From Sporocytophaga sp. (GTDB lineage Bacteria; Bacteroidota; Bacteroidia; Cytophagales; Cytophagaceae), in the NCBI RefSeq assembly GCF_017745095.1, contig NZ_JAGHZZ010000011.1, forward strand, positions 62,001-126,000: a DNA stretch of 64,000 nt, given 5' to 3'. The notes beneath the pieces were generated by a model. The model worked only from the letters and a program-made list of their open reading frames with translations, was not told the origin of the DNA and ran no database searches. Shown in pieces: positions 1 to 64,000 of the stretch. A program made the translations under genes and the position numbers. Each line of letters begins with the position of its first letter. Position 1 is the first letter of the stretch.

Positions 1-209
<209 letters not shown>

Positions 210-230
210 TTAGTGTGGAATTAAATTTTT

Positions 231-1352
231 CTAGAATTTCATCAGTTCGTTTCTTTTACGAATTGCTTCCTCAGTTCTTGGAATAAAATTTTCTCTTACA
301 TTTGCTTCGGCTGTAGCTTGAACATCCTCGATAAGCGACCTTAGGTTTTTATTGTATTCTTGAAAAGCTAACTCAAAATTTCCATTGTGTTTTTGCAATG
401 CATCTGCTAATGTTGATGCTCCGAACATTGATAAAGATGCCCCCATTCCTGCAGCTGGTGAAGCACAGTAACCTGAATCTCCCACTAATGCGACTCTGCC
501 TTTGGTCCACGAAGGCATTTTTATCTGACAGAATTTATCAAAATAAAAATTTTGTGCACTCATTATTTCCCTAAGTAATTCCGGGGTTCTCCAATTCTGA
601 TTAGCAAACTGTTCTGAAATAATTTGTCTTTGCTGTTCAACATCACGATAATCATAAGGAATTTCTTTTTCCGAGAAGAAACAAAAAATTATATCAGTCT
701 TGTTGTTGTATGCATTAAGAGTAATGGCCTTGTTAGGCACATTAAACATTTGCATTGTTTTTTCCTTTATCAGCAACTTGTTTACGATTGTAATAGAAAA
801 ATATCCTTCAAGAAAATGTGAATATTCTATTTCGTTTCCAAACCAAATTTTTCTTACACCTGAATGTATTCCATCGCATCCAAAGACCAAGTCAAATGCT
901 CCATGTGAACCATTTTTAAAAGTTATTTTTATATCATCCTTTGTTTCATTTAATTCTGTAATACTATTATTAAAGATAAATTCGACTTCATTTTTTAACT
1001 CATCAAATAGAATGCTTATAAATTTATCCCGTTCAATTTCGATTTCATCATTTGTCAGTTCCGTCTCTTCACGCTTCAATAATATCGAACTTTCTGTGAT
1101 ATCATAAGCATTTTTAAATTCAATCATTTCAACATTGAGTCTGTTTGATTTCAATTGCTCAAAAACAGTCATGCGTTTAATGCTGTCTAAAGCATTCCCA
1201 CGAAAATCAATTGCTGCACCATTAATTCGAGGGGCGTTTGCAATTTCAACGACAGTAACTTTGTAACCGATCTTATTCATCCAATAAGCGGTTGAAAGTC
1301 CGGCTATACTGGCGCCTGAAATAAGTACTTTTTTATCTTTAAGTGATTCCAT
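231..1352 (-). CDS. FAD-dependent monooxygenase (class A flavoprotein hydroxylase)
   Basis: 373 residues, a normal length for the PHBH/Tet(X)-type aromatic hydroxylase superfamily. Visible motifs are the N-terminal dinucleotide fold GASIAG (about residues 13-18), the mid-protein DG motif CDGIHSG (about 158-164) that contacts FAD and NAD(P)H, and the GD motif GDSGYCASPAAGMGAS (about 292-307) that holds the ribityl chain. There is no signal peptide, so it is cytosolic. It lies directly upstream of a Tet(X)-like gene in the same direction and downstream of an AraC regulator, suggesting a small xenobiotic or antibiotic modification cluster. The substrate is unknown. The final GD-motif helix is typical, so the enzyme should be active. 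Confidence 0.85.
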   Translation of the reverse strand: MESLKDKKVLISGASIAGLSTAYWMNKIGYKVTVVEIANAPRINGAAIDFRGNALDSIKRMTVFEQLKSNRLNVEMIEFKNAYDITESSILLKREETELTNDEIEIERDKFISILFDELKNEVEFIFNNSITELNETKDDIKITFKNGSHGAFDLVFGCDGIHSGVRKIWFGNEIEYSHFLEGYFSITIVNKLLIKEKTMQMFNVPNKAITLNAYNNKTDIIFCFFSEKEIPYDYRDVEQQRQIISEQFANQNWRTPELLREIMSAQNFYFDKFCQIKMPSWTKGRVALVGDSGYCASPAAGMGASLSMFGASTLADALQKHNGNFELAFQEYNKNLRSLIEDVQATAEANVRENFIPRTEEAIRKRNELMKF

Positions 1353-1460
1353 TTTTTTTCTGATTTATTTGACAATCATTGAATGACTAGAATCACAAAA
1401 TTCTCGAAAGTTCTTTAGGTAGGATTGTAAAAAAGCGACAAAAATATTCTCTAAAGGATG

Positions 1461-2237
1461 TTAAGCCTTTTTTGCTTTTCTTGCAAAAGCAGCTGGCGTA
1501 ATGCCACTGAAGCGTTTGAATTCTTTGCTAAGGTGAGATTGATCAGTATAGCCGAGCTCATAAGCTAAACCTGCAAGGTTGGTATCTGGTTTGAGAAATA
1601 ATTGATTTCTTACCTGCTCAAAGCGTATCAAAGCAGATACGTCTTTAATGGTATGACCAGATGACCTTTTGAAGTTTCTTTCGAGTGTACGAATTGTTGA
1701 GTGAGCAGCAGCAGCTATTTGACCTACTGGAATAGTTCCGGTCGCTTCTCTCATAGCCATTCCTGCCTTGATTAGCATACTGTCAGTATTAATTTTTGAA
1801 TGAACATTCAAGAAATATTGCTTTACCTCTGTTAGCGCCTCTCTTATTTTACCAGCTAGAACCAAATGATCTAGGGTAGAATGAAGCTGAGCTATAGGAT
1901 GTTCAAAGGTACGTACACTTTCTTTACTTGCTGGCAGTCCCAGCATATCGAACACTGCCCACGGAAAGCACTTGATCCCAATAATTTGCAAATGACCTTT
2001 GCCATGAAAATGAACTGGCTGTTCCAACAATCCTATAAGGAAAGGAGAAGGAAGTGGGAGCATAGTTCCATGATAAGAAATGCTGCAATCGCTTCCAAAG
2101 TGAAAAATAATTTCAGCATATCCATCCGGTAGAACCTCAAACCCCGAAGGTAATTTTTCGAAATCTATGCTGGTATACCAAAAGCCCTGTATGGCATCCT
2201 TTAGTTCTTTAGGCGGTTCAAATTCCTGATGCTGCAT
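1461..2237 (-). CDS. AraC family transcriptional regulator
   Basis: 258 residues. The N-terminal part (about 1-150) resembles the sensor region of Bacteroidota AraC proteins with a DUF6597-type domain (opening EFEPPKELKDAIQGFWY, a later LPDGYAEIIFHFG). The C-terminal 100 residues carry two helix-turn-helix motifs, one around IPVGQIAAAAHSTIRTLERNF and one ending YTDQSHLSKEFKRFSGITPAAF, the usual AraC signature. It lies 108 bases upstream of the FAD monooxygenase and reads the same way, so it may control both monooxygenases; this is inference. An inverted repeat lies about 90 bases upstream of its start. Confidence 0.88.
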   Translation of the reverse strand: MQHQEFEPPKELKDAIQGFWYTSIDFEKLPSGFEVLPDGYAEIIFHFGSDCSISYHGTMLPLPSPFLIGLLEQPVHFHGKGHLQIIGIKCFPWAVFDMLGLPASKESVRTFEHPIAQLHSTLDHLVLAGKIREALTEVKQYFLNVHSKINTDSMLIKAGMAMREATGTIPVGQIAAAAHSTIRTLERNFKRSSGHTIKDVSALIRFEQVRNQLFLKPDTNLAGLAYELGYTDQSHLSKEFKRFSGITPAAFARKAKKA

Positions 2238-2322
2238 TCAGAAAGATAGTTTATTGGGATATTGGATACAAGTATGAAGAAGTAGAGTTATTATTTTCAG
2301 AACGTTTAAAAGTAGACATTAG

Positions 2323-2348
2323 TTTAGTCTTTATTTCATAAGACTAAA
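2323..2348. promoter_or_regulatory. Inverted repeat upstream of the AraC gene
   Basis: Perfect 9-base arms TTTAGTCTT and AAGACTAAA separated by 8 bases, centred about 100 bases before the AraC start codon. This could be an operator or a leader hairpin. There is no other evidence. Confidence 0.3.
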
Positions 2349-2380
2349 GGTGCAATGGGAGTAATTGAGATAAATCAAAA

Positions 2381-2411
2381 AGCATCAAAGAATTCTTTGA
2401 TGCTACTTTTT
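2381..2411 (-). terminator. Hairpin terminator downstream of the propeller gene
   Basis: AGCATCAAAG, AATT and CTTTGATGCT form a ten-pair stem. Read on the minus strand it is followed by TTTTTGA, and on the plus strand by ACTTTTTTT, so it could work in both directions. It lies 76 bases after the stop of the minus-strand gene at 2487-3932. Confidence 0.7.
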
Positions 2412-2486
2412 TTACTTAAAGTTTGTTCCTAACAGATAAAAGACTAGAAAGCTTTTGTGACAGTAATTCACAGAACGAAAGCCGGA

Positions 2487-3932
2487 CTAGTTTGATATTT
2501 TTACTATTTTAAAGAATTGATTGTTCACCTTCAAGTAATAGATCCCTGATGCCTGTTGAACTCCGATATTAGACGAAGAACTTGTGCCTGTTTCCACTGG
2601 TGTGCCGTTTAGATCATAGATAATATAAGTGGTCTTTTGAGGAATATCAATATTGAGAGCCTGGTTGAACGGATTAGGATAAACCATGGATTTGTTTAAC
2701 TCATTCTTTTTATCTGTAAAATTAGTTAATACTCCGGTATTTGTAAATATAAAGGTTCCGCCTTCAATACAAGATGGCATTCCAACAGCTAATGTACGAC
2801 CAAGTGAATCAAGGGTTACATAAGATCCAAATTTCTGTCCTAGTGTGTTGATTATACCGGAAGCAATTAATTTTTCCCCGACTTGTACCCAGTTATTCTC
2901 AGATAAAGCAAAGACCCATGTTGCTCCTATGCCATTGTCAGCTGGGCCTCCAATGGCTAATGTATTGCCATCTCCGGATAAATAAACAGAGGCTCCTTGA
3001 GCTGATTGGCCAATTGCACCTGTGCCTACCAGCTTATTGCCTGTCTGAACCCAGCCGTTATCAGATAATGTAAAGACCCAGGTTGCCCCAGCATTAGCAT
3101 TGTCCCACATTCCGCCTACAGCCAGTTTTTTGCCATCTGCGGATAGGCTCACGCATCCTTGAAGAGATTTTCCCAAATGCCCGGATCCTACTAATTTATC
3201 CCCCATTGGAATCCAGCCTTGATCTGATAAATTATACATCCACACGGCTCCTATTCCATCATTATCAAAAGGTCCGCTTATGGCTAATGTTTTACCATCG
3301 GCTGATAAGCTAACAAATGACCCGAATTCTGTCCTACCAGTTGCTCCTGATGCAACAAGTTTATTTCCCATTTGCACCCAATCCTCTCCAGCTAGAGAAT
3401 AGATCCAGACAGCACCGGAAGCATTATCGTCTTGAGTACCTCCAATCGCCAACGTTTTGCCATCAGATGACAAGCTTATCGCACATCCAAAAAATGCTCT
3501 TCCATTCATCCCTGAACCAACAAGCTTATTTCCCATTTGTACCCATTTACCTTCGAATAATTTATAGACCCAAACAGCACCAACACCATCATTATCAACA
3601 ATTCCACCAACGGCCAAGGTTTTGCCATCAGAAGAGAGCATAACATTTCCTTGGTGGGGATAGCCGACAGAGCCTGATCCAATAAGTTTACCTCCCATTT
3701 GTATCCATTGGTTGTTTGACAGAGAATAAACACGAGCCGCCCCAATAGTACTATCACCGGGTGCTCCTACAGCTAATGTTTTGCCATCAGATGAAATACT
3801 GAGAGTTTGGCCTTGACAACCATTATCAGTTACTTCTGAGTCATTAAGTCTATTTCCCATTTGCACCCATTGGGCTTGGGTGGGCTGGAACATGATAGAA
3901 AATAAAATGAGGGTAATGTAGAAGGTTTTCAT
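2487..3932 (-). CDS. Secreted seven-repeat beta-propeller protein with T9SS sorting tail
   Basis: 481 residues. An N-terminal signal peptide (MKTFYITLILFSIMFQPTQA) precedes seven tandem repeats of about 57 residues. Each contains a W(V/I)xxGxKL(V/I) strand and a LSxDGKTLAVGG strand. Seven such blocks match a seven-bladed propeller, perhaps FG-GAP or integrin-alpha-like. The last 80 residues (from YPNPFNQALNI) form a type A T9SS sorting domain ending in a KVNNQFFKIVKI strand. The protein should therefore cross the outer membrane by T9SS and be released or attached to the surface. Its ligand is unknown. It is transcribed alone, with a terminator after it. Confidence 0.85.
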   Translation of the reverse strand: MKTFYITLILFSIMFQPTQAQWVQMGNRLNDSEVTDNGCQGQTLSISSDGKTLAVGAPGDSTIGAARVYSLSNNQWIQMGGKLIGSGSVGYPHQGNVMLSSDGKTLAVGGIVDNDGVGAVWVYKLFEGKWVQMGNKLVGSGMNGRAFFGCAISLSSDGKTLAIGGTQDDNASGAVWIYSLAGEDWVQMGNKLVASGATGRTEFGSFVSLSADGKTLAISGPFDNDGIGAVWMYNLSDQGWIPMGDKLVGSGHLGKSLQGCVSLSADGKKLAVGGMWDNANAGATWVFTLSDNGWVQTGNKLVGTGAIGQSAQGASVYLSGDGNTLAIGGPADNGIGATWVFALSENNWVQVGEKLIASGIINTLGQKFGSYVTLDSLGRTLAVGMPSCIEGGTFIFTNTGVLTNFTDKKNELNKSMVYPNPFNQALNIDIPQKTTYIIYDLNGTPVETGTSSSSNIGVQQASGIYYLKVNNQFFKIVKISN

Positions 3933-3984
3933 TGATGATTTATTGAAAAAAAATGTAACAAATAAGAAGCTTAACTGAGTAAAA

Positions 3985-4016
3985 CAAAAAAGCCTCAGAG
4001 AAATCTCTGAGGCTTT
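3985..4016 (-). terminator. Terminator of tRNA-fMet
   Basis: AAAGCCTCAGAGA and TCTCTGAGGCTTT form a 13-pair hairpin with a 2-base loop. On the minus strand it is followed by TTTGTTTT, right after the tRNA gene, so it is a strong intrinsic terminator for that transcript. Confidence 0.85.
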
Positions 4017-4022
4017 ACTTAG

Positions 4023-4095
4023 TAGCGGGAGCAGGACTCGAACCTGCGGCCTTTGGGTTATGAGCCCAACGAGCTACCAACTGCTCCATCCCGCG
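4023..4095 (-). tRNA. Initiator tRNA-fMet (CAT)
   Basis: The 73-base cloverleaf folds fully: a 6-bp acceptor plus A7-T66, D stem GAGC/GCTC, anticodon stem TTGGG/CCCAA with loop CTCATAA, and T stem GCAGG/CCTGC with loop TTCGAGT. Three features mark it as initiator rather than elongator Met. Bases 1 and 72 are unpaired (C1, T72), the anticodon stem has three consecutive G-C pairs next to the loop, and the D stem has A11-T24. CCA is not encoded. It is flanked by a consensus Bacteroidota promoter and a terminator, so it is a single-gene unit. Confidence 0.95.
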
Positions 4096-4222
4096 CTATA
4101 TTTTTAATTTTCTTATCTACTTCTAAAAAGCCTTCTGCTTTTGTAATCAGGCAACTTTATATTAACCAGGAATCTCTCAGAATTGTTCAGGATTTTTTCT
4201 CCTTGTTTCTGTAATTCGGATG

Positions 4223-4252
4223 CAAATGTAATGCTTTATTTAATTAAATCAA
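4223..4252 (-). promoter_or_regulatory. Bacteroidota-type promoter of tRNA-fMet
   Basis: Read on the minus strand: TTG, 19 bases, TACATTTG. This matches the Bacteroidota consensus (TTG near -33, TAnnTTTG near -7). It lies about 128 bases upstream of the mature tRNA 5' end. Confidence 0.65.
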
Positions 4253-4253
4253 C

Positions 4254-4261
4254 TACCTTTG
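4254..4261 (+). promoter_or_regulatory. Possible -7 element facing era
   Basis: TACCTTTG fits TAnnTTTG on the plus strand, divergent from the tRNA promoter and about 136 bases before the era start. I see no good TTG at the -33 position, so this is tentative. Confidence 0.3.
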
Positions 4262-4396
4262 CATATCTTTTTCAATAAAATTTTAAAGATTTATTGAAAG
4301 ATAAAGATAATCAACGGAATAAGCAATTTGTCTATATCGCAATTTTGCCGATAATTTAAATTCCCTTCCTTTTGTTGGAGAAAATCTGAGTAAAAA

Positions 4397-5293
4397 ATGT
4401 CTGAAGCCAAATCTCATAAAGCCGGTTTTGTTAGCATCGTTGGAAAACCAAATGTAGGTAAGTCTACATTAATGAATGCATTGATTGGCGAACGCCTTTC
4501 AATCATCACTTCCAAAGCACAAACGACTCGTCACAGAATCATGGGAATTCTTAATGGTGACGACTTTCAGATTGTATATTCTGACACACCTGGAATCCTT
4601 AATCCTCAATATGAGCTACACAAGGCGATGATGGGCTTTGTAACAGGATCTTTGCAGGATGCGGATATAATTCTCTTTGTTACTGATATATACGAGAAAG
4701 AAGAAGAAGTTTTCGAGATCACTGAAAAGATCAAAAAAATGGGACTTCCTATTATTGTTATAGTGAATAAGGTTGATCAGATCAAGAGCCAGGAAGAGCT
4801 GAAAGAAAAACTGGCATATTGGGCTACCATCTTCCCTGCAAAAGAAGTATTACCTGTTTCTGCACTGGAGAAGTTTAACCTGGAATTATTATTCAATACA
4901 ATACTGGAAAATCTTCCTGTACATCCTCCATATTATGGTAAGGATGAGCTTACTGACAGACCAGAAAGGTTCTTTGCTGCAGAAATTCTAAGAGAAAAAA
5001 TCCTTTTAAATTATAAGAAAGAAGTCCCATACAGTTGTGAAGTAATCATCTCTGAGTTTAAGGAAAAAGAAGATCTTATCTCCATCAGAGCTGATATCCT
5101 TGTGGAAAGAGACAGCCAGAAAGGGATTATAATTGGCCATAAAGGAGCAGCTTTGAAAAAGACCGGCACACAGGCGAGAGAAGAGATGGAAAAGTTTTTT
5201 GCAAAGAAAGTTTTTCTTGAACAGCATGTAAAGGTAGAGCCAGAGTGGAGAACCAAAGCTGACAAGTTAAAAAGATTTGGATATTTGCAGTAA
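4397..5293 (+). CDS. era: GTPase Era
   Basis: 298 residues, the family's usual length. GTPase motifs are in order: G1 GKPNVGKST (about 16-24), G2 with TTRHRI, G3 DTPG, G4 NKVD and G5 VSALE. The C-terminal third is the KH domain with the GHKGAALKKTG loop that binds the 3' end of 16S rRNA. Era assists 30S subunit maturation at the membrane. It is followed after 70 bases by der, another ribosome-assembly GTPase, in the same direction. Nothing is unusual about it. Confidence 0.97.
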   Translation: MSEAKSHKAGFVSIVGKPNVGKSTLMNALIGERLSIITSKAQTTRHRIMGILNGDDFQIVYSDTPGILNPQYELHKAMMGFVTGSLQDADIILFVTDIYEKEEEVFEITEKIKKMGLPIIVIVNKVDQIKSQEELKEKLAYWATIFPAKEVLPVSALEKFNLELLFNTILENLPVHPPYYGKDELTDRPERFFAAEILREKILLNYKKEVPYSCEVIISEFKEKEDLISIRADILVERDSQKGIIIGHKGAALKKTGTQAREEMEKFFAKKVFLEQHVKVEPEWRTKADKLKRFGYLQ

Positions 5294-5363
5294 GCAGAAG
5301 TAATATTCGGAATAGTCCGGATCATAGTAGAGTATAAGTATTTAAGAATTATATAAAGAAGGC

Positions 5364-6671
5364 ATGGCTAATATTATAGCAATTGTTGGAAGACCTAACG
5401 TGGGAAAATCCACATTATTTAACCGTCTCGTAGGCACCAGAACTGCGATCATGGATGACATGAGTGGAGTCACAAGAGACAGGCATTACGGATATGGAGA
5501 ATGGACCGGGAAGTTTTTTACTGTCGTAGATACAGGTGGATATGTTGCAAATACAGATGATCTATTTGAAGAAGCAATAAAGGAACAAGTTGATGTGGCG
5601 TTAGAAGAGGCAACTGTAGTATTGTTTGTAGTTGATACCTTTGCAGGTCTTCATCCTCTTGATGAAGAGTTCGCGCATAAACTGAGAAGGGCTAAAAAGC
5701 CTGTATTCCTTGTTGCCAATAAAGCAGACACTCACGAAAGAGCAAACCTTTCGGGTGAGTTCTATGCACTTGGTGTTGGTGATGTATATCCGATAAGTTC
5801 TCAGAATGGATCCGGAACAGGAGAGTTGCTGGATGAGGTGGTGAAGCATTTTTCTAATGACGGTATTGAAAATCCTGATGAAGGAATACCAAAAATAGCA
5901 ATTATAGGAAGACCTAATGTTGGAAAGTCCTCTTTCCTCAATGTACTGCTTGGGCGACAAAGAAGTATTGTAACAGATATCGCTGGAACAACAAGAGATG
6001 CTGTTGATGCTAAATATACTGCCTTCAATAAAGAATTCATTATTACAGATACTGCGGGGTTACGCAAAAAGGCAAGAGTAAAAGAAGACATTGAATTTTA
6101 TTCTGTTTTAAGATCTATCAGAGCACTTGAGGCTTCTGATGTTTGTATCGTTATCATTGATGCCCAGAATGGACTGGAAACTCAGGATCTTAACATTATC
6201 GGTCTTGCCAACAGAAATCGTAAAGGGATTGTCCTTCTAGTCAATAAATGGGATTTAGTTGAGAAAGATACCAATACTGCTAAGAAATTTGAGGATCAGA
6301 TCAGATCAGAGTTGGCTGGTATGGATTTTATTCCAATTATTTTTGTGTCTGTTTTAAATAAACAGAGGATCCATAAAGCAATAGAAACAGCAATTGACGT
6401 TTATGAAAGTAGAAGCAAGAAGGTTACAACTTCTGCTTTGAATGAAGCATTGCTGCCTGAGATTGACAGATATCCTCCACCTTCACTGAAGGGCAAGCAT
6501 ATCAAGATCAAATATATTACACAGTTGCCGACGCATTCTCCGACGTTTGCGTTTTTCTGCAACCTGCCACAGTACATAAAAGGCCCATACGCAAAGTTTC
6601 TGGAAAATAAATTGAGAGAGCACTTTGGATTTGAGGGTGTTCCTATTAATATAGTATTCAGAAAAAAATAA
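5364..6671 (+). CDS. der: GTPase Der (EngA)
   Basis: 435 residues with the diagnostic tandem GTPase domains. The first has GRPNVGKST (about 8-16), DTGG and NKAD; the second has GRPNVGKSS near residue 180, DTAG and NKWD. A KH-like C-terminal domain ends in VPINIVFRKK. Der binds the 50S subunit and is needed for its maturation. The start is the ATG that opens MANIIAIVGRPN, preceded by AAGAAGG at normal spacing. The small lipoprotein gene starts only 11 bases after its stop and may be co-transcribed. Confidence 0.97.
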   Translation: MANIIAIVGRPNVGKSTLFNRLVGTRTAIMDDMSGVTRDRHYGYGEWTGKFFTVVDTGGYVANTDDLFEEAIKEQVDVALEEATVVLFVVDTFAGLHPLDEEFAHKLRRAKKPVFLVANKADTHERANLSGEFYALGVGDVYPISSQNGSGTGELLDEVVKHFSNDGIENPDEGIPKIAIIGRPNVGKSSFLNVLLGRQRSIVTDIAGTTRDAVDAKYTAFNKEFIITDTAGLRKKARVKEDIEFYSVLRSIRALEASDVCIVIIDAQNGLETQDLNIIGLANRNRKGIVLLVNKWDLVEKDTNTAKKFEDQIRSELAGMDFIPIIFVSVLNKQRIHKAIETAIDVYESRSKKVTTSALNEALLPEIDRYPPPSLKGKHIKIKYITQLPTHSPTFAFFCNLPQYIKGPYAKFLENKLREHFGFEGVPINIVFRKK

Positions 6672-6682
6672 TTTCACGACCT

Positions 6683-6901
6683 ATGAAAAAGATTTTATTT
6701 GGAAGCTTATTTATTTTAGCCGTTGCGTTGATTTCTTCTTGCGAGGAAAAGTCCAAATCTGAAAAAGCACTTGATAAACTGAAAGAAAAATCCGAAGAAG
6801 CCGTCGAGAAAACCGGCGAAGCTGCTGAAGAGACAGCAGAAGAGGGAGAAAAGGCTGGAAAAAAGGCCAAAAAGAAGTTGAAAAAACTGTTAGAAGACTA
6901 G
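6683..6901 (+). CDS. Small charged lipoprotein
   Basis: 72 residues. The first 20 form a lipoprotein signal (MKKILFGSLFILAVALISSC) with cysteine 20 as the likely acylated residue. The rest is almost entirely Lys, Glu and Ala in heptad-like order (EKALDKLKEKSEEAVEKTGEA), predicting a single long alpha helix or coiled coil. It follows der by 11 bases. I recognise no family. Such short lipoproteins with helical tails sit at the inner or outer membrane in many Bacteroidota, and their roles are mostly unknown. Confidence 0.65.
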   Translation: MKKILFGSLFILAVALISSCEEKSKSEKALDKLKEKSEEAVEKTGEAAEETAEEGEKAGKKAKKKLKKLLED

Positions 6902-6953
6902 TTTATTGTGGAGGTGGGAACATATTTTTTTTTAAAAAAAATCCCATTTTTTC

Positions 6954-6983
6954 TTTTGCGATTTAAAAATATCTATATATTTG
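6954..6983 (+). promoter_or_regulatory. Consensus Bacteroidota promoter of the Ala-rich lipoprotein gene
   Basis: TTTTG at 6954-6958, 17 bases, then TATATTTG at 6976-6983. This is close to the ideal -33/-7 pair of the Bacteroidota primary sigma factor and places transcription start about 27 bases before the ATG at 7017. Confidence 0.7.
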
Positions 6984-7016
6984 CATCTTAAATCTAAATT
7001 AAAAGTTTTAATTACT

Positions 7017-7226
7017 ATGAGAAAATTATTTGCGTTATTATTCGTAGCTGGTACATTAGCATTCGCTTCTTGCTCTGAGAAAAAAGCTGAAGAGGCTGCA
7101 ACTACTGAAACTGTTGACACTGCTGCTCACGTTGAGGAGGCTCCAGTTGCTCCAGTAGATACTACTGCTGCTGCTCCTGCTGACACTACTGCTGCTGCTC
7201 CTGCAGAAGCTCCAGCTGCTCACTAA
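7017..7226 (+). CDS. Ala/Pro-rich small lipoprotein
   Basis: 69 residues from the ATG at 7017. An in-frame TTG at 6981 overlaps the promoter -7 element and is rejected as start. The signal MRKLFALLFVAGTLAFASC ends in a good lipobox (FASC, Cys 19). The mature part is low complexity, with VDTTAAAPADTTAAAPAEAP as short tandem units, probably unstructured. A strong promoter, a strong terminator and highly uniform GCT/GCA alanine codons suggest an abundant envelope protein. Its function is unknown. Confidence 0.7.
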   Translation: MRKLFALLFVAGTLAFASCSEKKAEEAATTETVDTAAHVEEAPVAPVDTTAAAPADTTAAAPAEAPAAH

Positions 7227-7250
7227 TTAGTGACCTCTGGTCAAAAGACA

Positions 7251-7286
7251 TTAAAAAAAGCCCTGGTTAGACCGGGGCTTTTTTAT
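7251..7286 (+). terminator. Terminator after the Ala-rich lipoprotein gene
   Basis: AAAAAAGCCC-TGGT and ACC-GGGGCTTTTTT form a GC-rich hairpin with loop TAG and a long T run. It also separates this gene from the convergent uvrB, whose stop lies 69 bases further on. Confidence 0.9.
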
Positions 7287-7354
7287 TTGTATCAGTCAAA
7301 AGCTTTAGAATAATTTCAACACATCTTTTAAAGCTTTGTATTCTCGACGGAATT

Positions 7355-9442
7355 CTATTTTGATTTTTTGGTTTTTTTCCCTGCTTCGCTGCCTTTCTTT
7401 TCTTCCAATTTTACACTTCCAGAATCACTTTTTTCCGCAAGTTTTTTTAGCTCAAACAGTTCATCACGCAGACGAGCAGCTTCCATAAAGTCCATTTCTT
7501 TTGCTGCCTTCTCCATTTCCTTCTGTGTTCTTTGAATCATCTTCTCCAGTTCAGGTTTGCTCAGATATTGTAATACAGGATCTGCAGCAAGATCTTTATG
7601 CTCTTCCTGAACATAGTATGTTCTTGTCTCTTTTCTTGAGTCAGCCACCTTGGTTTGGCCGAGAATTTCCTCACGGCTTTTCAATACTGTTTTAGGAGTA
7701 ATATTATGTTGTTTATTATACTCCATTTGTATTGCACGACGACGATTGGTTTCTTCGATGGAAATTCGCATTGAATCCGTGATCTTATCTGCATACATAA
7801 TCACTTTACCATTCTCATTTCGCGCAGCTCTACCAATAGTTTGTATAAGCGATCTTTGATTTCTGAGGAATCCTTCCTTATCAGCATCCATAATAGCAAC
7901 CAGAGAGACTTCAGGTAAATCCAAACCTTCTCTTAAAAGGTTAACTCCCACCAACACGTCAAACACGCCGAGACGCAATTCTCTCAATATCTCAACCCTG
8001 TCAAGTGTTTTTACTTCTGAATGGATATAACGACATTTGACATTTACCTTTGAAAGGAATTTAGTAAGCTCTTCAGCCATCCTTTTGGTCAGGGTGGTTA
8101 CAAGCACTCTGTCATTCGCCTTTACGCGTTCATGTATTTCGTCCAGAAGATCATCTATCTGATTCCCGCTAGGCCTTACATCAATCAATGGGTCAAGCAA
8201 TCCTGTCGGTCTGATGATCTGCTCTATTACCACTCCATCGCACTTCCTCAGTTCATAGTCAGCGGGTGTTGCACTGACATAAATGGTTTGAGCAGCCATA
8301 TTTTCAAACTCATTAAAAGTAAGTGGCCGGTTATCAAGTGCAGAAGGCAGACGGAATCCATAATCGACAAGGTTCACCTTTCTGGAACGGTCTCCTCCCC
8401 ACATAGCTCTAATTTGAGGAACTGTTACATGGCTTTCATCTATTACCATCAGAAAATCAGAAGGAAAATAATCGAGCAGGCAGAATGGTCTGTCGCCGGG
8501 GTTTCTCCTATCAAAATACCTGGAGTAATTTTCAATACCGGAACAATAGCCGATTTCCCTCATCATCTCCATATCAAACTCAGTACGCTCCTGAATTCTT
8601 TTGGCTTCCAAATGGCGTTGCTCGAATTCAAATAACTTTACCTGTTTGACCAGATCGTCCTGTATTTCCGATATAGCCAGTTTCAGTGCATCTTTACCGG
8701 TGACAAAAAGGTTTGCAGGGTACAGATTAAAGAACTTTTCATCATTCAATTTTTTGCCTGAGTATGGATCAATTCTCTGAATGGCTTCAATCTCGTCTCC
8801 CCAGAAAATAATTCTGTAAGCAAAGTCAGCATAGGCCGGAAAGACATCTACTGTGTCTCCCGTAACACGGAAAGTGCCACGTTTGAATTCTGCTGTGGTT
8901 CTGTTATAAAGAATCTCTACAAAAGAGTAGAGGAGCTTGTTTCTCGAGACTTTTTCTCCTTGTACTACTGTTACTATATTCTTCCCAAATTCCTCAGGAT
9001 TTCCAATACCATATATACATGAGACTGATGCCACTACAATAATATCTCTTCGTCCGCTCATAAGTGCTGAGGTGGCGGCAAGCCTAAGCTTTTCAATCTC
9101 TTCGTTAATGGAGAGGTCTTTCTCTATGTATAAATTTGAAGAAGCGATATAGGCTTCAGGCTGGTAGTAATCATAGTAGCTAATGAAATATTCGACCAGA
9201 TTGTCAGGAAAGAAATGCTTGAATTCACCATAAAGCTGAGCTGCCAGAGTTTTATTGTGGCTCAGGATCAGGGTAGGCTTCTGCACCTCCTGAATAACAT
9301 TGGCTATTGTAAACGTTTTTCCTGAACCGGTAACGCCAAGCAAGGTCTGCGCTGGTTCACCTTTGTTGACTCCGTCTACGAGTTTGGATATGGCCCTGGG
9401 CTGATCGCCTGTTGGCTTATACTGTGATGTTATGTTAAACAA
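7355..9442 (-). CDS. uvrB: UvrB, excinuclease ABC subunit B
   Basis: 695 residues, slightly longer than the usual 660-680 because of a Lys/Glu-rich tail. The helicase core has Walker A GVTGSGKT (about 38-45), the beta-hairpin with [10 protein letters not shown] that clamps damaged DNA, helicase motif II as DESH, and motif VI with QTIGRAARN. The C-terminal UVR motif ([15 protein letters not shown]) that contacts UvrC is present. UvrB verifies lesions in nucleotide excision repair. The start is preceded by AAAGGAGCTC, an unusually good Shine-Dalgarno for this phylum. The gene converges on the lipoprotein gene at 7017-7226. Confidence 0.97.
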
Positions 9443-9505
9443 TTGAGCTCCTTTTGTTTAGGTTATAAAAAACATTGTCACAACCTCGGTAACACAAGCG
9501 AGATG

Positions 9506-10249
9506 CTAACTGTTCCATATTTCCCAGGCTTTTTCGGCCTGGAGATGCAGCATTTCAAGTCCGTTTTTTGTCTTGGCTCCTTGTGTAGCGCCTTTTTTCA
9601 TGAAAAGGGTTTCTTCGGGATTATAAACAAGGTCAAAAAGGTAATGTTTTTCTGTAAGAAATTCGTAAGGAATTGCCGGACAATCATCTACTTTAGGGTA
9701 CATTCCAAGTGGAGATGTATTGATGATAAGTCTGTATTCTGCAAGCAAAGCGGCATTCACATCTTCATAGCTGAGCAGGTATTCGCTTCCGGATCTGGAG
9801 ACCATTTTGAAAGGAATCGCCAGATCATCCAATGCCGCAATTACGGCTTTGGCCGCTCCACCTGTTCCAAGTATTAATGCTTTCAGAGATTTCGGGTCTT
9901 CGTTTCCAAGAAATTTTATAAGAGAGTTTCTAAACCCGTAATAATCGGAGTTATATCCTTTGAGCTTATTTCCATTAATTACTTTGATGACATTGACAGC
10001 CCCGATTTTTCTGGCAGCAGGATCCAATTCATCCAGCATAGGTATCACAGCCTCTTTGTGAGGAATTGTTACATTCAAACCCTTAAGCTGAGGTTGGGCT
10101 GAAATAACAGAGGGAAGCTCAGTGGCTTCCCTTATTTCAAATAATTCGTATCTGCAATTTTGTATTCCCTCTTTCTCAAACTTTTCACTGAAATAGCGCT
10201 TGGAAAAAGAGTGGGTAAGCGGAAACCCAATTAATCCGTATACATTCAT
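9506..10249 (-). CDS. aroE: Shikimate dehydrogenase AroE
   Basis: 247 residues. The substrate-binding N-terminus has GFPLTHSFSKRYF, followed by NVTIPHKE with the catalytic lysine. The NADP-binding half has LGTGGAAKAV (about 128-137) and the NTSPLGM motif. It reduces 3-dehydroshikimate to shikimate in aromatic amino acid synthesis. At 247 residues it is compact, as in other Bacteroidota that lack part of the C-terminal region. Its ATG overlaps the stop of the DedA gene by one base (TAATG), implying translational coupling. Confidence 0.95.
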   Translation of the reverse strand: MNVYGLIGFPLTHSFSKRYFSEKFEKEGIQNCRYELFEIREATELPSVISAQPQLKGLNVTIPHKEAVIPMLDELDPAARKIGAVNVIKVINGNKLKGYNSDYYGFRNSLIKFLGNEDPKSLKALILGTGGAAKAVIAALDDLAIPFKMVSRSGSEYLLSYEDVNAALLAEYRLIINTSPLGMYPKVDDCPAIPYEFLTEKHYLFDLVYNPEETLFMKKGATQGAKTKNGLEMLHLQAEKAWEIWNS

Positions 10250-10899
10250 TAAGCTACAGTTTTTTTGCTAAACTTGCTTTTTAAGTATTCAATAAGTGGA
10301 GGAGTGATGGATAAAAGAATTATTCCAAAGATTACTAGGGTAAAGTTCTTTTTAACAGTTGGAATATTTCCAAATAAATAACCAAGCAGGGTGAATCCTG
10401 CTACCCATAAAATGCCTCCAATAATATTATATGAAATGAATTTCTTGTAGTTCATGGTACCCACACCTGCTATAAATGGAGCAAAGGTTCTGATAATGGG
10501 CATAAAACGTGCAAAAATAATAGTCTTACCACCATGTTTTTCATAAAATTGCTGCGTTTTAACAAGATGTTCCTTTTTCAGGAAACGGTAATCTTTGCTA
10601 AAGACTTTCGGGCCTATAAAATTTCCAATGAAATAATTAAGTGTATCGCCAAGAAATGCAGCAATAAATAAAAGAAGAATTAACAATCCTAGATTCAGGC
10701 TGCCCAAAGCGGCAAAGGTTCCTGCTGCAAATAACAAAGAATCGCCTGGAAGAAAAGGCATTATCACCAGGCCAGTTTCCACAAAAATGATCAGAAATAA
10801 AATTAAATATGTCCAAAAACCATAATCAGTAATGATTTGGCTAAGGTGCTGATCCAGATGGAGGAATAGATCAATAAAGCCTTTTATTAAGTCAGTCAT
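10249..10899 (-). CDS. DedA family membrane protein
   Basis: 216 residues with four to five hydrophobic segments. It carries the DedA/SNARE-associated core: [19 protein letters not shown] in the first half and [25 protein letters not shown] in the second, with the conserved Phe-Arg-Pro arginines. Members act as undecaprenyl-phosphate or phospholipid flippases in the inner membrane. It sits between a ComA-like gene, 2 bases upstream, and aroE, 1 base overlapping downstream, in a tight minus-strand operon. Confidence 0.93.
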
Positions 10900-10901
10900 T
10901 T

Positions 10902-11672
10902 TTAAAGTTTATTTAGAAAATAATCAAATGTATCGCTTCTGAGTCCAAGGCGAAGTGTTTCTAAAGGAATAACTTCGTTTGGAGAAATATTTCCCAGATT
11001 TACATTTGAGCTCAGAAGTTTGATAAACCACACTTGCTGTTCTCTCTGAGGAGCTTCCCAGATTATTTTTTCAAAAGGAATTTTAGTTAAAATTTCTTCT
11101 ACAAGGCCGGATCTAACTTCACCAGTAGAACGGAAAAGTCCAACATTTCCACCTTCTCTCGCTTCTCCGATAACTTTCCAAGCACCAGCATCAAGCTCTG
11201 CCTGCATCAGTTGAATCCACTTGTAAGGAGGAATAATTTTTTCAACGTCTTTGGATCCCACTTCAGACAATACTGTCACTTGCTGGGAAAGACGATTGAT
11301 ATACTGACATTTAAGATCGTGATTTAGTTCAATGCTTCCATCAGAAACTTCAGCAAAAGTCATTTGGTATTTATCCAGAATCCTGATATAATCTTCAAAT
11401 TGATTTCTTACTACAAAGGCTTCGAAAAGAGTACCTCCAAAGTATACCGGTATGCCTGCAGATTTGTAGATGTCCAGTTTATCTTTAAGATTTGGGGTGA
11501 CATAGGAAGTTGCCCAGCCCAGTTTAATGATGTCGATATAATTCCCTGCGACTTCAATCAAATCCTCCGTTTCCCTGATACTTAAACCTTTATCCATTAC
11601 CATTGTAAAGCCGTATTCTCTCGGTTTTTTAGTCCTCTCAGGGATCTTGGAAAGCACAAAATTGTTATACAT
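10902..11672 (-). CDS. Phosphosulfolactate synthase (ComA) family protein
   Basis: 256 residues from the ATG at 11672. A TTG 21 bases upstream is possible, but the ATG has the better purine-rich stretch (GAAAAGAAG) before it and overlaps the stop of the TPR gene by only 8 bases. The TIM-barrel family is recognisable by the opening [14 protein letters not shown] and the motifs [24 protein letters not shown] and EAREGGNVG. Archaeal and some bacterial members join phosphoenolpyruvate and sulfite to give phosphosulfolactate, for coenzyme M or sulfolactate. In Bacteroidota the role is less clear; sulfonolipid or sulfonate metabolism is possible. Confidence 0.85.
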
Positions 11673-13071
11673 CTTCTTTTCTATACTGATCAATGATTTT
11701 ATACAGCGCCTTCTGAGTTTCTAACTTTGGAAAAAACTCATAGAGGACGATATGTTTTTCAAAGTTCAAAATTAAACCATTTTCTAAATAATTAAAGGCT
11801 TCTTTGTAATTACCTGCATTAATTAAATAAGCGGCGGCTCTATAATACAGTAATGCTTCTTCTGGAATCTCTTCTATGCCGTTTTTAATCAGCTCTATAG
11901 CCTTCGGATTATCTCCTTGCTCGTAATGTATAAATGACCAGTTCAGCCAAAGCTCCGGATCGTCTGGACGCAAGAAGCAGGCTTCTTCGTAGGCTTCTAG
12001 GCAGGATACAATATTGCCTGTTTTGTATTCGGCTTTTGCGAGACCTGCCCAATAGTCAGGGTTCTCTCTTTCGAGTTTTATTGCTTTCTTAAAAAAATGG
12101 ATGGCTTCATAAGATTTGTCCTGGCTATCCAGACATTTTCCTAAACCGTACCACGCCTCGCCACAAAAACAGTCAAGTTTTGCCGCTTTTCTGTAATATT
12201 CTATTGCCTGACCTGGTTTGTTAAGTTTTTCATAGCAAGTGGCAATACTTAAATAAGTTTCCGGATCCGGATCTTCCAGTTCAAGAGTTTTATTGTAGCA
12301 CTCCAGTCCTCGTTCTGGTTGTTCCATTTGAACATAGCAATTGCCCATGTTAAACCATGCAGAGGCAAAGTTGTCATTTATAGCCAGGGAAAATTCGTAA
12401 GCATGAACTGCTTTCTCATAATTGGCTAGTTTGAAATAGACAATCCCCATGTTGTACCAGGCAAAATAAGAGTAGGGGTCCTGGTTAATAAATTTTTCAT
12501 AAAAGGATAAGCTGTCTTCAAGTTTGCCGGTATGGTCCAGGCAGAATGCGAGATCATACAGAGCTTCCTCGTGTTGCTGGTTTTCCTCGATAGTTTTCCT
12601 GAAAAATTCAATGGCGATATCCATTTTACCCCATTCCTGATAGGCGAGCCCAAGACCATAATACATATCATCTTTTTCCTCAACTATATCCAGGGCATTC
12701 TGAAGCAGTTCAATAGCGTCTTGAAACCTTTCCTGCTGAATCAGAATATTGGCTTTCAGGAAAATTATTTCAGCATCGTTAGGCTGAAATAATTCGGCCT
12801 TTTCGACGTGCTCTAAAGCTTCGTTAAAATCCTGCTTTTTTGCCAGAAGTTCAGCTTTGGCAACAAGAAGTTCAACGGAAAAAGGAAATTGAGTAATCGC
12901 TATCTGGCAGGCAGACAGCGCTTTTTTGTATTTGCCGAATTCCGTATAGTGTTGAATAATGTATTCATAGGCGCTGATATCAAAAAAGATACTTTCGCCG
13001 TTTTTCAGCATCTCTTCAAACTTCCGAATCAGGTCTTTGCCCTGTTGGTTCTTTCTGAATTTCCTTTTCAT
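11665..13071 (-). CDS. TPR-repeat protein
   Basis: 468 residues made almost wholly of tetratricopeptide repeats, about a dozen. Each shows W-x-x-G/A, Y and A at canonical spacing, for example AWYNMGIVYFKLANYEKAVH and AWFNMGNCYVQMEQPERGLE. There is no signal peptide or membrane helix, so it is a cytosolic scaffold. It is the first gene of the run to ComA-like, DedA and aroE. Client proteins cannot be inferred from sequence. Long TPR proteins in this position are common in Bacteroidota. Confidence 0.9.
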   Translation of the reverse strand: MKRKFRKNQQGKDLIRKFEEMLKNGESIFFDISAYEYIIQHYTEFGKYKKALSACQIAITQFPFSVELLVAKAELLAKKQDFNEALEHVEKAELFQPNDAEIIFLKANILIQQERFQDAIELLQNALDIVEEKDDMYYGLGLAYQEWGKMDIAIEFFRKTIEENQQHEEALYDLAFCLDHTGKLEDSLSFYEKFINQDPYSYFAWYNMGIVYFKLANYEKAVHAYEFSLAINDNFASAWFNMGNCYVQMEQPERGLECYNKTLELEDPDPETYLSIATCYEKLNKPGQAIEYYRKAAKLDCFCGEAWYGLGKCLDSQDKSYEAIHFFKKAIKLERENPDYWAGLAKAEYKTGNIVSCLEAYEEACFLRPDDPELWLNWSFIHYEQGDNPKAIELIKNGIEEIPEEALLYYRAAAYLINAGNYKEAFNYLENGLILNFEKHIVLYEFFPKLETQKALYKIIDQYRKEDV

Positions 13072-13211
13072 TTAAGAGATAGAACTGAATTAATTACTAA
13101 ATTATGTAAAATGCGCAAATAGCTGATTTTTAATGAAATTGGCCCAAATCTGTAAGGATTGCCATTTCTACAATTTAACAATTGAAATTTAAAGGAAGAA
13201 ATAAGATTTGA

Positions 13212-14192
13212 TTATTTTTCGACCTTTTGTAACAGTTGCTCGCAGGTCCAGGAAACAGTCTCTTCAAAGGGAATAAAGCTGTAATTGAGCAAATTCTTAA
13301 TTTTTTCATTGCTGTAAATTACATCGCTTTTTGAAATACCGGCTGTTTCCTTAGTAATCAAAGGCTTTGATCCGGTTAGTTTATAGCGAAGATACTCAAA
13401 TCTCCAGGCTATATTTCCTATGAATTTAGTTACCTTATACGGGGGTTTTCTCTTTCCGAATTTCTCCGCTACCATATCGAAGAAATGTTTGTAGGATGTA
13501 GTCCCGGCATTCAGAATAAATCTTTCTCCCGTAATATTTCTGCTATGCAGACAAATTACAATTTGAGTAACATCACGTACATCTATATAATTCATTTCCT
13601 TCTCAGAGTAAAACAAATTATTTTTCCAGACATACTTAAATAGTTGGCTACTCCCTGTGTTCCAGTCTCCGGGGCCTAATATAATGCTTGGATTTACAAT
13701 AAACCCATTTAATCCTTCCTCAAATGCTCGCCATACCTCAAGTTCTGCCAGGTATTTGCTTTTGCCATAATTGCTGTTCATCGGGGAGTCTTCCCATACA
13801 CTTGCTTCTGTGACCCGACTTTCATTTTTTGATCTTCCGATTGCAGCAATAGAGCTGATATGGATAAACTTTGAAATACCTTTGTTTAAAGCAGCATTTA
13901 CAAGATTGGCAGTACCCTGTGCATTTATTTCAAAAAGCTGTTCTTTGTCTTGTGGTTGATAAGAAACAAGAGCTGCTGAATGAACAATGGTATCGACTCC
14001 TTCAATGATTTTTTCAAGTACTGTAATATCTGCAAGGTCTCCATCTTCCCAGATTATTTTCTGAGCATCTTCTCCAAGAAGCTGAAAAGAGCTTGATTCT
14101 CTTTTCATTGCTTTTACTTTGTGACCTGTTCTGATAAACTCTTTTGCCAGAAAGCTGCCCAACAGACCTGTAGCTCCGGTTATAAAAATCAT
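13212..14192 (-). CDS. NAD-dependent epimerase/dehydratase (extended SDR)
   Basis: 326 residues. It has the N-terminal Rossmann motif GATGLLG (about 6-12) and the catalytic Y-x-x-x-K in SNYGKSKYLAE (about residues 145-155), with an upstream Ser in HISSIAAIG. This fits extended short-chain dehydrogenases acting on nucleotide sugars or, in the dihydroflavonol-reductase-like branch, on other ketones. Its ATG overlaps the TGA of the PHP phosphatase (ATGA), so it is the last gene of the polysaccharide operon. A nucleotide-sugar substrate is inferred from context only. Confidence 0.85.
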   Translation of the reverse strand: MIFITGATGLLGSFLAKEFIRTGHKVKAMKRESSSFQLLGEDAQKIIWEDGDLADITVLEKIIEGVDTIVHSAALVSYQPQDKEQLFEINAQGTANLVNAALNKGISKFIHISSIAAIGRSKNESRVTEASVWEDSPMNSNYGKSKYLAELEVWRAFEEGLNGFIVNPSIILGPGDWNTGSSQLFKYVWKNNLFYSEKEMNYIDVRDVTQIVICLHSRNITGERFILNAGTTSYKHFFDMVAEKFGKRKPPYKVTKFIGNIAWRFEYLRYKLTGSKPLITKETAGISKSDVIYSNEKIKNLLNYSFIPFEETVSWTCEQLLQKVEK

Positions 14193-14923
14193 AAGTAGTT
14201 GTTCAGGAGGTTGAGTTGAAGAGCCTTTTTATAATGCTTGGAAATACGTGCTTTTTTCATTGCATCTATGTGTCGTATCCCGTGGCAATCTGAGCCAAGC
14301 ATGTCTACCATACAATTGTCAACCAGTTTGCCGGCAAATACCTGTGCAGCTTTTGAATAATAGCCACTCAAAGAGTTGATATTTACCTGATATAATACTC
14401 CTTTTTCGTAAATCTTCTTGAACAAAGAAAAATCAGAATAAAGGTAAGTATATCTTTCTGGGTGGGCCATTACGGGTTTGTAACCCAGACTTTTCATTAA
14501 GAAAAGGGCTTCGTCCAGAAAAGCAGATTCATTGATATAAGAAGTTTCGAAAAGAAGATAATTATTACCGAATGTAAGCAATTTTTCACCTGATCTTAAT
14601 TTGGCCATAAACCACTCGTCAAGGTAATATTCAGCTGCAGCTTCTAGTTTTATGGATAGGTTGTTATCCTTGATAAGGCATTGAAGTACTTGAAGTTTTT
14701 CAGTGATAATTTCAGGAGTATTCCGGAAAAAATCGCCCATGATGTGAGGCGTAGCAATCAGCTTTTTGTAACCGAACTGTTCAAAAGCTTTGAGCAGTTC
14801 AAGGGAATCTTCAGGGGAATCAGCCCCATCATCTATACCAGGAAGTACATGAGAGTGCATGTCTACGAATAAAGACCCCTCTGCTATCTCTTCATCTTTT
14901 TTCTTAAAAAGGCCAAACATCAT
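14189..14923 (-). CDS. CpsB/YwqE-type tyrosine-protein phosphatase (PHP fold)
   Basis: 244 residues. PHP-domain metal ligands are visible: DMHSHVLPGIDDGA (about 21-34), ATPHIMG (about 58-64), AHPERY (about 155) and GSDCHG (about 215). This is the Mn-dependent phosphatase that dephosphorylates the tyrosine-rich tail of Wzc-type autokinases. Its start overlaps the stop of the adjacent autokinase gene (ATGATG), as expected for a kinase/phosphatase pair controlling capsule or exopolysaccharide chain length. Confidence 0.93.
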   Translation of the reverse strand: MMFGLFKKKDEEIAEGSLFVDMHSHVLPGIDDGADSPEDSLELLKAFEQFGYKKLIATPHIMGDFFRNTPEIITEKLQVLQCLIKDNNLSIKLEAAAEYYLDEWFMAKLRSGEKLLTFGNNYLLFETSYINESAFLDEALFLMKSLGYKPVMAHPERYTYLYSDFSLFKKIYEKGVLYQVNINSLSGYYSKAAQVFAGKLVDNCMVDMLGSDCHGIRHIDAMKKARISKHYKKALQLNLLNNYL

Positions 14924-17364
14924 GCTTTAACTCCTGCAAGACTTTTTATTTTCGATATAATTGTTTCTTTCTCCGTCTCCCCTTCATAGTAGCCATATCC
15001 ATAGCCATACCCATAGCCTCCGTATCCATATGTATTGATTGCTTTCAATGCATTCATCAGTACACAAAGTTTCGGAATGGTCTTCACAAGCTTATTGATG
15101 TTGCGTTTTGCGCTTTTCTTGGAATAGTCTGTACGTACTACATATAAAGGAATATCTGCCTTGCGGAGTATGAGTATACCATCAGTAACAAGACCGACAG
15201 GAGGTGTGTCAATTACTACTACATCATAGATTTCAAAAAGACGTTTGATTAAAAGATCAAACTCCTCTCTCAGTATCAATTCTGACGGGTTGGGAGGGGT
15301 TGGTCCTGCAGAAATAAAAGACAGGTTTGAGATACTTGTCGGCTGAATACATTCTTCAAGGGTATGTTTTCCAATAAGGACTGTACTCATACCTTTAAAG
15401 TTTTCCTTCTCAAAGGCAAGGTGTACCTTAGGTTTACGCATATCAAGATCCAGAAGGATTACCTTTTGGTTTGACAATGCAATGACCCCGCTGAGGTTTG
15501 ATGCTACGAATGTTTTCCCTTCCCCACTAACTGTGGATGTTACTGCTATCAGTTTTTTCTTTTTGTTAGGACAAATGAATTCCAAGTTGGTTCGTATGGA
15601 TCGCAAGGCTTCACTTATTGCTGATTTTGGGTTTTTATCAACAACGAGTTTGGATACTTCCATTTTTTCCTTGCTGTATTCGGGAATACCACCAAGCATG
15701 CTGGCATGCAAAGATCGCTCTAGCTCTTTCTGTGTAGAGATAGTATCGTTAAGTAGGTATCGGATCGCAATGAGAGAAATTCCAAGGAAGATACCAATTC
15801 CAAGTCCGCTTATGTATATGAATATTTTTTTTGGATAAATCGGATTAGGATTGTTCAATGCAGGGGAAAGTATAACAAAGTTAGGAATGGTACCCGCTTT
15901 GGCGATTCCGAATTCCGCTTCTTTTTCCATCAGGAGAAGGTAGAATTTCTCATAGATGGAATAAAAACGCTTAAGCCTTGTAAACTCAGTCTCTTTAGAA
16001 GGAAGGCTTAATACTTCCTGCTCCAGTTGCACCATTTTAGAATGGATTTCGCCTGATTGCTGATACAGGATTTTTTTGTTGATGTCTATCAGGTCTAGGA
16101 CATTTTCCTTGATGCGCTCAATAGATTTGTTCTTGGTTTTTACAACAAGTGTATTTTCCCTTTGAGAATTAAGCAGTCTGTTTCTTTCTTCCTGCAGGGT
16201 ATTGAGGCTGTTGATTGCCGCAGATAACTGCGGGTCTTCTACCTGCGTTAGAGCAGGGATAAAATTATTGATTTCTTTATCGCCAAGAATAAGTTCTTTT
16301 AATTCGCCAAGCATTGAAATCCTTGATTTCAGCACTTGCTTTTCTTTATCGAGTTCTTCTATCTTAATTCCGGTTTTACCAAAATCCTGTTTTACGTCAA
16401 CAGTCCTGTTGTTTCGGACAAAAGCCTCTAGTTCTCTTTCTGCTTTTGCAAGATTTTCTTCCGTTTTAAGTAAAGATGCTTCGAGGAACTTGATAGTTTG
16501 CTCGTGTGACTTTGATTTGTTTTCAAGTGTTTGTTCCAGATAAACAGAATCAATTGTATTGACGATGTCTGTAGCCTTAAAGTAATTATGATTTTTATAA
16601 GAAAGCAGAATGGTATTTGCTTCCAGATTAAGAATGCTTACAGAAACATTTTCCATCAGGTTTTTGACCAGAGCTTCTTTACTGTTCATTGTAAAGAAAT
16701 ACTTTGCGCCGGTTTCTTTTGCAGACCAAAAATGAGTTGGATATAGTGTGAAAGTGTAATTTTCATTAGAGATCTTTTCTCCGAAATAGTGTTCGGATTT
16801 AATCTCTTCGTCATTGTTTTTATAGGAAAGAAGAAATTTGTCTTTATCCAGAAAGGTAACATCAAATTTGAAATCTAGGAAGCCCTGGTTTTTTATTTTT
16901 CCTATGACCTTAAATGGAGCGTTGTTGTATCGCTCTTCATAGAGGATATTTCCGTAAGCGAAATAGCTGACATTCATCTTCATTCTGTCAACTATTTTTT
17001 CATAAAGGAAGCGGGATTTAAGGAATTCAATTTCTCCGGAAATAGTGGAAAGTTTATTTCCCGGCATGTTTTCATCATTGAACTTATTGAGTCCGAGTAC
17101 GCCGGCCTCACTTTTAAGGTCCAATTTCAGAATGGAAGAAGATTCATAAACAGGTTTGGTGTATCGTACATATAGGATTGCCCCTGTAATACTGAGCGTA
17201 ATCAGCAGAATTACCCATGCAAGGCTTTTATTAGCTATTACAAGAAGTTTCGCAAAATCAAAATCGCCGAATACATCGTCTTGCTCCTCGCTATCATCTG
17301 CAAAGCTTATCCTATTGCCCGATCCATTTAAAGACCTTTTATCTTCGTCTTCCAATAAAGACAT
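14920..17364 (-). CDS. Wzc-type polysaccharide co-polymerase and tyrosine autokinase
   Basis: 814 residues. A Wzz chain-length domain lies between two transmembrane helices (about 50-72 and 515-540), with a long periplasmic coiled coil between them. The cytosolic BY-kinase domain has Walker A SGEGKT, Walker A' LLDLDMRKP and Walker B VVVIDTPP. The tail is a Gly-Tyr ladder (YGYGGYGYGYGYGYYEGE), the cluster of autophosphorylated tyrosines. It works with the Wza-type exporter upstream and the CpsB-type phosphatase downstream. Confidence 0.95.
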   Translation of the reverse strand: MSLLEDEDKRSLNGSGNRISFADDSEEQDDVFGDFDFAKLLVIANKSLAWVILLITLSITGAILYVRYTKPVYESSSILKLDLKSEAGVLGLNKFNDENMPGNKLSTISGEIEFLKSRFLYEKIVDRMKMNVSYFAYGNILYEERYNNAPFKVIGKIKNQGFLDFKFDVTFLDKDKFLLSYKNNDEEIKSEHYFGEKISNENYTFTLYPTHFWSAKETGAKYFFTMNSKEALVKNLMENVSVSILNLEANTILLSYKNHNYFKATDIVNTIDSVYLEQTLENKSKSHEQTIKFLEASLLKTEENLAKAERELEAFVRNNRTVDVKQDFGKTGIKIEELDKEKQVLKSRISMLGELKELILGDKEINNFIPALTQVEDPQLSAAINSLNTLQEERNRLLNSQRENTLVVKTKNKSIERIKENVLDLIDINKKILYQQSGEIHSKMVQLEQEVLSLPSKETEFTRLKRFYSIYEKFYLLLMEKEAEFGIAKAGTIPNFVILSPALNNPNPIYPKKIFIYISGLGIGIFLGISLIAIRYLLNDTISTQKELERSLHASMLGGIPEYSKEKMEVSKLVVDKNPKSAISEALRSIRTNLEFICPNKKKKLIAVTSTVSGEGKTFVASNLSGVIALSNQKVILLDLDMRKPKVHLAFEKENFKGMSTVLIGKHTLEECIQPTSISNLSFISAGPTPPNPSELILREEFDLLIKRLFEIYDVVVIDTPPVGLVTDGILILRKADIPLYVVRTDYSKKSAKRNINKLVKTIPKLCVLMNALKAINTYGYGGYGYGYGYGYYEGETEKETIISKIKSLAGVKA

Positions 17365-17379
17365 AATAATGAATTAAAA

Positions 17380-18162
17380 TTATTTGACGGTAGTAATTAA
17401 TACGATCAAAGTGATTAAAGTACCCAGAACGGAAATAATCGGAGCAATTTCTCTGGCAGATTCGCTCAGCACTCTTCTTACAGGTTCGATATAGACTATA
17501 TCGTTAGGTTCAACCTGAAGGTTTGCCTTTTTCATCCCTTCTATGGTTGATAAATCTACAATTGTCACATCAGGATTTTTTAAATCTCCTCTAATATGTC
17601 TGATATTAAAAGCTTTTCCGTTTTCCAGAATTCCACCGTAAAGAGCGATTACTTCTACCAGATTTAATTTTTGATTTTCAAGTGGAATTACCTTGCCTCC
17701 CTGGGGGCCAAGCACTATTACCCGTTTGTTCCCAAACTTGGTAATAACGAAAGGATCTTCATAAAATTTTGAATAGTGAAGACTTAAAAGGCTGTCTGCT
17801 TCTCTCAGTGTTTTCCCTAGTAGGGAAATTTCGCCAATCATCGGAAGTCTAACTTTTCCATCCTGACGGACAAGGTACTTTGGTCTCTCTACTCTGTTCT
17901 GGTAATTGTTCTGATTGATCATCATTTCATTGTTGGGATCAACCAGCCGTTCACCGCCGTTTGTATATATGGAAACTTCTAGATAGTCATTTTTTTGTAT
18001 GAGATAAGTAGGAGTACCTTCTTTCAGAATTTGCCTTACCGAATCAACCACATATTCAGTCTCTGTCTTGAACATCCTGCTATGGTTAAACATTCTGCAG
18101 GAAAAGAGCCCGAATGTCAACTGAATACAAATAAAATAGAGAAGTAGTCTTTGAATACTCAT
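17380..18162 (-). CDS. Wza-type outer-membrane polysaccharide export lipoprotein
   Basis: 260 residues. The signal ends at LFSC (Cys 22), a lipobox. The poly_export domain begins near YLIQKNDYLEVSIY and is followed by an SLBB-type segment (RVIVLGPQGGKVIPL). A C-terminal hydrophobic stretch (IISVLGTLITLIVLITTV) is the membrane-inserting helix typical of Bacteroidota Wza homologues. It forms the outer-membrane exit for polysaccharide and lies 15 bases before the autokinase gene, so the two are in one operon. Confidence 0.93.
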   Translation of the reverse strand: MSIQRLLLYFICIQLTFGLFSCRMFNHSRMFKTETEYVVDSVRQILKEGTPTYLIQKNDYLEVSIYTNGGERLVDPNNEMMINQNNYQNRVERPKYLVRQDGKVRLPMIGEISLLGKTLREADSLLSLHYSKFYEDPFVITKFGNKRVIVLGPQGGKVIPLENQKLNLVEVIALYGGILENGKAFNIRHIRGDLKNPDVTIVDLSTIEGMKKANLQVEPNDIVYIEPVRRVLSESAREIAPIISVLGTLITLIVLITTVK

Positions 18163-18174
18163 ACTATGAATGCA

Positions 18175-18201
18175 TTCAGGGGAAAGTGATTTTCCCCTGA
18201 A
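18175..18201. repeat. Perfect 11-bp hairpin between rfbC and the wza-type gene
   Basis: TTCAGGGGAAA, GTGAT, TTTCCCCTGAA. On the minus strand, the direction of the operon, it has no T run, so it is not a classical terminator there. It could be an attenuator or an mRNA processing and stability site between two operon genes. A T-rich stretch follows only on the opposite strand. Confidence 0.5.
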
Positions 18202-18204
18202 TTT

Positions 18205-18777
18205 TTATAATGACGAAAGAGAGAATAATTCTTTTAACGGTTTTAAAAGTTGGTCCTTATCAGAAACCAAAGGATTTTTTACCATCCAGTCTATATTTAA
18301 AGTCGGATCATTCCAGATGATACCAGACTCAGATTCTTTGTGATATAAATTGGTGCATTTGTAGAAAACAACACTTTCTTCCAATGCTGAAAAACCATGA
18401 GCAAAGCCTTCGGGAACATAAACCATATTGCATTTCTCCGAATCAAGTATAAACGTATCGTATTTGCCGAAAGTAGGAGAGTCTTTTCTTAGATCCACAG
18501 CCACATCCAAGATTTTCCCTTTTATAACCCTTACCAATTTACCCTGAGCATGCGGAGCATTCTGAAAATGAAGGCCTCTTACTACCCCTGGAATAGAATA
18601 AGACTGATTATCCTGAACGAAAGTGAGGTCCAGTCCATTGTCTTTAAAAACTTTTGTATTATAGGATTCAAAAAAGAAACCCCTGTCGTCTTTGAATACT
18701 CTTGGAGTTATTTCAAAAAGATCTTTAATGTAAGATTCTCTAAAGTGCATATGATCAAATTTAGTAAAGATTTTCAA
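18205..18777 (-). CDS. rfbC: dTDP-4-dehydrorhamnose 3,5-epimerase
   Basis: 190 residues, the normal length. The cupin fold motifs are present: RVFKDDRGFFFESY, GVVRGLHFQ with the catalytic His, KLVRVIKGKILDVAVDLR and VYVPEGFAHGF. It converts dTDP-4-keto-6-deoxyglucose to dTDP-4-keto-L-rhamnose. rfbA, rfbB and rfbD are not in the window, so the rhamnose pathway must be completed elsewhere. The start may instead be the internal ATG at residue 10 (MHFRESYIKDLF), since family members usually begin there. Confidence 0.94.
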   Translation of the reverse strand: MKIFTKFDHMHFRESYIKDLFEITPRVFKDDRGFFFESYNTKVFKDNGLDLTFVQDNQSYSIPGVVRGLHFQNAPHAQGKLVRVIKGKILDVAVDLRKDSPTFGKYDTFILDSEKCNMVYVPEGFAHGFSALEESVVFYKCTNLYHKESESGIIWNDPTLNIDWMVKNPLVSDKDQLLKPLKELFSLSSL

Positions 18778-18842
18778 CTATTTTTATTTGCAAATTTGAA
18801 ATAAGGGCAAATGAAAGAGCAAATGTATTATTTTCTCTCAAA

Positions 18843-19970
18843 TTAATGTTTTTGCCCTGTTTTCGCTGCTAAAATTTGCATAATTGCAGCTTCATAAGTC
18901 TTAATAACTATTTTTTCATCAAATTGCTTTTGAGCTTTTTCCCTGGATTTGATAGCCATTTTTGAATAGGCTTCTTCCGGCAGGTTGTACAAGGCTTCCA
19001 TCTTCACTGCAAGATCTTGAGGGTCCTTAGCTTTGCACAGAAAGCCATTAATCCCATCCTCGACAACTTCCCTGCAACCAGGTACATCTGTAGTAACTAT
19101 GGGAATTCCGCATGAAGCAGCTTCCAGCAGACTTTTGGAAGTCCCTTCCCTGTAACTTGGCAAAACCACGCAATCAGCTTCCTGATATAGTTTCAGAGAA
19201 TTTTTTTCAAATCCTTTATATTCAACTAAACCTCTGCTGATCCAATCTTCCAACTGAGCAGGAAGGATGCCTAGTTTTGCTTCTTCATCTAGGCTGCCTG
19301 CAAGCATAAATATAGCATCCAGCCTTGGCTTGATTAATTCTATTGCTTTGATGTATTCAATAATTCCTTTATCATAAAGCAGCCTTGCCATAAGCAAAAA
19401 CCTGAAGGGCTTTCCCTTTCTATATTCCCTGAAAGGGCGAAATTTTTCTGTATCAACCCCAGATCCAGGGACCAGGGCAGTTTTATTGATAGCTATCAGA
19501 TTTTTTTTGACAAATAAGCTTCTGTCATCTTCATTTTGGAAAAATACTTTTTGGGGAAATCTGAATGCCAATCTGTAAAGAGTTTTGGCAATTTTTGTGG
19601 AAATATTATCATGCAAAAAAACAGTACCAAGCCCGGAGACATTGTTAATTACCGGAATTCCCAGGCTTGCCGCAGCCAAAGTCCCATAAATATTAGGCTT
19701 GATGGTATAGTGCAAAATGAGATCGGGCTTGATTTTTTTATAAACAGATCTGAGTGTCAGCATGTAGCGGAAGTCGTTGAGGACGCTGCTACCTTTACTT
19801 TGCACACTTACGGGAAAATATTTAAGGCCAGCGCGGATAAGCTCAGGGGAATACTCGTCTTCAGGAGAAATTGCATACACCTCAAAACCACAATTCATTA
19901 AATGTCTGGCAAGTCCCAATCGGAAATTGAAGATATTCCAGCTGGAATTAACAGAAATCGCAATTTTCAT
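18843..19970 (-). CDS. Glycosyltransferase family 4
   Basis: 375 residues in the GT-B fold. The N-terminal half resembles the GT4 acceptor domain (SVNSSWNIFNFRLGLARHL, IHY-type TIKPNIYG). The C-terminal donor half has ARLLYDKGIIEYI and the EX7E motif in PSYREGTSKSLLEAASCGIPIV, where a retaining enzyme binds nucleotide sugar. It resembles the PglA/CapM type that adds a hexose or deoxyhexose to an undecaprenyl-linked acceptor. It heads the polysaccharide run that continues with rfbC and the wza-type gene. Confidence 0.9.
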   Translation of the reverse strand: MKIAISVNSSWNIFNFRLGLARHLMNCGFEVYAISPEDEYSPELIRAGLKYFPVSVQSKGSSVLNDFRYMLTLRSVYKKIKPDLILHYTIKPNIYGTLAAASLGIPVINNVSGLGTVFLHDNISTKIAKTLYRLAFRFPQKVFFQNEDDRSLFVKKNLIAINKTALVPGSGVDTEKFRPFREYRKGKPFRFLLMARLLYDKGIIEYIKAIELIKPRLDAIFMLAGSLDEEAKLGILPAQLEDWISRGLVEYKGFEKNSLKLYQEADCVVLPSYREGTSKSLLEAASCGIPIVTTDVPGCREVVEDGINGFLCKAKDPQDLAVKMEALYNLPEEAYSKMAIKSREKAQKQFDEKIVIKTYEAAIMQILAAKTGQKH

Positions 19971-20043
19971 TATCCTGTAACCTCTATAAATTAGATTTTT
20001 TACAAACTAAAAATTAATTTTGGGTTGAAACAAATATAATTTT

Positions 20044-20715
20044 ATGGATAAAGGCTTTTTGCACACACATAATCTCGTGGTGGTGATCTTCTTGATCACA
20101 TTTATTATTAAAACGGTTCTTTTACTGTTAAATAAATACGAGCAACTCGATAAAATAAGAGAAAAGACCAAGGTTTTGGAAATGATTATGGGTACCCTTA
20201 TCCTGATTACCGGAGGATATTTACTTTACGCGACGAAAAATACCCAACCTTATATTATTGCTAAAATTGTTATTGTGCTGGCTTGTATTCCTTTAGGAAT
20301 TGTCGGTCTTAAAAAGAAAAACAAAGCATTGACTGTAATTGCATTATTGGGATTCCTTTATGTATTAGGCATTGCACTTACAAAAAGCTTAACATTGACA
20401 AAACAAAAAATCGAAGTTCCAGCCTCTGTTTCTGAGGAATCTTCAGCAGCTTCTGAAGAAATAATTCAGGAAAATGCTGACAATGGTCTTCGCAATGCTA
20501 AAGCTATATTTGAGAAGGAATGCGCAAGATGTCATGGTGTAGATGGGAAACAAGGTCTTGCAGGGGCAAAAGATCTTACCGTTTCTCAGCTTACTGATGC
20601 TGAGAAGAAGGAAATGATCCTTAAAGGAAAAGGTTTAATGGCTGGCTATGAAGGCAGACTAACAGAACAGGAAGTAGATAATCTGGTTCTGTATGTTAAT
20701 ACATTAAAGAAATAG
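20044..20715 (+). CDS. SirB-like membrane protein fused to a cytochrome c domain
   Basis: 223 residues. The first 125 contain four hydrophobic helices with the SirB-like opening HTHNLVVVIFLITFIIK. A short Ser/Glu linker follows, then a cytochrome c domain with the heme motif CARCH (about residues 160-164) and a distal methionine (GLMAGYEG) near residue 200. The heme domain should face the periplasm. No oxidase or reductase genes are adjacent, so its electron partners are unknown. It is transcribed away from the glycosyltransferase gene and precedes hflX. Confidence 0.85.
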   Translation: MDKGFLHTHNLVVVIFLITFIIKTVLLLLNKYEQLDKIREKTKVLEMIMGTLILITGGYLLYATKNTQPYIIAKIVIVLACIPLGIVGLKKKNKALTVIALLGFLYVLGIALTKSLTLTKQKIEVPASVSEESSAASEEIIQENADNGLRNAKAIFEKECARCHGVDGKQGLAGAKDLTVSQLTDAEKKEMILKGKGLMAGYEGRLTEQEVDNLVLYVNTLKK

Positions 20716-20766
20716 TTTTTTCTCTATTTCGAATAAGACGCAAAGAATTATTGTTGCTTTTAGGTG

Positions 20767-21978
20767 ATGAAAACAAATACAGGAAACGAGACAAAAAAGG
20801 CAGTAGAAACAGCGATACTTGTAGCGCTTATTCATAAAAGACAACCGCAGGACAGGGCTAAGGAATACCTTGAAGAATTGGCATTTCTTGCCAGCACTGC
20901 AGGAGTAGAGACACTTGCATGGTTTACCCAAAAGGTAGACCATCCTGATCGTCGTACCTTTATAGGTAAAGGTAAGCTCGAGGAGATACAGGCATATGTG
21001 ACCGCTCATTCTGTGAGCAGAGTGATTTTTGATGATGACCTTTCTCCCTCTCAACTAAAAAACCTGGAGAATGAGCTTAAGGTAAGAATATACGATCGCA
21101 GTCTCCTTATTCTTGAAATTTTCATGAACAGGGCACAGACCGCACAAGCCAGAACTCAGGTAGAACTTGCCCGTTATCAATACCTGTTGCCCCGTCTTAC
21201 AAGAATGTGGACGCACCTTGAGAGACAAAGAGGAGGTACAGGTACAAGGGGTGGATCAGGAGAGAAAGAGATAGAAACAGATAAACGTGTTATCCGTGAT
21301 CAGATCACGCTTCTGAAAGAGAAGCTGAAAAAGATCGACATGCAAAATGCTACTCAGAGAAAATCAAGGACAGATATTGTAAGGGTTGCATTGGTAGGAT
21401 ATACAAATGTTGGTAAATCAACGCTTATGAACCTGCTTTCCAAGTCTGATGTATTTGCTGAAAATAAGCTTTTTGCAACAGTCGATGCTACAGTTAGAAA
21501 GATCAATTATCTGAATATTCCATACCTGCTTTCTGACACAGTAGGTTTTATAAGAAAACTTCCGACAACGTTGATTGAAAGTTTCAAGTCAACATTAGAT
21601 GAAGTAAGGGAAGCAGATATTTTGATTCATGTTGTGGACATTAGCCATCCGTCGTTTGAAGAGCATATCGAAGTTGTAAATGCTACGCTGGCGGATATAA
21701 AAGCAGCAGATAAGCCTGTAATACTTGTATTCAATAAAATAGATCAATATCATCCGGAAGTTGAGCAAAGTGAGCTGGAAGGGGAGAAAACCAGTGAGGC
21801 AGAGGTTATAAAGGCTTCATTGGAGCATTTGAAGGCAAGTTACCTTAACAAAAACCAGTTTGCGACGGTATTTATCAGTGCGACACAGAGGGAGAATATC
21901 GATGAATTAAGAGAAATAATAGGAAAGAAAGTCAAGGAAAAGCATTTGATGATCTACCCGAATTATTTGATTTATTGA
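20767..21978 (+). CDS. hflX: GTPase HflX
   Basis: 403 residues from the ATG at 20767; a GTG one codon upstream is less likely. The N-terminal HflX domain contains GKGKLEEI and the glycine-rich block RGGTGTRGGSGEKEIE, a family signature just before the coiled coil. The GTPase domain has G1 GYTNVGKST, G3 DTVGF and G4 NKID. HflX splits stalled or hibernating 70S ribosomes under stress. The gene is 51 bases after the cytochrome c gene in the same direction. Confidence 0.96.
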   Translation: MKTNTGNETKKAVETAILVALIHKRQPQDRAKEYLEELAFLASTAGVETLAWFTQKVDHPDRRTFIGKGKLEEIQAYVTAHSVSRVIFDDDLSPSQLKNLENELKVRIYDRSLLILEIFMNRAQTAQARTQVELARYQYLLPRLTRMWTHLERQRGGTGTRGGSGEKEIETDKRVIRDQITLLKEKLKKIDMQNATQRKSRTDIVRVALVGYTNVGKSTLMNLLSKSDVFAENKLFATVDATVRKINYLNIPYLLSDTVGFIRKLPTTLIESFKSTLDEVREADILIHVVDISHPSFEEHIEVVNATLADIKAADKPVILVFNKIDQYHPEVEQSELEGEKTSEAEVIKASLEHLKASYLNKNQFATVFISATQRENIDELREIIGKKVKEKHLMIYPNYLIY

Positions 21979-22011
21979 GGAAAATATATATTTTAGCAGC
22001 CTCATTTTCGA

Positions 22012-22083
22012 GGCCTCGTAGTTCAATGGATAGAATAGAAGTTTCCTAAACTTTTGATACAGGTTCGATTCCTGTCGAGGCTA
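22012..22083 (+). tRNA. tRNA-Arg (CCT)
   Basis: A 72-base cloverleaf: acceptor GGCCTCG/CGAGGCT (G1-T72 wobble), D stem GTTC/GAAT, anticodon stem GAAGT/ACTTT with loop TTCCTAA (anticodon CCT) and T stem ACAGG/CCTGT with loop TTCGATT. CCA is not encoded. It reads AGG arginine codons. It lies 33 bases after hflX, and a long hairpin with a T run follows directly. Confidence 0.93.
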
Positions 22084-22091
22084 CAGAATAC

Positions 22092-22160
22092 AGCAAGAGT
22101 TTGAGTATAGAGCAAGAGAAGTTTTCCTTCTGCGGCTGTTGCTCAGACTCTTGCTTTTTT
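22092..22160 (+). repeat. Long hairpin repeat, copy A (also terminator of tRNA-Arg)
   Basis: AGCAAGAGT...GAG pairs with CTC...ACTCTTGCT at the ends, and an inner GAGCAA pairs with GTTGCTC, giving a stem of about 20 pairs with small bulges. A run of six T follows. A second, related copy lies at 23633-23702. Confidence 0.7.
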
Positions 22161-22270
22161 ATGGTTCCTTCGCCTGAGTCATTTTTCCAGATATTTTTGC
22201 CACTATAATTAAAGGAATTACGTTTATTTTATCTTTTACACTCATTGTAAAATGATTACTCTCAAGAGCA

Positions 22271-23005
22271 ATGAAATATCAAGACATAAAACCTTCTAAA
22301 GAATTAGAGCCATATATTCATTCCTTTTGGGAATTGAAGGGCGAGGGCAACGACAATCAATGGGAGCGTACTTTTCCTGATGGATGCTCGGGGTTGATTA
22401 TTAATTTAGGTGATACATGCAGAACCGATAATGGCTTGGTTTCTATGGCTCATGGGAAAACATATGCTGTAGGAACAATGACTTCCTTTAAGGATAGCTT
22501 TATTGATGCTAACACCCATCTGTTGGGTGTATGCCTGAAACCAGCAGCATTTTCAGTTTTCTATAACTTTGCCCCTCAAAATGAATTGATAAACTCAACA
22601 ATAGAGTTTGAGCCTCGACATTCATTTAACCTTGAAAAAATCAATAAGCATTCCTTAAAATATCTCAACAGATTTTTTATTGATAGGACTATGACCAAGC
22701 ACCGGCCTCTAAAGTCAGTTATTGAAGATATTCATAAATCAAATGGTCAACTTAGCATTTATGAAATTTCAAGAAGAAACAATACAACTGTGAGACAATT
22801 AGAACGAAATTTTAAAATTCAAATAGGCATTACTCCCAAGGAGTTTTCAAATATTGTTCGCTTTCAAAATGCAATGTCAGTTATTAAAAATTCTGCTCAG
22901 GAACGAAGTCTATTAGACATTGCTTTTGAATGCGGTTATTATGACCATTCACATCTCACCAATGAAATAAAAAGAAATACAGGACTTGCACCATCTCAAC
23001 TTTAA
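22271..23005 (+). CDS. AraC family transcriptional regulator
   Basis: 244 residues. The N-terminal sensor region opens KYQDIKPSKELEPYIHSFWEL and contains FPDGCSGLIINLGD, as in DUF6597-type AraC regulators. The two C-terminal helix-turn-helix motifs lie in ISRRNNTTVRQLERNFK and YYDHSHLTNEIKRNTGLAPSQ. It precedes the DHFR-like gene by 65 bases on the same strand and may regulate it. The pair is bracketed by two copies of a hairpin repeat. It resembles the AraC gene at 1461-2237 in architecture. Confidence 0.87.
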   Translation: MKYQDIKPSKELEPYIHSFWELKGEGNDNQWERTFPDGCSGLIINLGDTCRTDNGLVSMAHGKTYAVGTMTSFKDSFIDANTHLLGVCLKPAAFSVFYNFAPQNELINSTIEFEPRHSFNLEKINKHSLKYLNRFFIDRTMTKHRPLKSVIEDIHKSNGQLSIYEISRRNNTTVRQLERNFKIQIGITPKEFSNIVRFQNAMSVIKNSAQERSLLDIAFECGYYDHSHLTNEIKRNTGLAPSQL

Positions 23006-23070
23006 TTTTGTCGCATTTCTCCAAAGTCTGATAATGGAATGGTTTCTAATTTTGCCCAAAACATGTTTAT

Positions 23071-23622
23071 ATGAGAAAGGTAATTTTAAATTTAGCAATG
23101 ACCTTGGATGGCTTTATCGAAGGCCCTAACGCAGAAATCGATTGGTGTATAATGGACGATGATATGAACTTTGATGCTTTCATATCAAGCATTGACACTA
23201 TATTTTATGGCAGAGTAAGTTATGATGCCTGGGGAAATTTTCAACCCGACGAGAATACAGGCCAGGCAGAAAAAATGATGTGGCAAGGAATTCATTCCAA
23301 GAGAAAATTTGTTTTTTCAAACCAAAGCAGACAAAGTGAAAAAGCCACTTTCATAACTTCAGACATAATAAATAAAGTAACAGAAATAAAAAAGCAAGAA
23401 GGCAAGGATATCTGGCTTTACGGAGGAGCAAGCCTTATAAAGACATTTATAAATTCGGGACTTATTGATATCTATAAAATTTCTGTACATCCTGTAGCTT
23501 TGGGTAATGGAAAGCCTTTATTTGAAGATTTAAAAGAACGCATCAACTTGAAATTAATTAAGACTGATGTTTTTAGATCAGGAGTTGTACAATTTACTTA
23601 TGAGCCAGAGAATTTGAAGTAA
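23071..23622 (+). CDS. Dihydrofolate reductase family protein (RibD C-terminal-like)
   Basis: 183 residues. The opening RKVILNLAMTLDGFIEGP, the block FYGRVSYDAW and the later IWLYGGASLIKTFINSGLIDIY are standard for the RibD_C/DHFR-like family of small NADPH reductases. The physiological substrate of these stand-alone proteins is generally unknown; true folate reduction is unlikely because the folA substrate motifs differ. It is paired with the AraC regulator upstream, and repeat copy B follows after about 10 bases. Confidence 0.87.
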   Translation: MRKVILNLAMTLDGFIEGPNAEIDWCIMDDDMNFDAFISSIDTIFYGRVSYDAWGNFQPDENTGQAEKMMWQGIHSKRKFVFSNQSRQSEKATFITSDIINKVTEIKKQEGKDIWLYGGASLIKTFINSGLIDIYKISVHPVALGNGKPLFEDLKERINLKLIKTDVFRSGVVQFTYEPENLK

Positions 23623-23632
23623 GCCTGATTGG

Positions 23633-23702
23633 AGCAAGAGTGAGAGTAGAGAACTAGAGGATTTAGTCATCATCTGTTGCAGTTGCTCGAGCTCTTGCTT
23701 TT
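23633..23702 (+). repeat. Long hairpin repeat, copy B
   Basis: AGCAAGAG at the 5' end pairs with CTCTTGCT at the 3' end, followed by TTTT. The internal parts are recognisably related to copy A at 22092-22160 (GAGTA, AGAG, CTGTTGC, GTTGCTC in the same order). It acts as a terminator-like structure after the DHFR-like gene. Confidence 0.65.
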
Positions 23703-23737
23703 AATAGTTAAAGAATTTTCCTTTTCTACTTTCATAA

Positions 23738-24184
23738 CTAAACGCTGATATGATACATGGAATCAAATGATTTTTGAAGTGACTGGCCGACTTCAATGAT
23801 ATAGCCATCGGGATCTTTCATGTAACATCTCATTTCCCATCCATGATTATTTAAGGGCTCAGTCAGGAAAGTTGCACCCTTTTCTTTCCATTCTCTATAG
23901 CATAACTGGATATCCGCAACTCTTAAATTTAAAAAGCTATCTACTTTATTTGAGTTTTGAGGAGCCTCTAAAATAGTATCAGGTTTATCGGGTGTTGGTC
24001 CTCCTCCTGAATTTAAAATTAACCATGAATTTGACAGTTTGATCACACAGGGATTTTCTTTTACAATTACAGTTCCTCCAAGTACTTCAGAATAAAAGTT
24101 AGCAGATATTGCCTGGTCTCTAACTGTTAAAAAATGAGTAACATAAAATCCTTTTTCGGGGATTGGAACATTTGGTGGTATCAT
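23738..24184 (-). CDS. VOC superfamily protein (glyoxalase/bleomycin-resistance fold)
   Basis: 148 residues. It has paired beta-alpha-beta-beta-beta modules with THFLTVRDQAISANFYSEVLGG at the start and CYMKDPDGYIIEVGQS at the end, the typical metal-site Glu strand of VOC proteins. Functions in this family include glyoxalase, dioxygenase and antibiotic binding; nothing here selects one. It is a lone gene convergent with the DHFR-like gene. Confidence 0.88.
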   Translation of the reverse strand: MIPPNVPIPEKGFYVTHFLTVRDQAISANFYSEVLGGTVIVKENPCVIKLSNSWLILNSGGGPTPDKPDTILEAPQNSNKVDSFLNLRVADIQLCYREWKEKGATFLTEPLNNHGWEMRCYMKDPDGYIIEVGQSLQKSFDSMYHISV

Positions 24185-24600
24185 ATTGAAATAATTTTTT
24201 TAATGTAACCACCCGTATACATCTTTGTTTAGTTGGCTATTCTTTCAAGCCCTTTAGTGTTGCAAAAAATATTGCAGTGGACCTAGGTAAAAGAGCTATT
24301 TACCTTAAGTCGAATATAGGTATAGAAATTTACCCTATAGCCCTCATTTGTAATAGGTTTGTCGAGTATTGCGATTGTCTAGCAATACTTATATTTTTAA
24401 ATCTGTTCTCATTAAAGAAATATAATCGCTCTATCATTGATTCTTTTGGAACACTGGAATCAGTGGAGGAAAATCAGCAGTTTGAGCTAGAGTAAATACG
24501 TTTCGAAAAATTTATTGGTATTTTAATGTTAATTAGTGTATCAATCAGAATAATTAAGTTTCCAGCTATGTTGAGACTAAGCCAATGAGGAGCATTTGAA
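24185..24600. other. Gene-poor interval with one hairpin
   Basis: A GTG-initiated 72-codon frame at 24277-24495 shows no family resemblance and is not called. An inverted repeat AGTATTGC-9-GCAATACT lies at 24365-24389. GAGGAG about 12 bases before 24601 is a good Shine-Dalgarno for the methyltransferase gene. I see nothing else. Confidence 0.6.
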
Positions 24601-25542
24601 ATGAAATACATAGCCTTAATAGTATTCGTAATAGTTCAAATATTATTTCTTCCTTTGTCAATCATCGGAGTTGTGATACTTGCATACAAACAACTTTCTG
24701 TAAGCAAAAAATTGGGTGTTTCTGCAACGGCCTTATCTGCTCTTGGAGGAAGAGTTACCGCAAACATTTTAGGAATACGCAAAGATGAACTCTCAGGAAG
24801 ATTATACGCTGCATTACCGACTGCTTCTATAGTTGGTTTTTGGTTGTATTTCTTTCCGACTTACATTCGCTACAGAATTTATCCTGCAAGATTCGAAGAA
24901 GGAAAAGAAACATTGACAAGTTTAGTGAATAGTATTCCAGCGAGCCGTAGTGTGTATTTTGACAAAATTATTGAAAAGCAAAAGAATAACGTTACACAAT
25001 TCGTAGTAATGGGCGCAGGCTATGATATGAGAAGTTATGGCGATTTGAAGAAAAGTAATTTGAAGTTCTTTGAACTTGACAAAGCGAACACTCAAAAAAT
25101 CAAAATTGAGAGTTTGGATAAAGCGAACATTGATTATTCTCATGTTGCTTTCGTTGATATAGATTTTACTACTGAAAAATGGTATGAAAAACTGGAAAAA
25201 TCAGGTTATGATAGAAATAAGAAATCGCTCTTTTTGTGGGAAGGTGTAACTCTGTATCTTTCTGAAAACGACGTGCGGAAAACGATAAAAGAAATCAAAC
25301 AACATATCAGTTCTGGAAGTGTAATGGTAACTGATTTTTATGACAAAAGATTTACCTTGATTGAAGGTATTAAAATGACCAATGAAATGTTCTATTTCAC
25401 TCTAGACTTTTCCAAGAATGCAGAATCAGTATTGAAAGCGTTTGTTAAAAGTGAAAATTTGAAGTTAGGGGACTTTTTTTTTATGGGACATAAATTAAAA
25501 GAAGGCGGTGCTGTTGGTGTCGTAACTGAAATTCTTTTGTAA
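24601..25542 (+). CDS. Class I SAM methyltransferase, LCMT/PPM1-like
   Basis: 313 residues. Two N-terminal hydrophobic stretches (about 1-30 and 75-95) suggest membrane association. The methyltransferase domain has FVVMGAGYDMRSY (about residues 136-148), the G-x-G-x-D-x-R motif of the leucine carboxyl methyltransferase-like family, then FFELDKAN for the SAM ribose acidic residue and LFLWEGVTLYLSE. The family includes polyketide and small-molecule O-methyltransferases; the substrate here is unknown. It has an unusually clear Shine-Dalgarno, GAGGAG, upstream. Confidence 0.85.
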   Translation: MKYIALIVFVIVQILFLPLSIIGVVILAYKQLSVSKKLGVSATALSALGGRVTANILGIRKDELSGRLYAALPTASIVGFWLYFFPTYIRYRIYPARFEEGKETLTSLVNSIPASRSVYFDKIIEKQKNNVTQFVVMGAGYDMRSYGDLKKSNLKFFELDKANTQKIKIESLDKANIDYSHVAFVDIDFTTEKWYEKLEKSGYDRNKKSLFLWEGVTLYLSENDVRKTIKEIKQHISSGSVMVTDFYDKRFTLIEGIKMTNEMFYFTLDFSKNAESVLKAFVKSENLKLGDFFFMGHKLKEGGAVGVVTEILL

Positions 25543-25573
25543 GAATTATTTTGCTTCTTATGGCAAGAATTTA

Positions 25574-26269
25574 TCACTTAAAATTTGCGACTTTTGCTAA
25601 TCCTTTTGTGTCCAAAATAATAATTGCCCTACCTTCTGTCCTGATTAAACTTTCATCCTTAAAGTTATGTAAAAGCCTCACCAGCGTTTCTTTTGCAGTT
25701 CCTACAATGCCTGCCAAATCGTCTCTTGATAATGTAATATGGATTATATCATTAACAATATTCTCTTTATACTTATCTTTCAAGATAAGTAGAGCTAATG
25801 CCAACCGTTCTCTTACTGATTTTTGAGATTGTATAGCAATGCTATTTATAAGTACACTAAATTCATGACTTAAATTTTTTAATAAATGATTAGATAACAC
25901 GGAAGAGATATTTAATACTTTTAAAAAATCGTCTTTAGGAATCATAGATATAATAGAGTCTTCCATAGTAGCTGCAGAATCAGAATAATATTCTTCTGAC
26001 AATAGAGCATGATATCCAATCAATTCTTTTTCTTTACAGACATAAAAGATTTGTTCCTTACCATCAATACCAGTTTTATATTTTTTCACTTTCCCTTGCT
26101 TCACTATAAAGATACCCAACGGCAATCCTCCTTCTTGAAATATGATCTGTCCTTGCTTATACTTTAAGGTCACCATGCGAGAGTTCAATAGTTCAAGTTC
26201 CCCTTCAGATAGATTATCAAAAATTGAATCATTGTTGAAATAAAATTGATCTATTGGTATTAGATTCAT
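25574..26269 (-). CDS. Crp/Fnr family transcriptional regulator
   Basis: 231 residues. The cyclic-nucleotide-binding beta roll spans about 20-120 (QGQIIFQEGGLPLGIFIVKQGKV). The C-terminal winged helix has SRDDLAGIVGTAKETLVRLLHNF, with the E-T-x-x-R recognition-helix pattern that reads TTGA-type half sites in Crp/FNR proteins. There is no cysteine cluster for an iron-sulfur centre, so it is not a classical oxygen-sensing FNR. It diverges from the methyltransferase/sigma operon, and an exact TTGAT-N4-ATCAA palindrome lies between them; it probably acts there and on itself. Confidence 0.92.
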   Translation of the reverse strand: MNLIPIDQFYFNNDSIFDNLSEGELELLNSRMVTLKYKQGQIIFQEGGLPLGIFIVKQGKVKKYKTGIDGKEQIFYVCKEKELIGYHALLSEEYYSDSAATMEDSIISMIPKDDFLKVLNISSVLSNHLLKNLSHEFSVLINSIAIQSQKSVRERLALALLILKDKYKENIVNDIIHITLSRDDLAGIVGTAKETLVRLLHNFKDESLIRTEGRAIIILDTKGLAKVANFK

Positions 26270-26370
26270 ATTAAGTAAACAAGCTATTTAAATTCTTATC
26301 AAAATTAATATATAAATAAAATTCTAATTCAATATAAGGATAATATCGCAAAATACATATTAAGTCAATG

Positions 26371-26396
26371 ATTCCATTGATTTTAATCAATGGAAT
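26371..26396. promoter_or_regulatory. FNR/Crp-type operator palindrome
   Basis: ATTCCATTGAT, TTTA, ATCAATGGAAT: 11-base perfect arms. The core TTGATTTTAATCAA matches the FNR consensus TTGATNNNNATCAA exactly. It lies 55-80 bases before the plus-strand methyltransferase start and about 100 bases before the divergent Crp/Fnr gene. Confidence 0.8.
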
Positions 26397-26450
26397 AGAT
26401 GATCCAATAAGCTAATTTTATATTCTTAAAATTATTTAGATAATGCTTGT

Positions 26451-27071
26451 ATGATAAGAGCTTTACGATATAATCTTCCTGTAAAAGACGAAGAATTTGA
26501 CAAAATTTATCCGTTAGAAATTCAAGCAAAGTCACAAAAGCATTGGACTCCCATTAATGTAGCAAAAAAGGCTGCCGAATTTTTAGTAACGAAACCCAAT
26601 ATCAAAATTTTAGATATTGGATCGGGTGTAGGAAAATTTTGCATTGTAGGAGCACAAACTTCTTCTGGAGTCTTTTATGGAGTTGAGCAAAGAAAAGATC
26701 TTGTTGACCTTTCCCAAAAAATAATCGAAGAATATAATATAAGTAATATAAACATTATTCATGCTAATATTACTTCCATTGATTTTTCAAAGTTTGATGC
26801 CTTTTATTTCTTCAATTCATTTTATGAAAACATTGAAGTTGACTGTAAAATTGATGATAGAATAAAATTATCAATTCAGAAATATGTTCAGTATAAAAAC
26901 TATTTACAAACTCAATTTTCTAAAATGCCATTAGGAACCAGAATTGCTACCTATTCTGGCTTTGATACAGAAATCCCTTCTTGTTTTACTTTGATTAAAG
27001 CAGAAAACAATTTTAGTCTTAAATATTGGCTAAAAGATAAAGAAGAAACGACTATTCCTATTCATCTTTAA
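26451..27071 (+). CDS. Class I SAM-dependent methyltransferase
   Basis: 206 residues. The SAM motif ILDIGSGVGKFCIVGA (about residues 57-72) is followed by the acidic end of strand 2 (YGVEQRKDLVD) and an AYFF-like FDAFYFFNSFYEN in place of the DPPY/NPPY motif, so it is not a typical N6-adenine enzyme. The sequence before motif I (HWTPINVAKKAAEFL) resembles protein- or small-molecule-directed methyltransferases of Bacteroidota. It ends 4 bases before the sigma factor gene, so the two are in one operon behind the FNR-type palindrome. Confidence 0.83.
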   Translation: MIRALRYNLPVKDEEFDKIYPLEIQAKSQKHWTPINVAKKAAEFLVTKPNIKILDIGSGVGKFCIVGAQTSSGVFYGVEQRKDLVDLSQKIIEEYNISNINIIHANITSIDFSKFDAFYFFNSFYENIEVDCKIDDRIKLSIQKYVQYKNYLQTQFSKMPLGTRIATYSGFDTEIPSCFTLIKAENNFSLKYWLKDKEETTIPIHL

Positions 27072-27075
27072 TAAA

Positions 27076-27939
27076 ATGCGAGCATTAAAAATTACCAAAC
27101 AAATAACGAATAGACAATCCGATTCCATTGAAAAGTATTTATTCGAAATTAGTAAGATTCCTTTAATAAACGCAGAAGAAGAAGTTAAGCTAGCTCAAAA
27201 GATAAAGAACGGTGATGCCATTGCGCTAGAACGATTAGTTCAAGCGAATCTTAGATTTGTTGTTTCGGTCGCAAAGCAGTATCAGCATTCAAGACTTACT
27301 CTTGGAGATCTTATTAATGAAGGAAACCTTGGGTTAATTAAAGCTGCTCAACGGTTCGATGAGTCAAGAGGTTTTAAATTTATCTCTTATGCTGTGTGGT
27401 GGATACGTCAAAGCATCATGCATGCAGTTTCCGAAAATTCAAGAATTGTAAGAGTGCCGCAAAATCAAATAGGTGCACTAATTAAAATCAATAATACCAG
27501 TTCCACGCTAGAACAAAAGTTTGAACGAGAGCCCTCTCTGGAAGAATTATCTGTTGTACTAAATATTCCAACAATGGAACTCTCTCAGATTTTAAAAACA
27601 GATATGAAGCAAGCGTCAATTGATGCTCCATTTGAATCAAACTCAGATTACTGCTTGTTAGATCTGCTAGAGGACAATACAATTCTTAATCCAGATTTTG
27701 AATTACATCAAACATCATTAAAAGAAGATATAAGAAGAGCCGTTTCGAAACTCCCCAAGCAAATGGGAACTGTGGTTACGCTATATTATGGTTTAAACGG
27801 AACTACTCCGATGATGTTAGAAGACATAGGTAAGGAAATGAACATTTCAAGGGAAAGAGTTAGACAAATAAAAAATCAGGCACTAAAAAGACTAATGACT
27901 GCTTCTTTCAGTAATACATTAAAAAGTCATTATGTATAA
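27076..27939 (+). CDS. RpoD-type sigma-70 factor, divergent paralogue
   Basis: 287 residues, the length of Bacteroidota primary sigma factors. Region 1.2 (SIEKYLFEISKIPLINAEEEVKLAQKI), region 2 (ANLRFVVSVAKQYQ, then GFKFISYAVWWIRQSIMHAV with the 2.3/2.4 tryptophans), region 3 and region 4.2 (MLEDIGKEMNISRERVRQI) are all present. Compared with the phylum's housekeeping sigma as I remember it, regions 3.0-3.2 and the segment before region 4 are strongly diverged. It is preceded by a methyltransferase gene instead of the usual housekeeping neighbours. I infer a stress- or redox-controlled alternative RpoD-like factor. Confidence 0.85.
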   Translation: MRALKITKQITNRQSDSIEKYLFEISKIPLINAEEEVKLAQKIKNGDAIALERLVQANLRFVVSVAKQYQHSRLTLGDLINEGNLGLIKAAQRFDESRGFKFISYAVWWIRQSIMHAVSENSRIVRVPQNQIGALIKINNTSSTLEQKFEREPSLEELSVVLNIPTMELSQILKTDMKQASIDAPFESNSDYCLLDLLEDNTILNPDFELHQTSLKEDIRRAVSKLPKQMGTVVTLYYGLNGTTPMMLEDIGKEMNISRERVRQIKNQALKRLMTASFSNTLKSHYV

Positions 27940-28029
27940 AATGTGACTAAGCTCTAGCTCAATAAACTTATAGATTAAAGATAAGATCAAAGTGAAATGG
28001 CTAGTTTTCATTAAATGAAACCTAGTGAT

Positions 28030-28449
28030 TTAATCAATAGGTTTATGAGTAGAAGATCTCATTACCTTATTAGGATGTTTATAAATTGCATTCTTATCAT
28101 ATTTAACAGAAATATAGATATGGATTACCCTAGCATATCTAAAAATAAATGGCAGCAGTATAATTAATTGAATAGTATAAAGTGATATGAAACTAAATGG
28201 AGACAGGTCTAACCATAGACCTAATACTAAAAAATTCATTACAAATATTGTCACCCAAATTATATAGGTACAATACATCGCTTTATAATAAAATCCAGGC
28301 TCAGGTTCTGTTTTTTGCCCGCAACAAGAACATTCTTCCGGCATTTCAACTACTCGCTTTATTCTATAAGGATTAGAATATATGAATAAATTGCCCCTAT
28401 GACATTTGGGACATTTGCATTTTATCAATGAACTTATTGTATCTAGCAT
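28030..28449 (-). CDS. DUF983 family membrane protein
   Basis: 139 residues. A Zn-ribbon-like N-terminus has two CxxC pairs (CKCPKCHRG and CSCCGQK). Two hydrophobic helices follow (about 60-85 and 90-115), and PGFYYKAMY marks DUF983. The function of this family is unknown; members often sit near respiratory genes. It is convergent with the sigma factor gene. Confidence 0.85.
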   Translation of the reverse strand: MLDTISSLIKCKCPKCHRGNLFIYSNPYRIKRVVEMPEECSCCGQKTEPEPGFYYKAMYCTYIIWVTIFVMNFLVLGLWLDLSPFSFISLYTIQLIILLPFIFRYARVIHIYISVKYDKNAIYKHPNKVMRSSTHKPID

Positions 28450-28753
28450 TCTTACTCTATTCCCAATATTAAATCAATTTTTATTTAACCACTTTGAGAA
28501 GCGTGTACCACTTTCCCCAAAATTATTTCTTAATGTGAATGACAACTCAATTTGGAACACCCTCTAAGGAGTTAATTAAAGAATCTGTGTTTGCTGATTA
28601 AATAATCATCTTTATTGCATTATATCTTCTCGTACAAATATGATCATTGGTCGTGTATATAAGAATGAAAATTTTGCCTATGCAGATTTCCGTACGAAAT
28701 TTTCCTACAATTCTACTTAAGATAAATAACTCAAATAAAAAATTTAAATATGT
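28450..28753. other. Intergenic interval with a possible insertion-sequence end
   Basis: No supported gene. At 28488-28565 the minus strand reads a degenerate series of GTGGT/GTTCCAAATTG motifs (ACCACTTT occurs twice on the plus strand, at 28488 and 28507). This reminds me of the repeat-rich ends of IS21-type elements in Bacteroidota, but no transposase gene is nearby. Confidence 0.3.
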
Positions 28754-29044
28754 TTATTTTATATTTAACTTCTTCCCATGGTCAGTTTCATTATAAGCAG
28801 GATTTGCTTTCATCTTTATCACCAAATCATTTAAGAATTTAAACATCTTTTCTTTTTTTATCTCTAATTCACTCCCTGATCTGTCACCTCGTATATCTGT
28901 CTTTATATCTAAAATTAAAGCACTCATTGAAGATACTTCGGCAGGAGTTATACCCAAAGATCCTCCTATAGATTTCAATTGATCAGAAAAATTTTTCAAC
29001 CAAGAAAGCAATTGGTCATCTGTTTTTGGCAAATATTCTATCAT
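28754..29044 (-). CDS. Small hypothetical protein
   Basis: 96 residues, acidic, no signal peptide. The opening YLPKTDDQLLSWLKNFSDQL followed by LGITPAEVSSM looks like the N-terminal helical part of a Bacteroidota family of unknown function whose members start with P-x-x-D-x-x-x-x-x-W-x-x-NF. I recall this resemblance but cannot verify it. The usual longer C-terminus is missing or replaced. It stands beside gene remnants. Confidence 0.5.
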   Translation of the reverse strand: MIEYLPKTDDQLLSWLKNFSDQLKSIGGSLGITPAEVSSMSALILDIKTDIRGDRSGSELEIKKEKMFKFLNDLVIKMKANPAYNETDHGKKLNIK

Positions 29045-29046
29045 AA

Positions 29047-29253
29047 TTATGATTTATTTGATTCAACAATAGGCATGCAAGATCCATCATGCATTAAAGG
29101 GTTCTTAGGGAATTCTTTGAAATGGAACCAAAATCCAATGCCCTGAAAGTATTTCTTTATTATTTGAAATAGGGAACAACTTATACTTTCCTTATAGCCT
29201 ATATCAAATGGATTCGGTATAATTAAATCGGAGACAAAGTTAAAAGTTTGAAT
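29047..29253 (-). pseudogene. Remnant of a protein-coding gene lacking a start
   Basis: An open frame of 68 codons ends with a stop at 29047-29049, just upstream of the small hypothetical gene on the same strand. The translation has a convincing protein character (for example VSDLIIPNPFDIGYKES and GIGFWFHFKEFPKNP). It has no ATG until near the end and is closed upstream by a stop at 29254-29256. I read it as the C-terminal remnant of a longer lost gene. The family is not recognised. Confidence 0.4.
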
Positions 29254-29263
29254 TCATATAGAC

Positions 29264-29279
29264 ATTGACAAAAGTCAAT
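29264..29279. promoter_or_regulatory. Crp/Fnr-like palindrome
   Basis: ATTGAC, AAAA, GTCAAT. It contains TTGA-N6-TCAA, the general Crp/Fnr core, with C/G at the inner position instead of T/A. It may be a second target of the regulator encoded 3 kb away. Confidence 0.4.
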
Positions 29280-29390
29280 CGACTCGTTGATTTATGTAGG
29301 CCAAATTTGATTTATCTATTTAACAATTCTTGGGCTCATGGGTCATATGGACTGTAGGTTTCACTATTCTTTCGAGGGGAGGTTGATTGA

Positions 29391-29588
29391 GGAGATACAG
29401 GTTCCCTATTCCTTGCAAATCCTCATTGGGTTAATAATTGGTATGATTCTAAAGGCTTCGATCGTGCTGAAGCTAATGGGTATTTTGTCAAATATGGATA
29501 TAAAGTGATTTATCCGAACATTGGGGTTTTTAATTTTTTAAAATTTTTGAATCAAATACAACTAATACACTGCTCAATTTTGTTATAG
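29391..29588 (+). pseudogene. Possible decayed coding fragment
   Basis: This frame starts after a stop at 29388-29390 and has no start codon. Its first 44 codons look like real protein (NPHWVNNWYDSKGFDRA, then EANGYFVKYGYKVIYPN), after which the sequence becomes low-complexity up to a stop at 29586-29588. An overlapping frame to its left (FHYSFEGRLIEEIQ) could be the same gene before a frameshift. The family is not recognised. The rest of 29280-29624 shows nothing else. Confidence 0.3.
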
Positions 29589-29624
29589 ATGAAAGAGATA
29601 ACAGGAGAAAGGAGGAGGTGTAAA

Positions 29625-29981
29625 ATGGGTGTATTAGATACAGTTAAAAATGTGGGGGAATCAGTTACCTCCAAAGGTTCAGAGGTGGAAGCAGCGGTTG
29701 ATGTTAACCTGGACAACAAAGATCTGTTACCAAAAGAAGGAAAACTGGCTGAACAAACTACAGGAGCTTTGACAAATGCCCTCGCTCCAGTGGCGGAAAT
29801 GGGGACAGAAGCAGCAGCAAGTGCTATTGTTGCTTTCCTTAAAACTGATGAAGGGAAAAAAGTAGTAATGCCAATAGCAAAACATTACCTAAAGAAATAC
29901 TGGTGGGCAGTAGCAGGAATTGCAGCTTTCGAAGTAATTGGAATTTTTGCAACAATAAGATTCTCCCTTTTGAGGAGATAG
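29625..29981 (+). CDS. Small membrane-anchored protein of unknown function
   Basis: 118 residues from the ATG at 29625. An in-frame ATG at 29589 is rejected because GGAGGAGGTG, an ideal Shine-Dalgarno, lies 5 bases before 29625. Residues 1-85 are Ala/Glu-rich and helical (VGESVTSKGSEVEAAVD). One hydrophobic helix near the C-terminus (YWWAVAGIAAFEVIGIFATI) is followed by RFSLLRR, giving a tail-anchored topology. I recognise no family. A terminator follows. Confidence 0.6.
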   Translation: MGVLDTVKNVGESVTSKGSEVEAAVDVNLDNKDLLPKEGKLAEQTTGALTNALAPVAEMGTEAAASAIVAFLKTDEGKKVVMPIAKHYLKKYWWAVAGIAAFEVIGIFATIRFSLLRR

Positions 29982-30018
29982 ATTTTCCAGAAGTTCATAT
30001 TTAGTAAGTGAAATAATT

Positions 30019-30064
30019 CAATCCCAATAGTACTCATTTGTTGCAATGAGAATTATTGGGATTG
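30019..30064. terminator. Bidirectional hairpin between convergent genes
   Basis: CAATCCCAATA and TATTGGGATTG (11 pairs) enclose an inner CTCATT/AATGAG stem. It lies between the tail-anchored protein gene (plus) and the SpoIIE phosphatase gene (minus). The T content after it is modest. Confidence 0.7.
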
Positions 30065-30086
30065 TCATTATATATAGCAACTTCTT

Positions 30087-31655
30087 TTAATTCACTTTTA
30101 TTCCCATTACCAATATATCATCAATCTGCTTCTCTTTCGTTCCCTTCCAGTCTTCAATAGTTTTATTCAGGATATCCTTCTGCTTATTGAAGGGCTCTCT
30201 ATGAATTTTCAAGAGCAGATCTTTTAAATTTTTTACCATAAATTTCTTGCTTTCCGGCCCTCCAAACTGATCTTCGTATCCATCTGAGAATAGATAGATA
30301 TGAGTATCACCATCGTAAGAGACGATATGTTTGGTAAAATCTCTATGGGCCTGTCCTTGAGAGCCACCTATTGGATGCTTGTCACCTTTTAAATGTTCAA
30401 GCTCTCCGTTTTTGATTACGATCAATGGATTCTTTGCACCTGCAAATTCAATGGTTTTATCTTTGCGATTAATCACGCATAAGGCCATGTCCATGCCATC
30501 CTTATTATCATTCTTATCTTGTTGAAGGGCAGACCTTACATTTTTATTAAGCTCAGTGAGTATTAAATGGGGCTCATAAATTTTATTGTATACAATCATG
30601 TTTAGTAAATTGTATCCAACCATAGACATCAACGCTCCGGGAACACCATGACCTGTACAATCGGCAGCAACAACTATAACTTTATTATCCTCATTTCTTT
30701 CATCACCATCACTAACATTAAAGAACCAATAAAAATCTCCGCTCACTATATCCTTCGGTTTGAAGAGAATGAAAGAATCATCAAATAGATGCTGATAGTT
30801 ACTCTCATTTGGCAGCATTGCATTCTGAATTTTCTGAGCATAGTTGATCGAATTGGTAATGTTGTCGTGCTGATGTTTTATCACACCTAGTTGTTTCTCA
30901 ATCTGATCGCTATATTGTCGCTTTTGGCGTAAGTTTTTATAAATCACATAAGCTAATACAGAGAGGGTTATTATACCTAAAATTAAAGAAGCGATTATTG
31001 CTGTAATAAACCTATGTCGGGCGTCTTTCTCCTTAATCTCAAGTTCCTGATTTTTTAATCTTGATTCCTGCTCTTTAATTTTCAAATCTTCAATTTCTTT
31101 TTCTTTTTTTAATAAATCTATTTGAGCAAGATGTTCCTTATTTTTTAAATCGAGAAGATCCAGAGAGTCTTTGGTTTTGCGTAGTGAATCAGTTTGTCTG
31201 TTAAGCTCTTCTTCTGTCTGTTCCTTAATCCATTCGGCATTAAGAGTTTGTTCTCTAAGCTTAGACATTTCCAATTCATCCTTTCTCGATTGCTTTTCCA
31301 GCTGTTTCTTTTCTGCTGCCGTTTTAATAAGATTCAACCAATAGGTATACTCTTCTTCTTTTTTACGAGCTCCTGTTTTATGATTGAACTTTACTAGTAA
31401 TTCATAAGTCTTTGCTAACAGCTTTTCATCTCCGCAGATCTTTGCTGTCTCAATTATTTTTTCAAGTTCGGTAATTGCCTTTTTAGTTTTACCAGACTTA
31501 TCATGTAATTCTGCAGTTTCTATTGCTTTTATTACAATTGATCGTTTATCCTCTACACCAGTTCCCGAACTACTTTTTTTATCAGCTCCTTCAACGGGTT
31601 GAAAAAGGAAAAGAGTAATAAGAAAAATGAATGAGCCAATGTTCCTCATATACAA
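30087..31655 (-). CDS. Membrane SpoIIE/PP2C-type protein phosphatase
   Basis: 522 residues. A signal or anchor peptide is followed by a periplasmic helical region (TPR-like, then a long coiled coil to about residue 210). A transmembrane helix follows (FITAIIASLILGIITLSVLAYVIY), then a cytosolic SpoIIE domain from about 265. Metal-binding motifs are IVSGDFYWF, AADCTGHGVPGALMSM and LFSDGYEDQFGG. This is a common Bacteroidota design in which an envelope signal controls dephosphorylation of a serine/threonine phosphoprotein. SiaA, the phosphatase partner of SiaB/SiaC in Pseudomonas, has the same catalytic domain, so this is a candidate partner for the SiaC at 51997; the link is inference. Confidence 0.9.
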   Translation of the reverse strand: MYMRNIGSFIFLITLFLFQPVEGADKKSSSGTGVEDKRSIVIKAIETAELHDKSGKTKKAITELEKIIETAKICGDEKLLAKTYELLVKFNHKTGARKKEEEYTYWLNLIKTAAEKKQLEKQSRKDELEMSKLREQTLNAEWIKEQTEEELNRQTDSLRKTKDSLDLLDLKNKEHLAQIDLLKKEKEIEDLKIKEQESRLKNQELEIKEKDARHRFITAIIASLILGIITLSVLAYVIYKNLRQKRQYSDQIEKQLGVIKHQHDNITNSINYAQKIQNAMLPNESNYQHLFDDSFILFKPKDIVSGDFYWFFNVSDGDERNEDNKVIVVAADCTGHGVPGALMSMVGYNLLNMIVYNKIYEPHLILTELNKNVRSALQQDKNDNKDGMDMALCVINRKDKTIEFAGAKNPLIVIKNGELEHLKGDKHPIGGSQGQAHRDFTKHIVSYDGDTHIYLFSDGYEDQFGGPESKKFMVKNLKDLLLKIHREPFNKQKDILNKTIEDWKGTKEKQIDDILVMGIKVN

Positions 31656-32169
31656 TATTATCGTTAATGCTCTACCTATAATGCAACACTTATAAGAGTA
31701 TTTAAACGAAATCGGAGTTTGAAGGGAGGGATGTTGTAAGTTTTATTAAATTAGTTGTAAAAAATTGAATGTAATGCCACCGGCTTTAAATGCCCTGTGA
31801 TCAATTAAAGTGGGCATTTTAACTTATCAACTTAATACTTTTGTTGATTAATGTAAAAGTCACTGTTGGCATAAAGTTTACACGATATTATTCCTTCAGA
31901 CGCATATTGCTTTCACATTCTTAATATTTTGGTTAAATATAATGTTTACGGGCCCATGAGGAATTTTTGGATAGAAAGAGCATTGATTTCTGTTTCAGAA
32001 AGGAGGTAATGCTCCTAAAAAATCTCCAATTAGTTATATAATAGTTTTTTTTCTGCTAATTCTAATCATTTTCTAATCTGAGCTTTAGGGCATCTTAATG
32101 TGGAGATTATATTTTTGCTTAACCACAAATTATTTTGGTATTGAAATTTAAGCTGTAAAAAGTAAAGAT
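31656..32169. other. Gene-free interval before the carbonic anhydrase gene
   Basis: AT-rich, with stops in all frames. The only structure I see is the hairpin at 31788-31819 (AAATGCCC, 16 bases, GGGCATTT). No clear TAnnTTTG promoter was found for the downstream gene. Confidence 0.5.
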
Positions 32170-32847
32170 ATGAAGACATTAACCAAAGAAATGCAAGCTG
32201 CCATAACGCCTCAACAGGCTTTTCAGCTTTTAAAAAAGGGCAATGAGCGATTTATTAATAATCTGAAGGCTAATCGTAACTTACTACAACAGGTAAATGA
32301 AACTTCTGACGGACAACATCCTTTTGCTGTAATTCTGAGTTGCATAGATTCGCGCACTTCTGCTGAATTAATATTTGATCAGGGACTTGGAGACATTTTC
32401 AGTATTCGTATTGCAGGAAATATCTTAAACGAGGATATACTTGGAAGTATGGAGTTTGCATGTAAATTGGCAGGAGCGAAGATTATAGTTGTATTGGGAC
32501 ATTCAAAGTGTGGAGCAATCAAAGGTGCTTGCGATAATGCTAAATTGGGGAACCTCACAACGTTGTTAGATAAAATACAACCAGCTATTGATGCTGAAGA
32601 TACTGTTAGGGAAAATCGCAGTTCATCTAACGCAGAGTTTGTTGAGAAGGTCGCTGATCTTAATGTAAAGCTTACGGTAAACGCTATTACAGAAAGAAGT
32701 CCTATACTTAGAGATATGATCCAAAATGGTTTAGTTAGTTTGGTTGGTGGTATGTATGATGTCGGATCAGGATTGGTGACCTTTTACGATGAAGAAACTT
32801 CAGATACCAATGCCAAAATGGTAGCTGAAGAAAGTCTTATCAAATAA
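32170..32847 (+). CDS. Beta-class carbonic anhydrase
   Basis: 225 residues. Zinc ligands and partners are all present: Cys58-x-Asp60-x-Arg62 (SCIDSR), then His111 and Cys114 in GHSKCGAIKG. It interconverts CO2 and bicarbonate in the cytosol; there is no signal peptide. It is a single-gene unit with a perfect terminator after it. Confidence 0.96.
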   Translation: MKTLTKEMQAAITPQQAFQLLKKGNERFINNLKANRNLLQQVNETSDGQHPFAVILSCIDSRTSAELIFDQGLGDIFSIRIAGNILNEDILGSMEFACKLAGAKIIVVLGHSKCGAIKGACDNAKLGNLTTLLDKIQPAIDAEDTVRENRSSSNAEFVEKVADLNVKLTVNAITERSPILRDMIQNGLVSLVGGMYDVGSGLVTFYDEETSDTNAKMVAEESLIK

Positions 32848-32864
32848 TCCATATCTCCCTATTA

Positions 32865-32898
32865 CCTGGCTTGTAGCTTTTGCAAGCCAGGGTTTTTT
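32865..32898 (+). terminator. Terminator of the carbonic anhydrase gene
   Basis: CCTGGCTTG, TAGCTTTTG, CAAGCCAGG: nine perfect pairs followed by GTTTTTT. Confidence 0.92.
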
Positions 32899-32925
32899 AC
32901 TCAATTGAAGGTGCCCAAGCTATAC

Positions 32926-33474
32926 CTATATAAACAAAGTCCCAAATTTATTTTTCATTGTTTTGTCTATTTCAACAAGGCTGTATACCAAAGAAGGATT
33001 GGATTCTTTTCTTAATTGTACATGCGGGATGTCTTGAAATGAATGCCAAAAATAACCTGCATCAAGACCAAGCTTAACAGCCTCATCCGCATAAACCATA
33101 TAGCCATTTAATCCGTTCACTATAGTTTTGGTATCCCATACTGCTCTATTGTCTACTACCCAGTAACAATCTATTGCTTCACCCCATTGATGCCATGAAA
33201 GGCCGGGAATTGCGTTTGTAACATGATCGCCATGTTGAGGGCCTACCTTTTCAATGCAGGAAGCTAAAAAGTTTGCATTTTGATTTTTAAGCGTTGCAAT
33301 TTTCTGTTGAATTTGCTCGATCGGTCTCGATTGTCTCCAATATTTTGCCTGTATATAGGGATCTCTCAAAGTTTCATTTGGTCTCATTTGAACACCTCTG
33401 TTTAAACAGTTTTGTAAAAGTATATTTACTTTATCACGAAATTCTGGTTTTAATAGGTTTATATCTGCTGGCAT
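32926..33474 (-). CDS. M15-type peptidase, endolysin-like
   Basis: 182 residues. The M15 zinc site is visible as SWHQWGEAIDCYW (His and Asp ligands, about residues 98-110) and a later H in IPHVQLR. The arrangement resembles phage L-alanyl-D-glutamate endopeptidases (M15C). There is no signal peptide or membrane anchor, so it cannot reach peptidoglycan by the general pathway; delivery by lysis, holin or an injection device is implied. It is transcribed divergently from the eCIS-like DUF4157 gene, 280 bases away. Confidence 0.8.
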   Translation of the reverse strand: MPADINLLKPEFRDKVNILLQNCLNRGVQMRPNETLRDPYIQAKYWRQSRPIEQIQQKIATLKNQNANFLASCIEKVGPQHGDHVTNAIPGLSWHQWGEAIDCYWVVDNRAVWDTKTIVNGLNGYMVYADEAVKLGLDAGYFWHSFQDIPHVQLRKESNPSLVYSLVEIDKTMKNKFGTLFI

Positions 33475-33754
33475 AAGATGAAAGATTTTGAGTAGTCGGT
33501 ATCATTTATATTACCTGCACCATCTAATACAGGTGCCAGGGCAAATTGTTAAAAGATGCTGTTTTGGGACTTTTCTTAATGTTATAAATTTTATAGTAAG
33601 TAGCTCAAAAAGACCAAAGTTGATAAGCGAACTTATCCTATGGTTAATGCTGATTGACCGGAATAGAAATTTTAAAGAAGACACTAAAGTCACTTAGTTT
33701 TTATTTATATTTATTTATAATATGCTGATTGACACTCTTTAAAACTATACGACA

Positions 33755-35335
33755 ATGAATACTTATTCTGAAAAAACAAATCATAATAAAAGTCATTCAT
33801 TAATCAATAAAGTTTCTCAAAAGGAAGTCGGAAGTACACCAACAGTTCCCTTTGTGGATAATCGATCTGCCGCCATTGCACAAAGAAAACGGCAAGAGAT
33901 GTTGGATTATAGTCCACAGGCCAAGCAAGCTGGGCAATTACAAGCTATGGCTGATAATTATTCTGCTCAACAATACAAGCCAATCCAGAAGAAGGAAAAT
34001 AAAACAGGTTTGCCTGACAATCTTAAATCAGGCATTGAAAACCTTTCAGGTTATTCAATGGATGATGTCAAGGTACATCATAATTCAAGTCAACCAGCCC
34101 AATTAAATGCTCTTGCTTTTGCGCAAGGAAATGACATTCACTTAGGAGCAGGACAGGAGAAGCATTTGCCTCATGAGGCATGGCACGTTGTGCAACAGAA
34201 GCAAGGAAGAGTTATGCCTACAATGCAGATGAAGGACAAAGTAAATATTAATGATGACGATGGTTTGGAAAAGGAAGCGGACCTATTGGGGGAGAAAGCT
34301 TTAACAGCAGGTCAAGGGGATGAGACGTTCATTAAAACAAAAGATTTACAGACGAGTCAAATAACGGTTCAAAGGAAAAGGTCAAAAGATGATGGTATAA
34401 CAAAGGAGGACTTTTCGAAAAATTATCGTGGAAATGAAAAAAAGGTTGGTGATACTGTTGATGTTGCAGAAGCCAATTATCAAAAAAGTCTTACTTCCGG
34501 TAGGGATAAAATGAATGAAGCTGTAAAATGGTTTACAAATGCTTCGGATAAAAAAGCACAGATAGAAACGTATGGAGGGACTTATCAAAGTGTTCTTGAT
34601 GCAGGATATAAGGTTTTCTGGTTTTTCCCGGATGAAGAATCTGTTACTATATGCATGACACGTGGCACTATACGTAAACGAAATAGTGATGTCAGTGGTA
34701 GTGATAATGAGCATGATAGTGGTAGTGGCAGTGATAATGAATATGATAGTGGCGAGGAAAGTGAAAATGATAATGAAAATAAAAAAGGGGAAATAGTAAT
34801 TCTTGAGAGTCAGGAAGTCAGTGGTTATGCTCATTCCGACGTCTTTGAAGAAGATCAGGATTATTTATATGCCAATACTTTCAATGTTAAAACCGGAGAA
34901 TTTCATGCCAGCATAAATTTCAGAGACCTAGATACAAAACTTGCAAATAAAGAAAATTTGCCTCCGGCATTAAGTAATTCGGAAATCATCTGGTTCATGC
35001 AATCTCATGCTAAAGAGGTATATAGATTGAAGTATCCGGAGGTTGGAGAGCTCAGCGCAGTCACCTCAATAAGCAGAGAGGAAATCGGAAACACTCAAAC
35101 TCTGGATACGATATTCATGGCTGACGAAAACAGAGAAGCATTTGAAGGAGACACAGTGACCCTTACAGAACCAACTGACGAAGCTATTGCAATTCTTGGA
35201 ACTCCTAATGGCAATTCCTCTTTATGGATGCTCATACAACATGAGAAATCAGGTACAGTTGATATTGAATCTTTAGAATTTGAGAGTGATCATATTAAGA
35301 TTAATTATATCAGAGATGATGTACAGACTGATTAA
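33755..35335 (+). CDS. DUF4157 (eCIS core domain) protein, candidate injected effector
   Basis: 526 residues. The N-terminus (FVDNRSAAIAQRKRQEM, later QAMADNYSAQQ and PIQKKE) is the leader I associate with Bacteroidota cargo proteins of extracellular contractile injection systems. Residues about 85-195 are a DUF4157 domain with the zinc-metallopeptidase-like motif HEAWH at 140-144 (LPHEAWHVVQQKQG). The C-terminal 310 residues match nothing I know. They contain a Ser/Asp/Glu-rich acidic linker at about 310-345 and then a folded-looking acidic domain. There is no signal peptide. No baffle, sheath or baseplate genes lie in the window. Confidence 0.82.
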   Translation: MNTYSEKTNHNKSHSLINKVSQKEVGSTPTVPFVDNRSAAIAQRKRQEMLDYSPQAKQAGQLQAMADNYSAQQYKPIQKKENKTGLPDNLKSGIENLSGYSMDDVKVHHNSSQPAQLNALAFAQGNDIHLGAGQEKHLPHEAWHVVQQKQGRVMPTMQMKDKVNINDDDGLEKEADLLGEKALTAGQGDETFIKTKDLQTSQITVQRKRSKDDGITKEDFSKNYRGNEKKVGDTVDVAEANYQKSLTSGRDKMNEAVKWFTNASDKKAQIETYGGTYQSVLDAGYKVFWFFPDEESVTICMTRGTIRKRNSDVSGSDNEHDSGSGSDNEYDSGEESENDNENKKGEIVILESQEVSGYAHSDVFEEDQDYLYANTFNVKTGEFHASINFRDLDTKLANKENLPPALSNSEIIWFMQSHAKEVYRLKYPEVGELSAVTSISREEIGNTQTLDTIFMADENREAFEGDTVTLTEPTDEAIAILGTPNGNSSLWMLIQHEKSGTVDIESLEFESDHIKINYIRDDVQTD

Positions 35336-35432
35336 GTAAATTTGATTAGTATTCGAGTAATATAATTCCTATACTAGTCATTGTTAGTAAACAATTCATC
35401 CAAATACTTTTATGTACTTTCACGAATACTTT

Positions 35433-36232
35433 TCAGCTATTATCTACATTAGGAATAGATTTATATAAAAGTCTTTCAAATGGCTGTGGTCCTATTTTCA
35501 TTGGCCCTCTGTATGGATACATGAATGCAATAATAAGAAACAGCACAAAACTTATCATTGCGCATTGCAAGAGGGTTAATATGATATGAATGCGGATAGG
35601 TTTAATTATAAAAAAAAAGCCACTACAGATAGAGATAAAAATACAACAGAATATGACAATCCACATAGGTTCAGGTACCACGTCCTGACTGGCCTTCAAC
35701 AATCTATGACGCCTAAGTTCAGATGCTTTGATCAAAATCTCCAACAATAGTTCTCTGGTATTTTCTTGTTCTGGAGTTTTCGGTTTAGTTTCAATACATA
35801 TAGTTGAAATTCGTTTAATATTTTACTTGTTGTAGCTCCATCTCCCCCATTTTCCATTTCAGGCCATGACACTTCTATTGTAGACTTAATAATTTGCTTT
35901 ACATAATTTTTTGTTCGTACGCAATCGGAGTATTCCAAACCTCTGGTGCTTTTATAGATGTTTAAATAATTGGACATTTCATTGGTGATGTTTTCCTTTT
36001 CACCCTGGTAGTTTTTCCATGTTTCAACCAAAACCATTGCTAATAGGAAACCCAATATAGCTCCGTTAATGGTAAAGAAAGGAACTATAAATCTTGAAGC
36101 ATTCAATTGCTTTTCAATAGAATGAAAGTGCTTATGTGTAATAATTAAACCGCCGACTGAGATAATGGAAATGGTGAAAAAAATTAGAGAAAATAGTATA
36201 AAAGGATTTAAGCCTGCCAGGTAAAATGTCAT
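35433..36232 (-). pseudogene. DUF4239 (bestrophin-like) membrane protein, frameshifted
   Basis: Two overlapping frames together make one DUF4239 protein. 35732-36232 encodes the N-terminal half: two helices, GAILGFLLAMVLVETW, then EVSWPEM. 35433-35747 encodes the C-terminal half: ASELRRHRLLKA, a tryptophan-rich helix pair, and MYPYRGPMKIGPQPFE. The first frame runs off at KLNRKLQNKK. Restoring one C near 35782 (AACCGA to AACCCGA) joins KLN to PKTPEQENTRELLLEIL, the family's expected P-x-TP-x-E helix. This is a single-base deletion or an assembly error. The intact protein would have about 260 residues and four membrane helices. Confidence 0.8.
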
Positions 36233-36307
36233 AATTCTAAATATTAAAATTTATGAGGGAGTTGTTTATATAGTTTATTATCAAATCAAACAATTGTGTA
36301 ATTATCT

Positions 36308-38425
36308 TCATTGGTATTTAAAGTAAACACTAAAAGTAGAGCCTTTGCCGAGTTCACTTTCAACTTCTATCTTACCTCCTGCATCATCTATAATTCTTTT
36401 GATTATATACAATCCGATTCCGGCTCCCTCTGTTTCCGTATTAAATCTTTTAAACATTTTAAATAGCTTAGCTTGCTTTAGATCTATTCCGATGCCATTG
36501 TCAGAGACCGATAGAATGGCATAATTATCCTGCTTGTGACATTTAATAGATATTACAGGTTTCCTTTTTGATCTGTATTTAATGGCATTGCTTAATAGAT
36601 TCATTACTATACTTCTGATATCTCTTTTTGAAAACTCTATAGAAGGACATTGATTTAAGTCTAATATTATTTCTGCATTACTTTTTTTGATTTGCTCAAA
36701 AAGTAGAACTTTTACATCTTCAATTATCTCGCTTAAATTTTGAGGTGCAATATCATCTTTTTCCATTCTTTGGACCTTAGAAATTTCAGTCAGATCTAAG
36801 ATGGTGTTTTTCAATTTGGAAATGGATGTTTTTATCATTTCAATTAAAGAGATAACTTCTGTGTTTTCAAAAGCTGGCTCAGATGCGACATCATCAAGGA
36901 TGGTTGTCAGACCTTCAATGTTTGCTATCGGTGCTTTTAAATCATGAGATGCTGTATAGATAAAGTTATCAAGGTCTGTATTTATTTTAATAAGTGTATC
37001 ATTTTTTTCATTCAGATCTTTTGTGCGATCGTCCACTTTTTTTTCGAGCTCCAGATTTAGTCTATGCAGCATATCTTCTGTTGCCAGCAATTCGTCTGTT
37101 GTCTGTTGTAGTTCTAAATTTGACCTGTTTAACTTGGCAAGGTTTGTTTTTTGATCTGTTATATCATATGAAACCCCCAGATATCCTTTAAAATTTTTAT
37201 CTACATCATAAAAGGGACGGCCTGAACTCAAAATCCATCTGATTTGTCCGTCATATCTTCTCATCCTGAATTCAACTTCAAATGAGGTTCTATGCAAAGA
37301 CGCTTCTTCAAAAACACTCGTTAAACGTTTATAGTCTTCTTGAGGCATGGAGGTTTCCCAATCTCTTTTTAACTCATCTTCAAGGCAATTGCCTGCAAAC
37401 CTCAACCATGTCTTGTTGTAATACTCTGGTTTACCCTCGATATCGGTTCTCCATATTAGTGCAGGAAAATCTTCTAAAATTGTTAAGTAAAAATCTCTTG
37501 ATTCCTTTAATCGTTCTTCGGTTTGTTTCTTCTCAAGAAAAGTTCCTAATTGTATAGCAAGAGATGTTACCACGCGAGTGAAAATAATATCCTCTTCTCT
37601 AGACTCGGTAAAATAAAACATCAAGGATGCAAATACTTCTCCCTCATGCGTAACTATTGGTACTCCTAATACACTCTTAAGACCGACCTGTTTTGCGATT
37701 TCTTTTCTTTTAAATTCACTATCTGGAGAAGTTATATCAGGACTCCATACAGTTTTATTGAGAAAAACACTTCCAGTCATACCTTCACCTACTTTAAAGG
37801 AGACTTCTTTGCTGACTTCGAAAAATGGTAAAAATTTTTCTTCACTCATATACCATACAGGAGCATATTCGACCAGGTGTTTGACCCTGTTCAAAACCCA
37901 TGCTTCTCCGCAGTTCCATCCTGCTTCCTGGCAAATAAATTTTATCGTTAAACTTAATGCATTATTGAAGGTATCAGCTTTGCTTATTGCGGTTGATATG
38001 GTTTGAAGGATTTCCATTTCCTTCAGTATTTTATGTTTTTGGGTAATGTCTCTTATAATTCCTGCAAAGAAATATTTTTCTCCTTCTTTCCAAGCTGATA
38101 AGGATAACTCAATAGGAAACTCTACCTGATTTTTATTTAAAGCAGTTATTTCAAATGTCTTTCCGATTAGTTTTGGTTGTCCACTTGAGATGAATCTTTT
38201 TATTCCCTTTAAATGCGCCTCACGATGTTTTTCAGGCATGAGTTTTGTCAAACTTTGCCCAAGGATTTCTTCTGCTTTATATCCAAATAATTCAAGGGCT
38301 TTTTTGTTACAGAATAAAATTGTTGAATCCTCATCTGCAATAAAGATAGAGTCTGTAGCCGATTCAGCAACTGCTTTAAAGCGTTTTTCAGACAATTCTA
38401 TCCGGCGAGGCTCAATGTTTTTCAT
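36308..38425 (-). CDS. PAS-GAF-PAS sensor histidine kinase
   Basis: 705 residues with no membrane helix. Order: PAS (about 10-130, SATDSIFIADED), GAF (about 140-300), PAS/PAC (about 305-430, FPALIWRTDIEGK), coiled coil, HisKA with the phospho-acceptor in TASHDLKAPIANIEG, then HATPase_c with the N box NLLSNAIKYRS, G1 DNGIGID and G2 GAGIGLYIIKRI. It is an orphan, with no response regulator adjacent. Its kinase half is closely similar to that of the kinase at 43753-45438, implying duplication with exchange of sensor domains. The signal is probably soluble or redox. Confidence 0.95.
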   Translation of the reverse strand: MKNIEPRRIELSEKRFKAVAESATDSIFIADEDSTILFCNKKALELFGYKAEEILGQSLTKLMPEKHREAHLKGIKRFISSGQPKLIGKTFEITALNKNQVEFPIELSLSAWKEGEKYFFAGIIRDITQKHKILKEMEILQTISTAISKADTFNNALSLTIKFICQEAGWNCGEAWVLNRVKHLVEYAPVWYMSEEKFLPFFEVSKEVSFKVGEGMTGSVFLNKTVWSPDITSPDSEFKRKEIAKQVGLKSVLGVPIVTHEGEVFASLMFYFTESREEDIIFTRVVTSLAIQLGTFLEKKQTEERLKESRDFYLTILEDFPALIWRTDIEGKPEYYNKTWLRFAGNCLEDELKRDWETSMPQEDYKRLTSVFEEASLHRTSFEVEFRMRRYDGQIRWILSSGRPFYDVDKNFKGYLGVSYDITDQKTNLAKLNRSNLELQQTTDELLATEDMLHRLNLELEKKVDDRTKDLNEKNDTLIKINTDLDNFIYTASHDLKAPIANIEGLTTILDDVASEPAFENTEVISLIEMIKTSISKLKNTILDLTEISKVQRMEKDDIAPQNLSEIIEDVKVLLFEQIKKSNAEIILDLNQCPSIEFSKRDIRSIVMNLLSNAIKYRSKRKPVISIKCHKQDNYAILSVSDNGIGIDLKQAKLFKMFKRFNTETEGAGIGLYIIKRIIDDAGGKIEVESELGKGSTFSVYFKYQ

Positions 38426-38695
38426 GCTATTCTATAGAAGAAATGTCACTTATAAGTTATTTTGGTGTTTATATAAAACAATTTTTTCCTATTAAACCAT
38501 TCAGAAAATTTGTGACAATACAAATGGTTATTTCTATTTAAATTAAAAAGTTAATTCAATTGTTTTGAACAATTCTATGGCGTTGTAACTTATACTTTTA
38601 GGGATAGTAAAAATTGATTGGAAATCCTCTTGCTGGCTATAGCTGGTGCGCTATTGAGAATTTGCCCAGCTATAGTATAAATTGCTTGTATTAAA
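38426..38695. other. Intergenic interval with a palindrome
   Basis: It contains CAATTGTT-TTG-AACAATT at about 38557-38574, a seven-base palindrome with a 3-base spacer, about 130 bases upstream of the kinase start. A regulatory role is possible. Nothing else was seen. Confidence 0.3.
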
Positions 38696-39730
38696 CTATT
38701 TTTTCTTCAACGCTTCCCGCACTTTGGGAGCTATTTTTGTTCCGAATATTTCTATCGATTTCATAAGTGATATGTGTGAAGGCCCACCAACATCCATATG
38801 TGCGGAGAAGCGCGTAAGACCAAAGAGTTCGTGAACTTCTAGGATTTTATCTATTGCTTCATTGGCATCACCAATGATAAGGTGACCGTTCTGGCCACGT
38901 CCATAATCAAATTGACCCCGTGTAAATGGCTGCCAACCCCGTGTCCGGCCAATACGGTTCATCTGATCTGAGTATACAGGGTAGTATTCATCAGCTACTT
39001 TTTTGCTGTCTTCTCCAAAGAAGCAATGCATGTGCACACCTACTTCAAATTTGGCCATATCATGATTGAAATGCTGATATACATCCTGATAATATTGGAA
39101 TAATGGTTGGAACTGTGTTTGGTTGCCTCCGATGATTGCAAAGATTACGGGCAGTCCTGCCTTACCCGCTCGCAGGACTGATTCTGGTGTCCCGCCTACT
39201 GCCACCCATATCTTAAGCTGATCATTTACAGCACGAGGCAGGACGTCCTGGTTGGTTAATGCAGCTCTGTATTTTCCTTTCCAAGTGAGAGGATTCTGTT
39301 TGTTTATATTTATCAGAAGATCCAGCTTTTCTCCAAACAAGCTATTATAGTCTTTTAGATCATATCCATATATGGGAAAGGATTCTATAAAGCTTCCTCT
39401 TCCAGCAGTGATTTCTGCACGACCGTTGCTTATCTGATCGATGGTAGCAAAGCTTTGATAGATGCGGACAGGATCGGAAGAACTCAATACCGTAACCGCG
39501 CTCCCTAACTTAATATGCTTGGTAACGGTGGCTGCAGCAGCGAGTACAATTTCAGGTACTGATACTGCATAATCAGGACGATGATGTTCGCCAATGCCAA
39601 AGAAGTCGAGACCAACTTCATCCATCAGTTTTATCTCCTCGATCAGTTCACGCAACCGTTCCCCAGCAGGAAGAGGTTGTCCGTTCTGATCATAATGATT
39701 GTCTCCAAACATGCCAATACCGAATTCCAT
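38696..39730 (-). CDS. LLM-class flavin-dependent oxidoreductase
   Basis: 344 residues. Bacterial luciferase-like fold: EFGIGMFGDNHY, FFGIGEHHRPDYAVS, IKLGSAVTVLSSSDPVR and ISNGRAEITAGRGSF match the FMN-binding core of group A luciferase-like monooxygenases. Many such proteins oxidise alkyl or sulfonate substrates with reduced FMN; the specific substrate cannot be inferred. It is a single gene on the minus strand downstream of a sulfatase gene, 93 bases away. Confidence 0.92.
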   Translation of the reverse strand: MEFGIGMFGDNHYDQNGQPLPAGERLRELIEEIKLMDEVGLDFFGIGEHHRPDYAVSVPEIVLAAAATVTKHIKLGSAVTVLSSSDPVRIYQSFATIDQISNGRAEITAGRGSFIESFPIYGYDLKDYNSLFGEKLDLLININKQNPLTWKGKYRAALTNQDVLPRAVNDQLKIWVAVGGTPESVLRAGKAGLPVIFAIIGGNQTQFQPLFQYYQDVYQHFNHDMAKFEVGVHMHCFFGEDSKKVADEYYPVYSDQMNRIGRTRGWQPFTRGQFDYGRGQNGHLIIGDANEAIDKILEVHELFGLTRFSAHMDVGGPSHISLMKSIEIFGTKIAPKVREALKKK

Positions 39731-39823
39731 ATTTCTGTTTCTTGTAAAGATAAGAAAAGAACGACTTAGTGGTAGTGCATGTTTGTGACTTACTTCTATA
39801 TTTTATTTTTTACAGACGGAAGC

Positions 39824-41425
39824 TCAATGCTTAAATTCAATCAATTCACTTGTTTTCCAGCCTAATCTATGTGAAATCACATACAGTGTTTCTCCTATTT
39901 TTAGTTCAAATGGTTTGGTATAGATCTTCCATTGATCTGTTGGTTTTGTTTTATAACCTATTGATGCTCCGTTGGTAGGCGTCGTTAGAGTAACTTTATT
40001 TTTTACTAAACTTATCAGCGGTTTTTCCGCTTGAGGTTGCTTCAGGTTTGGCCAGAAGCTTTTTGCTATATCAGATTCCGAAGTAAAGCCAAGATCTCCT
40101 GTTTCTCTTATCCATTGATCAAGAACAGCTCTTAGCTCGATAAGTTTCGGCTGGTGCTCATTGCTATCGGCAATATTGTTTATTTCATAAGGATCATTCT
40201 GAGTATCGTATAATTCTTCTGCTGGCTTTGTTTTTCTCATAAGTGTAGCTTGTATGGGATTCAGTTTTCCCAAGCTGTCTAATCTGTAAAGCTCTTTAAC
40301 TCCTTGCTGTGACTTGCGATAACTAAGGTTTAGAAACTGGGGTTTCTGAGGCTGATAATTTCGGATATATTTATACCTTCCGTCACTCGTGGCTCTGAGC
40401 ATGTCTATTGACTCATCAAATCTGTCCGCAGAGAAGTATACATACTTCCTCTTATTTTCATCATTGTTAGTAAATATGTTTCTTCCATGAATATGAGAAG
40501 GAGCAGGAATATTATAGAAGGACAAAATAGTTGGTCCAAGATCCATTAGGTAAACCAGATCATTGTTTACGGTTCCTGCCTGACGCTTATCAGGAAAGCG
40601 GATTACAAGTGGGACACTTACCCCTGAGTTGTGCAAACTTCTTTTACTGCGCGGCAGACCATTGCCATGATCTCCTGTGAGAATGATAATTGTTTTCTTT
40701 AATAACCCGTTTTTCTCAAGTGTATCAAGTATTTTACCAACAATACTATCACAGTATTTTAAGTTATTATATTGGGTTGCCCAGTCCAATTTATTAGTTA
40801 CTGTTTGCGGCAGATATGGCGGAACAATTACTTTAGTGGTATCTACAGAGAGAGGAATATTCTGCCTGCACCATCCCCAGATCTGGGATTCATGGGTTTC
40901 CCAGAAATTTATTTGCTTGAAGAAAGGTTTGTCTTTTGGAAAATTATATCTATCGGTTGAGTCATTTGCCGGATAAACATCCCATGTTAATGGTGAGGGC
41001 GCAAACTGATAATCTGACTTCTTGCTTGAAACTGTATAAATCCCATTTTCTCTTAGGATATCTGGGAAACATCTCACATAGTGAGGTGGCACAACTTCAT
41101 AGTTCGGGACATTGGGATATTTGTTGTTTGCCTGAATGCGCATATTGTGCGAACCTATAGATGTAGGATACATTCCTGTGATTATACTTGATCTGGTTGG
41201 CGCACACACAGGAACAGTTGTAAAGGCTTTCTTAAAAACTATACCTTCTTTAGCAATGCGGTCAATATTGGGCGTCGAGATGGTCCTGTCTCCATATGCT
41301 GAGAATATAGGACTTAAATCCTCAAAGTCCAGCCAGATGACATTTGTTGAAGTTTGAGAGAAAGAAACATGGTTTATATTCGGAAAAAGTATTATGAACA
41401 GTATTGTCCTGATTGCGCTTTTCAT
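39824..41425 (-). CDS. Secreted type I sulfatase
   Basis: 533 residues. A signal peptide ends near SFSQ (residue 24). The formylglycine site is Cys74 in CAPTRSS, matching C-x-P-x-R, with metal ligands early (LDFEDLS) and late (TGDHGNGLPRSKRS). The C-terminus carries an extra strand-rich domain (VTLTTPTNGASIGYKT) like those found in heparan or algal polysaccharide sulfatases. It hydrolyses sulfate esters, probably on environmental polysaccharides. No SusC/D pair or anaerobic maturase gene is adjacent. Confidence 0.94.
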   Translation of the reverse strand: MKSAIRTILFIILFPNINHVSFSQTSTNVIWLDFEDLSPIFSAYGDRTISTPNIDRIAKEGIVFKKAFTTVPVCAPTRSSIITGMYPTSIGSHNMRIQANNKYPNVPNYEVVPPHYVRCFPDILRENGIYTVSSKKSDYQFAPSPLTWDVYPANDSTDRYNFPKDKPFFKQINFWETHESQIWGWCRQNIPLSVDTTKVIVPPYLPQTVTNKLDWATQYNNLKYCDSIVGKILDTLEKNGLLKKTIIILTGDHGNGLPRSKRSLHNSGVSVPLVIRFPDKRQAGTVNNDLVYLMDLGPTILSFYNIPAPSHIHGRNIFTNNDENKRKYVYFSADRFDESIDMLRATSDGRYKYIRNYQPQKPQFLNLSYRKSQQGVKELYRLDSLGKLNPIQATLMRKTKPAEELYDTQNDPYEINNIADSNEHQPKLIELRAVLDQWIRETGDLGFTSESDIAKSFWPNLKQPQAEKPLISLVKNKVTLTTPTNGASIGYKTKPTDQWKIYTKPFELKIGETLYVISHRLGWKTSELIEFKH

Positions 41426-41778
41426 TTACGATTTTTTATTCTTTGAAAATTGAAAATTTAATTCAAGGTTTTTATTCTCATGCTATGGAAGTTTTCTCAA
41501 GTATTTAAGCTAAGGGATATAGCAATGAAATTTAAGATAAAGTATGAGTGTTTATGACTCTAGTATTAGAATTACGACATCAAAAGAACAAAAAAAATGA
41601 CTTTGGGTAAAGCGTTTTAATGAAATGCCGGGATGGATACCAATAGAAGCGGAGTGACTTTTTTATATTGGATTTTAAGTTCTTTAATTGTTTCACTAAG
41701 GCTCAGTAGGATATCATTAAAGGTCTTGTTCCTATGAGAAATATTTTGTTATTTGGTTTTGTTTTTAACTAAATTTTT
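41426..41778. other. Gene-free divergent interval
   Basis: Lies between the sulfatase (minus) and LytS-like kinase (plus) genes. AT-rich, with no convincing small gene, hairpin or full promoter match. Confidence 0.5.
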
Positions 41779-42687
41779 ATGTCTTCTTATAACATACTTA
41801 CAACTTTTGCGGGACTTCACCTTAAGAAGAAATTAATGTATGCAGGTTGTCTAAACCTTATTTTATTAAATGTTGCCCTGATTCTATTTGTGAATGTAGA
41901 TGACACTTTTAAGCTTTTCTGTTTTTGCCATGTTTTCGCTTGGACTTGTAATCTTATTTTTAATCATTTTGCCAGAGATGTGGATCATCCCTATATCTCT
42001 ATGACGATATATGGACTGTTTAGCGTCTTTGGTCATGCATATTTAAAGGGAGGTTTTTATAGCCCTTATATGATTTGGCTTCCCCTTACGAGCTTGGGCA
42101 TGAGTATTTTTCTTAATAAGTTTTATACTATGTTATGCATCATATCCAGTATATTTATCTATTCATTATTTTTTTACCTTCAAATTTCAGGTAAAGCAGA
42201 TTTTCAACAAGAGTTAAAGGAGATCCCTCCACTATTTAATTATTTAAACTTCATGGGTGTATTAGTGATGCTATGTATTATACACTATTTCTTTTTTACT
42301 AAAGAAAATCTTGATTTGATCTGGAAACGTGAAAGTGATATGAAAATGGGCGCCTTGCAGTCTAAACTTAATCAAAAGGAAACAGAAGTTGAGAAAATGA
42401 GGACTAACATGGCTCAGGATTTTCATGATGAAATGGGTAATAAACTTGCTAGTATTTCTATCCTCACACAAAGTCTTGATCTTAAGCTTAGGCTAGAATT
42501 ATCTAAATCATCAGTGGAAGAGTTTAAGATGTTGGAGATAATACATCAGACGGTATTAGAAGTATATGATGGTACCAAGGATTTTATCTGGTCAGTAGAT
42601 CATGTCATCAGAGTTTCTGCCGCCAATTATAATCTTCCGGGTGTGATCGTCAATTCTGTCAAAAGAAGATGGTTAAGTATTATCTGA
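41779..42687 (+). pseudogene. Truncated LytS/NarX-type membrane histidine kinase fused to a foreign tail
   Basis: 302 residues. Five to six membrane helices (about 15-175) are followed by a HisKA_3 dimerisation domain with FHDEMGNKLASISILTQ (phospho-acceptor His) and the helix ending KDFIWSVD. At that point kinases of this type continue into the ATPase domain. Here the sequence switches at about 42600 to VIRVSAANYNLPGVIVN, which matches the T9SS tail of the next gene, and soon stops. No HATPase domain is encoded anywhere after it. The product might still fold as a membrane dimer but cannot phosphorylate. Confidence 0.75.
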
Positions 42688-42811
42688 GATTAAAATAAAT
42701 ACTTTGGATCAGGAGGTAATCTTACCAGATAATTTGTCAGCAGGAATGTATATAGTTTCCTATAGAAGTAATAACGGTTGGAGTTATCAGGATAAACTGG
42801 TTGTTTATTGA
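42601..42811 (+). pseudogene. Remnant of a T9SS C-terminal sorting domain
   Basis: Reading on from the kinase frame (SAANYNLPGVIVNSVKRRW), then shifting frame to EIKINTLDQEVILPDN and NLSAGMYIVSYRSNNGW, gives a 65-residue sorting domain ending KLVVY. It aligns throughout with the end of the neighbouring secreted protein (QHLPGKISITSIG, NDEIILPDNITSGMY, HEDKLIVP). Its own terminator still follows. A deletion has fused the 5' part of a kinase gene to the 3' end of a paralogue of that protein. Confidence 0.75.
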
Positions 42812-42825
42812 TTCTTTACAATTCA

Positions 42826-42865
42826 GAGACAGGACTTATATTCTTATGTCCTGTCTCATTTTTTA
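42826..42865 (+). terminator. Terminator of the remnant gene
   Basis: GAGACAGGAC, 12 bases, GTCCTGTCTC, then ATTTTTT: ten perfect pairs, 15 bases after the remnant stop codon. Confidence 0.9.
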
Positions 42866-42890
42866 ATTGCAAATACTAAAAATCTCTGAT

Positions 42891-43670
42891 ATGAATACAC
42901 GTATTATAATTTGTGTTCTATTTTCCCTTTTTGGAAAATTATATGCACAGACTGAATTTTGTCCCGGAAGCAAATATTCCGGGGTGTATATGCATGTTCC
43001 TCCACAAGTATTATCATTATGCAAATTAAATGGATATGGAGGAAATTTTGATCTTTCGTTTCATGTTAGTGATGAAATTGCTGGTACCACTGTATATTAT
43101 TATACTTTTACCCCTAAGGAACGGAAGGATTACAGGATCATGTACGAAGAGTACATTGTCTGGGTGAAAGTGAATGGAGATGAGCTTGCTGCAGAGTTTA
43201 ATCCAGTAAAGGATTATAAAACTGTCAATAACATTATTTCCGGCACTGGGAAAGACAGGGCATTTACTAGGGTTACGCTAGCATCCGGTTTTAAAGCTTC
43301 AGGAACCAATGTTAGATATACTGCAACATCCGGCCCTCAAGTTTGCCCTACGACTCCGAGAATGGATGCAACAAACTTAATGCCTGATGATGGTGAGAAT
43401 ATGACAAGTGATCAGAGTGTTTTGAATGGTCTTCAGTATTATCCTAATCCAATAGCTGAAAAATCATTTTTTGTTAATGTTTCTAAACAGCATCTTCCTG
43501 GAAAGATCTCTATTACTTCTATTGGAGGTAATAAAGAACTTATCCAATTGCCGATAACTTCACAAAACGATGAAATAATACTTCCGGACAACATTACTTC
43601 GGGAATGTATATTTTGTCATATATAGGAGAGGATGGATGGAGACATGAAGACAAGCTCATTGTTCCTTAA
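42891..43670 (+). CDS. Small secreted protein with T9SS sorting domain
   Basis: 259 residues from the ATG at 42891; an upstream TTG at 42867 is rejected because the signal peptide begins at MNTRIIICVLFSLF and ends at LYAQ. The central part (about 21-165, with CPGSKYSGVYMHVPPQV) has no family I recognise. From YYPNPIAEKSFFVN to the end is a type A T9SS sorting domain, so the protein is exported across the outer membrane. A decayed paralogue of its tail lies just upstream, so this was once a tandem pair. Confidence 0.75.
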   Translation: MNTRIIICVLFSLFGKLYAQTEFCPGSKYSGVYMHVPPQVLSLCKLNGYGGNFDLSFHVSDEIAGTTVYYYTFTPKERKDYRIMYEEYIVWVKVNGDELAAEFNPVKDYKTVNNIISGTGKDRAFTRVTLASGFKASGTNVRYTATSGPQVCPTTPRMDATNLMPDDGENMTSDQSVLNGLQYYPNPIAEKSFFVNVSKQHLPGKISITSIGGNKELIQLPITSQNDEIILPDNITSGMYILSYIGEDGWRHEDKLIVP

Positions 43671-43709
43671 ATTTACTTGGTGTAATTAATGTAGTGATAG
43701 AAAAAATGT

Positions 43710-43738
43710 ATAGGAAGTTGGTAATTCCAGCTTCCTAT
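43710..43738. terminator. Bidirectional hairpin between convergent genes
   Basis: ATAGGAAGTTGG, TAATT, CCAGCTTCCTAT, with one G-T pair. It lies between the secreted protein gene and the convergent kinase gene. The T run is weak. Confidence 0.6.
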
Positions 43739-43752
43739 CATCTCTTATTTGG

Positions 43753-45438
43753 CTAAGAAGTTTTAGGAAAGTATATTCGGAAAACAGATCCTTCACCTTC
43801 TACACTGTCAACTTCAATTTTTCCATTTGCATTTTCCATAATGCGTTTAACAATATATAGACCAATCCCAGAGCCTTCAATATGACTTTGAAGTCTTTTA
43901 AACATTGAGAAAATTTTTTCCTGTTGACCTTCCTTTATACCTAAACCATTATCTTTAATTTCCAAAATAATGTGACCAGCTTTGTTTTCTGTTCTTATTT
44001 CTATCAGTGGTGTTCTTTCCGGGGATCTGTATTTAATTGCGTTGATTAGAACATTATAGAATACGCTTCTGAAGTTTACTCTTGAAAACTTAATTTTAGA
44101 AATTTCAGAAAAGTCTGAATTTATCATAGCGCCTGACTCTTTTATCTGATTCTGAACATCAAGTTTTAATTCTTCAAGCACAGCGGCTATGTCTATATCC
44201 TCAATATCTTCATGGATATTCTTTTGAATTTTACCTATATCTGTGAGTTCTTTGATAGTTCTTTGAAAGCGTTCAATAGATCCTTTTATGAGATGAACAA
44301 TGTTTTCTATTTCTTCATCCCCTATTAGTTTTTCATGCAGAGATATATCAAGCATATCCAAAAGTCCATCTATATTGGCTACAGGAGCTTTTAAATCATG
44401 CGAAGCAGTGTATACGAAATTATCCAGGTCTTGATTTATTTTATTGAGTTCAGCATTGTTCAAGCTTAGTTGTTCGTTCATATTTTCTATATCTTCCTTA
44501 ACTTTTGCAAGATATTCTAACGTCAGCTTTTGATCATGAATTTCAGTGGCTGTGCCGAACCATTTTACAATTTTTCCTTTTGGGTCTTTCATTGGTAATG
44601 CCCTCGAAAGATGCCATCTGTATTCTCCATCTAGCCTTCGAAGTCTGTATTCTAATTCATAAGGTTCTCCTGTAAGGAGAGAATGTCTCCATCTGTTTAA
44701 TGTTCTTATATAGTCATGTGGGTGTAAAATTTTGAGCCAACCCCATCCCTTGCTATGCTCATAGTCCATCCCTGCATAGTCAAATCCATGTTTATTGATA
44801 TAATCAATTGCTCCTTTTGCATTTGCGGTCCATACAATCTGAGGAATAGAGTTTGCAAGGAAACGATATCTTTCTTCGCTTAGCTTAGCGCTCTCTTCCG
44901 CCTTTGACCTTTCTTTTATTTGTTTTTTCAATTCTTTGTTAGCACGTTCCAGCTCCGATGTTCTTTCCTTTACATTGGACTCTAATTCTTCATTGAACTT
45001 TTTTATTTTATCATTAGCAATTTTCATTTCGGTTATGTCAACAGAAATGCCCAATAAATATTGAGGTTCACCATTGACGAATGATATTGGAATTTTCTGT
45101 GTGTGTAACCATTTTAAGCCATCCTTAGTGCTAATAGGTTCTTCAGGAATGTTAAGGGGAACCCCACTGTCAAGAACAGATCTGTCTTGGGAAGTAAAGA
45201 AATCGGCCTGCTTTTTAGAAAAGAAATCATAATCATTTTTTCCTAACAGTTGGTCCTTGTCGTAACCCAGCAGAACTTCACCGGCTCTGTTCAATGCTCT
45301 AAATCGCAACTCTTTTGCATCTTTTATAAATACCATTGCTGGCATATTCTCAAGCACGGTTTCCAGAACGACTGTGGAATTCTGCTGTTCTCTCCCGATA
45401 TTAAAAAAGTTTCTGAACCATTTGCTTAAAGATTGCAT
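43753..45438 (-). CDS. Two-PAS sensor histidine kinase
   Basis: 561 residues, soluble. The first PAS (about 25-140, MPAMVFIKDAKELRFRALN) and second PAS/PAC (about 190-310, SIPQIVWTANAKGAIDYIN) are joined by a coiled coil. HisKA has TASHDLKAPVANIDGL; HATPase_c has NVLINAIKYRSPERT, DNGLGIKEG and GSGIGLYIVKRIM. It is an orphan kinase without an adjacent receiver. The last 230 residues are a close paralogue of the kinase at 36308-38425, including the unusual NFVYTASHDLKAP/NFIYTASHDLKAP block. Confidence 0.95.
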   Translation of the reverse strand: MQSLSKWFRNFFNIGREQQNSTVVLETVLENMPAMVFIKDAKELRFRALNRAGEVLLGYDKDQLLGKNDYDFFSKKQADFFTSQDRSVLDSGVPLNIPEEPISTKDGLKWLHTQKIPISFVNGEPQYLLGISVDITEMKIANDKIKKFNEELESNVKERTSELERANKELKKQIKERSKAEESAKLSEERYRFLANSIPQIVWTANAKGAIDYINKHGFDYAGMDYEHSKGWGWLKILHPHDYIRTLNRWRHSLLTGEPYELEYRLRRLDGEYRWHLSRALPMKDPKGKIVKWFGTATEIHDQKLTLEYLAKVKEDIENMNEQLSLNNAELNKINQDLDNFVYTASHDLKAPVANIDGLLDMLDISLHEKLIGDEEIENIVHLIKGSIERFQRTIKELTDIGKIQKNIHEDIEDIDIAAVLEELKLDVQNQIKESGAMINSDFSEISKIKFSRVNFRSVFYNVLINAIKYRSPERTPLIEIRTENKAGHIILEIKDNGLGIKEGQQEKIFSMFKRLQSHIEGSGIGLYIVKRIMENANGKIEVDSVEGEGSVFRIYFPKTS

Positions 45439-45604
45439 ACCTCTTCACCTCTAAATGACTTTTACCCCATAACATTTATATAACATATTTATTTAGAGAC
45501 AAGTTGCGATGGTATTCTCCCTTGTGTTAAATAGATGTTACCTTTGATTTTAAAGGTTTTAGAAATTTCACACAATGCTCATCGGTTTAAGCAATGACAA
45601 TTTA

Positions 45605-45612
45605 TATATTTG
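45605..45612 (+). promoter_or_regulatory. Possible -7 promoter element of the GbsR-like gene
   Basis: TATATTTG, 27 bases before the ATG at 45639, matching TAnnTTTG. The -33 region has only GGTTTAAG, so the match is partial. Confidence 0.45.
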
Positions 45613-45638
45613 TAAATGCTTGAACACAAACTATCTAT

Positions 45639-46127
45639 ATGAATGAATCGATTCTAACAGCAAAGCAGCGTGAACTAATTGAGAAATTAGGAGTGGCCCA
45701 CGAAAAATCAGGAATGCAGCCTGCACCTGCAAGAATCCTTGGTTTGTTACTGGTTTCAGACAAAACAGAACTTACCTTTGAAGAAATTCAGAACAGTTTA
45801 AAAATCAGCAAAAGTTCGACAAGTGCTTCCCTGAATCTTTTGATTTCGCTAAACAGAATTGAGTACGTCACTTATTCTGGCGTAAGAAAAAGATATTTTC
45901 GATTGAAAATTTTTAACTGGAAAGAGGACATGAAAAAGCAGATGGAGGAAATTTCTGTGATGAGTGCTCTGTTCAAGGAGGTTATGAAACAAAGGCCAAA
46001 ATCTACAAAAGATTTTAATCAGGCCTTATACGAAATCGTTGATTTTTTCGATTTCTTCAATGATGAAGTCCCGACAATTTTTAAAAAATGGGAGCAGAAG
46101 TATAAAAAAAATAAAGAAGTCAAATGA
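45639..46127 (+). CDS. GbsR/MarR-type transcriptional regulator
   Basis: 162 residues. The winged helix has PAPARILGLLLVSDKTELTFEEI followed by LKISKSSTSASLNLLISLNRIEYVTYSGVRKRYF, the GbsR-like subgroup of MarR proteins, then a helical dimerisation tail. It stands 103 bases upstream of the TonB receptor gene in the same direction, which suggests it controls the receptor/DUF4249 pair. The ligand is unknown. Confidence 0.85.
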   Translation: MNESILTAKQRELIEKLGVAHEKSGMQPAPARILGLLLVSDKTELTFEEIQNSLKISKSSTSASLNLLISLNRIEYVTYSGVRKRYFRLKIFNWKEDMKKQMEEISVMSALFKEVMKQRPKSTKDFNQALYEIVDFFDFFNDEVPTIFKKWEQKYKKNKEVK

Positions 46128-46230
46128 TGTTCTTTATTTTTAGTTAATTTAGTTCGGAATTTCCAGAACTAAACATAACTAAAGGTTTTGTTCCTCCGGA
46201 GACTATCAGTAATAGAGGAAATATAGTTTC

Positions 46231-48588
46231 ATGATTTTGAGTAAAGTTTACAATCTTGGTCTGTCACCATACAAAGGCAGACTTTTATTATTAGTCTTGG
46301 TTTTTTTAGTTTCATTTAAAAGCTATTCACAGACTAAGCACACTATCAGTGGGATAGTTAAAGACAGCGAGACAGGTGATGCTTTAATAGGTGCTACGGT
46401 ATCCGTGAAGGAAGCCGGTACTGGGACTGTAGCAAATGAAAACGGATATTATTCCTTTTCCCTACCTGAAGGCAACTATACCTTGATGGTTAATTTTTTT
46501 GGCTACAAAACAAGGGAAATAAAGGTCGACCTCAAAAAAGATGTGACAGTAAATATATCAATGTCTGAGGATGTTGATGAGCTCAAGGAAGTTGTTGTCA
46601 CCACTGAAAAGAAAAACGATAACATCACAAAAGCAGAAATAGGTGTTGAAAAGCTTGAGGTAAAAGAGATTAATAAAATCCCCGTTTTATTAGGAGAGAA
46701 GGATATTATTAAATCTATTCAGCTTATTCCCGGTGTTAAATCAGGAGAAGGAACTGCCGGATTTTATGTGCGTGGTGGTGGTGTTGATCAAAACCTTGTA
46801 TTATTAGATGATGCGCCAATCTACAATGCATCGCATTTGCTTGGATTTTTCTCGGTATTTAATTCCGATGCTATTAACGATCTCACGATCTATAAAGGAG
46901 GAATACCAGCCCAATTTGGTGGTCGATTGTCATCAGTATTGGATATAAAATCCAATGAAGGCAATTATAAAAAGGTGAGTGCGAATGGCGGAATAGGTCT
47001 TATATCTTCCAGATTAAATATAGAAGCTCCGATTGTTAAAGATAAGGCATCTATTATGGTTGCAGGTAGAAGATCTTATGCCGACTTATTCCTTAAGCTC
47101 TCTCCTGATGAAGGTATTAAAAACTCAAGACTTTATTTCTATGATCTGAATGGTAAACTAACATTCCGTCTTGGTGAGAAGGATAGAGTTTTTATAAGCG
47201 GATATTTCGGTAGAGATGTTTTAGGATATAAGAAATTATTTAATTTTGACTGGGGTAATGCAGCGGCTACTGTGAAGTGGATGCATACTTTTAATGATAA
47301 ATGGTATTCAAGCACATCTCTGATTCATTCTGATTATAGATATAGAATAAAACTTGACTTTAGCGGTACTTCACTATTTATTATTTCCAAAATAAACAAT
47401 GACCAGTTAAAGCAGGATTTCCAATATGTTCAGAGTCCCAGAAGTAAATTTAATTTTGGAGTCATTACCTCTTACCTGAAAGTTGTACCCGGTATAGTTA
47501 CAACTAAATCGGATAATACTGAAAACGAAGAAAAGCTAAGCAATAAAGTTGGATGGGAAAATGCAGCCTATGTATCGCATGAATTTAAATATTCAGAAAA
47601 GCTGAATTTTATTTACGGTCTGCGTCTAACTTCTTTCTCTGTGCTAGGTCCGGGTGATTTCCTTGATATTGATAAAAATGGAAATACGCTGGATACTACA
47701 ACTTATGGGAGTGGAAAAATTGTCAAAACATATTTGAACCTTGAGCCAAGATTTGCTGCGAGTTATATTTTTAATGAAAAGACTTCTATTAAGGCTTCTT
47801 ATTGCAGAACCACACAGAATGTTCATTTGCTGAGCAATAGTACTTCTGGAAGCCCTACTGACCAATGGATTCCAACAAGTAAATATGTGAAACCTGAAAT
47901 TGGTGATCAGGTATCGGTAGGTTATTTCAGGAATTTCAATGATGATAAGTTTCAATTTTCTGCAGAGGCATATTACAAGAACATGCAAAATCAGGTAGAC
48001 TTTAAAAACAATGCTGAGCTTAGCCTGAATAATAATGTCGAAAACCAAATATTGATAGGTAAAGGAAGAGCTTATGGTATTGAATTCTTTTTGAAAAAGA
48101 AATATGGAAAATTTAACGGTTGGATTGGATATACAATTTCAAAAACGGAAAGAAAATTTGATCTAATAAATGATGGCGCATATTATCCAGCCAAGCAAGA
48201 CAGACGTCATGATATTTCAATTGTAGGTATTTACGAATTATCACCTAAATGGACTTTATCAGGCTCGTGGGTATATTATACTGGAAATGCTATTACGTTT
48301 CCAAGCGGTAAGTACTATGCAGATAACAGAGTGCTTTTTTATTATGGAGATAGAAATCAAGACAGGATGCCAGATTATCATCGCTTGGATATTGGTGCCA
48401 CATGGATCAGAAAGAAAACAGAAAAATTTGAATCCAGCTGGACATTCTCCATCTATAACCTTTATGGAAGAGCAAACCCTTATATGATTTATTTCAGGGA
48501 GAATAAAACAGATGCTTCTAAAACAGAAGCAGTCAAAGTAACACTCTTTAAAATGGTACCATCGTTCACTTATAATTTTAAATTCTGA
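46231..48588 (+). CDS. TonB-dependent outer-membrane receptor
   Basis: 785 residues. The signal peptide ends near KSYSQ. A carboxypeptidase-regulatory-like domain follows (about 34-115, SGIVKDSETGDALIGATVSV), then the plug with GFYVRGGGVDQNLVLLDDAPIY (about 170-195) and a 22-strand barrel ending in SFTYNFKF with the C-terminal aromatic. It takes a ligand across the outer membrane using TonB energy. Its partner is a DUF4249 lipoprotein, not a SusD, so the substrate class is not a typical glycan. Confidence 0.95.
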   Translation: MILSKVYNLGLSPYKGRLLLLVLVFLVSFKSYSQTKHTISGIVKDSETGDALIGATVSVKEAGTGTVANENGYYSFSLPEGNYTLMVNFFGYKTREIKVDLKKDVTVNISMSEDVDELKEVVVTTEKKNDNITKAEIGVEKLEVKEINKIPVLLGEKDIIKSIQLIPGVKSGEGTAGFYVRGGGVDQNLVLLDDAPIYNASHLLGFFSVFNSDAINDLTIYKGGIPAQFGGRLSSVLDIKSNEGNYKKVSANGGIGLISSRLNIEAPIVKDKASIMVAGRRSYADLFLKLSPDEGIKNSRLYFYDLNGKLTFRLGEKDRVFISGYFGRDVLGYKKLFNFDWGNAAATVKWMHTFNDKWYSSTSLIHSDYRYRIKLDFSGTSLFIISKINNDQLKQDFQYVQSPRSKFNFGVITSYLKVVPGIVTTKSDNTENEEKLSNKVGWENAAYVSHEFKYSEKLNFIYGLRLTSFSVLGPGDFLDIDKNGNTLDTTTYGSGKIVKTYLNLEPRFAASYIFNEKTSIKASYCRTTQNVHLLSNSTSGSPTDQWIPTSKYVKPEIGDQVSVGYFRNFNDDKFQFSAEAYYKNMQNQVDFKNNAELSLNNNVENQILIGKGRAYGIEFFLKKKYGKFNGWIGYTISKTERKFDLINDGAYYPAKQDRRHDISIVGIYELSPKWTLSGSWVYYTGNAITFPSGKYYADNRVLFYYGDRNQDRMPDYHRLDIGATWIRKKTEKFESSWTFSIYNLYGRANPYMIYFRENKTDASKTEAVKVTLFKMVPSFTYNFKF

Positions 48589-48595
48589 TAAATAT

Positions 48596-49414
48596 ATGGA
48601 AATGAAATGTATTCGATTTGCATATATAGCTTTTGTCTTAGCTTTATCTTTTCTTTTTTCTTCATGTGAAAAGGTCATAGATCTTAAGCTTAAGAATTCC
48701 GATGCAGGCATTGTGATAGAAGGTGCTGTAACAGATCAGCCAGGCCCATACAGAATAAAAATCAGCAGAAAAGTTAATTTTGATCAGCCAAATGTTTTTC
48801 CTTCCGTTAGCGGGGCTTCTGTTATCATCTCAGACAATATTGGTAGCAGAGATACGTTAAAGGAAGTTAGACCCGGTGTTTATGAAACCCAATCAATAGT
48901 TGGTGTTGCGGGTAATACTTATACTTTGAGCGTTGGTGACCAAGGAAACACTTATACAGGACAGTCTGTTATGCCGTCGCCAGTAATCATTGATAGCATA
49001 TCTATAGACTATTTCCTCTTTGGTGGTCCGGATTCTGCAAAGTTTGTTAAAGTAACTTTTAAGGATCCTGAGGGAGTAAAAAATTATTACAGAATCTTGG
49101 AAGTGTTTAATGGAGATACACTCAATGGCATACATCTGGAAGATGATAATTTCAGAGATGGACAAAGAATTACACAGCCGGTATTCGAAGATGGAGAAGA
49201 TGGAAATTTTCAGACTTTCAAATCTGGCGATGTTGTTACCATACTTCTTTTATCAATCGATGAAAATACTTATAAGTATTTAAGGGGGGTTGAAGCAGTT
49301 ACCGATGGAGGTCAGTCTTCATCTCCTGCCAATCCTCCCTCAAATCTCTCAAGACCTGCATTGGGTTGTTTCAGCGCTCATGCTGTTACTTCCAGGACAA
49401 TTATAGTGAAGTAA
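48596..49414 (+). CDS. DUF4249 lipoprotein, partner of the TonB receptor
   Basis: 272 residues. The signal MEMKCIRFAYIAFVLALSFL ends at SSC (lipobox, Cys about 24), followed by EKVIDLKL and VIEGAVTDQPGPYRIKISR, the DUF4249 opening, and a beta-sandwich. It begins 7 bases after the receptor stop, so the two are translationally linked. DUF4249 proteins occur next to TonB receptors throughout Bacteroidota and are thought to be surface lids or ligand-binding partners. It is shorter than the usual 300-400 residues, mainly at the C-terminal end. Confidence 0.9.
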   Translation: MEMKCIRFAYIAFVLALSFLFSSCEKVIDLKLKNSDAGIVIEGAVTDQPGPYRIKISRKVNFDQPNVFPSVSGASVIISDNIGSRDTLKEVRPGVYETQSIVGVAGNTYTLSVGDQGNTYTGQSVMPSPVIIDSISIDYFLFGGPDSAKFVKVTFKDPEGVKNYYRILEVFNGDTLNGIHLEDDNFRDGQRITQPVFEDGEDGNFQTFKSGDVVTILLLSIDENTYKYLRGVEAVTDGGQSSSPANPPSNLSRPALGCFSAHAVTSRTIIVK

Positions 49415-49437
49415 TTATTAGTTAAGTTTTTTAATAA

Positions 49438-49470
49438 GGGAAATCAGGAATAATCCGGTTTCCCTTTTTT
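49438..49470 (+). terminator. Terminator of the receptor operon
   Basis: GGGAAATCAGG and CCGGTTTCCC form a hairpin with one G-T pair, followed by TTTTTT. Confidence 0.85.
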
Positions 49471-50119
49471 ATTGAATAAGAAATATTTATTGAATTGATA
49501 TTTGGTAACTATTTTTAAATGCTTGCGTAGCGTTTTTTATTGTTAGGAAAGGGAAGGATTTATTTCTTACAAGCAGCTACCGTAATAGAATTTTGATCTG
49601 ATTTATATATACAGTTCCATATTTCCGTTTCTATTTGTAAAAAGTTTGATAATCAGAATACATATATTCTTGGTAACAATCATTTTATAGATTAAAAATT
49701 TGGTTTTACCTATACCTTTAATGCATTAATTGATAAAGCGAAACGTTTTATTGGAAATAACGTTCATGCAATCAAATACTTCAACTACAGAATTTCAAGT
49801 AGCTAATTCTTCTTAAAGAATCTTATTTATTTAAAGTTGCAAGAATCATTATCGGTAGCACCGATAATAATTTGAAGGAAGAATTATCACAAAACCTGAG
49901 CAGAAGCATTCAAATTTACAGAAGGCCAATATGACCGGAAATTTACAAATACCACCAATTGAATTGACAGATAACAGGAGAAGTTATGAAATTAAAAATG
50001 CTGTTTCGGATGGATCTTATTCATTCCCGATCCCTTTACAATCGGTTTATGGATTGAATGATATAGTTGTGTTTTCAACAGCTTTTTCAAAATTTCAAAT
50101 AGTAATCTGCGAGTAGTGT
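49471..50119. other. Long leader region before cheR
   Basis: No gene with family resemblance. A perfect hairpin ATTATCGGT-AGC-ACCGATAAT lies at 49848-49868. A 61-codon frame at 49931-50116 ends 3 bases before cheR. It has an ATG but no recognisable features (opening MTGNLQIPPIELTDNRRSYE) and could be a leader peptide or chance. The length of the interval suggests a regulated leader. Confidence 0.4.
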
Positions 50120-50950
50120 ATGGTACAGGAGATTGGTGTTTCGGAAATAAACAGGGTTGTTTCTGTTGTTCAGGAGAAGTTTGACCTTGACTTCAGCAAT
50201 TATGCGGTATCCTCCTTCAAGAGACGTCTGGAGAGGCTGATAGAAGTTCGCAATTACAAGACTATAGATAATCTTATTTTCAAAATTGAAAATAATAACT
50301 TTAGCAAAGAAGAGTTTTTGCACGAAATCACTGTAAATGTAACAGAGATGTTCCGCGATCCTTCTTTTTGGAAAGCTATCAAGAAAGTACTGACCTTCTC
50401 GCTCGAGTCCCTTCCTAAAATTCGTATTTGGCATGCCGCCTGCTCTTCAGGTGAAGAGGTGTATTCCATGTTGATTCTATTAAAAGAAATGAATTTGCTG
50501 GATAAATGCGAGATTGTGGCTTCAGATATAGATAATATGATCCTGGCAAGAGCGAAAGATGGAACGATAGCAATGAGGAACATGGAGCTGAATTGCAAGA
50601 ACTACGCTCGTGTACATGACGATTATCAGGATTTGATGAAATATTTTAAAGCGGATGGAGAATATTGCAAATTCGACAAGTCTCTATTATCTAAGGTTTC
50701 GTTTAGAAATATTGATCTTGTGAAAGCTGAATGTACGTCTAAGTACGATATAATATTTTGCAGAAATGTTATGATCTACTTTAATCAGTCTTTGCAGTCT
50801 AAGGTATTGAATCTCCTTCATCAGAGCTTGTTTATTCACAGCTACCTTGTAGTAGGAACAAAGGAAACAATTTCTTCAGCATTGGAAGTAGCTCCCAAGT
50901 TTATCTCAGTGAATAATGAAGAAAAGATATATAAGAAAATCAAAGATTAG
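50120..50950 (+). CDS. CheR-type protein-glutamate methyltransferase
   Basis: 276 residues, full length. The N-terminal helical domain has FDLDFSNYAVSSFKRRLERL. The SAM domain has RIWHAACSSGEEVYSMLILL (motif I), IVASDIDNMILARAKDG and YDIIFCRNVMIYFN, all hallmarks of CheR. No chemoreceptor, CheA or CheB gene is nearby, so it is a stand-alone CheR that may modify a signalling protein other than a chemoreceptor. The SiaB gene follows in the same direction after 482 bases. Confidence 0.93.
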   Translation: MVQEIGVSEINRVVSVVQEKFDLDFSNYAVSSFKRRLERLIEVRNYKTIDNLIFKIENNNFSKEEFLHEITVNVTEMFRDPSFWKAIKKVLTFSLESLPKIRIWHAACSSGEEVYSMLILLKEMNLLDKCEIVASDIDNMILARAKDGTIAMRNMELNCKNYARVHDDYQDLMKYFKADGEYCKFDKSLLSKVSFRNIDLVKAECTSKYDIIFCRNVMIYFNQSLQSKVLNLLHQSLFIHSYLVVGTKETISSALEVAPKFISVNNEEKIYKKIKD

Positions 50951-51432
50951 TAAGAGTATAAGTGTTATTAAATAATACCAGAATTTGTAATTTCTCTGTT
51001 TAGCTCCTCCTAAAACTAAAAAAGCTAAGGAACTCGGATACCTTCCCTTTCAACCAGGAAAAGCTGCATGTCTTTTTTGGAGCCAATTTCTGTTGGTCAG
51101 TCCGGATATCAGATTCTTAGAGTAAGTATCCATATCGTCAATTATAGATCGTTAAATGATTCTTCATTTTCATTAGCGGGAGTGTAGGAATAACTTACAT
51201 AATTCGTTCTAGTATCAGGGGTTGGAGGAATTTGGAAGGTTTGAAAATCAGACAAATTTACTGGTCATTTATTGAAACCCTTATCAACAAGATAAAGTAT
51301 ACATGTTTCCCGTAGGCATATGTTTTTCAAGTAAAGTAGTGTGGTATTGGGGAATTTGTGAAAAATGAAACTCGTGCTTCCAGAGGTTGGAAATGCCTAT
51401 AATATTGTAACAATTAATCAATAATAATTTTT
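50951..51432. other. Interval between cheR and siaB
   Basis: No supported gene. One frame at about 51000-51125 reads like a decayed coding stretch (APPKTKKAKELGYLPFQPGK, then a stop after VSPDIRFLE), without a start or family match. No terminator or consensus promoter is obvious. siaB has a TTTTT stretch and no strong Shine-Dalgarno before it. Confidence 0.35.
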
Positions 51433-51975
51433 ATGAAATACATCTATGAAATTCACCGGATAATGTCAGACAAGAGTTTGATTCTGGTATATGAAGGAGA
51501 ATTTACACAGGAGATAACCAAGTCTGTGCTAGTGATGGCAGAGAGAAATATGGATTATACCGGTGAAGAGAGTAACATTAAAAGGAAAGTTTTTAACGTT
51601 ATGGTGGAGTGTCTTCAGAATATCTGCAAACATGCAGACAGTGTTCAGGAGAAAGAAAAAGAAGCCATTTTCATGATTGGAAAAGAATCTGATTATTATA
51701 TCATTACATCTGGTAACTATATTATAAATACAGACGTTCCATACCTGAAGAGCAAGTTGGAGAAAATAAACTCTCTGGATAAAGAAGGCCTCAAAGTACT
51801 ATATAAGGATATGATTTCTAAAAGTGAAATTTCAGATAAAGGAGGAGCTGGCCTGGGTTTTGTAGATATAGCAAGAAAGTCAGGAGAGAAACTTGAATTT
51901 GATTTCGAACCGATCAACGACGTTTATTCCTTTTTCTCTTTCAAAACATGTATTTCAAGAAGTAAAGATCTTTAA
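51433..51975 (+). CDS. siaB: SiaB family protein kinase
   Basis: 180 residues. The GHKL-like kinase fold of the SiaB/DUF6272 family is seen as VMVECLQNICKHAD (N-box-like, Glu59, Asn63, His67) and SDKGGAGLGFVDIARKSG (G-box-like, about 135-151). In Pseudomonas, SiaB phosphorylates the small protein SiaC on a threonine, while the PP2C phosphatase SiaA reverses this. The siaC homologue starts 21 bases downstream. Here the pair is followed by an ABC transporter gene instead of a diguanylate cyclase gene. Confidence 0.88.
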   Translation: MKYIYEIHRIMSDKSLILVYEGEFTQEITKSVLVMAERNMDYTGEESNIKRKVFNVMVECLQNICKHADSVQEKEKEAIFMIGKESDYYIITSGNYIINTDVPYLKSKLEKINSLDKEGLKVLYKDMISKSEISDKGGAGLGFVDIARKSGEKLEFDFEPINDVYSFFSFKTCISRSKDL

Positions 51976-51996
51976 AAATAATAATATACAATTCAT

Positions 51997-52359
51997 ATGA
52001 ATCCGATAAAAATTGAAGGTACAGAAGATACTCCAGCAGTTTGTCTAGATAAAACTATAGGTGTATTCGAAGTTTCGGGCAGATCGCTTCCTGAAGATGC
52101 TGCCGGTTTTTATGCTCCTATTCTCAAGTGGCTTGAAGGATATGCTGCTGATCCAAATCCTAAAACAGAGTTCACCATCAAGCTTGAGTATTTTAATACT
52201 GCTTCTTCTAAGCTTCTTCTTGATCTTTTGACAAGACTTGAAAAGATTTCTAATGCTAAAATTCTTTGGTACTCTTATGAGGATGATGAAGATATGCAAG
52301 AAGCTGGACAAGAATTTTCTGAATTGGTAGAAGTGCCATTTGAATTAAAAAACTTTTAA
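51997..52359 (+). CDS. siaC: SiaC family regulatory phosphoprotein (DUF1987)
   Basis: 120 residues, the family length. The core LEYFNTASSKLLLDLL contains Thr68 directly before ASSK. As I recall, the phosphorylated threonine of Pseudomonas SiaC is also number 68, in an equivalent YFNT motif. The fold resembles a STAS-like anti-anti-sigma antagonist. The gene lies between siaB (21 bases) and the ABC transporter (21 bases). It is the likely phosphorylation-controlled partner that binds a target, here perhaps the transporter. Confidence 0.92.
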   Translation: MNPIKIEGTEDTPAVCLDKTIGVFEVSGRSLPEDAAGFYAPILKWLEGYAADPNPKTEFTIKLEYFNTASSKLLLDLLTRLEKISNAKILWYSYEDDEDMQEAGQEFSELVEVPFELKNF

Positions 52360-52380
52360 TAAAGGCTACGGAAGTAAGTT

Positions 52381-55300
52381 ATGAGTGAGGAAATACTTAA
52401 GGCGCTAGCACAGTTATATGCGATCATTACCAAGCAGGACACAGGTGTAAGTGAAAAGGAAAGAAACTATGTTATAGATTCCTTCCGTTCAAAACTCGAC
52501 CAGGTAAGGCTTAAGGAATATGTAGCACTATATGATGAGTTTGCCGGAATAGATAATCAGGAAAAAAAAGACAAGCCTGAAAAACTTACTTCTGTAAAAG
52601 ATTCCGTAAGAACACTTTCTATCTGTAGGAAGATCAATAAAACGCTCGTTCAGAAGCAGAAGATAATTGTGCTTATCGAACTTCTGGAGCTCGTTCGTTC
52701 AGACGGAAATTATACGCCTCAGAGAAAACAAATTATTGAGACGGTCTCTGAAAGCTTTAATATTGAAAAGAACGAGCATGATCTCATTGAATGGTTCGTA
52801 TTTTCGAAACCTGAAGAACTAAAGACCGATAGTGCTTTCCTTTTTATCAAAAGCGAAGGCGAAGCATTGGAGCCTACTCCTAACATTATATTCAATCATC
52901 ATATCCTTGCTCCTGTAAGATTCCTTTTTCTGGAATCTGTAGATCTTATCTTCTTAAAAACAGAAGGTGAGGGCTTTACTTTAAATGGACTTCCTGTAAA
53001 TTCCGAAGAGATAAAGTTATTCCCTTATGGAAGTATACTTAAGTCCTCTATTGGTGCTACTTTCTTTTATAGTGATATCATCAGGTATTTTATAAAGGAA
53101 GAAAATAAAAAGCCCGTAACATTTAACGTAACAGATCTTGAGTATACATTTCAGTCTGGTAGGATAGGCTTGCGTGATATCAATATCTCTGAAAGAGAAG
53201 GTACCCTTATTGGTATCATGGGAGCAAGTGGCGCAGGTAAAACAACTTTGTTGAATGTTTTGTCTGGTATTGAAATCCCATCTAAAGGTCAGGTGGTGCT
53301 GAATGGAATTGATATACACAAGGAGAAGGAAAAGGCGACAGGGATAATCGGATATATCTCACAAGATGATCTTCTATTTGAAGACCTTACTGTATTTGAG
53401 AATTTATTCTATTGTGCAAAGCTTTGCTTTGACAAGCTTCCTGATGCTGAAATCAAAGAGAAAGTGGAAAGTCTTTTGGGTAGCCTTGGACTAGCTTATG
53501 TAAAAGACCTTAAAGTCGGAAGCCCTCTGGAAAAGACCATAAGTGGTGGTCAGAGAAAGAGGCTGAATATAGCCCTTGAACTGATTAGAGAACCATTGGT
53601 TCTTTTTGTGGATGAACCAACATCCGGACTTTCTTCAAGAGACTCTGAAAACGTGATTGATCTTTTGAAGGAGCTTTCTCTAAAAGGAAAATTAATTTTT
53701 GTTGTAATTCACCAACCTTCATCAGACATCTATAAGATGTTTGATAAAATGTATATTTTGGATACAGGTGGATTTCCGATATTTTATGGTAACCCGGTTG
53801 AAGGTGTTATCTATTTCAAAAAGATAGCAAATCATGCCGACGCTGAAAAAGGACAATGCTTTTCATGCGGTAATGTAAACCCTGAACAGATATTTAATAT
53901 TGTTGAAGAACAGGTTGTTGATGAATACGGTAACTTCACTGGAAAGAGAAAAATCTCTACCAGCGAATGGTATACCAGTTTTAAGAAGAATTTTGATATT
54001 TTAAAACAGAAAGACAGCACGTTTAGTCTTCCCAAGGGGCTAGATCTTCCTACTATTACCAAGCAATCAATGATATTTTTCCTGAGAGATTTAAAAGGAA
54101 AATTATCTAATAAGCAGTATCTGCTCATCAACCTTATTGAGGCTCCGCTACTGGCTTTAATCCTTAGCGTTGTAATAAGATATAAGAATACAACAAACGA
54201 ATATCTTTTCAGATTTAATGAAAATATTCCTGCGTTTATTCTGATGAGTGTAATCGTTGCGCTTTTCATGGGGCTTAGCTTAAGTGCAGAAGAAATTATC
54301 AGGGACAGGAAGATATTGAAGAGAGAAAAACTTTTAAATCTAAGTAGATTAGGTTATCTGTTGTCAAAGATTGTCATACTTTTTTCATTTTCAGCAATCC
54401 AAACATTTCTATTTGTCGTAATAGGTACACTCGTGCTGGATATCAAGGGAATGGGTATGTCTTATTGGCTGATATTGTTCTCATCATCCTGTGCCGCAAA
54501 TGTTTTAGGTCTGATAATTTCTTCAGCCTTTAATTCGGCAGTTATCGTATATATACTTATACCATTGATCCTTATACCTCAGATGATTCTCAGCGGTGCT
54601 TTATTTAGCTTTGACAAGCTGAACGATTTTCTGACAAATGATAAAAATAAGGTTCCATTTGTTGCGGATCTTATGATTTCAAGATGGGGATATGAGGCCC
54701 TTGCAGTAAGTCAGTTTAAAGATAATGAGTATCAAAGTCTCTTTTTCAAAGAGGAGCAAATAAAAGCAGTATCTGATTTTCAGCTTGCTCATGGGCTTCC
54801 TTTAGTTGAGGAGTTAGTGAAGAAGCTTCAGGAGAAAGGGGTTTCAGAAGAGGAAAGAAAAATTAAGTGGAACATAATTCTTAATGAAATAAAAAAGAAT
54901 GAACGATTGTCTGGCTTTCCCACTCTTGCTCAAATAAGTACTTTGGAAAAGGCAGGATCAACAGAAACATCTCTTGAAGCTGTTTTAGAAATGCTACCAA
55001 CACTTGATTCTTTTTATAATAAAACAGTTAATCATGCTGTGGAAGTTATGGAGCAGAAAGGATTATCCAAATCTTCCGAACTGAAAAACAGTCATTACAA
55101 TGAAAGCTTATCTGATCTTGTAAGGAACCAGAATTCAGTAGAAAGATATAAAATTTCAAAACAAGAGATATTGCCTAAAGTTGACCTGGTGTTTTTTGCA
55201 GCAAAGCCTGATGGTAATTTCGGATACAGGGCTCACTTCTATGCTCCTTCCAAATATCTTGGAAGTATTAAGTTAGACACCTTCTGGTTTAACTTGATAG

Positions 55301-55401
55301 TGCTGTGGACCATAACCGGATTGTTCTTTGCTTTCTTATACTTCGATATCCTAAGAATTATTATTGATAAATCCTCAACTATGTTACAAAAGAAAAATTA
55401 A
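52381..55401 (+). CDS. ABCG-like transporter with TerB-like and FHA-like N-terminal regions
   Basis: 1006 residues in one chain. Residues 1-145 form a helical region resembling TerB (ALAQLYAIITKQDTGVSEKE, LIELLELVRSDGNYTPQ). Residues about 165-240 are beta-rich and FHA-like in flavour (FTLNGLPVNSEEIKLFPYGS). The ATPase has Walker A GASGAGKT 281-288, signature ISGGQ 387-391 and Walker B LVLFVDEP 406-413. A cysteine pair CFSCG follows near 500, then ABC2-type helices from about 580 to 750, a long soluble insert to about 960 and a last helix. The order ATPase-then-membrane matches ABCG half-transporters, so it should dimerise. siaC is 21 bases upstream; the lipoprotein gene starts 5 bases downstream. 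Confidence 0.9.
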   Translation: MSEEILKALAQLYAIITKQDTGVSEKERNYVIDSFRSKLDQVRLKEYVALYDEFAGIDNQEKKDKPEKLTSVKDSVRTLSICRKINKTLVQKQKIIVLIELLELVRSDGNYTPQRKQIIETVSESFNIEKNEHDLIEWFVFSKPEELKTDSAFLFIKSEGEALEPTPNIIFNHHILAPVRFLFLESVDLIFLKTEGEGFTLNGLPVNSEEIKLFPYGSILKSSIGATFFYSDIIRYFIKEENKKPVTFNVTDLEYTFQSGRIGLRDINISEREGTLIGIMGASGAGKTTLLNVLSGIEIPSKGQVVLNGIDIHKEKEKATGIIGYISQDDLLFEDLTVFENLFYCAKLCFDKLPDAEIKEKVESLLGSLGLAYVKDLKVGSPLEKTISGGQRKRLNIALELIREPLVLFVDEPTSGLSSRDSENVIDLLKELSLKGKLIFVVIHQPSSDIYKMFDKMYILDTGGFPIFYGNPVEGVIYFKKIANHADAEKGQCFSCGNVNPEQIFNIVEEQVVDEYGNFTGKRKISTSEWYTSFKKNFDILKQKDSTFSLPKGLDLPTITKQSMIFFLRDLKGKLSNKQYLLINLIEAPLLALILSVVIRYKNTTNEYLFRFNENIPAFILMSVIVALFMGLSLSAEEIIRDRKILKREKLLNLSRLGYLLSKIVILFSFSAIQTFLFVVIGTLVLDIKGMGMSYWLILFSSSCAANVLGLIISSAFNSAVIVYILIPLILIPQMILSGALFSFDKLNDFLTNDKNKVPFVADLMISRWGYEALAVSQFKDNEYQSLFFKEEQIKAVSDFQLAHGLPLVEELVKKLQEKGVSEEERKIKWNIILNEIKKNERLSGFPTLAQISTLEKAGSTETSLEAVLEMLPTLDSFYNKTVNHAVEVMEQKGLSKSSELKNSHYNESLSDLVRNQNSVERYKISKQEILPKVDLVFFAAKPDGNFGYRAHFYAPSKYLGSIKLDTFWFNLIVLWTITGLFFAFLYFDILRIIIDKSSTMLQKKN

Positions 55402-55405
55402 TTGT

Positions 55406-56299
55406 ATGAAAGACAGAAGTTATATTTTACTAGCTATACTTTTATCTGCATGCAGCACTCATTCATCCACAGATGAGAGGCTAACAAATTCCATAGACTC
55501 AGCAGTAGTTGTACCTGATGTTCAGGTATCTGAAAAGACCATTCAGGGAATCATGCAATCCGTACCTTCTCCACTTGAAATTTCTACAATGATCAAAGAA
55601 TCAGGGGGAGACTATGATCGGGGAATACTTAATAAAGTGACTAATGCATCAAATTATAACAGCACTTTTAAAAAATCTATCAATCTCGGTGTTTTTAGCA
55701 CGGATCTTGGTTATATAAATATATATAGTAAAAGTTCTGATGCCCTAAGTTATATTTCCTGCGTAAAAGGAATATCGGATGATCTGGGAATTGGTCAGTT
55801 CTTTGATCTGAAGGCGTTCAAGAGACTTGCAGAGAACAATAACAATTATGATTCACTACTTCTGATTACGACTTCTACATTCGAAGATATTAACCGTTTT
55901 CTTAAGGAGAAAAAGAGATCAGAACAAAGTGTTCTTATGCTTAGCGGAGGATGGATTGAAGCACTGCACATTGCGTTGAAAGTGCATGAAGCAAATCAGA
56001 ACGAAGATTTGAAAGAAAAGATCGGAGAGCAAAAAATCGTTCTTGAAAAAATTGTATTGCTCCTTTCAAACTATAAAGCAAGACCAGAGGTGAAGGAGTT
56101 GGTGACAGATCTTGAGAAGCTGAATGAAGTTTATAAGAAAGTAGAAATCAGCTACACCTATCAAGAATCTGTAATGAAGGAAGTTGATGGAGTATTAGTG
56201 GTTGAAGATCAGACGACAAGTAAAGTCACAATTTCTGATGATCAATTAAAGCAAATTAGATCTATTGTTGCAGATCTTAGAAATAAAATTACCGTATAA
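55406..56299 (+). CDS. Lipoprotein of unknown function
   Basis: 297 residues from the ATG at 55406; an in-frame ATG at 55364 lies inside the transporter gene and is rejected. The signal MKDRSYILLAILLSAC ends in a lipobox (LSAC, Cys 16). The mature part is helical, with EISTMIKESGGDYDRGILN, FSTDLGYINIYSKSSDAL and RFLKEKKRSEQSVLMLSGGW. I do not recognise the family. The tight 5-base spacing to the transporter gene suggests it is a periplasmic or outer-membrane partner of it. Confidence 0.72.
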   Translation: MKDRSYILLAILLSACSTHSSTDERLTNSIDSAVVVPDVQVSEKTIQGIMQSVPSPLEISTMIKESGGDYDRGILNKVTNASNYNSTFKKSINLGVFSTDLGYINIYSKSSDALSYISCVKGISDDLGIGQFFDLKAFKRLAENNNNYDSLLLITTSTFEDINRFLKEKKRSEQSVLMLSGGWIEALHIALKVHEANQNEDLKEKIGEQKIVLEKIVLLLSNYKARPEVKELVTDLEKLNEVYKKVEISYTYQESVMKEVDGVLVVEDQTTSKVTISDDQLKQIRSIVADLRNKITV

Positions 56300-56325
56300 T
56301 TATTAAAGTATTAAATATTAGTTTT

Positions 56326-56736
56326 ATGAACAAGAAATCAATCTTCCTGGTATTAATATTTTTTGCTTTTACTTCTATCAAAGCATTTTCTCAGTGTAGT
56401 TCGGATGAGTGTATTGCCAAGCTAGGCGAGGGGTATACCTTTCTTAAAACCTACAAGATGGAAAGTGTGGGTGAGGAAACTGAACATTCATATGTATTCA
56501 GTAAGGAAACGAGCTATATGCTTGTACTTTGCGGAAAAGATGGCGTTAGCCAGAATGTTACTGTAACTCTTTTTGACTCAAACAGAAAGGAAATAGCAAC
56601 TAATTACGACAAGAAGAACAATAAATATTATTCTGCGATTGTGTATACCAGCAAAGCTACTGGTATGTATTACCTACGCTATTCTTTTCAAGGGGCTCAA
56701 CCTTGCTGTGTAAGTGTATTAGCATTTAAAAAATAA
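56326..56736 (+). CDS. Small secreted beta-rich protein
   Basis: 136 residues. A signal peptide ends at AFSQ (residue 22). The mature part has four cysteines (CSSDEC, LVLCGKDG and the adjacent CC in QPCCVS) and beta strands (VTLFDSNRKEIATNYD, GMYYLRYSFQG). It looks like a small bacterial pre-peptidase-type sandwich, but I cannot assign it. It is 26 bases after the lipoprotein gene in the same operon and is followed by a hairpin. Confidence 0.68.
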   Translation: MNKKSIFLVLIFFAFTSIKAFSQCSSDECIAKLGEGYTFLKTYKMESVGEETEHSYVFSKETSYMLVLCGKDGVSQNVTVTLFDSNRKEIATNYDKKNNKYYSAIVYTSKATGMYYLRYSFQGAQPCCVSVLAFKK

Positions 56737-56765
56737 TTCTAAAGGGGATTAAAATTTAAAATTGG

Positions 56766-56800
56766 TCAGGCAGATTGAAAGATCTGCCTGATTATTATTT
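56766..56800 (+). terminator. Hairpin within the locus, possible attenuator
   Basis: TCAGGCAGAT, TGAAAG, ATCTGCCTGA followed by TTATTATTT. Ten perfect pairs, with a T tract interrupted by A. It may reduce transcription into the propeller and OmpA genes and so set their ratio to the upstream genes. Confidence 0.65.
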
Positions 56801-56817
56801 CTTCAAACAGGATCAGA

Positions 56818-58182
56818 ATGAACAAATTAATTGTCAGCCTCGTATTATTCTATCTGCTGGTTCTGGCACCTGCTTATGCTCAGACTGTTTACCCTATGCT
56901 TGTGAAATCTCATGAAGAATTTCAGCATGCTATTGGGGGGGATGGAGAAGATGAGTGTATTAAAATTCTTGAGGTAAAAGACAAAGAGAAAGGATATTTG
57001 TTTTCCGGTAATACACAGGGAGTGGGCGCAGGAAAAAGAGACTTTTATTTGTCAAGAATTGACAGTGTCGGAAAATTGATGTGGACCAAGACTTATGGAG
57101 GGAAAGACAATGAATTTGGCGGTTTCGTTGAAAAAACAAATGATGACAATTTTGTCATAGTAGGTTATACTGAAAGTTTTAACAAGGATAATAACCAGAT
57201 ATTACTTATCAAAGTGGATCCAAAGGGAGCTGTTCTTTGGTCTAAAACAATAGGGCTTGATCGAAGTGTGTATGCCACTACGCTTACTGTCGTCAGAGAT
57301 GGTGGCTTTGTAATACTTGGGGAGACAATCAACAACACAAGTAAAATTAAACATTCGGATATACTTGTTACCAAAACCGATAAGGACGGTAACATTTTAT
57401 GGAGTAAGATTATAGGGGGTGAGAGAACTGATTATGGATATAGTATCTCTGAAACAATAGACCATGGTTATATTATCGGAGGTGAAACCAACAGTTTTGG
57501 AAAGGGTGACTGGGATTTCTATTTCCTAAAGCTTAAGGAGAGCGGAGATATAGAATGGACCAGAGCATTCGGAACGGATTCATCTGATTATGGAAGGGTA
57601 GCCAAGCAGGCCCCTGATGGTACTTTTATCTTGGGCGGAACTTGTGTTACAGGGAAGGATGTAGATATGGAAATTGGTCTTGTGCGCGTGGATGCTAATG
57701 GTGGTCTTCTCTGGTCGAAGACAATGGGGGGACAGAATGCAGAATATCTTCTGGATCTTATCACGTTAGACGAACTGTCTTTTGCGATAGGAGGCTATAC
57801 AAGCAGTTTTGGATTGAATCAGGAAGATGCATTTATATGCATTCTTGATTATAATGGAAAAATGAAGTGGATGAAGACCTATGGTGGTCCGCAAGAAGAT
57901 CATGGAGTGGCTCTCTGTAAAACAACCAATGAAGGAATTATTCTTGCAGGCCAAACAAGTAGCTTTAGTGCGAAAGCAAAGGATGTTATGCTAATAAAGA
58001 CTACCAGAAAATGGTCGAAATATCAGTGTAATGCAAATGTTGTAGTTCCTACTTCAGAAAAGTTTACTTCTAAAGTATTGTATGGGGGAACTCAAACAGA
58101 GGTAAGAATGAATTTATATGATGTAGATATATCGATTTCTGATGTTAAATTCTCGGAAAGAACTTTATGTGTACCTTATTAA
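56818..58182 (+). CDS. Secreted beta-propeller repeat protein
   Basis: 454 residues. A signal peptide ends near AYAQ. At least six repeats of about 50 residues follow, each with a WxKTYGG or WSKxIGG strand and a D-GG-F-V-L-G-T strand (WTKTYGGKDNEFGG, WSKTMGGQNAEY). This is typical of bacterial propellers built from SBBP-like or Kelch-like blades. It ends with a 55-residue domain (VVPTSEKFTSKVLYGGTQTE) and has no T9SS sorting domain, unlike the propeller at 2487-3932. It is probably periplasmic or outer-membrane associated. Confidence 0.78.
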   Translation: MNKLIVSLVLFYLLVLAPAYAQTVYPMLVKSHEEFQHAIGGDGEDECIKILEVKDKEKGYLFSGNTQGVGAGKRDFYLSRIDSVGKLMWTKTYGGKDNEFGGFVEKTNDDNFVIVGYTESFNKDNNQILLIKVDPKGAVLWSKTIGLDRSVYATTLTVVRDGGFVILGETINNTSKIKHSDILVTKTDKDGNILWSKIIGGERTDYGYSISETIDHGYIIGGETNSFGKGDWDFYFLKLKESGDIEWTRAFGTDSSDYGRVAKQAPDGTFILGGTCVTGKDVDMEIGLVRVDANGGLLWSKTMGGQNAEYLLDLITLDELSFAIGGYTSSFGLNQEDAFICILDYNGKMKWMKTYGGPQEDHGVALCKTTNEGIILAGQTSSFSAKAKDVMLIKTTRKWSKYQCNANVVVPTSEKFTSKVLYGGTQTEVRMNLYDVDISISDVKFSERTLCVPY

Positions 58183-58227
58183 TATCGCTTAGAATGGCTA
58201 TAAGTTAATTATTGAATTGTCGTAAGT

Positions 58228-60315
58228 ATGAAACGCTTATTTAAAATATATCTCTTATTGGTGTTGTTGTGCGTTTCCGGCTCAGCATTCTCACAAACAG
58301 AGCAATTGATTCAAGTTGCCGACGAGGTTTATAACTTCGGTGACATTAAAGATGCATTGGAGATTTATAAACAAGTACTGGAGCTTGACTCCCTGCATGT
58401 AAAGGCTAACTACATGGCCGGTAAATGTTATATTGAAACTATCAGTAAAGAAAAGTCTCTACCCTACTTGCTCAAGGCATATGACCTAGATCACAAATAT
58501 GCAGCCAATATTCTTTACCTCATCGGACTTTCTTACCATTATAATTACTCATTTGAACAGGCTATAGGTTTTTATAAACAATACATTGAAAAGCTTGAAT
58601 CTGGGGTTTATAGCAAGGATTATAATAATGACAAGGTCATGGAGGAGCTAAAGAAAACCAACAGAAGGATAGATGAATGTAACACAGCCCTTGTTATGGT
58701 TAAGAATCCTGTTCATGTAAAAGTTGAGAATCTTGGTAAAGAAATAAACTCTGAATTCCCTGACTATGCTCCGGTTATTTCTGCGGATCAAAAGGTAATG
58801 TTCTTTACATCTAGAAGAAAAGGTAGTATCGGTGGTAACAAAGATAAAGACAACGAATTCTTTGAAGATGTTTACTTCTCTCACGGAAGCAATGGTAAAT
58901 GGAATGAAGCGGAAAACGTTGGAACAAAAATTAACTCTAAACTACATGAATCAAGCATTGGTCTTAGCCATGATGGTAAGCAGCTTTTCGTTTATGTAGA
59001 TAATGATAAAAATAAAGGTGATATCTTCTATTGCTTTATTGATGCAAACAATGAATGGTCGTCACCAAAGCCTTTTGGGAAACCTGTAAATTCTGAATTT
59101 ATTGAGAACGCAATTACAATTTCAGAAGATGGTAACACTGTTGTTTTTAGCAGTAATAGAAAAGGTGGAAAAGGAGGCTTAGATTTATACATTTCTACAA
59201 GAAAGAGTAAAAATGCCAATTGGAGCGAGCCTCAGAATATAAGTGCCATTAACTCTGAGTATGATGATGAGTCACCTTATATTACGGGGAAGACACTTTA
59301 CTTTAGCTCTAAAGGGCATGAGGGTATGGGAGGATATGACCTGTTCAAATCTGAATTTGATTCAACCTCTTCTACATGGAGTAAACCAGAGAACCTTGGT
59401 CACCCTATTAACTCAGCCGATGATGATTTTTCTATTGTGGTGGCTGATGGAGGTAAAATTGGTTATATAGCTTCTGTAAAAAAAGAAGGTTTCGGGAACA
59501 TGGATATCTATAAAGTTTTTTTTGAAGAAAAGCCAAAGGAACAGCCCAAAGAAGAACTAGCTCAAAAGACTGAAGAGAAGAAACCTGAAGAGAAAAAATC
59601 TGAAAAGAAAACTCAGTCCCTTTCTCCGAAAAATGAGTTGTTTAAATCTGCTCCCGTCGCTAAAAAGGAAGTAGTTAAGGGATATAAGCTCATCATAAAC
59701 GTATACGATGCAGTTTCTAAAGATCCTTTGAATGCTTCAATTAAGTTAAATTTTTCAGACCCTAATGCAGGATTGATAGAGGCTAAATGTGTAGCAGGAA
59801 AATTTTCTAAAGAATATAAAGTAAAACCATCTTCAAATTTGGCTATTTCTGTTGATTATACCGGTTATGTATTTTCTACAGCCAATGTAGCTTTAAATGA
59901 TTCTGTTATCACTAAGAGTTTTTATATGGAAAAAATCAAGGAAGGTGTTTCCAGAATTTTGAGAAACATATACTTTGATTTTGATAAGGCTACTTTAAAA
60001 AGTGAGTCAAATTCAGAACTTAATAACTTATATAAATTCCTTACAGCAAATGCTGGTGTAAAAGTCAGAATAGATGGACATACTGACAGCAAAGGCTCTC
60101 AACAGTATAACAATTCATTATCACAGAAGAGATCTGAAGAAGTAGTTAATTGGCTGGTATCAAAAGGAATATCCAGAGATAGGGTATCAGCAAAAGGATT
60201 TGGCGAAAGCAAGCCACTCGCAAGTAACGATGATGAAGATGAAGGAAGAGAACTTAACCGAAGAACGGAGTTTGTCATCCTTGAAAATTCAAGCACAGCA
60301 ACATCTTTCAAATAA
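58228..60315 (+). CDS. PorE-like TPR-PD40-OmpA envelope protein
   Basis: 695 residues. A signal peptide (to about residue 22, AFSQ) is followed by TPRs (about 25-150, YNFGDIKDALEIYKQVLELD) and PD40 propeller blades (about 165-420, FPDYAPVISADQKVMFFTSR and similar). A Lys/Glu/Pro linker and a carboxypeptidase-regulatory-like beta domain (about 487-575) precede OmpA/MotB (about 580-690, YFDFDKATLKSES, RIDGHTDSKGS, LNRRTEF). This order is that of PorE, the peptidoglycan-binding T9SS component. PorE is a lipoprotein, but no lipobox is visible here. It could be a PorE paralogue dedicated to this locus. Confidence 0.9.
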   Translation: MKRLFKIYLLLVLLCVSGSAFSQTEQLIQVADEVYNFGDIKDALEIYKQVLELDSLHVKANYMAGKCYIETISKEKSLPYLLKAYDLDHKYAANILYLIGLSYHYNYSFEQAIGFYKQYIEKLESGVYSKDYNNDKVMEELKKTNRRIDECNTALVMVKNPVHVKVENLGKEINSEFPDYAPVISADQKVMFFTSRRKGSIGGNKDKDNEFFEDVYFSHGSNGKWNEAENVGTKINSKLHESSIGLSHDGKQLFVYVDNDKNKGDIFYCFIDANNEWSSPKPFGKPVNSEFIENAITISEDGNTVVFSSNRKGGKGGLDLYISTRKSKNANWSEPQNISAINSEYDDESPYITGKTLYFSSKGHEGMGGYDLFKSEFDSTSSTWSKPENLGHPINSADDDFSIVVADGGKIGYIASVKKEGFGNMDIYKVFFEEKPKEQPKEELAQKTEEKKPEEKKSEKKTQSLSPKNELFKSAPVAKKEVVKGYKLIINVYDAVSKDPLNASIKLNFSDPNAGLIEAKCVAGKFSKEYKVKPSSNLAISVDYTGYVFSTANVALNDSVITKSFYMEKIKEGVSRILRNIYFDFDKATLKSESNSELNNLYKFLTANAGVKVRIDGHTDSKGSQQYNNSLSQKRSEEVVNWLVSKGISRDRVSAKGFGESKPLASNDDEDEGRELNRRTEFVILENSSTATSFK

Positions 60316-60338
60316 TGGAAAGATGTTGCCGTATTTTT
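60298..60338 (+). terminator. Terminator overlapping the end of the OmpA-like gene
   Basis: GCAACATCTTTC and GAAAGATGTTGC (12 perfect pairs) enclose the stop codon; CGTATTTTTA follows. It closes the whole plus-strand locus. Confidence 0.85.
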
Positions 60339-60528
60339 ACTTTAGTTGATTTTTTCCTAAGGATTATCTTAGCCAATTTAATAATCAAAAACTTATCGGG
60401 ATGCAGAGGTTGATTTGATAAAAAATATTGAACCTGTTGCTTCTCGGTTTAAACTTTTAACTTAATAATTTCTAGAATAGATAAAAGCTTTGTTTTATGC
60501 CTTCTTATTGATCCAAATAAGGAGATTG

Positions 60529-61581
60529 TTAATTAGCAAGAGTATCTTTTATTTCGGCTGGGTTTTCTCTTGAGAAAGCATTTAGATACCTTTCTACAAC
60601 TTCGTAAATTACAATTTCAGGCTTTACTTCTTCTATAACTTTATAATCAAAACTATTCCATTGATGATGTCGTTCTGTGACGTTAAAATGATTTGTAAAG
60701 AACGGCCTTAAAAACTTGTAATAAGAATCATGAAAGAGGACAATATTTTTTTTTGCCAGGTTTCTGTTGTTGATCAGTTCAAAATTGTATTTATAATCTT
60801 TAAAATCCTTTTCAAGGTTTACCATTTCGGCAAGATCATTTCCTCCTACCTCTTCCTGAATGATTTTATAATCTGTAATGGGAATCGGTTTAAGCTCAGG
60901 ATACTTTGCAGATAACTTGTTAAAGATTTCTGTATAGCCTATAAAGCCTCCATAATGTGTCCAGTGGGAGTCTGTTTTATAATAGAGAAAATGCTTCCCA
61001 TCTTTTGCTTTGGTCAAAGCTTCTCTTAAATCAATTATATTTAAATCGGTGTTCTTTTTTAAATAGGATAAAATTTGATCTGCGACAGTAACTCCTTTTT
61101 TGTATGGGAAATATTCAGGATAGACGGTCTGCTTGTTAGGGCACATGATAATGTAAAAATCAATATTTCTTTTCTTTAGCCATCTTTTTTGAGCTTCCAG
61201 GTTATGCTTGATTTTTAAAAGGGATGTATCTGCAATTATTTGCTGACCTGTAAAGCTTTCAATTGCATATCCGTCTCCCTTCCCTGAATAATATAACCAA
61301 TCATCAGAGCCTTGGATTACAGTAGGTGTAATATTAGTTTCTTTTAAAATTTTTGTTTTTATGTAATAATAAGAACTAATAAGCTCTCGCTTTAATGTTA
61401 AAGAATCTGTTAGAAGAGTTTCATAAGCAGAAATCTTTGCTTTAAAGGTTTGTGGCTTTTCTTCAGGGCTAGGGGCTTTTTGATTATTTAATGTATTCAG
61501 AAATAATAAACAAGGGATGAAAAGTAATATTGCGAATATCGTTACAAGGAATATATCACTTGTTTTATATCTGTTTTTCAT
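60529..61581 (-). CDS. AlgX/AlgJ-like SGNH-type acetyltransferase partner
   Basis: 350 residues from the ATG at 61581; an upstream in-frame start at 61629 would overlap the MBOAT gene by 41 bases. One N-terminal membrane anchor (IFLVTIFAILLFIPCLLFL) is followed by an ALGX/ALGJ domain: GSDDWLYYSGKGDGY, then DSHWTHYGGFIGY with the catalytic Asp-x-His, and VLFHDSYYKFLRPF with the serine. It would transfer acetyl groups in the periplasm onto a polysaccharide, supplied by the MBOAT protein encoded 8 bases upstream. Confidence 0.88.
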   Translation of the reverse strand: MKNRYKTSDIFLVTIFAILLFIPCLLFLNTLNNQKAPSPEEKPQTFKAKISAYETLLTDSLTLKRELISSYYYIKTKILKETNITPTVIQGSDDWLYYSGKGDGYAIESFTGQQIIADTSLLKIKHNLEAQKRWLKKRNIDFYIIMCPNKQTVYPEYFPYKKGVTVADQILSYLKKNTDLNIIDLREALTKAKDGKHFLYYKTDSHWTHYGGFIGYTEIFNKLSAKYPELKPIPITDYKIIQEEVGGNDLAEMVNLEKDFKDYKYNFELINNRNLAKKNIVLFHDSYYKFLRPFFTNHFNVTERHHQWNSFDYKVIEEVKPEIVIYEVVERYLNAFSRENPAEIKDTLAN

Positions 61582-61588
61582 TTCAATA

Positions 61589-62995
61589 TTAAAATCTGAA
61601 GTAAATAAATGGATTGTAGGTTCCAGCAATAAGTGAGAGCATACTCAGCACCAATAAAATTATCAAAACAGAAACTCCTGCAAAATCAGCTGTTGTCCGT
61701 AAATTCTCATTTTCTCTGAAGAACTTGATTCTCCTTAGCTGTAGCAAGCTTTTGATCACAGGAGTAGAGAAAATCAATCCTGCTATAAATGCCATTATAA
61801 AGTCAACATCTCTGAAGGGGATTAAATAATTTTCACTGATAGAGAGTTCAGGGGTAAACATATTTTTCAGATAACTGAATGCAATACTTAGACTGTCTGA
61901 TCTGAAAAATACCCATCCTATACATATTACAATTAAAGAATAACTGTGCTTAACCAATGATGGCAATCTTTCTATAAAGTTTCCCAAAGAGGTTCTCTCT
62001 AATATCAGAAATGCCCCATGCCACCCCCCCCAGACTATAAATGTCCAGTTAGGTCCGTGCCACAAGCCACATAGAAGAAATACAGTAATAAGGTTAAAGT
62101 AAGTTCTTAGATTTCCTTTTTTATTTCCTCCCATAGGTATGTAAAGATAATCTCTGAACCATGACGAAAGTGATATATGCCATCTCCGCCAGAATTCTTT
62201 TATCGATTTTGAAATGTATGGGTAGTTAAAGTTTTCAGGAAAATCAAAGCCGAACATTTTGCCTAGTCCTACCGCCATGTCAGAGTATCCTGAAAAATCA
62301 AAATATATTTGCATGGCGTAAGTAATGATAGCGATCCAGGAAATAAGGAATCCCGCTTCAGCTAAATTTTGAGCAAAAATATAATCTACTGCTCCGGCAA
62401 GATTATTTGCTATCAAAACTTTTTTGGCAAGTCCGATGATAAATCTCTTTAACCCTGTGACTATTTTTTTGAATGAATGTTTTCTTTCCGTCAGTTGCTG
62501 TGATATTTCCGGATAACGCACTATGGGCCCTGCTACCAGTTGAGGGAAATTAGTAATGTATAAACCCAGGTTTACAATGCTTTTTTGTGACTGTGATGAT
62601 TTTCTATATACATCAATTATATAAGATAAGGCGTGAAATGTAAAAAAAGATATGCCTAGAGGCAGTGTAATTTTTTCTGCTGCATGCATGCCTGCTAACT
62701 CCAATAAGAAGTTGGAATATTTGAAGTAAATCAATAAACCAAGATTGAATATTACAGCAAGAGTAATAGTTGTTTTGGGAGCCAGCTCATCGGGTTTCTC
62801 CAGCATTGATGCAAAGAAAAAATTACCCAAAATAGAGACCAGCATCACAAAACTATTCTGCGCTTCTCCCCATATGTAAAATGAAAGACTTGCTGCTAAA
62901 AGGAATAGGTTTTTAAATTTTCCCGGTAAAATGTAATATCCCAAAAGGCATATTGGCAGGAAAAGAAATATGAAGACAAGAGAACTAAAGACCAT
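61589..62995 (-). CDS. MBOAT family O-acyltransferase (AlgI-like)
   Basis: 468 residues with about eleven membrane helices. The MBOAT core is clear: GLARKV-like KRFIIGLAKKVLIANN, EFWRRWHISLSSWFRDYLYIPMGGN and the active-site histidine in LCGLWHGPNWTFIVWGGWHG. It passes acetyl groups across the inner membrane to an AlgX/J-like partner, which is the next gene. The acceptor polymer is unknown. The exopolysaccharide made by the cluster at 13-20 kb is a possible acceptor. Confidence 0.95.
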   Translation of the reverse strand: MVFSSLVFIFLFLPICLLGYYILPGKFKNLFLLAASLSFYIWGEAQNSFVMLVSILGNFFFASMLEKPDELAPKTTITLAVIFNLGLLIYFKYSNFLLELAGMHAAEKITLPLGISFFTFHALSYIIDVYRKSSQSQKSIVNLGLYITNFPQLVAGPIVRYPEISQQLTERKHSFKKIVTGLKRFIIGLAKKVLIANNLAGAVDYIFAQNLAEAGFLISWIAIITYAMQIYFDFSGYSDMAVGLGKMFGFDFPENFNYPYISKSIKEFWRRWHISLSSWFRDYLYIPMGGNKKGNLRTYFNLITVFLLCGLWHGPNWTFIVWGGWHGAFLILERTSLGNFIERLPSLVKHSYSLIVICIGWVFFRSDSLSIAFSYLKNMFTPELSISENYLIPFRDVDFIMAFIAGLIFSTPVIKSLLQLRRIKFFRENENLRTTADFAGVSVLIILLVLSMLSLIAGTYNPFIYFRF

Positions 62996-63126
62996 TGTGA
63001 ATATTTGATTATCAAAGATAATTCAAATGACTCAACGGGCAAAATAAGGTATTTAGTACGGGTTAAAATATCTAATTGAAAGTTTTAAAATGCGTAATTT
63101 TTTGAAAGTCAAATAGGCGCGAACAT

Positions 63127-63642
63127 CTATTTTTGTTGGGTAAAATAATAAATTGCTCCTGCAATAATGAGTACAAAGAGTAAAACTAAAATTGTAACAG
63201 TTGTCCTTGAGGATTTTCTGGAAGCTTTAAGGCGAACATTCTCAGTTTTGGCAAATTTACTTCCCCATAGTCCTTTTACAGCATATACGACTTTGTCAAC
63301 TGTTGATTTATCTTTCACAACATAGTCAAATGCACCTGCTGATTTTACTTTATCAATTAAAGCTGTCTCTTTTTCATTGGTAAGAACTATAATATCAGCT
63401 TCGGGCTTCCTTTTTTTAATGAGTTTTACTGCGTCGATTATATTAAGATCTGAATATTGCTCATCCAGAATTACTACATCCAGGTCTTTGCCAATATACA
63501 TATCAAGATCCTTGGCTACAGTGTGTCCGTTTCTGAGTATATTCACCTTCTCATGAAATTCTCTTTTAAGCCTTTCTGTGAGGAGTGTTGAACTCATCTC
63601 ATCTTCAATAAGCAAAATGTCCAGAATTGTATCCTCAGTCAT
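63127..63642 (-). CDS. Receiver-domain protein with a C-terminal membrane anchor
   Basis: 171 residues. The receiver domain (about 6-125) has the acidic pair Glu13/Asp14, the phospho-acceptor Asp60 (VVILDEQ), Thr88 (VLTNEK) and Lys110 (YVVKDKS). There is no output domain. A basic linker (RLKASRKSSRTT) leads to one transmembrane helix (TVTILVLLFVLIIAGAIYYF) and a three-residue tail. The receiver is therefore tethered to the inner face of the membrane. It stands alone, and its kinase and target are unknown. Confidence 0.88.
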   Translation of the reverse strand: MTEDTILDILLIEDEMSSTLLTERLKREFHEKVNILRNGHTVAKDLDMYIGKDLDVVILDEQYSDLNIIDAVKLIKKRKPEADIIVLTNEKETALIDKVKSAGAFDYVVKDKSTVDKVVYAVKGLWGSKFAKTENVRLKASRKSSRTTVTILVLLFVLIIAGAIYYFTQQK

Positions 63643-63696
63643 AAAGTTATGTTTTCACTTTTAACAGAGGGAAATATGAATTGTTTAAATTCTAGG

Positions 63697-64000
63697 TCAA
63701 ACTTCTGTTAATACTTTTCTAAGTTCTCTTCTCATAATCTTATTTGAGGCGGTTCTGGGTATATTGGCAACTTTTACTATTTGAGAAATTCTGAATAAGG
63801 GATTTAACTGTGATGTCAGTAAATCTTGAAGATTCTTTTTAAGAAGTCCTTCATCCGAAGCCTGATTTTTTTCTGTATAAAAAACCACAAGCCTTTCAGG
63901 CCCTCCTGTTATGGGAGCAATTGACACGGCAGCAGTTTCCAGGACCATCGGATGTTTATTGAGGGTTTCCTCTATCTCGATAGCACTTATTTTAATGCCT
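63697..64000 (-). CDS. AMP-forming acyl-CoA synthetase, C-terminal end (cut by window edge)
   Basis: The visible 100 residues are the C-terminal lid domain of the ANL superfamily: GIKISAIEIEETLNKHP, AAVSIAPITGGPERLVVFY and NIPRTASNKIMRREL with the catalytic lysine. The TAPP-like GGPE and LNPLFRIS blocks remind me of the acyl-activating-enzyme branch related to acetyl-CoA synthetases. The main adenylation domain lies beyond position 64000. The substrate cannot be told. Confidence 0.85.
   Translation of the reverse strand, partial: GIKISAIEIEETLNKHPMVLETAAVSIAPITGGPERLVVFYTEKNQASDEGLLKKNLQDLLTSQLNPLFRISQIVKVANIPRTASNKIMRRELRKVLTEV

What the first reader, a model, noticed from the sequence alone, without database searches (positions are those of the whole stretch)
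51433..60315. SiaB/SiaC partner switch wired to an ABC transporter and exported envelope proteins: candidate undescribed system
siaB, siaC, a 1006-residue ABC transporter and a lipoprotein gene are spaced by 21, 21 and 5 bases. A small secreted protein, a propeller and a PorE-like TPR-PD40-OmpA protein follow on the same strand, up to one strong terminator. In Pseudomonas the SiaB kinase and SiaC phosphoprotein control a diguanylate cyclase; no cyclase is present here. I propose that SiaC, switched at Thr68, gates the transporter through its TerB/FHA-like N-terminus, and that the exported proteins form its envelope arm. Sequence and spacing are seen; the mechanism is inference.
Basis: partly seen in the sequence, partly recalled or inferred. 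Interest (0 to 1): 0.75.

Follow-up and report, generated by a model that had tools for sequence, protein, structure and literature searches.

The report
Threonine-phosphorylation switch operon with ABC exporter
A bacterial on/off switch that in Pseudomonas drives an enzyme making a signal molecule is, in many bacteria of an order where that kind of enzyme is hardly ever found, encoded in one conserved gene cluster with a membrane exporter and its envelope proteins, which suggests that the switch controls the exporter directly.

Summary
The core of the finding is real. siaB-siaC-ABC-lipoprotein-small secreted protein is one conserved unit. In 80 named relatives found through the ABC N-terminus, siaC lies upstream of the ABC gene in 77 of 78 countable cases; the lipoprotein (75/76) and small protein (72/73) follow. 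In the window's genome a homologue of it sits on another contig with a second siaB-siaC pair. The propeller and PorE-like genes are not part of the unit (0/65, 1/60); a terminator (56763-56794) separates them. GGDEF was found in 1 of 148 order genomes, not in this one, while 95 carry SiaC. T68 is kept in 79/79 copies. Operon-type SiaC is its own clade, with Ala for S69. ABC residues specific to the SiaC-linked class concentrate in the TerB domain; the FHA reading is not supported. Best model: unphosphorylated SiaC binds TerB and gates export. Contact, gating and substrate are inferred. New variant of the SiaABC partner switch with a transporter as putative output.

The parts
51433..51975 (+). 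siaB: SiaB-family protein kinase (180 aa)
   Evidence: NF038262 SiaB_fam_kinase 1.1e-50, 171.6 bits against cut-off 85; PF19788 4e-44; upstream of the ABC gene in 70/73 named relatives
51997..52359 (+). siaC: SiaC regulatory phosphoprotein (120 aa) with N67-T68-A69
   Evidence: PF09345 3e-37; sequence match to P. aeruginosa SiaC chains 6kko/6k4f 2e-13; T68 in 79/79 aligned copies; upstream of the ABC gene in 77/78 named relatives
52381..55401 (+). ABCG-type ABC transporter (1006 aa): TerB about 1-141, small beta domain 153-229, ATPase about 247-485, membrane part from about 559, helical insert 785-915
   Evidence: Pfam TerB, ABC_tran, ABC2_membrane; AlphaFold2 model pLDDT 81.4; Foldseek to human ABCG5/G8, ABCG2 and plant ABCG16; Walker, signature and His residues invariant in the 51 aligned sequences
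52381..52815 (+). TerB domain of the transporter (residues 1-145), proposed SiaC dock
   Evidence: TerB Pfam match in 30/30 relatives; 9 of 36 conserved sites specific to the SiaC-linked class, against 18 of 313 elsewhere. The domain itself is not specific: TerB also matches in 9/9 relatives without linked SiaC, 8 over the cut-off
55406..56299 (+). lipoprotein of an unnamed family (297 aa, lipobox LSAC by eye)
   Evidence: sequence; no Pfam match at E<=0.1; downstream of ABC in 75/76 named relatives; mostly helical model with C-terminal strands, pLDDT 83.4, no PDB fold match at E<=0.001
56326..56736 (+). small secreted protein (136 aa) with conserved cysteines
   Evidence: signal-peptide-like start by eye; conserved core; 72/73 named relatives
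56763..56794 (+). terminator-like hairpin that ends the unit
   Evidence: 14-pair stem, 5 G-C; kept in 3/3 genus members aligned; a terminator-like hairpin follows the small-protein gene in 43/71 named relatives, against 0/71 after the lipoprotein and 1/74 after the ABC gene

Best explanation
The locus is the exporter half of a conserved operon siaA-siaB-siaC-ABC-lipoprotein-small protein. SiaA (sensor part with GAF and PAS domains, then a PP2C phosphatase) and SiaB (kinase) set the phosphorylation of SiaC at Thr68. Unphosphorylated SiaC binds the cytoplasmic TerB domain of the ABCG-type exporter and switches it on, as unphosphorylated SiaC binds and activates the cyclase SiaD in Pseudomonas; phosphorylation releases it. 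The exporter, through its periplasmic helical insert, hands a hydrophobic or cell-surface substrate to the lipoprotein, with the small secreted protein as a further envelope part. In the window's genus the phosphatase lies apart, with a duplicate siaB-siaC pair. Shown here: gene set, order, conservation, a terminator-like end, T68, no detectable GGDEF enzyme, co-distribution, separate SiaC and ABC clades. Inferred: transcription as one unit, the SiaC-TerB contact, its sign, the substrate, and the place of the two exported proteins.
For: Gene order in 80 named relatives chosen by the ABC N-terminus: SiaC 77/78, SiaB 70/73, PP2C 67/71, lipoprotein 75/76, small 72/73. In unnamed order genomes, 55 of 101 ABC loci examined (79 genomes, window included) have SiaC upstream on the same strand. 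All 51 SiaC-adjacent rows in the ABC tree (of 52; truncated L088 left out) lie in one clade of 60 rows. Co-distribution: 90 both, 5 SiaC only, 2 ABC only, 51 neither, of 148. GGDEF in 1 of 148, a genome without SiaC. Terminator-like hairpin after the small gene in 43/71, against 0/71, 1/74, 5/77 and 0/70 after lipo, ABC, siaC and siaB. T68 and N67 79/79. Operon-type SiaC separates from 20 other SiaC copies (support 100/98), with the C29 copy sister to the window copy. S69, which contacts SiaD in Pseudomonas (PMC8457831 section 8), is Ala in 76/78 operon copies and Ser in 19/20 others. Class-specific conserved ABC residues concentrate in TerB.
Against: No interaction data and no complex prediction. 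TerB also matches in 9/9 ABC relatives without linked SiaC that I scanned (8 over the cut-off), so it cannot be only a SiaC dock. The TerB test compares related sequences; its p is 0.0006 given conservation but 0.0097 by length, seven regions were tried, and the control class is more diverse. A strict SiaD-type motif search found nothing in the operon loci; a loose one gave one TerB hit, S-E-S-F-N at 123-127, that I do not find convincing. In six members of the SiaC-linked ABC clade with readable flanks (L057, L061, L067, L070, L074, L086) siaC is not adjacent. ABC-lipo-small also occurs without siaBC next to it in one genus (L221, L224).
Confidence: 0.47

Rival explanations
1. Co-regulation only: the Sia proteins and the exporter serve one response and are co-transcribed, but SiaC does not touch the transporter. 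SiaC controls, for example, a sigma-factor or cyclic-nucleotide output elsewhere.
For: Partner switches typically involve anti-sigma factors (passage of PMC7647112). In six members of the SiaC-linked ABC clade with readable flanks siaC is not adjacent.
Against: Separate SiaC and ABC clades, tight co-distribution and class-specific TerB residues.
Confidence: 0.27
2. The transporter is the sensor, not the target: export flux or ATPase state is passed through TerB to SiaB/SiaC/SiaA, and SiaC acts on an unlinked target.
For: Conserved operon and TerB-specific residues fit either direction. Some other SiaC copies in the order sit beside a different putative partner, a coiled-coil membrane protein.
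Against: SiaA already carries GAF and PAS sensor domains. The own genome has neither a GGDEF nor a coiled-coil partner match, so no other target is in sight.
Confidence: 0.15
3. One reading: phospho-Thr68 of SiaC is read by an FHA-like domain of the transporter, and the propeller and OmpA-like proteins form the envelope arm.
For: An FHA-containing ABC transporter encoded with a Ser/Thr kinase exists (Rv1747/PknF; starts of the abstracts of PMC5549992 and PMC3908365). The model has short strands at residues 153-229.
Against: FHA Pfam match 0 of 30; 1 class-specific site in that part; phosphorylation of T68 blocks SiaD binding in Pseudomonas; propeller 0/65 and PorE-like 1/60 in named relatives; terminator in between.
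Confidence: 0.06

Closest known systems
SiaABCD of Pseudomonas aeruginosa (PMC7647112: passages; PMC8457831: passages and section 8)
   Same: PP2C phosphatase, SiaB kinase, SiaC with Thr68 in N-T-(S/A), genes siaA-siaB-siaC followed by a putative effector gene
   Different: The following gene is an ABC exporter plus lipoprotein and secreted protein instead of the GGDEF cyclase SiaD; S69 is Ala in 76/78 operon copies
Rv1747/PknF of mycobacteria (ABC transporter with FHA domains in an operon with a Ser/Thr kinase; PMC3908365 and PMC5549992, starts of abstracts in a search listing)
   Same: ABC exporter with an N-terminal regulatory region, encoded with a Ser/Thr phosphorylation system
   Different: TerB instead of recognisable FHA; the kinase is of the SiaB family and acts, by homology, on a small switch protein
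Eukaryotic ABCG half-transporters (ABCG5/G8, ABCG2, plant ABCG16 and others)
   Same: ATPase-then-membrane order and fold (Foldseek, the 50 best of 1473 shown: target TM about 0.65-0.80)
   Different: Extra TerB and beta domains at the N-terminus; a helical insert of about 130 residues before the last membrane helix

Membership tests
SiaABC partner switch | SiaB-family kinase | tested here: met
   NF038262 171.6 bits, cut-off 85; the narrower equivalog NF038264 kinase_SiaB is below its cut-off (81.3 of 225)
SiaABC partner switch | SiaC phosphoprotein with Thr68 | tested here: met
   PF09345 127 bits; T68 79/79; the narrower equivalog NF038265 is below its cut-off (70.9 of 150)
SiaABC partner switch | SiaA-type PP2C phosphatase in the operon | tested here: inconclusive
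   present in 67/71 named relatives; in the window's genome the homologue is on contig C29, not in the window
SiaABCD (c-di-GMP) | diguanylate cyclase SiaD as output | tested here: not met
   GGDEF 0 in own genome, 1/148 in the order
SiaABC partner switch | SiaB phosphorylates and SiaA dephosphorylates SiaC | not testable with these tools
   needs biochemistry
ABCG-type ABC exporter | ATPase motifs and ABC-2 membrane part in one chain, ATPase first | tested here: met
FHA-ABC exporter (Rv1747-like) | FHA domain | tested here: not met
   0/30 Pfam FHA at E<=0.05; the fold of this part alone was not searched
T9SS PorE / CHU_0125 family (58228-60315) | score over the family cut-off | tested here: not met
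   CHU_0125 296.8 of 620 and PorE 243.5 of 600 bits

The most novel reading that the evidence does not exclude
Across much of a bacterial order the SiaABC threonine partner switch has been rewired from cyclic-di-GMP synthesis to direct, phosphorylation-dependent gating of an ABCG-type exporter through a TerB domain, with a dedicated lipoprotein and secreted protein: a partner switch whose output is membrane export.
Probability: 0.43. Interest if true: 0.78.

Novelty: new variant of a known kind. Interest (0 to 1): 0.62.

Why it matters
In the papers I saw, SiaC is described as the activator of a diguanylate cyclase, yet SiaC is found in 95 of 148 genomes of an order where GGDEF was detected in only one. 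This operon offers a concrete, testable answer to what SiaC does there. If true, it adds membrane transport to the outputs of partner switches, gives a role to a TerB domain, and gives a handle on an exporter-lipoprotein pair with no assigned function.

Tried and rejected
Rejected: propeller and PorE-like genes as members. FHA as phosphothreonine reader. A SiaD-like S-D-x-x-Q motif in the transporter: the strict pattern gave nothing in the operon loci, the loose one three sites in the ABC, one of them in TerB at 123-127, which I did not find convincing. G192 (L217), outside the order, has siaB-siaC converging on ABC-small-lipo, but its SiaC falls in the other clade and has S69, so I do not count it as the same lineage.

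Led nowhere: PDB sequence search with the N-terminal profile (0 hits); PDB fold search of the lipoprotein (nothing at E<=0.001); Rfam in 49400-61000 (0). Literature searches on TerB-ABC and on SiaC with Bacteroidetes, transporters or family names listed no paper whose title or start of abstract describes this operon. Searches listed only part of their hits (5 of 409,686; 20 of 41; 8 of 6,952; 10 of 18).

Limits of the counts. The two locus sets overlap (L121 and G096:C293 look like one contig, by length), so they are not independent. Labelling profiles were built from the first set. In one search a gene found near a contig end was counted, whereas a missing one near an end was set aside, which favours high fractions; only the same strand was counted. 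I fetched neighbourhoods of 100 ABC matches plus the window, mostly the best-scoring, not all that one search found. The 20 'other' SiaC copies were picked by hand from high-scoring lists and include one from outside the order. The SiaC tree used 40 of 78 operon copies; its bootstrap had not settled and it warns of long branches. The ABC tree is a quick one with SH-aLRT support only. In one search the SiaC-linked class was 58 rows including 7 clade members without siaC directly adjacent (in L041 siaC lies about 2 kb upstream) against 20 rows; L077 and L083 (contig edges) and L088 (truncated) were left out.

Full report
What is in the window. siaB (51433-51975), siaC (51997-52359) and a 1006-residue ABC transporter gene (52381-55401) are spaced by 21 bases each; a lipoprotein gene follows after 4 bases and a small secreted protein gene after 26. 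The ABC chain has a TerB domain, an ATPase and an ABC-2 membrane part. A strong terminator-like hairpin lies at 56763-56794, before the propeller gene, and a second one follows the PorE-like gene. The first hairpin is kept in both other genus members that I aligned.

Whole-genome context. The own genome (6.6 Mb, 64 contigs) has two SiaC and two SiaB matches, no GGDEF match (the same search rings in 8 of 14 control genomes) and five SpoIIE-type PP2C matches. The second siaB-siaC pair (contig C29, locus L003) lies directly behind a 905-residue protein with GAF, two PAS stretches and PP2C; its HAMP match is below the Pfam cut-off.

Order-wide conservation. Of 148 genomes of the order, 95 have SiaC, 92 have this ABC family at E<=1e-60, and 90 have both (Fisher p 3e-31, not corrected for relatedness). 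Of the five with SiaC only, G033, G092 and G145 are under 90% complete, as is G110 of the two with the ABC only. I read the surroundings of 100 ABC matches plus the window (79 genomes): 55 have SiaC upstream on the same strand. Most titles name taxa such as Marivirga, Fulvivirga, Chryseolinea, Ohtaekwangia and Rhodocytophaga; the three that I looked up are Cytophagales. Some metagenome titles say only Bacteroidetes or Bacteroidia, and three say Bacteroides, Chitinophaga or Chitinophagales. There the order is PP2C-siaB-siaC-ABC-lipo-small: 67/71, 70/73, 77/78, 75/76 and 72/73; propeller 0/65, PorE-like 1/60. Terminator-like hairpins follow the small gene in 43/71 and rarely the inner genes (0/71 after lipo, 1/74 after ABC, 5/77 after siaC, 0/70 after siaB).

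Outside the order. In 296 genomes drawn from the phylum the ABC rings in 8: four of the order (own included), one of the class (G192), and three over the ATPase-membrane part only. SiaC rings in 18.

The rewiring. GGDEF is found in 1 of 148 order genomes, and that one has no SiaC. Operon SiaC plus the C29 copy form one side of a 100/98 branch against 20 other SiaC copies; the C29 copy is the sister of the window copy (99/93), which suggests a duplication of the operon type. The operon PP2C aligns over most of its length with the C29 phosphatase, which is shorter at its N-terminus (905 residues against a median of 1148). I read this as the operon having split in this genus. The ABC tree gives one clade of 60 rows holding all 51 SiaC-adjacent rows used. 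Its other nine rows are L041 (siaC about 2 kb upstream, a sensor-like gene between), two cut by contig ends (L077, L083), and six with siaC not adjacent (L057, L061, L067, L070, L074, L086).

Mechanism. In Pseudomonas, SiaB phosphorylates and SiaA dephosphorylates SiaC at T68; unphosphorylated SiaC binds the stalk helices of the cyclase through, among others, Y65, N67, T68, S69 and I71, and phosphorylation prevents this (PMC7647112 passages; PMC8457831 section 8). Y65, N67 and T68 are kept in 79/79 copies, but S69 is Ala in 76/78 operon copies, against Ser in 19/20 others. The ABC lacks a clear SiaD-type motif. This fits a changed partner surface. Of 349 ABC positions conserved in the SiaC-linked class, 27 differ from the class without linked SiaC; 9 of these are among the 36 conserved TerB positions (p 0.0006 given conservation, 0.0097 by length), 8 among 139 in the ATPase, and 1 among 18 in the beta domain. 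I therefore place the contact on TerB, as inference. Against this, TerB is present in 9/9 relatives without linked SiaC (8 over the cut-off), relatedness inflates the test, and the control class is more diverse.

Exported parts. The transporter model (pLDDT 81.4) matches ABCG5/G8, ABCG2 and plant ABCG transporters, with a helical insert at 785-915 before the last membrane helix. Among ABC relatives without siaC, a lipoprotein of the same family lies upstream in 10 of the 20 tree rows outside the clade and in 5 of 18 unlinked loci of the second set, downstream in 4 of those 18. ABC plus lipoprotein thus looks like the older core, to which the Sia switch was added in one clade (inference). The lipoprotein model (pLDDT 83.4) has no PDB fold match at E<=0.001. 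The substrate is unknown.

Status of the claims. Shown: gene content, order, conservation, terminator-like end, no detectable GGDEF enzyme, T68, clade structure. Inferred: transcription as one unit, SiaC-TerB binding, activation by the unphosphorylated form, export of a surface or lipid-like substrate. I found no paper describing this operon, in an open-access library and from titles and starts of abstracts only. One paper holding SiaB and SiaC (PMC9239204, one passage) mentions only the Pseudomonas pathway there.

Noticed in passing
L209:2512-3021 (-), L198:2469-2981 (-), L199:2436-2942 (-), L211:3315-3797 (+), L212:2199-2813 (-): Five other siaB-siaC sets of the order are followed by a coiled-coil membrane protein of 160-204 residues whose helix carries I-T-K-V-S-D-(R/K)-L-Q (V-Q-K-V-G-D-K-L-Q in L212), resembling the SiaD stalk contacts V78, R80, I81, S82, D83, R84, Q86 of PMC8457831 section 8, with no Pfam match in L209. 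Relatives in 43 of 148 order genomes, not in the window's own. A probable second SiaC output without a cyclase.
   Followed up: partly
L198:2974-3939 (-), L199:2935-3903 (-), L200:2421-3410 (+), L201:2358-3401 (+), L202:2995-3984 (-): SiaB and SiaC in one reading frame of about 320-350 residues in two families of the order.
   Followed up: no
table: SiaC copy number reaches 27 in single genomes (G047, G102), in an order where GGDEF was found in 1 of 148 genomes.
   Followed up: no
L041:11447-13453 (-): A HAMP-GAF sensor-like gene (dCache match below cut-off) without PP2C lies between siaC and the ABC gene in a member of the window's family.
   Followed up: partly
window 56818-60315; L068:14347-17871: The SBBP-like propeller and PorE/CHU_0125-like genes follow the operon in the window genus (3 loci) and in one other genus (6 loci; one more gene between in the three loci listed), beyond a terminator in the window and in L068: recurrent neighbours, not part of the unit.
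   Followed up: partly
L217:5272-10698: Outside the order, siaB-siaC converge on an ABC-small-lipo set on the other strand, but the SiaC is of the other clade: an independent juxtaposition or chance.
   Followed up: partly
window 50120-50950: CheR-type methyltransferase gene about 480 bases upstream of siaB on the same strand; no CheB or receptor was looked for.
   Followed up: no
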